DNA from: Alphaproteobacteria bacterium
GTDB lineage: Bacteria; Pseudomonadota; Alphaproteobacteria; CAAGCB01; CAG-977
Reading direction: 5' to 3'
Length of the DNA stretch: 35,889 bases
NCBI GenBank assembly: GCA_017480385.1
Contig: JAFVAT010000002.1
Coordinates: 1-35,889, forward strand
In this document: piece by piece, positions 1 through 35,889 of the stretch
Position numbering within the stretch: position 1 is the first letter of the stretch
How the letters are laid out: each line of letters begins with the position of its first letter
Notes under the pieces: generated by a model
Seen by the model: only the letters and a program-made list of their open reading frames with translations
What the model was told of the DNA's origin: nothing
Database searches by the model: none
Translations under genes and position numbers: made by a program

Positions 1-110
1 ATCTCGTAGCGTTTTTCCCCATAGAATACTTTGCGGCGATATTTCGGCGCGAATACTATGTGATATTTGCAGTTCCATGCTGTATGTGATAATGTCTTTA
101 CATCATTCAT
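1..110 (-). CDS. tnpA: IS200-like transposase TnpA, N-terminal fragment
   Basis: Reading the minus strand from an ATG at 110 gives about 36 codons that leave the window. The peptide starts MNDVKTLSHT and continues through WNCKYHIVFAPKYRRKVFYG, the highly conserved N-terminus of Y1 (HUH) single-strand transposases of the IS200/IS605 family. The HUH motif and catalytic tyrosine lie further downstream, outside the window. The start is supported by AAGGAG seven bases upstream (118-123 on the minus strand). Known role of the family: cutting and rejoining the top strand at hairpin-guided sites to excise and insert the element. Family assignment is firm; activity cannot be judged from the fragment. 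Confidence 0.9.
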   Translation of the reverse strand, partial: MNDVKTLSHTAWNCKYHIVFAPKYRRKVFYGEKRYE

Positions 111-114
111 TGTT

Positions 115-167
115 AAACTCCTTAGTTGCAGTTGCCAGACCGCAGTCTGAGTTTACCTAAGGAGTTT
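115..167 (-). promoter_or_regulatory. Inverted repeat sequestering the tnpA ribosome-binding site
   Basis: 115-125 (AAACTCCTTAG) and 157-167 (CTAAGGAGTTT) are a perfect 11-bp inverted repeat. In the tnpA transcript (minus strand) the downstream arm contains the AAGGAG Shine-Dalgarno, so folding would hide it. A second small hairpin (CAGAC/GTCTG, 136-149) sits inside the loop. IS200 elements are known to repress transposase translation with such a leader. On the plus strand the same arm runs into a T-tract (165-171), so it could also act as a terminator in that direction. Confidence 0.7.
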
Positions 168-195
168 TTTTGTGCATAGCTATAAGCTTTCCGGA

Positions 196-216
196 ACCAC
201 GCGCCTAGCGCGTGGT
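196..216. repeat. Subterminal IS200-type hairpin
   Basis: ACCACGCGC (196-204) and GCGCGTGGT (208-216) form a perfect 9-bp, GC-rich stem with a CTA loop. Its place upstream of tnpA matches the left-end imperfect palindrome that the TnpA dimer binds in IS200/IS605 elements. It is not followed by a T-tract, so I do not read it as a terminator. Confidence 0.65.
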
Positions 217-227
217 CTTCAGAGTAC

Positions 228-262
228 AAAAAAGACTACCTTAATAAGTAGTCTTTCTTTTT
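228..262 (-). terminator. Rho-independent terminator of the autotransporter gene, probably bidirectional
   Basis: AAAGACTAC (231-239) and GTAGTCTTT (248-256) form a perfect 9-bp stem with an 8-base loop. In minus-strand transcripts, which arrive from the autotransporter stop at 264, the stem is followed by a short U-run; on the plus strand it is followed by CTTTTT (257-262). It lies immediately after the autotransporter stop codon and separates that gene from the IS element. Confidence 0.8.
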
Positions 263-263
263 A

Positions 264-3200
264 TCAGAATGAATACCTGAAAGTCGCCATTAACGTATGC
301 GATAAATAATCAGGCCTCCATTCCAAATTATACCCGGCGGATAGATCGACGTGATCTCCATACAGCCAAGAAATAGAAGCCCCCAATTCGGCTCCGATCG
401 CTTTAAAGTCATCGCCGGTAACCGTATAAGTGCTTCCGTTCGGCAGGTTTACAACCGCGTCTTCGCTGGAAGCCGTCAGGTCGTAAGTAACGACCGCAGA
501 AAATTCGCTGTGCCAGGAAGATGTTTCCGTCTTTGACCAATCCTTATTCATGCGGGCCTCGGCAACCAAAGTCATGACATCAGTCGAAATCGCCCCGATA
601 TCCTGCCCTATTTCATCTTGGTGTGCTTTGCGCTTGGACGAAACATAACGCAGCCCGACCGCCGGCGTAAAAGAATGCATTTCTTTGCCGACCATTACGG
701 AAGCGCCGAAAGACGATCCGTCATATTCATCACCGATGGTCATACCGGAAATATTTTTGTTTTCTTTATAGCTCATAGAAGTCATGTTCAATACTGAACT
801 GACGAACCAATCCGACGGCTTGTACATGCCGTACACAAAGAATGAATTGCCGTCCACGTCGGTCGAACGCTGCAGCGTATCAACGCTTGAAGAAGTGGAA
901 GCATATCCAGCGCCTAAAGCGAAAACATCGAACAGCTGAACGTCTGCGCCGAACGCAAAGCCTGTCGTATCGCCGGAAAAGCCTTCCGGTTTGCTGGAGG
1001 ACAAATATTCTGAAGTGTTATAGAACGTTTGAGCCCATAAACCGAATTCCTTAGCGCTGGAATAATTAGTTTTCTTTTTAGCCCACCGTTTGCGTTCAGC
1101 CGTCGTTTCGATTTGTTCCTGAGAACCGGGTATGACACGGCGCTGGTAAGCCGGTTTGGCTCTGGTAACGGGCTGATCTTCCTGATCATAATACCCGGCG
1201 CGACGGTAATAATCCGAAGAACGCATAAAACGAGCTTTATACGGTGAACCGCCCGCGCGGCCATACATTTTTTGGATATCTTGGAACGTTCTGGACGCAT
1301 TGCCCAAATTGCCCAGCAATCTGTTCAAACGCCCTGACAAAGTGTTGGAAATTTTAGACTGCAAAGCAATCGGCTGACGGGACATCGCATTCGTGACATC
1401 CGGTGCCAAAGCCGTCAAAGCGTTCAAATAAGACCGCGAAGTCCCGTTTTGTGACAAAGCATCCAAATGTTCCGCAACCGTGAAAGCTTTTGTATCGAAA
1501 TCAAACAATTCGCCGTCCAAGAAAGCCGCCGCCGTATTGATTTGGTTCTGATTCCCAGCTTCTGATTCTGCATATTCACCGGCACTGAACACCTGTTTCA
1601 GCCGATAACGCAAACCGTCGCTTGTATCTCCTTCTTTTTTAAAGTCATAACGATTATTACTGAATATGAATTCACCATTTGTTGTTCCGTTAGAAATTTG
1701 AAATACAGTTCCTTCTTCCGTCGTACGTACGCCATAATCAATTTTCAAATCAAGCGCAACATCGTTTCGAATATCTAATTCTGCATTGTTTTTCAAAATG
1801 ATGCGACCATACCCTGTATCTTGAACAACACCGGCATCATCAACGGCGTTACGGGAAATGCGCATCGCAAACGTAGAAGAATTATCAAAGGTCAATCGAC
1901 CGGATTGAACGGTTAAAACATGCGTGTCAAGGCTGAGTGTCCCTCCGTTAATTGATCCGCCATTTGAGATTGTCGCGTCTTTTTCAAAGATAAGTTTCCC
2001 TTGAGCAACTTCGAAATTGCCGATTGTTACAGCACCGGCTCCTCTGCCACTGAATAAAACTTCACCAGTTTCACTAACCGTCAACGAGTTAATATTGGCA
2101 GTTTCACGGAAAGAAGCCAAACCGTTTTTAATCGAAACGACATTAATAGCAGAGTTTTGATTAAAATACGTTTTTGCCTCATTCAATTCTAAAGTATCAA
2201 AATTTGTTGTTGTATTGCCAAAAACTAATGTGCCCCTATCGGCTTTAATCGTTCCATAATATTCAGAGGCATAATTGAACCGCGCGCTAGCATCGCCCTG
2301 CAGATACAAAGTCCCTCCTGCGTTACCGTCTAATCGACCAGTCCCTGAAAATTCGGAAGTGACCGTTACCGTCACACCATTTTGGATATTAATCCTCCCA
2401 TCAGCCGAAGAATATTTCAACGTCCCAATAGTCGAATTGCCGACAAAGTCAATCATACCTTTTCCGACCGTAACGCTGGTCAATGCATTGCCGCCCGTCG
2501 AAAATTGAACAGTGTCATTGGTATCGCCTATTGCGACAAAAGAACCGGCCCCGTAAACGGCTCCGACGGCAGAGGGACCTGCTGTATACGTCTGAGCAAG
2601 TGTTTTAACGCTTAAAACGGCAGAGGGATTCGCCAAATTGATATATCCGCCATCTACAAAAGTCAAAGCATCGATGCTGATCGCGTTATACAACTCTGCC
2701 GCTCCGCCCGATATTTTCAATTTAGCTAAATTGCTCAACGGCGCCTTGAACGAGGAAACCAGCTGATTGCCTTCGCTGTCCGCTTTATATATCAGGTTCA
2801 GAGTTCCTTTGCCCGTAATGGCATTTGTCCCGTTCGTATTGATCTGGCCGACCGACAGAACATAACCTTCTTCAATATTCAGCGTCCCACCATTCGAAGA
2901 CAAGAATCCGATCGCTTTAATTCCTTGGTTTGTTTTGATATTGGCTTTTCCCTGTCCGATTTTGATCGTTCCGTCAAAGCCGGCATCGGACATAGCGAAG
3001 GTTCCCGTTGCCGTTCCGGTCAAATTAAGAATTCCGCCCCCCGCCAATGTATTGCCACCGTTAACCATAATGTCCGAAGAAACATTCAAAACAGTATATT
3101 CATTGCCAATTGTTAATGTTCCACCTGAACTACCGTCAAAGACCACTTTGGAAAGAGTCGTTGTCAGAACATTATCTGCAGAGCCATTGGCTAAAACCAA

Positions 3201-6200
3201 AGAGCTCCCTGTTGTTGTTCCGTCTATTGTCATCGTTCCGCCGATTGTATTGCCAGCCCCTGAAAGCGTGATTGTACTGCCTTCATTCGCCGTAACGTTT
3301 CCGGAAATAGCCGCATTGCCGTTAAAGGCCAGCTCCGTTGATTCTTCAGCCGTTACGTTTCCGGAAACAGATGTATTCCCCTTAAAGGTCAGCAACGCCG
3401 CTTTTTCAGCCGTAACGTCTCCAGAAATGACGGCATTGCCGTTAAAGGTCAGCTTGGTTGATTCTTCAGCCGTCACATTTCCTGTTAAAACGGCATCATG
3501 TATAATTGTGGCAATTGCCCTGTCAGTTACGGTCAAATTTTTCAGACTGCTCAAAGAGCTGTAAATATTAATACTGTCACTTTCTGCCAGATTCAACGTA
3601 CCGCTGCCGGTAACAACAGTTGTCGGAGAGGAGGTCTCTGAACTTGGTCCCAAATTGCTTCTGACGGTCAGCGTTTTGCCGTCAGCAATGTTCACAGTCG
3701 ATTTCTGCCCACCGTTTGAACCGGCCTTTAAAGTCAGCCCTGTTCCCGAACTGCCAACCTGCGTATCCGTATTGATATACGCCATAGCGCCGCCTTCAAC
3801 GGTCAGCATATTCAAATCTTGCAGACTGGAAGAAAAATACCCTTTTGCCGTCGTGCCCGACAAAATCAAAGCAGAATTAGCCGCAGTTCCCGTAATTTTC
3901 GTCTCTGCATAATCCGCCCGAATGGTATTTAGAACGGTAATTTTTCCTTTTAAATCAAGCGTCCCACTTTGATCAGAAAAAGAAATATTCCTAAAGCCGG
4001 ATCCGCCTTCGATATTCAGCGTCCCCCTGCCGGTGATCAGGTTAGCCAAATAATGACCGGAATCGGTTTCATAATCGTTTTTAATTGTGCCGCCACCTTG
4101 CAAATTAAGCGTGCCAGAGCCGTACACATACGGCGTCTTATCATTTCCGAATGCATTGGCGATTGTTAACATTCCCTTATTTACGATAACGGTCGCTTTT
4201 GAATTGCCTACCGTTATATCACTCGCATCTTTTTCCTGATACCCGAAATTAAATGTATCGATTTTGGATTCGCCGGTATAGCTGAAAGTCATTGTCCCAG
4301 CTTTGAAACTAGTACCGTGATACCCTCCGAAATTCAATGTATCTAACAATACCTGACCGGCGAAAGAGGATCCGTTCCCATCAACCAGGTTCAGCGTGCC
4401 GCCGGCGGTTTCGCCTTCGGTCCGCCCGCTGATAACATTGCTTGACAATGATTGAACCGAGCAGTTGTTTGTTCTGGTACAGGCGTACTCATCTGTATCT
4501 GTCGGATCATCAGTCAGTGTCAGAATTGCATTATCTGTCAAGACTAATGTTCCGCCCTCAGACGAAGTAAATTCCACACTGCCCAATTCCAGATTGCTGG
4601 TAATTGTTGCGGTTCCCGTTCCGATCTGCAATCCGCCCAAATATTTGATGACCTCGCCTGCGCCACCTGTGCCGCCAAAGTTAATATCAACCCCGTCCAA
4701 CAGACGCAAAATTCCCTGACCCGAAATGGAATTGCCTGTGCCGCTGAATTCTCCCGGATTTTGCTTCAACGCTAAAATTGCATTTTCACCGACTAAATTA
4801 ATTGTACCATTATTCAATTCCAAACGGTTTAACGTCAACATACCGTTTTTCAAATTGACGATACCATATTCCACCGTCATATTGCCGATAATATCATCAT
4901 ATCCCGTCTGACTGTTAAAATCCGCCGTTACTTCATTTCCGTCGCCGGCTGTGCCTCGAACAATGACCTTGCTACTGTCACCGTCCATTTTCATACGGCC
5001 TTGAAAGTCGGCTTTCCCTGTAATGATCAATGTTCCGGCCCCTTCAATGGTCCCCATTGCTTCCTGATCCCCTTTTGTTGCCAAATTCTCAACTGTCAGG
5101 GTTCCATTGACATCAACTGTAGATCCTTTAAAAGCCGTTAATTCTTTCACAAAAGCCGCCCCGTTTGAATCAATTGTAAATGTGCTGGCGTTAATAACAT
5201 TCCCGAAATCAACTGTATCAACATACAGCGCGCCACTTTGAACCGTTGCTGTACCCTGCGTCATTTTCAACGTTTTAAACGAAACACTGTGTGAATCAAA
5301 CAACGCCTCCGCGCCGTTTTCGACATTAACCGTCAGATGTTCGCTTGCAAACGCCAACAGATCGCCGTTTTCATCATAAACGTCTTTATCTGCAAAGGTC
5401 AGCGTCATGCCGTCTTTGATTGTCAACACCCCCGGCTGAACATCTTTGTCTCCCGAACTGACTATTTTCCCCTGAACAAAATCATAATAGGACCATGATT
5501 GCGTACCGCTGGTAATGATTTGGGACGTATTCCAGATCGTTGAAGATGCCGTCAGCGTTAACGGATGATCAGATCCCACCGGTTCAGAGTAAAAAATGAT
5601 TTTACCGTCATCAAAGTTTAATTCCTTAACAACCAGTTCGGCACCCAAGATCAAAGTGGAGTTCTTTAAATTAACCTGGTCAATAAGCGTACGCCCGGTA
5701 ATACGAATCACGCCCGGATCACCTACTCCGGATCCCGCTGTACCGTTTAAAACAGATAAAGAAGTTGTATCGGTTACATTGCCGGTTGCAAAAGTAACAG
5801 ACCCACGTCCCAAAGAAATAGTGCCAAACGAAATCAAAGATCCGAATTCCGCACTGGCCGTTTCAGACAACTTTAATTCACCGCTGCCGATCAGGCTGCC
5901 GCTTAATTTAATATTGTTTTCAATCGATAGGGTAGAGGAAATATTCAAAATTGAAGAAGCATTTTCCTGCATAAAGCCCTTAACCGTAACCGGAGCATCA
6001 ATGTTCAGCCTCCCATATTGCAGCAGGATATTTCCCTCATTCCATGTAAGAGCAGAACTGATTGTAAATGTTCCGAGATCTCTACTATCCGCAAAATACA
6101 ATGCCAGTGTTCCGCCGCCGTTGAAGCCATAGGTGGACGACTGAGCCTCAATCGAACCGGTTTTCCCCTGTAATGTTAATGTTCTGTCTTCCTCGATCGT

Positions 6201-7997
6201 AAAGCGACCGCCTATAATATTAATCGTGTTTTCCGGTGCTTCAATCGACAGATTGGCATTGGTTCCGGTATCTACGCCGTCGCCGTTTTGATTCTGACCG
6301 ATAAACCAGTTTCCGCCGGAAATATTAATGTTGCCGGAATTGGACGAATACATATAAATTGACGAATCTTTAGAAATATAAAAATTCCCGCCGGAAATAT
6401 TAATATTGCCCGCTGTATAAACATCATTTCTATTTGATCCGTCACACCCGCTTTCTGATATGGTGCATGTATAAAAGGTGCTGATAGGATTCCCCTTGCG
6501 GATCTTGATTGCACCATAGAAAATTCCGTTGCTGATCGCCAAATTGCTGCTGAATGCTTCAGAATAGTAAGATACTAGGTCATTCAAAGTGTTACCTTCA
6601 AAATCCTGATTTATTTTAAGCCCGGGATTAAAAGAACCTTTAGCCCCGATATAGCCGGAATAATCCCATAGAACTCCGCCGTTAAAATCAAAGACCGGCG
6701 TTCCGGAGCGGGCTTCAATGTTAAGTCCCGATGAATCGTAAGAATAGTATCCTGCCGAATAGGTATCAGCAGTAGAAGGTTCCAGATATGCCTCGCCCTG
6801 TATCGAAGCTGTAGGAATGCCCGTTGTTGTTACATCACTGCCTGCCGGACCAAGGATATAAAGTCTTCCGTCGGAAATTCCGCCTGTCGGGATCAGCGTC
6901 GTATCATTAACAAGCACAGTATCTCTGTTATTTACGTACAATTTCGCGCCGCTTTCCTTTGTAATCAAAGCGTTGTTGTCCAAAAACAGCGAATCTACAT
7001 AGGTTGTCCCGTTAACGTTCAATTGCCCCGCCACATGCAACGAGCTCAGGTAAACATTGCCGTTAAAAAAGGAGGCGTCTGATGTGCTTGTCAAATATAA
7101 CGATCCGACCTGATTTTCTGCGCTGTTGACATTCCTCAGCGTCGCCGATCCGGTTGTTACCGTTTTACCTGATGCGATATTTAATGTCCCGCTCGATGCA
7201 GTCAAAGTATTCAAATACACATTCCCATTCAAGCTGCTTGTGCCCGTTCCGGTTATGTTTAACGTTCCCCGCTGCGTGGAATTAATATCATACGCCGTTA
7301 TTGTGTTAACCTGTAAGGTAGAATTCTCCCCTTCGTTAAACGTAATCTTATTTCCAGACCCTGCCGTTAAAGTTCCAACGTTTGCTTGGTAATTGCTTAT
7401 ATGAAATGTTCCTTTATCAGCAGACGCAAAACGGACGTTCGTGATGTTTGTACCGGCATCAGTATAAGCAACCGACACGTCTTCAGAACCAACAACTAAA
7501 TTCGCCAATGTGTGGCCGCCGGTTGAATCTATATACCCTTCATCCTGATGTAATGTTCCCGTTCCGAAAACGACGGCTTTACCGGAAGCTATATTTCCAA
7601 CATATAAATGTCCGTTATTAACAATTAATGTCCCGTCATTCAGGACAATTTCATTTACAGAAGAAGTCCTTGAACCGGAAAATGTTAGAGACGGATTATA
7701 CTCCTCATCGTCATATATAGTACCCGTTATAGTATCTAAATACACGCTGCCGGCAAATGAGGCTGAGTCTTGCACTTCAAGCGTTCCCTGCTGTGTGGAA
7801 GAGGTGTTAATATTTACCGCGGAAAAAACGCCGGTCGCGGTTAAAGTGTCTGTAATTTCACATGTTCCCGTATTTGCTCCGTCAATACACGCCGCCGCCA
7901 AAGCCGGGTTTGCAGGCATCAGCCAAACGGTCGCCGTTAATGCCGTCGATATCATTAATCGGGTTTTATAGGAATGTATCTTTTTAATCAACTGCAT
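264..7997 (-). CDS. Giant autotransporter adhesin-like protein (type Va secretion)
   Basis: About 2577 residues. I chose the ATG at 7997, which has GAGGG just upstream and opens a normal signal peptide (basic MQLIKKIHSYK, hydrophobic core, cut near ALA-A at about residue 35); the longer frame to 8081 begins with TTG inside tlyA and adds a non-signal leader. The passenger is a long run of short beta-strand repeats rich in G, T, N and S with recurrent GTLNL/GSGTL-type turns, as in autotransporter beta-helices. Before the barrel comes the usual ALAPDV...RL helix-linker region. The last 262 residues (about 2316-2577, DNA 267-1052) alternate as beta-barrel strands and end in YSF, with the terminal Phe expected for Bam recognition. 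Three close Cys pairs occur in the passenger. Known role: the barrel inserts in the outer membrane and the passenger is exposed. Ligand unknown. Nothing resembling a passenger protease triad was evident. Confidence 0.9.
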   Translation of the reverse strand: MQLIKKIHSYKTRLMISTALTATVWLMPANPALAAACIDGANTGTCEITDTLTATGVFSAVNINTSSTQQGTLEVQDSASFAGSVYLDTITGTIYDDEEYNPSLTFSGSRTSSVNEIVLNDGTLIVNNGHLYVGNIASGKAVVFGTGTLHQDEGYIDSTGGHTLANLVVGSEDVSVAYTDAGTNITNVRFASADKGTFHISNYQANVGTLTAGSGNKITFNEGENSTLQVNTITAYDINSTQRGTLNITGTGTSSLNGNVYLNTLTASSGTLNIASGKTVTTGSATLRNVNSAENQVGSLYLTSTSDASFFNGNVYLSSLHVAGQLNVNGTTYVDSLFLDNNALITKESGAKLYVNNRDTVLVNDTTLIPTGGISDGRLYILGPAGSDVTTTGIPTASIQGEAYLEPSTADTYSAGYYSYDSSGLNIEARSGTPVFDFNGGVLWDYSGYIGAKGSFNPGLKINQDFEGNTLNDLVSYYSEAFSSNLAISNGIFYGAIKIRKGNPISTFYTCTISESGCDGSNRNDVYTAGNINISGGNFYISKDSSIYMYSSNSGNINISGGNWFIGQNQNGDGVDTGTNANLSIEAPENTINIIGGRFTIEEDRTLTLQGKTGSIEAQSSTYGFNGGGTLALYFADSRDLGTFTISSALTWNEGNILLQYGRLNIDAPVTVKGFMQENASSILNISSTLSIENNIKLSGSLIGSGELKLSETASAEFGSLISFGTISLGRGSVTFATGNVTDTTSLSVLNGTAGSGVGDPGVIRITGRTLIDQVNLKNSTLILGAELVVKELNFDDGKIIFYSEPVGSDHPLTLTASSTIWNTSQIITSGTQSWSYYDFVQGKIVSSGDKDVQPGVLTIKDGMTLTFADKDVYDENGDLLAFASEHLTVNVENGAEALFDSHSVSFKTLKMTQGTATVQSGALYVDTVDFGNVINASTFTIDSNGAAFVKELTAFKGSTVDVNGTLTVENLATKGDQEAMGTIEGAGTLIITGKADFQGRMKMDGDSSKVIVRGTAGDGNEVTADFNSQTGYDDIIGNMTVEYGIVNLKNGMLTLNRLELNNGTINLVGENAILALKQNPGEFSGTGNSISGQGILRLLDGVDINFGGTGGAGEVIKYLGGLQIGTGTATITSNLELGSVEFTSSEGGTLVLTDNAILTLTDDPTDTDEYACTRTNNCSVQSLSSNVISGRTEGETAGGTLNLVDGNGSSFAGQVLLDTLNFGGYHGTSFKAGTMTFSYTGESKIDTFNFGYQEKDASDITVGNSKATVIVNKGMLTIANAFGNDKTPYVYGSGTLNLQGGGTIKNDYETDSGHYLANLITGRGTLNIEGGSGFRNISFSDQSGTLDLKGKITVLNTIRADYAETKITGTAANSALILSGTTAKGYFSSSLQDLNMLTVEGGAMAYINTDTQVGSSGTGLTLKAGSNGGQKSTVNIADGKTLTVRSNLGPSSETSSPTTVVTGSGTLNLAESDSINIYSSLSSLKNLTVTDRAIATIIHDAVLTGNVTAEESTKLTFNGNAVISGDVTAEKAALLTFKGNTSVSGNVTAEESTELAFNGNAAISGNVTANEGSTITLSGAGNTIGGTMTIDGTTTGSSLVLANGSADNVLTTTLSKVVFDGSSGGTLTIGNEYTVLNVSSDIMVNGGNTLAGGGILNLTGTATGTFAMSDAGFDGTIKIGQGKANIKTNQGIKAIGFLSSNGGTLNIEEGYVLSVGQINTNGTNAITGKGTLNLIYKADSEGNQLVSSFKAPLSNLAKLKISGGAAELYNAISIDALTFVDGGYINLANPSAVLSVKTLAQTYTAGPSAVGAVYGAGSFVAIGDTNDTVQFSTGGNALTSVTVGKGMIDFVGNSTIGTLKYSSADGRINIQNGVTVTVTSEFSGTGRLDGNAGGTLYLQGDASARFNYASEYYGTIKADRGTLVFGNTTTNFDTLELNEAKTYFNQNSAINVVSIKNGLASFRETANINSLTVSETGEVLFSGRGAGAVTIGNFEVAQGKLIFEKDATISNGGSINGGTLSLDTHVLTVQSGRLTFDNSSTFAMRISRNAVDDAGVVQDTGYGRIILKNNAELDIRNDVALDLKIDYGVRTTEEGTVFQISNGTTNGEFIFSNNRYDFKKEGDTSDGLRYRLKQVFSAGEYAESEAGNQNQINTAAAFLDGELFDFDTKAFTVAEHLDALSQNGTSRSYLNALTALAPDVTNAMSRQPIALQSKISNTLSGRLNRLLGNLGNASRTFQDIQKMYGRAGGSPYKARFMRSSDYYRRAGYYDQEDQPVTRAKPAYQRRVIPGSQEQIETTAERKRWAKKKTNYSSAKEFGLWAQTFYNTSEYLSSSKPEGFSGDTTGFAFGADVQLFDVFALGAGYASTSSSVDTLQRSTDVDGNSFFVYGMYKPSDWFVSSVLNMTSMSYKENKNISGMTIGDEYDGSSFGASVMVGKEMHSFTPAVGLRYVSSKRKAHQDEIGQDIGAISTDVMTLVAEARMNKDWSKTETSSWHSEFSAVVTYDLTASSEDAVVNLPNGSTYTVTGDDFKAIGAELGASISWLYGDHVDLSAGYNLEWRPDYLSHTLMATFRYSF
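3301..3480 (-). repeat. Three tandem 60-bp repeats in the autotransporter passenger
   Basis: 3301-3360, 3361-3420 and 3421-3480 are three in-frame 60-bp copies, each encoding a 20-residue unit of the form (N/D)VTAE...L.F.GN...SG. The outer two copies are more like each other (NVTAEEST.L.FNGNA.ISG) than either is to the middle one. Flanking units at 3241-3300 and 3481-3540 keep only the edges of the pattern. Each unit would be about one beta-helix rung, so copy number changes lengthen or shorten the passenger without a frameshift. Confidence 0.85.
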
Positions 7998-8070
7998 GGT
8001 ACCCTCTATAGACGTATGCACCCTATAGCCTAAAAGAAATTGATTAAAAAAAACTTTCGCTTTAACTTTT

Positions 8071-8817
8071 TTAGCCGTCAAAAAACGCGGCTGAAATCAA
8101 AAATTCAATATTGCCTTCCGGTCCCTTAATCGGGCTGGGGGTCAGACTTTTCACCGTCCAGCCGGGCAAACCGTCTATCCATTCCCGGACATGCGCGCAC
8201 ACCGACGCATGCAGTTCGGGATCCCGAACAACCCCGTTTTCACCGACCTGATGACGTTCGACTTCGAATTGCGGCTTGATCAGCGCGATTAAAAAAGCGC
8301 CCGTTTTCTTCGCAAAACTCATCGGTTTGGGCAAAACGTTTTCCAAACGGATAAAGCTGGCGTCACACACAATCAAATCTATTTCCTCCGGAATATGTTC
8401 CGGCGTCAAATACCGCGCGTTCATGCGTTCCAAAACAACAACCCGGTCATCAGTCCTTAATTTCTGCGCCAGCTGACCGTATCCCACGTCTACAGCATAT
8501 ACCCTTTTGGCTCCCTGCGTCAACAAAACGTCCGTAAAACCGCCCGTCGAACACCCGACGTCAAGGCAAACCAGCCCCGTCGGGTCTATGCCCGAATCGT
8601 CCAATCCCTTAACCAGTTTCAATCCTCCGCGCGACACCCACGGAAACGCTTTGCTCTTCACGGTTAAAACCGAATCGGATTTCAACACTTCTCCCGCTTT
8701 ATCAATGCGTTTTGTCCCGCACAAAACGACGCCGGACATGATCAGCGCCTGCGCTTTCGCCGCGTTTTCCGCCAATCCCTGCTCCACCAGCAGCAAATCC
8801 GCGCGTTGTTTTTTCAT
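8071..8817 (-). CDS. tlyA: TlyA-family rRNA 2'-O-methyltransferase (S4 domain plus FtsJ-like domain)
   Basis: 248 residues. The N-terminus (about 1-65) is an S4 RNA-binding domain (RADLLLVEQGLA...); it is followed by SRGGLKL and a Rossmann methyltransferase with the AdoMet loop DVGCSTGGFTD at about residue 85 and DLIVCDASFI further on, typical of TlyA/FtsJ proteins. Known members methylate ribose 2'-OH of 16S and/or 23S rRNA; some are also reported as haemolysins, a role I do not infer here. It is the last gene of the xseB-ispA-dxs-tlyA block, starting four bases after the dxs stop, an order frequent in Alphaproteobacteria. The usual Ala in DVGASTGG is Cys here. Confidence 0.9.
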   Translation of the reverse strand: MKKQRADLLLVEQGLAENAAKAQALIMSGVVLCGTKRIDKAGEVLKSDSVLTVKSKAFPWVSRGGLKLVKGLDDSGIDPTGLVCLDVGCSTGGFTDVLLTQGAKRVYAVDVGYGQLAQKLRTDDRVVVLERMNARYLTPEHIPEEIDLIVCDASFIRLENVLPKPMSFAKKTGAFLIALIKPQFEVERHQVGENGVVRDPELHASVCAHVREWIDGLPGWTVKSLTPSPIKGPEGNIEFLISAAFFDG

Positions 8818-8821
8818 CGCT

Positions 8822-10744
8822 TTATTTTGCCGCCGTCATTACGGCGTCCGCAATCGCGCGCGCGTCCAATCCGGCCAATTGGTACTGCCGTTCCATTGAC
8901 GCCTGTTCGATAAACGAATCCGGCATTGTCAGCAGGCGCACTTTTGTTTTTTCCAGCAGGCCGTTATTCGCCAGCCACATCATGACCATTGATCCGAATC
9001 CGCCCTGCACACCTTCTTCCACAACAACCAGTCCCTGGTGTCCTTCGGCCAATTCACGCAGCAGTTCCCCGTCCAGAGGTTTGGCAAACCGCGCATCGGC
9101 GACCGTTGCCGAAATGCCCTCCAACGCCAAAAGATCCGCCGCGGCCAAACAGGCCTCCAGCCGTGTTCCCAAGCTTAAAATCGCCGCCCGGTTGCCTTCG
9201 CGCACAATCCGTCCTTTCCCGATTTTCAGGGGCTCCGTTTCCTCCGGCATATCGGGCAAAACGCCTGCCCCGCGCGGATACCTTACCGCTGACGGCAGAT
9301 CGTCAATCCCCGCCATAGTCATCAGCATTCTTTGCAGCTCCGCCTGATCCGACGGCGCCATAACAATCATATTCGGAATGGGACACAGCATTGCCAAATC
9401 AAACGCGCCATGGTGCGTTGCGCCGTCTTCACCGACATAGCCCGCCCGATCAATCGCGAACCGCACCGGAAGCTTTTGCAACGCCACATCGTGCAGCACT
9501 TGGTCATACGCTCTTTGCAAAAAGCTGGAATACAGCGCGACAAACGGCTTCAGCCCTTCGCAGGCCAGGCCCGCCGCAAACGTCACCGCATGTTGTTCCG
9601 CTATCCCTACGTCAAAAAAGCGGTGCGGATACCTTTCCGCAAAAGCGTCCAGCCCCGTCCCTGATGGCATTGCCGCCGTAATCGCCGCAATCTTTTGATC
9701 TTTTTGCGCCAAAGACACGATCGTATCGGAAAAAACCTGCGTAAATGTCGGGCGGGACGTTTTTTTCGGAGAAAACTCGCCCGTTTCGATGTCAAACCCC
9801 GATACGCCGTGATACTTGGACGGCCATTTTTCCGCCGGCCCGTACCCCTTCCCTTTGTGCGTCACAACGTGCACTAAAACAGGGCAGTCTTCTGTCATAT
9901 CACGAACGTTTGTCAAAATTGGAATCAACTGTTCAAAGCTGTGCCCGTCAATCGGTCCGATATAGTAAAATCCCAATTCCTCAAACAGCGTGCCGCCCGC
10001 AACAAAGCCCTTTGCATGACGTTCCGCCTTCAGCGCCGTATCTTTCACAAACTGTGGAAAGCGGGCCGCCATATCCAAAACGACTTGGCGCACGGTCATA
10101 TACGGCTTTGACGAAATCAGATGAGACAAATGGTGGCTCAATGCGCCGACCGGACGCGCAATCGACATGTCGTTATCGTTCAAAACGACGATCATGCGCG
10201 AATTCATCGACCCCGCATTGTTCATTGCTTCAAACGCCATGCCAGCGCTCATCGACCCGTCGCCGATCACGCCGATCACATTGTTTTTCTTGGCCAGCAG
10301 ATCACGGCCCGCCGCCATACCGACAACCGCCGAAATCGATGTTGAGCTGTGCCCTGCTCCGAACGGATCATACTCGCTTTCCGAACGTTTTGTAAAACCG
10401 GACAGCCCATCCGCCTGCCGCAAAGCCGAAAAACGCTTCTTGCGTCCCGTTAACAGCTTGTGCGCATAGCATTGATGCCCGACATCCCAAATCAGCTTGT
10501 CCTGCGGCGTGTTAAACACGTAATGCAGCGCGATCGTCAGCTCGACCACGCCCAAACTGGCCCCCAAGTGCCCGCCCGTAGAGGAAACAACGCGTATAAT
10601 TTCCTGCCGGATCTCTTCAGCCAAATAGGGCAGATCATCAATCGGTAAAGACCGCAGGTCCGCCGGCGAATCAATCGCGTCCAGCAAAGGAAAGTCTATC
10701 GTCTTCAGCGGCTTGTCTTTCGCCGCCTGATTTTGTTCGCTCAT
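8822..10744 (-). CDS. dxs: 1-deoxy-D-xylulose-5-phosphate synthase
   Basis: 640 residues, the normal family length. DXS condenses pyruvate and glyceraldehyde 3-phosphate, using thiamine diphosphate, as the first step of the MEP isoprenoid pathway. Visible landmarks: GHQCYAH (residues 89-95), the thiamine-diphosphate motif beginning GDGSMSAG (161-168) and ending NDN (189-191), the catalytic-Glu segment [13 protein letters not shown] around 375, and [18 protein letters not shown], typical of DXS rather than transketolase. The start overlaps the ispA stop by four bases (ATGA), pointing to translational coupling. ispG of the same pathway lies at 24371-25471 in another run. Confidence 0.97.
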
Positions 10745-11631
10745 GAACGGCGTTCCACGATAAAGCGCGCCAAATCACGCAGATAATACGCCTTTTCATC
10801 AAAACATTCCAAAGAAGCAATTGCCTGATATGACAAAGCGTCAGCCTGTTCTTTTGCCTTTTCCAATCCCAGCAAGGAAATAAAGGTTGCTTTGTGTGCG
10901 TCTAAATCCTTGCGCACCGCCTTGCCCATTGAATCGGCGTCCCCTTCCACATCTAAAATATCGTCGGCAATCTGGAAAGCCAGGCCGATATCGCGCGCAT
11001 AATCTTTCAATGCCTGTCGGTCTTCATATGATCCTTTGCCCATAATTGCGCCCGCTTCACAGGCAAAGGAAAACAGGCGGCCCGTTTTCATCTGCTGCAG
11101 CCGGATAATGCCCGGCATGTCCATATCGTCCTCGTTTTCCGCCAGAATATCCAGCATTTGACCACCGATCATGCCGTTCATGCCCGCCGCTTTGGACAAT
11201 TCGGCTATTAATTGGCAGCGGATTGCCGGTTCAAACAGGCAGTCGTCCGCCGCTATTACGCCGAAAGCTCTGGTCAGCAACCCGTCGCCCGCCAAAATCG
11301 CCGTTGCTTCATCGTATTGTTTATGGCAGGTCGGCTGACCGCGGCGCATATCGTCATTATCCATGGCCGGCAAATCGTCATGAATCAGCGAATAACAATG
11401 CACCATTTCCAAAGCGACCGCCACCCGCAGCGCTCTGGCCTTTTCCACGCCGAACAACTGAGCGCTCTGCAAAACCAAAAAAGGCCGCAAACATTTGCCG
11501 CCCGCCAAAACGGAATAACGCATCGCTTCAATCACGCGGCGCTCCGGCGTATTCGGAATCGGCAGCAATCGATCCAACTCAGCTCTGACTTCGGCAGAGG
11601 TTTCTTTGATAGCAGCGGTTAAACTAGGCAT
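10741..11631 (-). CDS. ispA: Farnesyl/geranyl diphosphate synthase (short-chain polyprenyl synthase)
   Basis: 296 residues. It elongates dimethylallyl diphosphate with isopentenyl diphosphate, most likely to farnesyl diphosphate. The first aspartate-rich motif is [10 protein letters not shown] (residues 85-94) followed by RRGQPTCH, and the second is DDILD (223-227); GGKCLRP and GGQMLDI are also typical. Product length is inferred from overall resemblance to bacterial IspA and was not modelled. The start shares one base with the xseB stop (TAATG), and the end overlaps dxs by four bases, so xseB, ispA and dxs are almost certainly cotranscribed. Confidence 0.95.
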
Positions 11632-11891
11632 TATTCTTCTCCATAGCAGCGGGGGGTAAAACCAATGGCCTGTCCGTTCAGAGAGGCCGTAATCTGATCA
11701 ATCTTCAAACGAGCGGCAGACAGCTTTTGTTCGCAATGGCGCCGCAGAAGCATTCCGCGTTCGTAATAATCTATCGCTTCGTCCAATTTGACCTTGCCGG
11801 TTTCCATTTGGCGAACGATATCCTCTAAAGCGGTTAAAGCTTCCTCATAGCTCATTTTTTCTATTGCCTGAGCCGTCTGTTCTTCACTCAT
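11631..11891 (-). CDS. xseB: Exodeoxyribonuclease VII small subunit
   Basis: 86 residues, normal for XseB. It carries the family core SYEEALTALEDIV followed by a helical stretch with KLDEAIDYYERGM. XseB binds in several copies along XseA to form exonuclease VII, which degrades single-stranded DNA; xseA is not in this window. An AAGGAATC ribosome site precedes the ATG. It is the first gene of the block leading to ispA, dxs and tlyA, its usual place in Alphaproteobacteria. Upstream, 11907-11935 holds an AT-rich inverted repeat (GGTTAAAA/TTTTAACC), which may be a weak terminator of the LPS genes or a leader hairpin. Confidence 0.93.
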   Translation of the reverse strand: MSEEQTAQAIEKMSYEEALTALEDIVRQMETGKVKLDEAIDYYERGMLLRRHCEQKLSAARLKIDQITASLNGQAIGFTPRCYGEE

Positions 11892-11979
11892 TTTGATTCC
11901 TTTACGGTTAAAAAATCATTCTTTAATTTTAACCACCAACAATACTGTCAGGTCAAAGACTTTTTTATACTTTTCTTAC

Positions 11980-12999
11980 TTATTCGCGCCGGCCCTGAAT
12001 CGCCGCCTGAAAAACATCTGCCGGCTTTATTCCTTTTTTCCACAGGCGGCGCTGCTTATACAGTTCTTTCCACATCGTTTTGGAATCCGGCCAACGCTTG
12101 TGAACCCACAGCCACTGCGCCGGATCGTCTCTGATCCAACGTTCCAAAACCTGATTCGCTTTTTCCATAAAACGGCGGGTATCCTCTTCATTATTGCCCG
12201 TTTTTTCTATCCGGAGAGGTTCTTCAAACGTAAGGCGGTAATGCGCGCCTTTCAAACGCTGAGACCGCACCGGCAAAGCCGGATAATCGTGCTTTAAAAC
12301 CAAAGAAGCCAAAGACGGCGTTGTCATAACGGGATAACCGAAAAAATCAACCGGAATGCCTTCGTTCATTTTTTGATCGATCAGTAACGCGAAATGACCG
12401 TCTTTGCGCATTAAATCAACGATTTGACGAAAACCGCTCATGCCTTTAGGGACCAATACGCCCCGTATTTTTTGACGAAAATATCGAAACAGCCATTCGA
12501 CATAGGGGTTGTTTGCCGACCGGTAAATTCGATGAAAAGGCAGATTCAACTTTACCCCTGCGACAGAAGAAATCTCCCAATTGCCGATATGCGCGGAAAA
12601 GAAAATACCCGCTTTGCCGTCATCACGCAGCTTTTCCGCCCGTTCATAATTCACAAACTCGATCCGATCGTCATAGTGTTCGCATAACCAGCGCAAATGT
12701 GGATATTCTACAAACGTGCGAACCAGATTATCCCACATTTTCACAACGATTTCATCAATCTCCGCCGGCGTTTTTTCCGGAAACGCTTTCATTAAATTAT
12801 AGCGCGCCACCCAAGAAACGCGTAAATGCGGGCCGATATGCCGCCCTATAAACCCGCCGACAGCCGACGCCCAATCCAACGGCAGAAAACGAAAGACAAG
12901 ACAAAAGAAAATGGTTCCCGCCAACTCTAAAGGATAGCGCGTGCACAGATAAAAAGCCCGTTTCAATCGCCTTTTTAAAGATCTCTTCTTTTTTGCCAT
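11980..12999 (-). CDS. lpxL: Lipid A secondary (lauroyl-type) acyltransferase, LpxL/HtrB family
   Basis: 339 residues. The protein belongs to the LPLAT superfamily branch that adds secondary acyl chains to Kdo-lipid A precursors at the inner membrane. The catalytic HX4E box is SAHIGNWE (H137, E142), and FALLIDQKMNEGIPVDFFG matches the conserved central block of the family. A basic N-terminus and a hydrophobic stretch (about 24-42) would anchor it. It lies downstream of waaA and lpxK, which fits the pathway, nine bases after the lpxK start. Which position it acylates and with which acyl chain cannot be read from sequence, so the symbol means family, not proven specificity. Confidence 0.88.
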   Translation of the reverse strand: MAKKKRSLKRRLKRAFYLCTRYPLELAGTIFFCLVFRFLPLDWASAVGGFIGRHIGPHLRVSWVARYNLMKAFPEKTPAEIDEIVVKMWDNLVRTFVEYPHLRWLCEHYDDRIEFVNYERAEKLRDDGKAGIFFSAHIGNWEISSVAGVKLNLPFHRIYRSANNPYVEWLFRYFRQKIRGVLVPKGMSGFRQIVDLMRKDGHFALLIDQKMNEGIPVDFFGYPVMTTPSLASLVLKHDYPALPVRSQRLKGAHYRLTFEEPLRIEKTGNNEEDTRRFMEKANQVLERWIRDDPAQWLWVHKRWPDSKTMWKELYKQRRLWKKGIKPADVFQAAIQGRRE

Positions 13000-13008
13000 A
13001 CCATTTCC

Positions 13009-13995
13009 TTATCTATGCAACGCGGATAAAAGCGCGCACATCGTATCCGGCGTATCCCATACCATATAGGCTTCGACAATCTGAATATTTTGCTGAAAAC
13101 GCGGCGCGATCCGCACACCATCCTTTGCCGTTGTCACCAAAACGGCGTCAAGCTTGTCCGCCTGGGCAATCATGCTTGTCATATCCTGATCCGTATACGG
13201 ATAGTGATCCGAAAAAGATCTGGTTTCCACAACATCACACCCGTATTCCTTAAGCATATCAAAAAACTTTTCCGGATAGCCTATGCCGGCAAAAGCGAAA
13301 ACTTTTTTCCCGGACAGCTGTTCAATTTTCGCAACGTCTTGTTCAATATGCATGCCGATAAAGGGCAAGTTTTCATACTGCCCGCCGATCCATTTTTTAA
13401 TGCCGGCCTTATCTTTGCCGACCACGACAAAAGCATTGGCACGCTTTAAACCGTCCCGAAGCGGCTCGCGCAAAGGCCCCGCCGGAAAAACATGACCGTT
13501 GCCAAACCCATAGCGTCCGTCAAAAACGGCTAAAGACAGCGTTTTAATCAGCTGCGGATTTTGAAAACCGTCGTCCATAATAATAACGTCCGCCCCCATT
13601 TTTTCCGCTTTTTTTGCACCGCGCGCTCTGTCTGCGTCAACAATCGTCGGCGCCACGCGTGCCAGCAGCAGCGCTTCATCGCCGGTTTGAGACGCTTTAT
13701 GCTTATCCGGATCAACGACAATATTGCTTGCCCCGCCGCCATACCCGCGCGTTAAAAACACCGGCTTCATGCCGTTCATTTTAAAATACTCGGCAATCGA
13801 AATCGCCATTGGCGTTTTTCCTACGCCTCCCATAACCAAATTCCCGACGCAAACAACGGGAATTTTTGATTCATATGGTTTTGTTTTCCTGATCCGACGG
13901 CGTACCCCCCAAGCATAAAGCCGCCCTAAGGGCAACAACAGCCGGCTTAGAAAAGTATTCTCTTTCTGCCAAAAATTTGGCGCCTTGATCGGCAT
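13009..13995 (-). CDS. lpxK: Tetraacyldisaccharide 4'-kinase
   Basis: 328 residues. LpxK phosphorylates the 4' position of the lipid A disaccharide at the inner membrane. The P-loop GNLVMGGVGKTP is at residues 51-62 and the family signature DDGFQNPQL begins at residue 141; LTRGYGG and AGPLREP are also typical. An amphipathic N-terminal helix precedes the P-loop, as in known LpxK. It sits 15 bases downstream of waaA and just upstream of the acyltransferase, so the Raetz-pathway late steps are grouped. Confidence 0.96.
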   Translation of the reverse strand: MPIKAPNFWQKENTFLSRLLLPLGRLYAWGVRRRIRKTKPYESKIPVVCVGNLVMGGVGKTPMAISIAEYFKMNGMKPVFLTRGYGGGASNIVVDPDKHKASQTGDEALLLARVAPTIVDADRARGAKKAEKMGADVIIMDDGFQNPQLIKTLSLAVFDGRYGFGNGHVFPAGPLREPLRDGLKRANAFVVVGKDKAGIKKWIGGQYENLPFIGMHIEQDVAKIEQLSGKKVFAFAGIGYPEKFFDMLKEYGCDVVETRSFSDHYPYTDQDMTSMIAQADKLDAVLVTTAKDGVRIAPRFQQNIQIVEAYMVWDTPDTMCALLSALHR

Positions 13996-14010
13996 AGTCC
14001 CCCTCTGCTT

Positions 14011-15282
14011 TTAATCGGTTAAGTATGGTTCCAGCTCAGGCATCAAACGGTCCAAAACGTTAGATTCCGCTTCGGCAAAAACACGTGCGTTTTTTTGCCT
14101 TTCGTTCAGCAGTTTTTTATCCGTCAACAATTTGATCACGACCTGCGCCAACGCCGTTTCATTTTCTGCGACAAATACGGCCTCCGCTTCTTTTGCCCGC
14201 GCTGTAATTTCACGGAAATTCATCATATATTGGCCGCACAAAACGGCTTTTTCCAAACGCGCCGGCTCTATAATGTTCTGACCGCCGAAAGGAATCATCG
14301 ATCCGCCGACAAAAGCGACTGCGCCCAAACGATAGAACAATCCCATTTCCCCGATCGTGTCTGCCAAATAGATATCCGTCTGCTTGGTAATTTCTTCTTT
14401 GCGTGACCGGCGGGAAACCGTCAGGCCGACCTTTTTAAAAATCCCTTCGATTTCATCGGCGCGATTGGGATGACGCGGTGCGGCAATCGTTAAAATATCG
14501 GGAATTTTTTCCTTAATCGCCTTATGTGCATATGCGATAATTTCGTCTTCCCCCGCATGCGTGCTGCCCGCCGTCCAGCAGGCCCGCTTTCCGATCTGTT
14601 TTTGCATGCGTTTCAATTCTTCCTCATCAACCGGCAGCGGCGCCGCGGCAAACTTAATATTGCCGACACAAGCTGTGTCTTCGGCTCCGATTGCTTTTAA
14701 TCTGTCGGCATCTTCCTGCGTCTGTCCAAACGATTTAACAAACATTTTTTGCAGCTGACGACTGAATTTCGGCATTTTTTTCCACCGCGCAAAAGACCGA
14801 TCCGAAACGCGCCCGTTAATCAAAATCAAAGGGATTTTACGTTGCGCAATCACCGACAGAATATTCGGCCAAAATTCGGATTCAAGCCACAAGACCAAAT
14901 CGGGCTTCCAATGATCGACGAAACGCGTCACCTGCGGCATGCAGTCAATCGGAACATACTGATGAAAAGCCGTTCCGGACAGCCGTTTTTCCATTAGCTG
15001 CGCCGACGTGACCGTACCGGAAGTCACTAAAATATGCACAGAAGGGTGAAGCTGCTGAATTTTTTGAATCAAAGGCAGCATTGACAGCGTTTCGCCGACG
15101 CTGGCGCCATGCAGCCAAACCAACTTTCCCTCCGGTCTGGGCATAGAAGCAAACCCCATGCGTTCTCCGAAGCGTTCCAAATCCTCTTTGCCGCGGGATT
15201 TGCGCACGGCCAAATAGGCCGCAATCAAAGGATAGCCCATGTATGTTGCCGCCTGATACAAAGAAACGGACATTAAATTCAT
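14011..15282 (-). CDS. waaA: 3-deoxy-D-manno-octulosonic acid (Kdo) transferase
   Basis: 423 residues, normal for WaaA/KdtA (GT30). It transfers Kdo from CMP-Kdo onto lipid IVA at the inner membrane. An N-terminal hydrophobic helix is followed by VWLHGASVGE (about 55-64), whose Glu is the proposed catalytic base, then the second Rossmann half with AGSTHAGEDE and VGGSMIPFGGQNIIEPA, the CMP-sugar-binding region. It follows the DUF374 gene with a single base between stop and start, and lpxK follows. Whether it adds one or two Kdo residues cannot be told. Confidence 0.96.
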   Translation of the reverse strand: MNLMSVSLYQAATYMGYPLIAAYLAVRKSRGKEDLERFGERMGFASMPRPEGKLVWLHGASVGETLSMLPLIQKIQQLHPSVHILVTSGTVTSAQLMEKRLSGTAFHQYVPIDCMPQVTRFVDHWKPDLVLWLESEFWPNILSVIAQRKIPLILINGRVSDRSFARWKKMPKFSRQLQKMFVKSFGQTQEDADRLKAIGAEDTACVGNIKFAAAPLPVDEEELKRMQKQIGKRACWTAGSTHAGEDEIIAYAHKAIKEKIPDILTIAAPRHPNRADEIEGIFKKVGLTVSRRSRKEEITKQTDIYLADTIGEMGLFYRLGAVAFVGGSMIPFGGQNIIEPARLEKAVLCGQYMMNFREITARAKEAEAVFVAENETALAQVVIKLLTDKKLLNERQKNARVFAEAESNVLDRLMPELEPYLTD

Positions 15283-15283
15283 T

Positions 15284-16006
15284 TTATTTTCCTTCCATGC
15301 GCAAAGAAATTCGCCCTTTAAAACCGATGCGCTGATCAGCTTCCTGCGTTAAATCGATTAATCTGTCCTCTAAAATCTGCCGCCATTTGTCTATACCCGC
15401 CTGATCTAAATCGGACGGAATATAAATCGGTTCGCTTAACAAAACGATTCCCTTGTTAAAGAAAAAAGGAAGCAAAAATCGATCCCATGTTTTCAGCAGC
15501 ATTCCCCTTTTAACCGAAAAAGCGGATAATACTATCGGCCTTTGGGATTTTTTGGCCAAAGTAATCAATCCCTCGGTCATTTTATATCCGGGTTTACGCC
15601 CGTCCGGAGCCAAAGCTATAACATTGGCCGGCTGTTTCAAGGCTTTAATAATATCCAGAGCCGCCACAGCGCCGCCGCGCTTGGAGGAACCGTCTATTGT
15701 TTCTATGCCGACTCCATTCATCGCCGCCGCCATAATCCGTCCATCGCGGTGCAAAGAAATCAGAACGGAAACTTTCTTTTCTACTTTTTCGTGCATTTTC
15801 AAAAAAATATCCGATATTCCCCGGCCATGCCAAAACGTGATCAGATAAGAAAAATCACCTTTGACGTATTCATCGCGCGCTCCCTCAATCGTCCAGCGCG
15901 ATGTTTTATAGACCAAAAGCACGTATAAATACAGCAACCAGCCCAGAATTGTCTGAACAATTCCGTTTGTGCCAATTTTTTTCAGAATCCGTATTTTTTT
16001 ATGCAT
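15284..16006 (-). CDS. DUF374 lysophospholipid acyltransferase-family protein
   Basis: 240 residues. The motifs FWHGR (near 60), LISLHRDGRIMA, DGSSKRGG and APDGRKPG are those of the DUF374 family, a branch of the LPLAT acyltransferase superfamily found beside LPS genes in Alphaproteobacteria. The HG of FWHG and the following acidic/basic blocks presumably form the acyltransferase site. A hydrophobic N-terminal segment (about 15-35) suggests a membrane anchor. It appears to be the first gene of the waaA-lpxK-lpxL run. The precise substrate is not known to me; a lipid A or Kdo-lipid acylation step is inference from position. The ribosome site is weak (GGAAA). Confidence 0.85.
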   Translation of the reverse strand: MHKKIRILKKIGTNGIVQTILGWLLYLYVLLVYKTSRWTIEGARDEYVKGDFSYLITFWHGRGISDIFLKMHEKVEKKVSVLISLHRDGRIMAAAMNGVGIETIDGSSKRGGAVAALDIIKALKQPANVIALAPDGRKPGYKMTEGLITLAKKSQRPIVLSAFSVKRGMLLKTWDRFLLPFFFNKGIVLLSEPIYIPSDLDQAGIDKWRQILEDRLIDLTQEADQRIGFKGRISLRMEGK

Positions 16007-16040
16007 ACGTATATCGTTTCCGGTTAACAGACAGTTTTAT

Positions 16041-16069
16041 TTTTTAACTTACTACATGTTTATTAACAA
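16041..16069 (-). promoter_or_regulatory. Possible promoter of the LPS run
   Basis: On the minus strand TTGTTA (16064-16069) and TAAAAA (16041-16046) are separated by 17 bases in an AT-rich spacer, placing transcription start about 30 bases before the DUF374 gene. Both hexamers are imperfect, so this is a weak call. Confidence 0.35.
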
Positions 16070-16096
16070 GAGATAATCAAAAATATTATTTTCATT

Positions 16097-16124
16097 TTGA
16101 CTTTAATCCATTCCCTTTTACACT
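16097..16124 (+). promoter_or_regulatory. Promoter of the 16153 lipoprotein gene
   Basis: TTGACT (16097-16102) and TACACT (16119-16124) lie 16 bases apart, about 28 bases before the start codon at 16153, with AAGGA (16141-16145) as the ribosome site. This is a good match to a housekeeping sigma promoter. Confidence 0.5.
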
Positions 16125-16152
16125 ATAAGGGTTTGCTGCAAAGGAAAAAGAA

Positions 16153-17400
16153 ATGACCCGAAAAATAATCGCCGGTATGTTATGCGGACTTGTTCTGGCA
16201 ATGTCAGGCTGTTTCAAAGAGAAAACAAAAAATAACGAAGAGCAGTCTCTGCCGGAAATTCAACAGCCGAACAAGGTATTGGATTATTTGGCTTTATCCG
16301 CTCATTTCCTTATTAATCAGCAGCAGCCTGACGGCTTTTTCAAATATGAATACGATTTTATTACCGGCAATTATACGCATTGGGACAACGTCATTCATCA
16401 GACCCGTGCCGGTTATGCCCTCATACAGTATTATATTTTTTTAGTCCGCAACAATATCGATTCACAGCTGGCCGCCATTGTTCTGTCCTCTGCGACAAAA
16501 GCTTTGCAGGGGTATTCATCGGCTTCGGTCGCCCACAACAGTATGCCGGGCAAACTGATTTCTTTTTACTATAATAAAAGCGGCATTTCGACACCGGATA
16601 CACGCAAAATTTCGGCTAAGCACCGTGTTCAACGGTTGGAAGCGGAGGTTGCCGCCACGGCCCTTGCGCTGATTACGGAAATATCGTATTGGAGCTATAC
16701 CAGCGACACAAGCTTTGCCGAAGACCGCGAACAATGGCGGACGGCCCTAATTTATCATGCGCAACAAGCTCTGAAAATGCCGGCGCAAAAGAACCCGTTT
16801 ATGCCTTATATTTGGCAGGCATTTGCCATTTATGCGCAGTTTGACCCGTCAGACAAAGAAATTAACGAGCTTTTGCCCCAAATCGATGCTTATTTTACAA
16901 CTCTGCCCCGATATATGAAAGATGTCGAGGATTATACTTGGGATATGATTGCCGCGAACCAGCGGTTCCAATCGACGCAGCAATTGTCTTTCGTCAGCTT
17001 TGCCGCCCGTCAGACGACACGGTTGCTGGAAGATATGTACACACAGCACGATACGACCATTAACAGCTGCGGGCTGTCCCTCGGATTGGTAGAAGCGTCA
17101 TTGGTCTTAACCGGCCAGTCCGGAGATTATGCCAGGATCGAACAAACCGCTTTAGGCCGCAGTCAGCTGGAATACTACAGTTCGCTGAAATACACAATAT
17201 TGCCCAATCAGGCCTGGATCGCCCTAGGCCCCGGAAGGACGCTTCACTCCCAGGACTTCAAACGTTTTGCCGGAGCATCTGTTTTCGGCATGCACATGCC
17301 GCGCACAAACATCGGTTTAATCGAAATGTGCCTGTTAACCGGCATGCGCTTTTCCAATGAAGACATCAAAGAACTGAAACAAAAAACAGGCAAAGAATAA
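16153..17400 (+). CDS. Predicted lipoprotein of unknown function, possibly alpha/alpha-toroid fold
   Basis: 415 residues. A short signal peptide ends in the lipobox LAMSGC (Cys near residue 19), so the mature protein is probably lipid-anchored. The body is helix-rich and aromatic-rich. Near residues 55-95 it has QQPDGFFKYEYD, an aromatic-rich stretch and then HQTRAGYALIQYY, a pattern that reminds me of (alpha/alpha) barrel enzymes such as sugar epimerases, unsaturated-glycan hydrolases or terpenoid-cyclase-like proteins; the C-terminal part with PRTNIGLIEMCL could be the last helix pair. This is resemblance, not a family identification. It stands alone between the divergent LPS run and convergent clpB. 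A weak repeat at 17387-17440 with a T-run could end its transcript. Confidence 0.75.
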   Translation: MTRKIIAGMLCGLVLAMSGCFKEKTKNNEEQSLPEIQQPNKVLDYLALSAHFLINQQQPDGFFKYEYDFITGNYTHWDNVIHQTRAGYALIQYYIFLVRNNIDSQLAAIVLSSATKALQGYSSASVAHNSMPGKLISFYYNKSGISTPDTRKISAKHRVQRLEAEVAATALALITEISYWSYTSDTSFAEDREQWRTALIYHAQQALKMPAQKNPFMPYIWQAFAIYAQFDPSDKEINELLPQIDAYFTTLPRYMKDVEDYTWDMIAANQRFQSTQQLSFVSFAARQTTRLLEDMYTQHDTTINSCGLSLGLVEASLVLTGQSGDYARIEQTALGRSQLEYYSSLKYTILPNQAWIALGPGRTLHSQDFKRFAGASVFGMHMPRTNIGLIEMCLLTGMRFSNEDIKELKQKTGKE

Positions 17401-17445
17401 ACTCCGCCCGTTCCTGTTCAAGTCTGCTTTGGCCTGATTTTTTCT

Positions 17446-20178
17446 TTACGGCGTCATTCCCGGTTCCGGCGAAGACGGCCTTTCGGGCTGTTTCACGATC
17501 GGTCTTTTCACCAATCTTTTGACTTTAACTGTCGGCGCCGTTGCCGGCTGAGCCTCTTCAAATTCGGCGTCCTGCACTGTTTGACCGTTTATTGTTTCTA
17601 ACGAACTGACAATTTGCAAAGAATCATTGATAACACGAATTTTAACAACAGAGTTATCTCTGACCCGGCCTTCCAAAATTGCTAAAGCCAGCTGATTTTC
17701 CAATTCCCGCTGGATCAGTCGTTTTAACGGTCTGGCGCCGTACATCGGTTCATATCCCATATCTGCCAGCCAATTGAGAGCCTGTTCGTCCAAATCAAGC
17801 TTAATATGGTGTTCCGCCAGCCGGTTATCCAATCGGGCCAATTGAATTTGCACAATGCCGTTCATATCCAAACGGCTTAAGCGTCTGAACAATAAAATTT
17901 CATCTAAACGGTTTAAAAATTCCGGCTTAAACGCCGCCTTAACGATTTCCATAACTTGCGGTCGAACCGTTTCGACATCCTGATCGTCCGGCTGATTGGC
18001 CAGAATTTGTGCCCCCAGATTGGAGGTCAGAATAATCAGCGTATTTCTGAAATCGACCGTGTGTCCCTGCCCGTCTGTCAACCGACCATCATCTAAAACC
18101 TGCAACAGGATATTGAATACATCGGGGTGAGCTTTCTCCACCTCATCAAATAAAATAACCTGATACGGACGACGGCGGACAGCTTCGGTCAGCACACCGC
18201 CTTCATCATAACCGACATACCCCGGAGGCGCCCCCAATAACCGTGCGACAGCATGCTTTTCCATAAACTCCGACATATCAATACGCAGCAAAGCCGTTTC
18301 GTCATCGAACAAGAAAGAGGCCAAAGATTTTGCCAATTCTGTCTTTCCAACGCCTGTCGGTCCCAAGAATAAAAACGACCCCATTGGCCTGTTCGGGTCC
18401 TGCAGTCCCGATCGGGAACGGCGCACGGCATTTGCCACGGCTTTAACCGCTTCGTTTTGTCCGACCAAACGCGCCTGAATGTGACTTTCCATATTCAACA
18501 GTTTCTCACGTTCGCCGGTCAGCATTTTATCCACAGGAATCCCCGTCCACCGTGACACAACGGAGGCAATCATTTCCGTGGTGACATTTTTGCTGGCGGA
18601 AACCTGAGCAGAAGCGGCAATGGCTTCGGCCTGCTTTAACTTGCTTTCCAATTCGGGGATTTGCTTATAACGCAATTCTCCCGCGCGTTCATACTGCCCT
18701 TCACGCAGCGCGCGATCCACCTCGATTCTGGCAGTATCCAGCTGTTCGCGCAGTTTGGAAGCATTGGCCAGCGCATTCTTGCTGGACAGCCATTCAGCAG
18801 TTTTTTGTGATGAATCTTCCTCCAAATCATGAATATCTTTTTCCAGCTTTTCCAGACGTTCCATAGAAGCTTCATCTGTTTCTTTTTTCAACGCTTCCCG
18901 TTCGATTTTCAGCTGAATCAGCTTTCGGTCAATCTCGTCCAAAGCTTCAGGCTTGGAATCAACTTCCATACGTAAACGAGAGGCGGCCTCGTCCATTAAA
19001 TCGATTGCTTTATCCGGCAGAAAACGATCGGAAATATACCGGTTGGACAAAGTCGCCGCCGACACCAAAGCGCTGTCCGAAATTTTCACGCCGTGATGCA
19101 GTTCGTATTTTTCTTTAATCCCGCGCAGAATGGAGATCGTATCTTCCACTGTCGGCTCATTGACAAAAACCGGCTGGAAACGACGGGCCAAAGCGGCATC
19201 TTTTTCCACATATTTACGGTACTCATCTAAAGTCGTCGCCCCAACGCAGTGCATTTCTCCGCGGGCCAAGGCCGGTTTCAGCAAGTTGGAGGCGTCCATA
19301 GATCCTTCGGAAGCCCCCGCACCGACAATCGTGTGCATTTCATCAATAAATAAAATAATTTGCCCGTCAGCGGCTTCTATTTCCTCTAAAACAGACTTCA
19401 GGCGTTCTTCGAATTCTCCGCGGAATTTAGCGCCGGCAATTAAGGCCCCCATATCCAAGGCCAGGAGCTTTTTATTTTTTAAACTTTCCGGCACATCTCC
19501 ATTAACAATGCGCAGCGCCAATCCTTCAACCACAGCTGTTTTCCCCACGCCGGGTTCGCCGATTAAAACAGGATTGTTTTTCGTTCTGCGGGACAAAACC
19601 TGAATTGTGCGCCGGATTTCCTCATCACGTCCGATTACAGGGTCCAGCTTGCCCTCCTGCGCACGCGCCGTATAATCCAATGTATATTTCTTTAATGCCT
19701 TATATTTCCCTTCCGCATCGGAAGTCGTTGCTTTCCGCCCCTGACGCAGATCCTCAATTGCTTTGTTCAGGCCGACCGCTGTCAGCCCGCATTCTGTCAG
19801 AATACGATGCACTTCCGTATTCGGAACGATCAGCATCGCCAAAAGCATGCGTTCCACCGTCACATACTCATCGCCGGCCTTTTGCGAAATTTCTTCCGCC
19901 TGCGCCATAATCTTGCCGAATTGCTGATTAGGATAACATTCAACGCTGCTGCCCGATACTTTTGGCAGTTTATCCAGCGCCTCCGTTACTTCTTTTTTAG
20001 CTTTTTTGGGATCTCCGCCGGCTTTTTTTATCAGCTCGGCGCACATGCCTTCATTGTCGTCCAGCAATACCTTTAATAAATGTTCCGGCGTTAAAAACTG
20101 ATTATCATTGCGTTCTGCCACACCTTGGGCCGACTGAATAAAGCCCCTGCTTCTTTCTGTAAATTTTTCTATATCCAT
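17446..20178 (-). CDS. clpB: ATP-dependent disaggregase ClpB
   Basis: 910 residues. ClpB is the AAA+ hexamer that, with DnaK, pulls polypeptides out of aggregates. Seen in order: the Clp N-domain (about 1-145), first Walker A GEPGVGKT (207-214), Walker B with LFIDEMHT, the long coiled-coil M domain (about 405-525), second Walker A GPTGVGKT (near 610) and the C-terminal D2 small domain with [11 protein letters not shown]. The M domain separates it from ClpA/ClpC. The protein is about 50 residues longer than usual because of a C-terminal basic and proline-rich tail ([19 protein letters not shown]) after the normal end. A heat-shock-type promoter lies directly upstream. Confidence 0.97.
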
Positions 20179-20209
20179 TTTATGCCTCTAAGAAAAAATT
20201 CTCTTTTTG

Positions 20210-20238
20210 ATATAGGATCGCCCGACCTTTTTGACAAG
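20210..20238 (-). promoter_or_regulatory. Sigma-32 (RpoH)-type promoter of clpB
   Basis: On the minus strand CTTGTC (20233-20238) and CTATAT (20210-20215) are spaced by 17 bases, about 32 bases upstream of the clpB start. This fits the alphaproteobacterial RpoH pattern CTTG, long spacer, CYTAT-T. The -35 overlaps an inverted repeat TTGAC/GTCAA (20231-20245). Heat-shock control of clpB is well established in the group; use of this site is inferred. Confidence 0.6.
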
Positions 20239-20286
20239 TCGTCAATTCAGATTATAACGAATTTTTTCAGAGCAAAAAAAATGATT

Positions 20287-20910
20287 TTAAGCTTCAGCAG
20301 CTGCAGCTTTTTTAGACGGTCGACCGCGCCGCTTGACCGGAGCCGGCGCCTCGCCTTCCGGTAAATTTTCCGCTTTCTTTGTCACCGGGCGACCGCGCCG
20401 CGCCTTCATTTCATTTTCAACTATTGCGGAAACGGGAACCGACAAATCCATTTTCATCACTTCAGACAGGTCCGGCTCTTTTTCTTCTTTCGGTTCCGCT
20501 GTAAAAGCCACAACAACGGGTTCATTTTCCACAAATGGCGGCAACACCGGCTGATTTGCTTCCGCTGCCATCGGCTGATCCTGTGTTTCCGACGTATTGC
20601 TGTTTTCGGTTTCCGACTGACTTTGAGAAGAGAACCGAGCCCCTTCCGCCGCAATCGCCAAAGCGTTGATGCGCATATAATGATCCGCATGCTGCAAACA
20701 ATTTTCAGCCGCCACCCGATCCGAAGACATTAATTCCTTTGCCGCGGATAAATATTTTTCCATCAGCTGAAAAGCCGTCCCGCGCAGTCTACCCGCCGGA
20801 CCGATGCTGTCATAAACCGTATTGCGGTTGGGTCCATTGTTAAACCGGCGGTTATTGTTAAAGCTGTTATGGTTGCGTCCGCGTGAACGACCCCTCGGAT
20901 TCATGCCCAT
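20287..20910 (-). CDS. DUF4167 protein with C-terminal AT-hook-like motifs
   Basis: 207 residues. The N-terminal part (about 1-95), rich in R and N and including NTVYDSIGPAGRLRGTA, then a helical block with AAENCLQHADHYMRI, is the DUF4167 domain typical of Alphaproteobacteria. A low-complexity acidic middle follows. The C-terminus has two RRGRP cores embedded in basic sequence, like AT-hooks, so minor-groove DNA binding, or RNA binding, is plausible. Function is unknown; it regularly follows prfA and prmC, which invites a link to translation or the ribosome. The start could be either of two nearby Met codons (MGM...); the annotated one is the longer. Confidence 0.85.
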   Translation of the reverse strand: MGMNPRGRSRGRNHNSFNNNRRFNNGPNRNTVYDSIGPAGRLRGTAFQLMEKYLSAAKELMSSDRVAAENCLQHADHYMRINALAIAAEGARFSSQSQSETENSNTSETQDQPMAAEANQPVLPPFVENEPVVVAFTAEPKEEKEPDLSEVMKMDLSVPVSAIVENEMKARRGRPVTKKAENLPEGEAPAPVKRRGRPSKKAAAAEA

Positions 20911-21033
20911 GGAAATATACTCGATCCTTGTTGAAATTAAAAAATTGCCGCACTTACTTAAATTTTAAGGAAAAGGCGCTTTCATATCTGCTTAAACTAT
21001 ATGGCTCTTTTTGATTTTTCAATGTTTTTTTTA

Positions 21034-21894
21034 TCATTGCGCGCAAAAAACGGACAAACAGCGCACAATTCCGCCCAAATCTACGCCGAAAGAGCCGAAT
21101 CGCAGGCCGACGGAGCAAATAAGCCGGCAAACATCTTCCTCCTGCCCTTTGCCGAATTCAGTTATAAAGGCGCCGCCTTTCTTCAGCAGGCGGGGCAAAG
21201 CCGGCGCGATCCTGCGATAAGCGTCCAATCCGTCATCACCGGCGAATAAAGCTTGCGGCGGATCAAACTCAATGACTTCCGGAGCAAGAGCCGTTCGTTC
21301 CGTTTCCGCAATATACGGCGGATTAGCAACAACCAAATCGAACTGCCCCAATTTTTTTTCCCAATCCGGCGCATTCCAATCGGCCTGAACCGTTGTGAAA
21401 CGGTCTTTTAATCCGTTCGAAGCCGCATTTTCCGCAGCAACGGCCAAAGCTTCAGCCGAGCAGTCCAGCCCGATCGCCCTTGCATTAACGTATTCACAAA
21501 GCAGCGCTTGCGCCAAACAGCCGGATCCGGTCCCCAAATCCAATATTTTTAAAGATGCAACCTTATCTCTGAATATTTTTAAAGCCTCTTCTATCAGCGT
21601 TTCGGAATCGGGACGCGGATCAAGGACATCTTGCGTCACTTTAAAATCCAGCCGCCAAAAGCCGCGTGTCTGCGTAATTTTGGAAACAGGTTCGCGTTTG
21701 AGACGCCTTTCAGCATATGAGTTTATCGTTTTCAACTGATCGGGTTCCACTTCAAAATCCGGATTCATGCGCAGGAAAACCGGCGTTTTGCTGATTCCAA
21801 AAGCAGTCAGAGCTCTTGCGTCCGCTCTGGCTTCGTCCAGTCCCGCCCGTTCGAAACGTTCCGTCAACTCAGCAAGAAGTTCTTTAACAAGCAT
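21034..21894 (-). CDS. prmC: Peptide chain release factor N5-glutamine methyltransferase
   Basis: 286 residues, normal for PrmC/HemK. It methylates the Gln of the GGQ motif of release factors, using AdoMet. There is an N-terminal helical domain (about 1-75), the AdoMet loop DLGTGSGCLA (119-128) and the catalytic NPPY (191-194), which holds the substrate glutamine. DPRPDSETL upstream of the methyltransferase core is also diagnostic. An AAGGA site lies just upstream of the start. Its substrate gene prfA is the next gene upstream, but the two are separated by an unusual inverted-repeat element at 21911-22029. The reading frame is intact. Confidence 0.95.
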   Translation of the reverse strand: MLVKELLAELTERFERAGLDEARADARALTAFGISKTPVFLRMNPDFEVEPDQLKTINSYAERRLKREPVSKITQTRGFWRLDFKVTQDVLDPRPDSETLIEEALKIFRDKVASLKILDLGTGSGCLAQALLCEYVNARAIGLDCSAEALAVAAENAASNGLKDRFTTVQADWNAPDWEKKLGQFDLVVANPPYIAETERTALAPEVIEFDPPQALFAGDDGLDAYRRIAPALPRLLKKGGAFITEFGKGQEEDVCRLICSVGLRFGSFGVDLGGIVRCLSVFCAQ

Positions 21895-21910
21895 AAGTCC
21901 TTTTTCCTCA

Positions 21911-22029
21911 GATCAATTTTAGGGCGGCAGATGAAGGAAGAACCGGAGCGCAAAAGCGTAAGCGTACACACAGGTACGTGCGCATTCGAGCACCGGAAGC
22001 GACCGTACAGCTGCCCCATAAAATTGATC
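21911..22029. repeat. Long inverted-repeat element filling the prfA-prmC gap; candidate structured RNA or palindromic repeat
   Basis: The 11-bp arms GATCAATTTTA (21911-21921) and TAAAATTGATC (22019-22029) are perfect complements, and the pairing continues with GGGCGGCAG against CTGCCCC through small bulges, giving a stem of about 20 bp. Inside are smaller hairpins, including CGTAC/GTACG (21963-21967 with 21974-21978), GTGC/GCAC (21978-21993) and CGC/GCG (21949-21958). The element begins one base after the prfA stop codon and ends before the prmC ribosome site. On the minus strand it also holds a 51-codon open frame (22019 to 21864, beginning MGQLYGRFRC) preceded by AAGGA and overlapping the prmC start. 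I saw no second copy in this window. Confidence 0.6.
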
Positions 22030-22030
22030 C

Positions 22031-23107
22031 TTACTCCAGCTCTGAAAGGCGGGACAGCTGATCTTCCGTAATCAGCGATTCAATAATTTCATCTAAAGCC
22101 GTACCGTTCATGACTTCGTCTATTTTATATAAAGTCAGATTGATACGGTGATCGGTCACGCGCCCCTGCGGGAAATTATAGGTACGGATACGTTCGGAAC
22201 GGTCACCGGAACCAACTTGATTCTTGCGGTCAATAGCACGCTCTTTATTCAACTGTTCCTGCTGCATGTCATAAATGCGGGAACGCAGAATGCGCATTGC
22301 GCGATCTTTGTTTTTAAACTGAGACCGTTCGTCCTGACAAGCAACGACAAAGCCCGTCGGAATATGCGTGATGCGCACGGCGGATTCCGTTTTGTTGACG
22401 TGTTGGCCGCCGGCGCCAGAAGCACGATAAACATCTATTTTTAAATCTTTTTCATCGATTTTCAGATCGACTTCTTCAGCTTCGGGCAAAACGGCAACCG
22501 TTGCCGCCGACGTATGTACACGGCCCGAAGATTCCGTTTCCGGCACACGCTGAACACGATGCACGCCAGATTCAAATTTCAGACGTTCAAACACGTTGCG
22601 TCCCGTAATACTGGCAGAAGCTTCCTTATACCCGCCGATGCCGGTATCGTTAACGGACAGCATTTCGAATTTCCACCCCTGCGTTGCGGCATAATGCTCG
22701 TACATACGAAACAGTTCCGCGGCAAACAGAGCTGCCTCTTCTCCGCCCGTGCCGGCGCGGACTTCCAAAATCGCATTCTTTTCATCAACAGCATTTTTCG
22801 GCAGCAGCAAAATCTTTAACTGTTTTTCCAGTTCGGGCAGCTTTTCCTTAGCCTCATAAATTTCATCATGAGCCATTGAGCGCATTTCATCGTCCGTTTC
22901 CGGATCATCCAACAAGGCCTGCGCCCCGTCCATATCCGCCAAAACTTTCTTATACGCCTGAATCGCGGCAACAATTTCCTTTAATCCGGCCAGTTCTTTG
23001 GAAAGCTTAACAAACGTATCCCCGTCAACGCTATCCCCCGATCCCAGCAAAGCTTCCAGCTCTTCATGGCGGGAAAGAACAACGTCCAGCTTTTCTTCAA
23101 AACTCAT
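22031..23107 (-). CDS. prfA: Peptide chain release factor 1
   Basis: 358 residues. RF1 reads UAA and UAG and triggers peptide release. The stop-codon-reading tripeptide is PET (189-191) in [14 protein letters not shown], the RF1-type PxT rather than the SPF of RF2; the catalytic GGQ is at 233-235 in [10 protein letters not shown]. The N-terminal helical domain (about 1-105) is complete. It begins one base after hisS ends, so it is cotranscribed with ispG and hisS. Its own stop is followed immediately by the inverted-repeat element before prmC. Confidence 0.97.
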
Positions 23108-23108
23108 T

Positions 23109-24374
23109 TCAGGCTCCTTGACTTGCTTTATATTTCTGCATAAAAGCGCTTATTTCCGTTACAGCGACTTCGCTTTGGTCACCGGAGTCCAGATCGCGTA
23201 CGGTAACGACGCCTTTTTCATGCTCGTCAGAGCCCATGATCACCGCCGCACACGCGTTGATTTTATTGGCTTTTTTCATGCGCTTGCCCATATTGCCAGA
23301 ATATGCCATGTCAACAATAAAACCATTTTGGCGCAGTGTATGAGCAACCTGCATAATCGGCAGCATTGTATCCGCTCCGACAGGAATAACGGCGATCGGG
23401 CGCGGTTCTGCCGGCTGTTTGCCGACCTCCTGCAACAAAAGAGACAGGCGGTCGATACCGGCTCCGAATCCTATTCCCGGCGTTTGCGGCCCGCCCAATT
23501 CTTCGACCAGGCCGTCATAACGGCCTCCGCCCAAAACTGTGCCCTGCGCGCCCAAAGAATCCGTAATAAATTCAAACACGGTATGGCGGTAATAGTCCAA
23601 GCCGCGCACCAAACGCGGATTAACAACAAAAGGAATCCCCATTGCCGTCAGACCGTTTTTGACTTCCTCAAAGAAAGCGCGGGACTCTTCATTCAGATAA
23701 TCCGTCATTGCCGGCGCGTTTTCGATGATTTTTTTATCGCCTTCATCTTTGGAATCCAAAATTCGCAGAGGATTTTTCTCCAACCGGTTCAGACTGTCTT
23801 CGGAAAGCTTGTCCTTATATTGTTCAAAATAAGAAACCAGCGCTTTGCGATAAGCAGCCCGGCTTTCCGCATCACCCAACGTGTTCAGTTCCAGCCGGAT
23901 ATAGTCCTGCAGCCCTAAAGCCGACAGAAAATCCCACCCCAGACAAAGCACTTCCACATCAGTCTGCGGCACGGCAGCCCCTAAAACTTCCACACCGACT
24001 TGATGCAGTTGGCGGTAGCGCCCCTTTTGCGGACGTTCGTAACGGAACATCGGCCCCGCATAGAACAACTTGACGGGAACATTCTGCTCCATGCCTTCAG
24101 AAATAAACGCGCGGACAACGCCTGCCGTTCCTTCGGGACGCAGCGTGAAGCTTTCTCCGCCCCGATCGGTAAAGGTGTACATTTCCTTTGACACAATATC
24201 GGACGTTTCGCCAACGCCGCGAGCAAAAACCTCTGTCGCTTCAAAAACCGGCGTTTGGATTTCGCCGAAGCCATACCGCTTGGCAAAAGCTCTGGCCGTA
24301 TTTTCCACAAACAAAAAAGCGCTTAAATCCGCTCCGTATATATCCCGCGTGCCGCGCGCCGGCTGTATTTTCAT
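23109..24374 (-). CDS. hisS: Histidyl-tRNA synthetase
   Basis: 421 residues. It is a class II synthetase charging tRNA-His. Visible: the N-terminal [11 protein letters not shown], motif 2 around [19 protein letters not shown], the histidine-binding block [14 protein letters not shown], and motif 3 with [13 protein letters not shown]. The C-terminal anticodon-binding domain follows (about 325-415). The start overlaps the ispG stop by four bases (ATGA). I see no features of a HisZ-type paralogue: the catalytic motifs are complete and the length is that of HisS. Confidence 0.96.
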
Positions 24375-25471
24375 TTTTTTGCCTCCGCTTTTTCAGCTGC
24401 CATTTTTTCTGCCAGCTCAGCCACAATATCCGCCGCATTCGCCGCATTAATCGGTTCCTGCTGCACCCCTTTGACAAACAGCAGCGCTTTGCCGTTCCCG
24501 CCGCCGCAAACGCCGATATCCGCTTCCCGCGCTTCGCCCGGACCGTTCACCACACACCCCATAACAGCGATTTTCAATGGTTCGGAAAGATGTTCCAACC
24601 GAACTTCCAGTTCCTTGATCACCTTTTCCACATCGATGCCGCGGCGGGCGCATGTCGGACAGGATACCAATCTGATTCCGTGATAACGCAGGCCTAAAGT
24701 CCTTAAAATTTCAAAGCCGACTTTAATTTCTTCGGTAACATCAGCCGTTAAAGAAACACGCAGCGTATCGCCGATTCCGTCCATTAACAATGATCCGATG
24801 CCTAAAGCGGATTTGACCGTTCCGGCACGCAGACCGCCGGCTTCCGTCACACCCAGATGCAGCGGATAATCACACCGTTCGGCCAATTGACGGTAAGCCT
24901 TCATTGTCATCATTGTATCGGAAGACTTGACCGAGATTTTAAAATTAAAGAAGTTGTTGTCTTCCAAAATTTTTGCATGCTCCAAAGCGCTTTCAACCAT
25001 TGCCTCCGCGCACGGTTCCCCATATTTTTCCAGCAGATGCTTTTCCAAAGACCCGCCGTTGACGCCGATCCGCATGGAACAATTATAATCCTTAGCCGCT
25101 TTAATCACATCGCGCACCCGTTCCGACGATCCGATGTTGCCGGGATTAATGCGCAGACAGGCAGCCCCTGCTTTAGCAGATTCAATCGCGCGTTTATAGT
25201 GGAAGTGAATATCGGAAACGATAGGGACTTTAACCTGTTTAATAATTTCCTTTAATGCCCGCGTTGAATCTTCATCAGGACAGGAAACGCGCACAATATC
25301 CGCGCCGACTGCTTCCAAAGAACGAATTTGCGCCACTGTGGCCGCCACATCTATTGTCGGAGTGTTCGTCATAGACTGCACGGAAATAGGAGCGCCGTCT
25401 CCGACAGCGACAGATCCCACATACACCCGTCTGGAACGGCGGCGTTTAATTTCAGACGTATTCATACTCAC
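24371..25471 (-). CDS. ispG: 4-hydroxy-3-methylbut-2-en-1-yl diphosphate synthase (IspG/GcpE)
   Basis: 366 residues. IspG performs the penultimate step of the MEP pathway with a [4Fe-4S] cluster. The N-terminal TIM-barrel part carries [12 protein letters not shown] and RINPGNIG; the C-terminal part has the cluster cysteines in [10 protein letters not shown] and in [11 protein letters not shown]. The protein is of the short bacterial type without an insertion domain. It starts where rodZ ends (stop at 25472) and overlaps hisS by four bases, giving the common alphaproteobacterial order rodZ-ispG-hisS. Its frame encodes a lysine-rich C-terminal end (AAEKAEAKK). Confidence 0.96.
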
Positions 25472-26455
25472 CTACTCAATATCTTCTATTATTTTAGCGG
25501 CAAAATCATCAGGTATCAGAGGAATATTTGACCGCAAGGCCCCTCTGGGCCCCAAAGACTGTGTCAGCGAACCATCGCAATAAATTTCCAGCCCGCCGGC
25601 ATTGCCCGTTTTTAAAAACAGCTCTTCCGGTTTATTGGAGGAAACCCAGTATTGATCCCCTGTATTTAACAAACGGGAAAACAAAACCGTCTCGCCGCGC
25701 GTTATTTCAATCCATGTTTCTTCCGTCGCGACCAAAACCAGTCTGGGATTATAATTCTTTTGCCCGTAAACGCGGGGTTCCTGCGGTTTTGCCTCAGGCC
25801 TCGCTTTGTACTCAGCCGCAGCCGGCTCGACAGCGGCAGGCAGAACAGCGGGATCCTCTTTTTCTTCATGATATTCGGGTTTAACAGGCAGGACAGGCGG
25901 CACAGCTGCCGGCTGTACGTCTTCCTCTGTCGGTTTTGCCGTTTCTTCCAACGGCAAGGGATACGACTGATCCACAATCGTAATCGAATCGACCTGATCC
26001 GTTTCCACGGGAAGAGAAGCTTTCTTGTTTTCGGAGGAAGCCTGCCATAATCCGAAAGCAATCAGCAATAAAACAATGGAAGCAATCAACACCTTAGGAG
26101 CAGGCACGATATTTTCCGCATCTTCCGATGACATTGTGTAAATGCCGTTCTCCCGTTTAGACTGGCTGAAAAATTCCTGCTTATAACGAGAAATAATATC
26201 CGCCGGATTTAAGCCTAAATATGCTGCGTAACTGCGAATAAAACCGTTGGCATACGCTTCTCCTGGCAGTTCTTTGTACCGCCCTTCCTCCAACGCTTCC
26301 AAAAACTGGTAACGAATGCATAAATAGGAGGCGATATCCCGCAAATCCTGATTTTTAGCCAAACGCGTCCTGCGCAGTAAAGCCCCGACCGTTTCTTCTT
26401 CGGTCTGCTGTGCCGAATTTAAAACACTCGCTTCTTTGTTATCCTGCGTCATCAT
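25472..26455 (-). CDS. rodZ: RodZ-like cytoskeletal membrane protein (HTH, one TM, DUF4115)
   Basis: About 327 residues from the ATG at 26455, which has AGAGG five bases upstream; a longer frame to 26518 would overlap the preceding gene and is unlikely. Seen in order: an N-terminal helix-turn-helix (about 22-90, with LRDIASYLCIRYQFLEALEEG), a single membrane segment (about 122-139), a P/E/A-rich periplasmic linker, and a C-terminal DUF4115 beta domain with TWIEITRG and LNTGDQYWV. This is the architecture of RodZ, which links MreB to the cell-wall elongation machinery. No mreB or rodA is nearby. The neighbouring ispG-hisS context is typical. Confidence 0.88.
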   Translation of the reverse strand: MMTQDNKEASVLNSAQQTEEETVGALLRRTRLAKNQDLRDIASYLCIRYQFLEALEEGRYKELPGEAYANGFIRSYAAYLGLNPADIISRYKQEFFSQSKRENGIYTMSSEDAENIVPAPKVLIASIVLLLIAFGLWQASSENKKASLPVETDQVDSITIVDQSYPLPLEETAKPTEEDVQPAAVPPVLPVKPEYHEEKEDPAVLPAAVEPAAAEYKARPEAKPQEPRVYGQKNYNPRLVLVATEETWIEITRGETVLFSRLLNTGDQYWVSSNKPEELFLKTGNAGGLEIYCDGSLTQSLGPRGALRSNIPLIPDDFAAKIIEDIE

Positions 26456-26471
26456 TTTTACCTCTAAAAAA

Positions 26472-27497
26472 TCACGCCATAGCGTGCCCAAAACGCCGCA
26501 AAGCGTCTGCAGCCTCATTCACAAGCTCATCTACAACAGCCTGAACTGATTTTTCTTCCTTGACCAATCCAACGCTTTGACCGGCCATCAAAGATCCGTT
26601 CTCGACATCTCCGTCTATCACGGCCCGGCGCAAAGCACCGCCCCAAAAATGTTCAATCGCCAATTGAGCTTCCTTCAGCTCCAATTCGCCGCGCTGATAT
26701 TTTTGAATCGTTTCCATTTGAAAATCCATGAAACGCTTTGTGCCTTCATTCGCAATGGCGCGAACGGGAATGACCGGAAAACGCGCATCGATTTGAACGG
26801 TCGGCACAGCATCACGCGCATTGGCACGAATGAAAGCCTGTTTAAAATTCGGGTGCGCAATGCATTCCGTCGTGCAGACAAACCGCGTTCCCAGCTGGCA
26901 ACCCGCCGCTCCCATTGCCAAGAAAGCCGCCATCATTTCTCCGGACCCGACACCGCCGGCAACAAAAACCGGCACTTCCTTAATATATGGCAGGATCTCT
27001 TGAACCAAAACATTAGTTGCCACCGGGCCGATATGCCCGCCGGCCTCCGTTCCTTCCAAAATCAAAGCATCCGCACCGGTTTTAACCAAGCGCTTGGCCA
27101 ACACCAGCGCCGGCGCAAAACACATCACTCTGATTCCTGCCTCTTTCAGCTTTTTCACAGCCTGTCCTGAAGGAATGCCGCCGGCTAAAATGACATGGCT
27201 GACCCGAGCCTCAATACACACATTTATTAATTCGTCCAGCTGGGGGTGCATAGTGATCAGGTTGACCCCGAAACTGTTCTTCGTTAAAGCCGCCGTTTCC
27301 AAAATCTCTTTTTTGAGCAGTTCGGGCGGCATGGCTCCACCGGCAATCACACCGAAGCCGCCAGCATTGGAAATAGCCGCGACCAAATTATGTTCGGAAA
27401 TCCATGACATCGCGCCGCCCATAATCGCATAGCGCGTATTCAAAAACGTGCGGCCCGCCTTCCAAAAATCGTCTAAAATTTCATCATTTGAACGCAT
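26472..27497 (-). CDS. Nitronate monooxygenase / FabK-like FMN flavoprotein
   Basis: 341 residues, forming an FMN-binding TIM barrel. GGAMSWISEHNLVAAISNAGG at the N-terminus (seen from about residue 27), EGTEAGGHIGP in the middle and VFVAGGVGSGEMMAAFLAMGA towards the end are typical of the nitronate monooxygenase / 2-nitropropane dioxygenase family, which also includes the enoyl-ACP reductase FabK. The His of EAGGHIG corresponds to the catalytic-His position of nitronate monooxygenases. Substrate cannot be settled: nitronate detoxification and enoyl reduction are both possible. It lies four bases downstream of the lysC stop on the transcript and 16 bases before rodZ, so it is likely cotranscribed. 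Confidence 0.85.
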   Translation of the reverse strand: MRSNDEILDDFWKAGRTFLNTRYAIMGGAMSWISEHNLVAAISNAGGFGVIAGGAMPPELLKKEILETAALTKNSFGVNLITMHPQLDELINVCIEARVSHVILAGGIPSGQAVKKLKEAGIRVMCFAPALVLAKRLVKTGADALILEGTEAGGHIGPVATNVLVQEILPYIKEVPVFVAGGVGSGEMMAAFLAMGAAGCQLGTRFVCTTECIAHPNFKQAFIRANARDAVPTVQIDARFPVIPVRAIANEGTKRFMDFQMETIQKYQRGELELKEAQLAIEHFWGGALRRAVIDGDVENGSLMAGQSVGLVKEEKSVQAVVDELVNEAADALRRFGHAMA

Positions 27498-27502
27498 TGA
27501 TT

Positions 27503-28729
27503 TCAGCCCTTGTCTTCCAGATGAAATGCCGTATGCAAAGCGCGAACAGCCAATTCAGCATATTCGCCGGCGATTAAAACGCTGATTTTAATTTCCGACG
27601 TGGAAATCGTTTGCACATTAATTCCCTTTTCGGACAATGCCTCAAACATTCTTTGAGCAATTCCCGTATGCGTCCGCATGCCGACGCCGATCAGAGAAAT
27701 TTTAACACAATCCGCATCTGAAATAACGGCACGGTAACCGATCTCCTGCTTGTTTTTTTCCAACACTTCCACAGCTCTGGCTAATTCGGATTCCGGCAGC
27801 GTAAAAGTCATGTCCGTATGCGTTCCGTCCGGCGAATCGCTTTGAACAATCATGTCAATGCAGATATTTGCCTGAGCCATTGCATTAAAAACAGCGGCGG
27901 AAATACCAGGCTTATCCTGAACGCCGACCAGAGTAATTTTTGCTTCGTCACGGCTGCATGTAATGCCGCTGATAATTTCTTTTTCCACGATATCTCCCTC
28001 ATCGCAAATAGTCGTTCCGACCGGATTTTGTTCAAAGCTGGAAACCACCCGCAGATTCACGCGGTATTTCATCGCCAGCTCGACCGACCGCGTCTGCAAA
28101 ACTTTCGCCCCCAAAGAGGCCATTTCCAGCATTTCCTCGTAAGTGACCCGATCCAGCTTTCTGGCATTTTTTACCACGCGCGGATCTGTCGTATAAACAC
28201 CGTCGACATCTGTATAAATATCGCATCGATCCGCCTTTAAAACCGCCGCCAACGCCACTGCGGAAGTATCCGATCCGCCGCGTCCCAAAGTGGTAATGCG
28301 GCCGTCATCGTTTACGCCCTGAAAACCGGCGACGACCGGCACCATTCCCGCGTCAAGGCACGCCCTCAGCCCCTCAACCTCAATTTGATTAATTCTGGCC
28401 TTGGAAAAAGCGTTGTCCGTCAACACAGGCACCTGCCACCCCGTCCATGACCGAGCCGGCACCCCGATTGCCTGCAGCGCCATTGCCAACAGCCCGATTG
28501 TCACTTGTTCGCCAGTGGAAACAACGACATCGTATTCTTCCAGATCATAGCCGGCCGTTATTTCCTGGCAATACTTTACCAGCTGATTCGTCACGCCGGA
28601 CATTGCGGAAACGACGACAACGACCTGATTGCCGGCATCAATTTCCTTCTTGACCTTCAAAGCGACATTTTTAATCCGATCCGTATCACCGACAGATGTG
28701 CCGCCGAATTTTTGTACAACAAGTCCCAT
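27503..28729 (-). CDS. lysC: Aspartate kinase, monofunctional
   Basis: 408 residues. It phosphorylates aspartate at the entry to lysine, threonine, methionine and diaminopimelate synthesis. KFGGTSVGD (7-15) begins the amino acid kinase domain, VVVVSAMSGVTN and TLGRGGSDTSAVALAA follow, and two ACT domains occupy about 265-405, the site of feedback inhibition in this enzyme class. There is no homoserine dehydrogenase fusion. It appears to be the first gene of the long minus-strand run ending in clpB; the divergent region upstream contains palindromes close to its start. Confidence 0.96.
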   Translation of the reverse strand: MGLVVQKFGGTSVGDTDRIKNVALKVKKEIDAGNQVVVVVSAMSGVTNQLVKYCQEITAGYDLEEYDVVVSTGEQVTIGLLAMALQAIGVPARSWTGWQVPVLTDNAFSKARINQIEVEGLRACLDAGMVPVVAGFQGVNDDGRITTLGRGGSDTSAVALAAVLKADRCDIYTDVDGVYTTDPRVVKNARKLDRVTYEEMLEMASLGAKVLQTRSVELAMKYRVNLRVVSSFEQNPVGTTICDEGDIVEKEIISGITCSRDEAKITLVGVQDKPGISAAVFNAMAQANICIDMIVQSDSPDGTHTDMTFTLPESELARAVEVLEKNKQEIGYRAVISDADCVKISLIGVGMRTHTGIAQRMFEALSEKGINVQTISTSEIKISVLIAGEYAELAVRALHTAFHLEDKG

Positions 28730-28885
28730 AAAAGTTCTGTTCCTTATTCATTGATATATCAAGAACCAGGGTATTCATACCTTAATATAAATAACAAAGC
28801 AAGAAGATGCGTAAAAAATCAGGTATATTTTTAAAAAAAAATCAGGTACAAAGAAACGGTTCATGATACTGTTTGGGAGAATGAC
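28730..28885. promoter_or_regulatory. Divergent lysC/cupin control region with palindromes and a direct repeat
   Basis: The 156-base gap holds a perfect 12-bp palindrome TTGATATATCAA (28751-28762), a short hairpin GGTAT/ATACC (28770-28781), and a 13-bp direct repeat AAAAAATCAGGTA at 28813-28825 and 28835-28847, offset by 22 bases, i.e. about two helical turns. These are plausible binding sites for regulators of one or both genes. I could not assign promoter hexamers with confidence. Confidence 0.4.
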
Positions 28886-29248
28886 ATGGTTGTAAAATAT
28901 GAAAAAGGGGCTTCGGACGTTCGTCCTTGGGGAACTTGGGAAATTTTGGACACGGGCGATCACCATACTGTAAAGCGGATCGTCGTTCGTCCCGGACAAA
29001 AACTATCTTTGCAAAGTCATGACCATCGCGACGAACACTGGATCATCACAGAAGGAACGGCAAAGGTCACGAATGGCGACAAGATTATAACGGCTGGCCC
29101 GAACACGGCGATTTTTATTCCGGCCAAGGCCAAACACCGCATTGAAAATGTCGGTTCCACAGACGTTATTTTTATTGAAGTGCAAACCGGAGAGTTATTG
29201 GACGAAAACGACATTATCCGCTACGAAGACGTGTACGGTCGCGTTTAA
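28886..29248 (+). CDS. Cupin, mannose-6-phosphate isomerase type II-like
   Basis: 120 residues, one cupin domain. SDVRPWGTWEIL near the start, the metal-binding block SHDHRDEHW (44-52; H45, H47 and H51 are ligand candidates) and HRIENVG (H84 on) match the C-terminal isomerase half of bifunctional ManC/AlgA proteins and of stand-alone type II phosphomannose isomerases. The expected role is interconversion of fructose-6-phosphate and mannose-6-phosphate for GDP-mannose synthesis, but such short stand-alone cupins are rarely tested. There is no guanylyltransferase gene in the window. The gene is transcribed away from lysC and converges on comF with 11 bases between stops. Confidence 0.8.
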   Translation: MVVKYEKGASDVRPWGTWEILDTGDHHTVKRIVVRPGQKLSLQSHDHRDEHWIITEGTAKVTNGDKIITAGPNTAIFIPAKAKHRIENVGSTDVIFIEVQTGELLDENDIIRYEDVYGRV

Positions 29249-29259
29249 TTTTTTTATTC

Positions 29260-29871
29260 TTACGCTCTGGCAAAAGTTAACAAACGGACTTCTTTTGCGC
29301 CGCCTCGTATCAATACGCCGGCGCAGGAGTTGGCTGTTGCGCCCGTTGTAACGACATCATCGATTAAAACAACAGTCTTTCCCTGAATGGTAATATCCGG
29401 GTTTAAAACAAATGCGCCCCTGACATTTTCAAATCGTTCCCGGCGGGATCCCTGTTTTGGCGTGGACCTAATTCTTTTCAGAATATTCGGATCGGAACAA
29501 ACGCCGGAAAGTTTAGACAATTCCGCAGCCAAAACGGCAGCCTGATTATATTTTCTTGCCAGTATCCTTTTCCAATGCAGCGGCACGCAAGTGATGACAT
29601 CTGCTTTTTCAAACACGCCGCTTCCGGCATTGTACATCAACCGGGCCAGCAGCGGAGCCAAATCCAACCTGTCGCCATACTTTAAAGCCAAAATCAATTG
29701 CCTGCTGGTTTCATTATAAACCACCGCGGAAGCATGCTCTTTTGAATTATCGGAAACAAACTCTAAACGGGCAAAACAATCGGGGCACAAGCTGCCCTGA
29801 ACCTCTACGCGCGTCGAACAAACAGGACAGACCGGTGGAAAAAAAGCATTTAAAACAAAATCCCAAAACAT
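29260..29871 (-). CDS. comF: ComF-family phosphoribosyltransferase-like protein
   Basis: 203 residues. The N-terminus carries two CxxC pairs (CPVC and CPDC, about residues 16-34), probably a zinc site, followed by a type I phosphoribosyltransferase domain with the PRPP loop VVLIDDVVTTGAT near residue 170. This is the ComF/GntX architecture. In naturally competent bacteria ComF is needed for DNA uptake, while in many others its role is unclear; no other competence gene is in view. The NFP-type linker around RKYNQAAVLA is also typical. It is a single gene, divergent from the 29946 lipoprotein. Confidence 0.88.
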   Translation of the reverse strand: MFWDFVLNAFFPPVCPVCSTRVEVQGSLCPDCFARLEFVSDNSKEHASAVVYNETSRQLILALKYGDRLDLAPLLARLMYNAGSGVFEKADVITCVPLHWKRILARKYNQAAVLAAELSKLSGVCSDPNILKRIRSTPKQGSRRERFENVRGAFVLNPDITIQGKTVVLIDDVVTTGATANSCAGVLIRGGAKEVRLLTFARA

Positions 29872-29945
29872 AAAAATCTATCTATTAAACAAAAATATGA
29901 TATAACTGAGTATGCCTGACGTTTTAAAATAGCGGAAAAAGTCAA

Positions 29946-30482
29946 ATGAAAAAACTGTTTTTATTCTTCTTTTCTTTAGTAATCCTGAACGGCTGCGCCG
30001 CAGATAACGCATATAATGTTTCTTATTTATCCGTAGAATTTTTGGAGCCGACAGAATGGAACGGGGACATCGTTCCGCCGCACCAAGGTTGCCGTTCGGA
30101 TGGAGGACTCGGCAACACGCCGCCGCTGTATGTTTCTTATATTCCGGAAAAAACGAATTTATTAATTCTAGAAATCAATGACTTAGATGAACCCGCCCTC
30201 TCTGAAAACGGCGGTCATGGATCGATTGGTTTTTACCATAACGGTGATTTTTCAGCTGTTTTGTTGCCTGTCCCCGGCGAAAGCAATGTATTGCCCAACT
30301 TTGCCTTCAAAGAAAAATCCAGCCGGGTCAGAGCGGCCAAACCCTACCCTTATATGCCACCGTGCATCGAAAAGAAGCATCACTATTCCGCCACTGTTAA
30401 AGCAGTCAACCGCACGGGGTCTTTTGACAAACAAAAAACGGTCCTGTTGGGTGAAGGAAAAATTGACTTGGGCACTTATTAA
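29946..30482 (+). CDS. Small predicted lipoprotein of unknown function
   Basis: 178 residues. The N-terminus MKKLFLFFFSLVILNGC is a lipoprotein signal peptide with the Cys near residue 17. The mature part shows a WNGDIVPPHQGC segment, a second Cys (PPCIEKKHHY) and predicted beta character with closing KTVLLGEGKIDLG, like small phospholipid- or ligand-binding YbhB-type folds; the motif string DLDEP...GHGSIGF is reminiscent of the PEBP family (DPDAP...H), but I treat that as a hint only. It is tail-to-tail with the next gene, overlapping it by four bases. Confidence 0.7.
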   Translation: MKKLFLFFFSLVILNGCAADNAYNVSYLSVEFLEPTEWNGDIVPPHQGCRSDGGLGNTPPLYVSYIPEKTNLLILEINDLDEPALSENGGHGSIGFYHNGDFSAVLLPVPGESNVLPNFAFKEKSSRVRAAKPYPYMPPCIEKKHHYSATVKAVNRTGSFDKQKTVLLGEGKIDLGTY

Positions 30483-31582
30483 AAGCTGAAGTTATTAAAC
30501 GGATCTGTTTTCAGTTCTTCATTCGCAACAGCATCAAAATCTTTTTCTTCCATGGAAAGGTTTTCCATAACCAACGAAGCATCAAGGAAAGTGTTGGATA
30601 TTTCAGCATGAAGCGTCGCCCCTCGTCCCTCTACCCCCCACAGCATGGCGGATTCATCGTCAGGCAAACCATATTTTTTGATCAGCGTTTCTAAAAATTC
30701 CTGGCGCCGCTTCGTTTTCAAATACCTTCCTTCCTCCGTCGCCCCCAAAGAATGATCGCCCTTATTGATATAGCGGATACGATACGACTGGTTCTGCATA
30801 TACATACTGGTAAATTCGACGCTGAGCGTTTCTCTTCTAGGTCTGTTTTCAAAAACCAGCCGGTTGATGTATTCGCTGTTTTCTTCTTGTGCCGTTTCAT
30901 GAATGCAGTTCTTTTTCGTCCCGTGAGCAAAAGACATCTTATCCAAACATTGCCGATGATACTTCCATTCGTTCAGCTGAGGTATCTTCCAATCCTTAAA
31001 CTTAAGAGAAAAACCGGCCTCAGAAGCTTTTTCAATAACTTCATCGGGCGTCATTTGCAATCGGATTCCGGCAATATCAAAGCTGGAAACATTTGTATTT
31101 GAAAATCCTGTTTTTTTAGCTCTCATTTCGAACAAAGAAAGATTTTCATCATTCCTTTTTTTGGCATTTGCCCCTAAATACGGCATAGATTCCTCTTTAC
31201 CGGCTCCGATTTGAGGCATTGTTATCGCGCGGGGACCTGCGGATAAAGAAAGTGTTTTGGGCGCGACCGTTCCAACGGGCATTTGAGGCGGAACACCGGC
31301 GGGAGAAGACGCCGGACCGGCTGCGGGAGGAACGGCAGGAGTTGAAGGCGCAGCCGTCGGTGCGGCAGAAGCCGGCGCTGCAGCTGCTTTCGGCTGAGGA
31401 GGCGCGGCAGAAGCCGCTTTCTGAGCCGCTTGATTCTTGATTGCCGTTTCCTGCTGCATTTTTTCAATTTCAGAGGACTGAAAATCCTCCTCGTCAAACA
31501 AATCGTCCAGCATTTGCGCGACAGCCGCCTGCCCCGAAGCCAAAACTATTACACCAAAAACAAAAGGCAAAATTCGTTTCAT
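30479..31582 (-). CDS. Predicted periplasmic protein with Ala/Pro-rich linker, function unknown
   Basis: 367 residues. A signal peptide (MKRILPFVFGVIVLASG, cut near AVAQ at about 22) is followed by an acidic stretch, then a low-complexity A/P-rich linker (about 52-110) and a C-terminal globular part. The latter begins with FDIAGIRLQMTPDEVIEKA (about 169 on), a pattern common to alphaproteobacterial periplasmic proteins of unknown role, and contains two Cys (CLDKM and KNCIHE) that could form a disulfide. I do not recognise a named family. The gene is single, divergent from the LOG gene. Confidence 0.7.
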   Translation of the reverse strand: MKRILPFVFGVIVLASGQAAVAQMLDDLFDEEDFQSSEIEKMQQETAIKNQAAQKAASAAPPQPKAAAAPASAAPTAAPSTPAVPPAAGPASSPAGVPPQMPVGTVAPKTLSLSAGPRAITMPQIGAGKEESMPYLGANAKKRNDENLSLFEMRAKKTGFSNTNVSSFDIAGIRLQMTPDEVIEKASEAGFSLKFKDWKIPQLNEWKYHRQCLDKMSFAHGTKKNCIHETAQEENSEYINRLVFENRPRRETLSVEFTSMYMQNQSYRIRYINKGDHSLGATEEGRYLKTKRRQEFLETLIKKYGLPDDESAMLWGVEGRGATLHAEISNTFLDASLVMENLSMEEKDFDAVANEELKTDPFNNFSF

Positions 31583-31663
31583 CTTGTCCCGTAAGAAATG
31601 TTTAATAAACCTTCCTTATAGTATTTCTATATTGTTACTTTTTCTTAAACGAGGTTTAAAAAA

Positions 31664-32254
31664 ATGTTTAAAATAAAATCTCTGGGCGTTTTCTGTGGTT
31701 CTGCTGACGGAAAGAACCCCGAATTCATAAAAGATGCGACAAAACTGGGCAGAACATTGGCGCAAAATAATATTCGTTTGGTATATGGAGCGGGACACGT
31801 CGGCATGATGGGGGCCGTGGCCAAAGGCGCTTTGGAAGCCGGCGGTCATGTAACCGGTATTATCAATACGCTGCTGCAGGATCGGGAAAAACAGCTGTTT
31901 GAATTAAGCGAATTAAAAATTCTGCCTTCTCTGCATATCCGCAAAGATGCCATGTTTGAAGCTTCCGACGCGTTTTGCGTTCTGCCGGGCGGAATCGGGA
32001 CGTTGGACGAAGTTTTTGAAATTATGACATTGAAGCAGTTGGAAGAACATTATAAGCCGATTATTATGTATAATGCGCACGGCTTTTGGGAACCGTTCAG
32101 AAAAATCGTCAATACACTGATTGCGGAAGGCTATGTGCGCCCCGAACATGCACAATTGGTGACATATGTTGATAAAATTGAAGACATTTTGCCGACAATC
32201 GATGCAGAAATCGCGGCTCTTGAAAAGAAAATTCAAGCTGATTTAGCGGGGTAA
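31664..32254 (+). CDS. LOG-family protein (cytokinin riboside 5'-monophosphate phosphoribohydrolase type)
   Basis: 196 residues. VFCGSADGKNPEF at the N-terminus, RKDAM (93-97) and PGGIGTLDE (108-116) are the LOG (TIGR00730) signature; the Arg and Glu (R93, E116) match the catalytic pair. Members cleave the N-glycosidic bond of AMP-type nucleotides, and some make free cytokinins; in bacteria the physiological substrate is often unknown. The usual YGGG loop reads YGAG here. It has a GAGG ribosome site nine bases before the start and converges on the next gene with a 12-base overlap of coding ends. Confidence 0.88.
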   Translation: MFKIKSLGVFCGSADGKNPEFIKDATKLGRTLAQNNIRLVYGAGHVGMMGAVAKGALEAGGHVTGIINTLLQDREKQLFELSELKILPSLHIRKDAMFEASDAFCVLPGGIGTLDEVFEIMTLKQLEEHYKPIIMYNAHGFWEPFRKIVNTLIAEGYVRPEHAQLVTYVDKIEDILPTIDAEIAALEKKIQADLAG

Positions 32255-33133
32255 AACCAAAGCCAAAGAGGAATATTCCGGCATCATTAAATAATTTCTG
32301 CTGAACGCGATATCGATCAAAGAAGCGTCCAGCATCTTAATCAGGGCGGACTGCACTTTTGCAGCGCCCTGTTTTGCATGGCCCAATGGCAGAACATCAC
32401 CTAGACAGCACCCTTCCGACGAAATCACGCGGGCGGTATAAAGCGTCATGGCATTTAACATTTCCAATGCGAATCCATGCAAATATCCATAATCCACGTT
32501 TTTACCGGCAGACAGCCAGCTTTTGGCCATTTCCGCCGCATTGCGCCCCATATTCACGCCGACAGCCGCGATCGAGTCAAATGTGCCGGACCCTTCCGGA
32601 GCCAGCCGATCTGCCGCGCACACACCGTTTCTTAAACGCGGCAGCTCTATTTCCAAAAAAATTTCCTTTTTGTCTTCTTTATACAAGCACAGCGTATCGC
32701 CACGCGCGGCACAGTAAAAATAGGAAAAAACGGCCCGCGGCTGCAAAATCCGATGACGGCGGTCCAATTCCGTTAATTTGTTCAGGATAGGAACGGCTTC
32801 TGACCTGACCCAACAGCACCAGTTTTCCCGACTGCCCGATTTTTTAACAAATCCCCATTGCTTTTCAAACAAAGCCAATTCATCAAGATAAGGGATTAAG
32901 TGCGAAACATTGTCCTCAAAAACGATTTTAGGACGATAATGTTTAACGGAAATTAACGGCAAATCGGCCTGACGGTCATCATAGCGGCTGTCAAAAAAAT
33001 AATGCGGCAGCTCTTCTTGCATCAGCTTCTGATAATCCGACGTTCTGTCAGACTCCACCGCAGGACCGAAAAGCGTTTCCACCAAACGCCCTTCCAAACC
33101 GTCTTCTTCTGCGCTGTTTTCGTTCATTTCCAA
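32243..33133 (-). CDS. Stand-alone protein resembling the MetH AdoMet-dependent reactivation domain
   Basis: 296 residues. The order of conserved elements follows the activation domain of cobalamin-dependent methionine synthase (PF02965 type): HLIPYLDELALFEKQWGF (78-95, like the YIDW...FF..W element whose Asp binds AdoMet), LQPRAVFSYF (130-139, like PRGV), ARGDTLCLY (143-151, like GDDI.LY), CAADRLAPEGSG (172-183, like CLADFVAPK.SG), DYGYLHGFALEMLNAMTLY (214-232, like the DDY..I..KALADRLAEA helix) and IAFSRNYLMMPEYS (275-288, like LTESFAMWPGAS). The AdoMet-contact segment RPAPGYPACP is not recognisable; the corresponding stretch reads CCLGDVLPLGHAKQ. In MetH this domain donates a methyl group to inactive cob(II)alamin. 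No metH is nearby. The family link rests on my motif reading. Confidence 0.65.
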   Translation of the reverse strand: MEMNENSAEEDGLEGRLVETLFGPAVESDRTSDYQKLMQEELPHYFFDSRYDDRQADLPLISVKHYRPKIVFEDNVSHLIPYLDELALFEKQWGFVKKSGSRENWCCWVRSEAVPILNKLTELDRRHRILQPRAVFSYFYCAARGDTLCLYKEDKKEIFLEIELPRLRNGVCAADRLAPEGSGTFDSIAAVGVNMGRNAAEMAKSWLSAGKNVDYGYLHGFALEMLNAMTLYTARVISSEGCCLGDVLPLGHAKQGAAKVQSALIKMLDASLIDIAFSRNYLMMPEYSSLALVLPR

Positions 33134-33215
33134 TTCCCGTACATTGCAACAGTTGATTCGGTTTAACGCAATATCTTTTAAAAAAAGTAAAAACGCTCTG
33201 TTTAATAAAAAAAAC

Positions 33216-33244
33216 TTGTCTGATTTTTTTTACGGTTTTAATCT
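33216..33244 (+). promoter_or_regulatory. Possible promoter very close to the mlaA start
   Basis: TTGTCT (33216-33221) is followed by TTTAAT (33237-33242, 15-base spacer) or TAATCT (33239-33244, 17-base spacer). Either would start transcription at or just before the ATG at 33251, which has no Shine-Dalgarno sequence in front of it. Confidence 0.35.
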
Positions 33245-33250
33245 GCACGT

Positions 33251-34057
33251 ATGATGAAATTACGATACTGGCTCATTATTTTTTGTTTTTTGCTTTTAAC
33301 GTCAGGGTGCGCGTCCGTTCCGACGGATCCGGCTGAAGCGGCTGCTTATCAGGAAGCAAACGATCCGTGGGAGCCTATGAATCGAAAAATTTTCGCTTTT
33401 AATATGGCCGCCGACAAATATGCTCTGCGCCCGATCGCCAAAGGGTACCGTGCCATCACAACGCCGGGTTTTCGCTTGAAAGCCAGAACTTTTTTAAACA
33501 ATCTGAAAACCCCTTTGACCGTTGTCAATGATATTCTGCAGTTCAATTTAAAAAATGCGGGTCTTGATTTGTCGCGCTTTATCATCAATTCAACGTTAGG
33601 CTTTTTCGGCGTGTATGACGTTGCCGATAAAATGGGATTGTCGCCGAATTCACAAAATTTAGGCACAACCATGGCCGTTTGGGACGTGCCCTCCGGTCCT
33701 TATCTTGTTCTGCCTCTGCTAGGTCCCTCTAATGTGCGCGACGCTTCAGGCATGGTCGGCGATATTTTTCTTGACCCGTTCTATTATGTCTCACACAACA
33801 GCGACGATAGAGACCTGAAATGGGGATTTTGGATTGTTGACGGGGTCGGAGCCATTGCTGCTTATGAAAACAATATCAATTTATTGGACGAAGGCAAAAA
33901 ATCTTCGCTGGATTTTTATGCTTTTATGCGTTCAATGTATCAGCAGTACCGCAAAAAAGCGATTGAACGCGCCAAAGGAACTCAAGCCACCGACAACCAA
34001 AAGGCGAACTACGAGTTTTCTTTAGAAGAAGATGATGAGGAAGATTTTGACGAATAA
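33251..34057 (+). CDS. mlaA: Outer-membrane lipoprotein MlaA (VacJ)
   Basis: 268 residues. Signal peptide with lipobox LLTSGC (Cys near residue 18), then the MlaA domain: DPWEPMNRKIFAFN (near 36-49), LKTPLTVVNDILQ, FIINSTLGFFGVYDVA, and GPYLVLPLLGPS with LDPFYY further on. MlaA sits as a ring in the inner leaflet of the outer membrane and passes misplaced phospholipids to periplasmic MlaC. A low-complexity acidic tail (LEEDDEEDFDE) ends the protein. Two consecutive ATG codons begin the frame and no Shine-Dalgarno is visible. mlaC follows ten bases later; mlaDEF are not in the window. Confidence 0.95.
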   Translation: MMKLRYWLIIFCFLLLTSGCASVPTDPAEAAAYQEANDPWEPMNRKIFAFNMAADKYALRPIAKGYRAITTPGFRLKARTFLNNLKTPLTVVNDILQFNLKNAGLDLSRFIINSTLGFFGVYDVADKMGLSPNSQNLGTTMAVWDVPSGPYLVLPLLGPSNVRDASGMVGDIFLDPFYYVSHNSDDRDLKWGFWIVDGVGAIAAYENNINLLDEGKKSSLDFYAFMRSMYQQYRKKAIERAKGTQATDNQKANYEFSLEEDDEEDFDE

Positions 34058-34067
34058 GAGGATTGCC

Positions 34068-34697
34068 ATGAAAAAATTGCTGATTGTTTTTGCCTGTATC
34101 GTCTCGTTTGCCATTCCGCTCAGCGCGGCGGAAACGGCAGACGCTGAAAAGTTTGCGCAGGATCTGGCGAATAATATAGTGACAAACGTTGTTCAACCCC
34201 AAATGTCTTTATCCCGGAAACAGGATATTTTTCGGAAAATCTTTATGGCGGCAATCAACGTTAAAACAAACGCCCGTTTCACCTTGGGACGGTATGCTAA
34301 AAGCGCCGCTCCGGATCAGCTACAGGCCTACACGGACGCTTTGGCCGACAATATCATTTATACGTGGACGGACCGTTTCAACAGCTATGCCGGGGATTCC
34401 TTGGATAAAAATGCCATTTCATTCGAAAGTGCGCGCAAAAGCGAAAACGGCGACTTTTACATCACCTCTAAAATCAAGTTGCCGAATGCGGAAAATGATA
34501 TTGAGCTGATCTGGCGGATCTCGGATAAAAAAGGCGAATTAAAACTGGCAGATCTGGTTGTCGAAGGCGTCAGCATGCTGATGAGCTACCGCAACGAATA
34601 CACGGCTATTTTGCAGCAAAACGGCGGAGACATCACCGCTTTAACGGAAATGCTGAAACAGAAAAACGACTTGTTAAAAAACCCGGTTAAGAAATAG
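34068..34697 (+). CDS. mlaC: Periplasmic phospholipid-binding protein MlaC (Tgt2/MlaC family)
   Basis: About 209 residues from the ATG at 34068, which has GAGG upstream and opens a signal peptide (MKKLLIVFACIVSFAIPLSA, cut after SAA near residue 22). A longer frame from 34032 would overlap the end of mlaA. The mature part is the MlaC fold, with RFTLGRYAKSA, a FNSYAGDSL segment, and the C-terminal IELIWRISDKKGELKLADLVVEGVSM pattern (read in parts) that is typical of the family. MlaC shuttles phospholipid between MlaA and the inner-membrane MlaFEDB transporter. Adjacent mlaA-mlaC is a common alphaproteobacterial arrangement. Confidence 0.93.
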   Translation: MKKLLIVFACIVSFAIPLSAAETADAEKFAQDLANNIVTNVVQPQMSLSRKQDIFRKIFMAAINVKTNARFTLGRYAKSAAPDQLQAYTDALADNIIYTWTDRFNSYAGDSLDKNAISFESARKSENGDFYITSKIKLPNAENDIELIWRISDKKGELKLADLVVEGVSMLMSYRNEYTAILQQNGGDITALTEMLKQKNDLLKNPVKK

Positions 34698-34712
34698 CCC
34701 TTTTCGTTTGAT

Positions 34713-34739
34713 AAAACTGTTGACAAAACAGGTTTTTTT
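34713..34739 (+). terminator. Weak rho-independent terminator after mlaC
   Basis: AAAACTGTT (34713-34721) pairs with AACAGGTTTT (34727-34736) through one bulged base, and the T-run reaches 34739. The stem is AT-rich, so termination would be partial. It overlaps the putative rpsD -35 box. Confidence 0.4.
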
Positions 34740-34747
34740 GTTAAGCT
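34720..34747 (+). promoter_or_regulatory. Possible rpsD promoter
   Basis: TTGACA (34720-34725) is a perfect -35 hexamer. The matching -10 is poor: TAAGCT (34742-34747) at 16 bases. It would leave a 5' leader of about 100 bases before rpsD. Confidence 0.4.
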
Positions 34748-34754
34748 TCAAGTC

Positions 34755-34851
34755 TCATTTCCGAGAATGCGGACGGATTTTCCGCCCCGCTGTCCCTGAA
34801 ATATCGGGCGCAGACTATCGGGACAACAACAAATAAAATGGAGTACATTTA
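34755..34851 (+). promoter_or_regulatory. Structured rpsD 5' leader
   Basis: The stretch upstream of rpsD has a hairpin GCGGA/TCCGC (34769-34773 with 34781-34785) and a longer-range pair GTCCC/GGGAC (34792-34796 with 34820-34824), followed by a GGAG ribosome site before the ATG. S4 is known to repress its own message through leader structure in other bacteria, so an autoregulatory leader is plausible, but I recognise no described S4 leader class. Confidence 0.35.
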
Positions 34852-35466
34852 ATGTCAAAGCGTTTAGCCGCTAAGTTCAAAATCAACCGCCGTTTGGGCG
34901 TAAACCTGTGGGGCAGAGCGAAAAGCCCCGTCAACCGTCGTGAATACGGTCCCGGTCAGCATGGCCAGCACAAAGGCAAGCCGACCGATTACGGCACTCA
35001 ATTATTAGCCAAGCAGAAATTAAAGGGATACTACGGTAACGTTTCCGAAAAGCAGCTGCGCAAGTATTATGCCGAAGCGATTCGTCGTTCCGGCGATACG
35101 TCCGAACATTTGATCGGATTGCTGGAAAGCCGTTTAGACGCGATTGTTTATCGCATGAAATTTGTTCCCAGCGTTTTTGCCGCGCGTCAATTTGTCAACC
35201 ACGGCCATATTTTGGTCAACGGAAAGCGTGTTAACATTCCGTCCTATCAGGTTCGTGAAGGCGATGAAATTTCCATTCGTGAAAAATCCCGTCAGTTGGC
35301 CATTGTTTTAGAGGCAGAGGCCTCCACAGAACGTGACATTCCCGAATATATGGAAGTTGATCACAAGGCCGGAAAGGGAACTTTCCTGCATGTGCCCAAG
35401 TTGGCCGATGTTCCTTATCCCGTACAAATGGAACCAAATCTGGTTGTCGAATTTTACTCCCGTTAA
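34852..35466 (+). CDS. rpsD: 30S ribosomal protein S4
   Basis: 204 residues, normal for S4. It binds 16S rRNA early in 30S assembly. [15 protein letters not shown] and [10 protein letters not shown] at the N-terminus, [12 protein letters not shown] in the middle, and the S4 RNA-binding domain with [12 protein letters not shown] and [21 protein letters not shown] are all present, ending in VVEFYSR. No Cys zinc motif is present, so this is the zinc-free form. It is a single gene with its own leader and a strong terminator, rather than part of the alpha operon as in E. coli. Confidence 0.97.
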
Positions 35467-35484
35467 TTCGGTTGCGTTTTTTCA

Positions 35485-35514
35485 AAAGCCCTCTTGCCAA
35501 AGAGGGCTTTTTTT
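35485..35514 (+). terminator. Rho-independent terminator of rpsD
   Basis: AAAGCCCTCTT (35485-35495) and AAGAGGGCTTT (35500-35510) form a perfect 11-bp stem with a GCCA loop, followed by a T-run to 35514. It starts 18 bases after the rpsD stop. Confidence 0.92.
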
Positions 35515-35784
35515 ATCGACTCAAAAAAGCGCGTCGTTTTTAAAAACAATCAAACCAACCTTCTTTATTTCGAAGGGAATCATTCCGCTTTGATAATATT
35601 TTTCATTAAAAATCAACTTGTTAATGATAGGCAAATTTTACCCGTTGAAAATTCCCATAAGTGGTGTTAGCGTTTTTAGTAACTGGAGCAAAACAGGCGG
35701 CCGAAGAGCCGTTTCCAGAAACCGACCCGCAGAGGGATCAGCCCAATTGGGTCTGTACAGAACCTAGAAAAGGAGATTTTTATT
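35515..35784 (+). promoter_or_regulatory. Region upstream of flagellin with structured leader
   Basis: No gene is seen in these 270 bases. There is a near-palindrome around GGAAT/ATTCC (35576-35586), an AT-rich stretch to about 35640 that probably holds the promoter, and a GC-richer leader from about 35690 with hairpins CGGC/GCCG (35698-35711), GTTT/AAAC (35711-35722) and an outer pair GACCC/GGGTC (35724-35728 with 35739-35743). I found no convincing sigma-28 or sigma-54 promoter. In Caulobacter-type bacteria FlbT acts on flagellin mRNA leaders, so post-transcriptional control here is a reasonable inference. Confidence 0.4.
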
Positions 35785-35889
35785 ATGACAAACAAAATAG
35801 CTCTTACAGCATCAATGCGTTCCAACCTGTTGAGCCTGAAGAATACACAAAGCCTGCTCGACAAGACACAGGATCGTCTGTCCACCGGA
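35785..35889 (+). CDS. Flagellin, N-terminal fragment cut by window edge
   Basis: 35 codons are visible, beginning MTNKIALTASMRSNLLSL and continuing to QDRLSTG at the window edge. The pattern of alternating hydrophobic residues, then SLLDKTQDRLSTG, is the conserved flagellin N-terminal D0/D1 segment (consensus ...L...LS.G). The start has AAGGAG (35770-35775) nine bases upstream. It implies a flagellated organism. Nothing can be said about the variable domain or about whether this is the main filament protein or a minor flagellin. Confidence 0.9.
   Translation, partial: MTNKIALTASMRSNLLSLKNTQSLLDKTQDRLSTG

Follow-up and report, generated by a model that had tools for sequence, protein, structure and literature searches.

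A hairpin between prfA and prmC in an alphaproteobacterial genome is most likely a copy of a dispersed mobile palindromic repeat

Bru-RS1 and Bru-RS2 of Brucella (Halling and Bricker, 1994) are palindromic intergenic repeats of about 103–106 bp that are present in dozens of copies (PMC2266754, PMC3163539, PMC10800456, PMC2267715). The GTAG- and CGTC-tagged REPs are units of 20–40 bp with a terminal GTAG or CGTC, and the CGTC-tagged class includes RPE-4 and RPE-6; REPs are extragenic palindromes located mostly close behind open reading frames, some of them in tandem or as dimers (PMC3733652). The Rickettsia palindromic elements (RPE) are small palindromic repeats of intracellular alphaproteobacteria, some of which lie in frame in genes, and MITEs are non-coding, dispersed elements with terminal inverted repeats. 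Integron attC sites are imperfect palindromes that stand directly behind a stop codon in a fixed orientation, with variable paired stems and conserved unpaired bases.

The palindrome described here lies on the minus strand of the window, the whole stretch of 35,889 nucleotides that was analysed. It covers 119 bp at 21911–22029, and direct reading showed that prfA and prmC are encoded on the strand that carries GCTCG..CACGTAC..GTACGCT. Its outer arms, GATCAATTTTA (21911–21921) and TAAAATTGATC (22019–22029), form a perfect 11-bp inverted repeat. The gene for peptide chain release factor 1, prfA (22031–23107, minus strand), ends with a stop codon at 22031–22033, TTA on the plus strand, one base from the element, and the gene for the release-factor glutamine methyltransferase, prmC (21034–21894, minus strand), begins with an ATG at 21894–21892. 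Both identities are firm, with scores of 517 bits for NCBIfam TIGR00019 and 244 bits for TIGR03534, above the cut-offs. The minus-strand order of the gap is TAA-G-GATCAATTTTA...TAAAATTGATC-TGAGGAAAAAGGACTT-ATG, and the likely ribosome-binding site of prmC, GAGGAAAAAGGA (21898–21909, minus strand), lies directly downstream of the element. The sequence-only reading had given the same coordinates and perfect 11-bp ends, had placed the element between one base past the prfA stop and the prmC ribosome site, and had remarked on the outstanding 136-base gap, all of which the direct reading bears out: the gap is 136 bp, and the neighbouring genes upstream abut or overlap.

The hairpin is real and far beyond chance. 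Its RNA fold gave a z of −6.3 on the plus strand and −5.3 on the minus strand and its DNA fold −5.7 and −4.6 respectively, with 0 of 200 shuffles as good in each case. The best fold on either strand was a single long hairpin of 11, 2, 5 and 2 bp followed by an interrupted apical stem. Of the nested inverted repeat proposed earlier, the hairpin and its perfect 11-bp ends were recovered, and the three inner hairpins were missing from the best fold of either strand. A scan of both strands detected no terminator-like T-run or intrinsic terminator at the element. The apical core (21939–21997, minus strand) matched the covariance model R1 with an E of 3.1e-11, and contains the conserved apex GCGCACGTAC-CTGTGT-GTACGCTTACGC (21956–21983, minus strand), recognised from alignments and a descriptor scan, the family form of which is GCTCACGTAC-n-GTACGCTsCGC.

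When the element was compared with the described systems, Bru-RS emerged, as judged from its description, as the likeliest described member of the repeat family. This kinship is likely because one Ochrobactrum genome, from a close relative of Brucella, has 66 matches to the apex model, Bru-RS itself having been compared by description only; the outer arms of the window element are, however, unrelated to those of the Ochrobactrum copies, the nearest stand-in. The element resembles MITEs in being non-coding and dispersed and in having terminal inverted repeats, here the perfect 11-bp ends, and it has relatives in Holosporales with both terminal inverted repeats and 3-bp target duplications. No target-site duplication was recognised by eye around the window copy. 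A difference from MITEs is that the internal stems vary between copies and stay complementary. The likeness to RPEs extends to a copy of the repeat in frame within a gene, although the window copy itself is intergenic. The likeness to integron attC sites is one of analogy only, comprising the oriented position next to a stop, the variable but paired stems and the unpaired bases, and no attC R and L boxes were recognised by eye. The element shares with REPs an extragenic position close behind an open reading frame and the occurrence of tandem units, but at 119 bp, with the ends GATCAATTTTA and TAAAATTGATC and another apex, it has no GTAG or CGTC tag. Identity with the CGTC-tagged REPs or with RPE-4 and RPE-6 was dropped as the tagged repeats differ in size, ends and apex (PMC3733652).

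In the genome of the window (G000) the covariance model R1 of the apex found four copies at three sites: the window; C1:47871, where the copy is flanked by fliF and a flagellar rod/hook FlgEFG-type gene; and C29, with a tandem pair behind an Alpha-E-domain gene. BLASTN with the window element returned the query copy only in this genome and would have misled if used alone, since the covariance model found three more; in related genomes BLASTN did find copies. One genome of the same genus (G003) has about 2.3 tandem units in the prfA-prmC gap and a pair elsewhere, and a genome of the sister genus (G011) has one unit in the gap. Two tandem units occur near the flagellar fliF in G005, the own prfA-prmC gap of which is essentially empty and reads TAAGAATG. 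G010 has four tandem units, and tandem arrays are present in G000, G003, G005 and G010. Among genomes of the same genus or family the gap thus either holds the element (G003, G011) or does not, being empty in G002, G007 and G009 as well as G005, and without the element in G001. The fliF-side copy is also present in G005 and G006. These results from the whole-genome and relative searches that had been proposed support the earlier option of a palindromic repeat inserted at a neutral site, since both this genome and its relatives have copies at unrelated sites and the gap of several close relatives lacks the element. Downstream of prmC the window encodes a DUF4167 protein (20287–20910, minus strand), and in G003 and G011, too, prmC is followed by the gene of a similar protein. 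In G006, another species (L013), the prfA-prmC gap contains a different palindrome (GTCATCGCGAG...CTCGCAAAGACGA) that resembles a CGTC-type REP dimer.

The copies at the prfA-prmC site of G003 and G011 differ from the window copy in their arms. The outer arm is GATTGATTTTA and the partner arm is altered to match, giving two adjacent arm pairs that are changed on both sides between the orthologous gaps. The prfA stop codon of G003 (TGA) lies within the element arm, indicating that the insertion reaches into the end of the gene. Copies also occur within genes. One, a distantly related copy (G035, L006), is in frame within alaS, in an open frame of 880 codons, and two from G003 lie inside a permuted alphaproteobacterial tmRNA (L009, 1255–1817), antisense to it and in the intervening segment between the acceptor and coding pieces.

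In a Holosporales MAG the apex repeat forms the body of a MITE of 141–144 bp with the ends GGACCTCTTTC and GAAAGAGGTCC (TIR GGACCTCTTTC). Identical 3-bp flanks (ATT, AAT, ACT, ATA) were present at 15 of the 16 copies measured, as should be expected of a transposed MITE. Automatic arm extension was too permissive for the detection of target duplications, and element ends are not reliably placed in most lineages. Spans of at least 400 bp between TIRs, as for a full-length partner IS, were absent from 176 kb of Holosporales loci. Two Y1 (IS200-type) transposase loci examined from the window's own genome had no convincing sequence in common with the window element. A Y1 (IS200-type) transposase fragment is located at 12–80 of the window (minus strand), at the contig end, and PF01797 had 18 matches in this genome, many of them at contig ends, which suggests that an IS200-like element probably broke the assembly. 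A further open frame of the window, of 2605 codons at 264–8081 (minus strand), has no Pfam match.

The window element is very probably a copy of a dispersed, non-autonomous mobile palindromic repeat of REP/RPE/Bru-RS/MITE-like character that is parked behind prfA, with no prmC-specific control implied. The repeat is dispersed, is present or absent at the prfA-prmC site among close species, forms tandem expansions and, in one lineage, is a MITE flanked by target duplications. A host transposase would act in trans on the folded element or on its terminal repeats, and pairing of the hairpin would be kept through its recognition as DNA by the mobilising enzyme. The copy behind prfA may have survived because insertion just past a stop codon would do little harm. 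We infer these steps, and the cause of the prevalence of one orientation is to be counted among them. Likely side effects are the separation of formerly near-overlapping prfA and prmC frames and the presence of a stable hairpin in the shared mRNA.

The position of the repeats relative to genes was measured in 132 distinct elements. In the sense orientation, 65 elements had the stop codon of an open reading frame of at least 150 codons 30–100 nt ahead of the apex; in the antisense orientation, 16 did. When stops in one orientation exclusively were counted, with the range widened to 125 nt for Holosporales, there were 54 sense-only and 4 antisense-only elements (p 3e-12). The open reading frames were called mechanically and the loci were selected by pattern, which does not obviously create an orientation. 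The trend was alike in rhizobia, Listeria, Holosporales and the remainder. In the sense orientation the distance from stop to apex was mostly 40–70 nt, the genes upstream were mutually unrelated, and the window copy obeys the same rule. This bias exceeds what should be expected of a purely neutral palindrome and leaves room for a possible effect in the transcript, including the earlier option of an mRNA stabiliser.

An RNA element of the 3'-UTR, in which a hairpin after the stop ends or protects the transcript of the upstream gene, here prfA, would account for this sense bias and for the preferred distance, as well as for the extensive covariation and the conserved unpaired motifs close to the apex. 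Among 14 copies from Listeria, both partners are altered at 26 of the 42 pairs and 96.4% of cells are paired, far above shuffled and slid controls, the structure being taken from the same alignment and the sequences being related. The stems differ among copies yet remain complementary. At pairs with at least two Watson-Crick types in five groups, however, there were 29 G-T cells and 27 A-C cells against 784 Watson-Crick cells, small counts from computed alignments. G-U should be preferred over A-C if a structure is kept as RNA, and as G-T is no commoner than A-C the pairing seems to be kept at the level of DNA; the comparison leans toward this reading and falls short of proof. The 3'-UTR explanation is also at odds with the lack of a U-tract terminator at the window element, with the fliF-side copies of the own genus, which run antisense to their flanking genes, with the presence and absence of the element among close species and with the copies inside alaS and tmRNA, and we consider it unlikely.

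A cis-acting RNA switch specific to prmC, set between RF1 and its methyltransferase, is far less probable still. The location suggests it, as do the shared element and compensatory arm changes of G003 and G011 and the presence, between prfA and prmC of a distant alphaproteobacterium (G021), of a family member whose apex is divergent. Conservation at the prfA-prmC site across the family, with no copies elsewhere, is nevertheless contradicted by the five relatives whose gap has no element and by the many copies behind unrelated genes, and the window element had no Rfam match at gathering scores or even at an E of 10. The earlier option of a regulatory RNA controlling prmC is therefore not supported: the prfA-prmC gap does not conserve the element, and many unrelated genes are followed by this hairpin. 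As the family is scattered, usually just behind the stops of unrelated genes, the window hairpin is most likely the relic of a mobile element and not a prmC switch. A chance inverted repeat, to which the single BLASTN match in the own genome might point, has a negligible probability given a fold z of about −5 to −6, homologous copies in other genomes and four covariance-model matches in the own genome.

The repeat belongs to a wider family whose apex, GCTCA-stem-loop-stem-CTSCGC, is found again in Alpha-, Gamma- and Deltaproteobacteria as well as in Listeria and Paenibacillus. Among the matches listed, the apex pattern occurs in Holosporales, Rickettsiales, rhizobia, Asticcacaulis, Pseudomonas, Vibrio, Thiomicrospira, Listeria, Paenibacillus and others. 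R1 matches at an E of 0.001 were obtained in 58 of 299 sampled Pseudomonadota genomes (19%) and, the Listeria centre aside, in 5 of 198 sampled Bacillota, counts that are partial because the training sequences of the model had been selected by their GTAC apex. Copy numbers per genome reach at least 150 in the 0.9-Mb Holosporales MAG, 140 in Paenibacillus camelliae, 88 in Listeria newyorkensis and 66 in Ochrobactrum. In a descriptor scan of 1.28 Mb the flanks GCTCA and CTSCGC were fixed, the apical stem enclosed by them varied (CGTAC, TGTAC, CATAC, TTGAC, CGTGC, TTGGC), and five shuffled passes gave no match; the share of CGTAC is inflated since most of the loci scanned had been retrieved with the GTAC pattern. 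The idea that the apex is coding was given up, since its loop differs in length between copies and this shifts the frame. A rhizobial copy matched 26 plasmids, in none of which it is annotated as a repeat; no match was obtained when plasmids were searched with the window element or phages with a Listeria copy.

Other loci of the family matched only tmRNA in Rfam, and the family as a whole is covered neither by any Rfam family nor by the open-licence literature searched. A text search for the repeat by sequence gave only computational 'miRNA' predictions from Thalassospira, which contain the apex (TTCGGTGCTCACGTACTTTTAG) (PMC6413936). No description of the cross-phylum apex with its orientation bias was found in the open-licence literature, and a fuller account may exist elsewhere. 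A single folded-DNA module, consisting of the GCTCA-stem-loop-stem-CTSCGC apex with copy-specific paired stems, shared across phyla, carried by MITEs with unrelated terminal repeats and placed in one orientation behind stops, might tentatively represent an undescribed class of hairpin mobilisation site, similar to attC or REP in its working and to neither in identity, or else a 3'-end element that is propagated as DNA and exerts its effect in the mRNA; we regard this as possible but doubtful. The single window element is ordinary, and its possible importance lies in the family that it opens. If real, the family would join scattered repeat families, probably including Bru-RS, into one class, and would open to testing whether folded single-stranded DNA is the form in which such palindromes spread, and why gene ends are where they settle.

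Two further arrangements of the repeat were observed. A copy behind a marC-family gene in G011 (L184, 1430–1640) has the outer arms AAAAACCGCTTATGG...CCATAAGCGGTTTTTT, an arrangement resembling an intrinsic terminator whose loop contains the element. In some gamma-type genomes (L229, L240, L241, L247) the apex lies between ends resembling IS terminal repeats, such as GAGGCTGTTTGGTGATT and GGGCGTGTTGACATTC, which are unlike the Holosporales ends.
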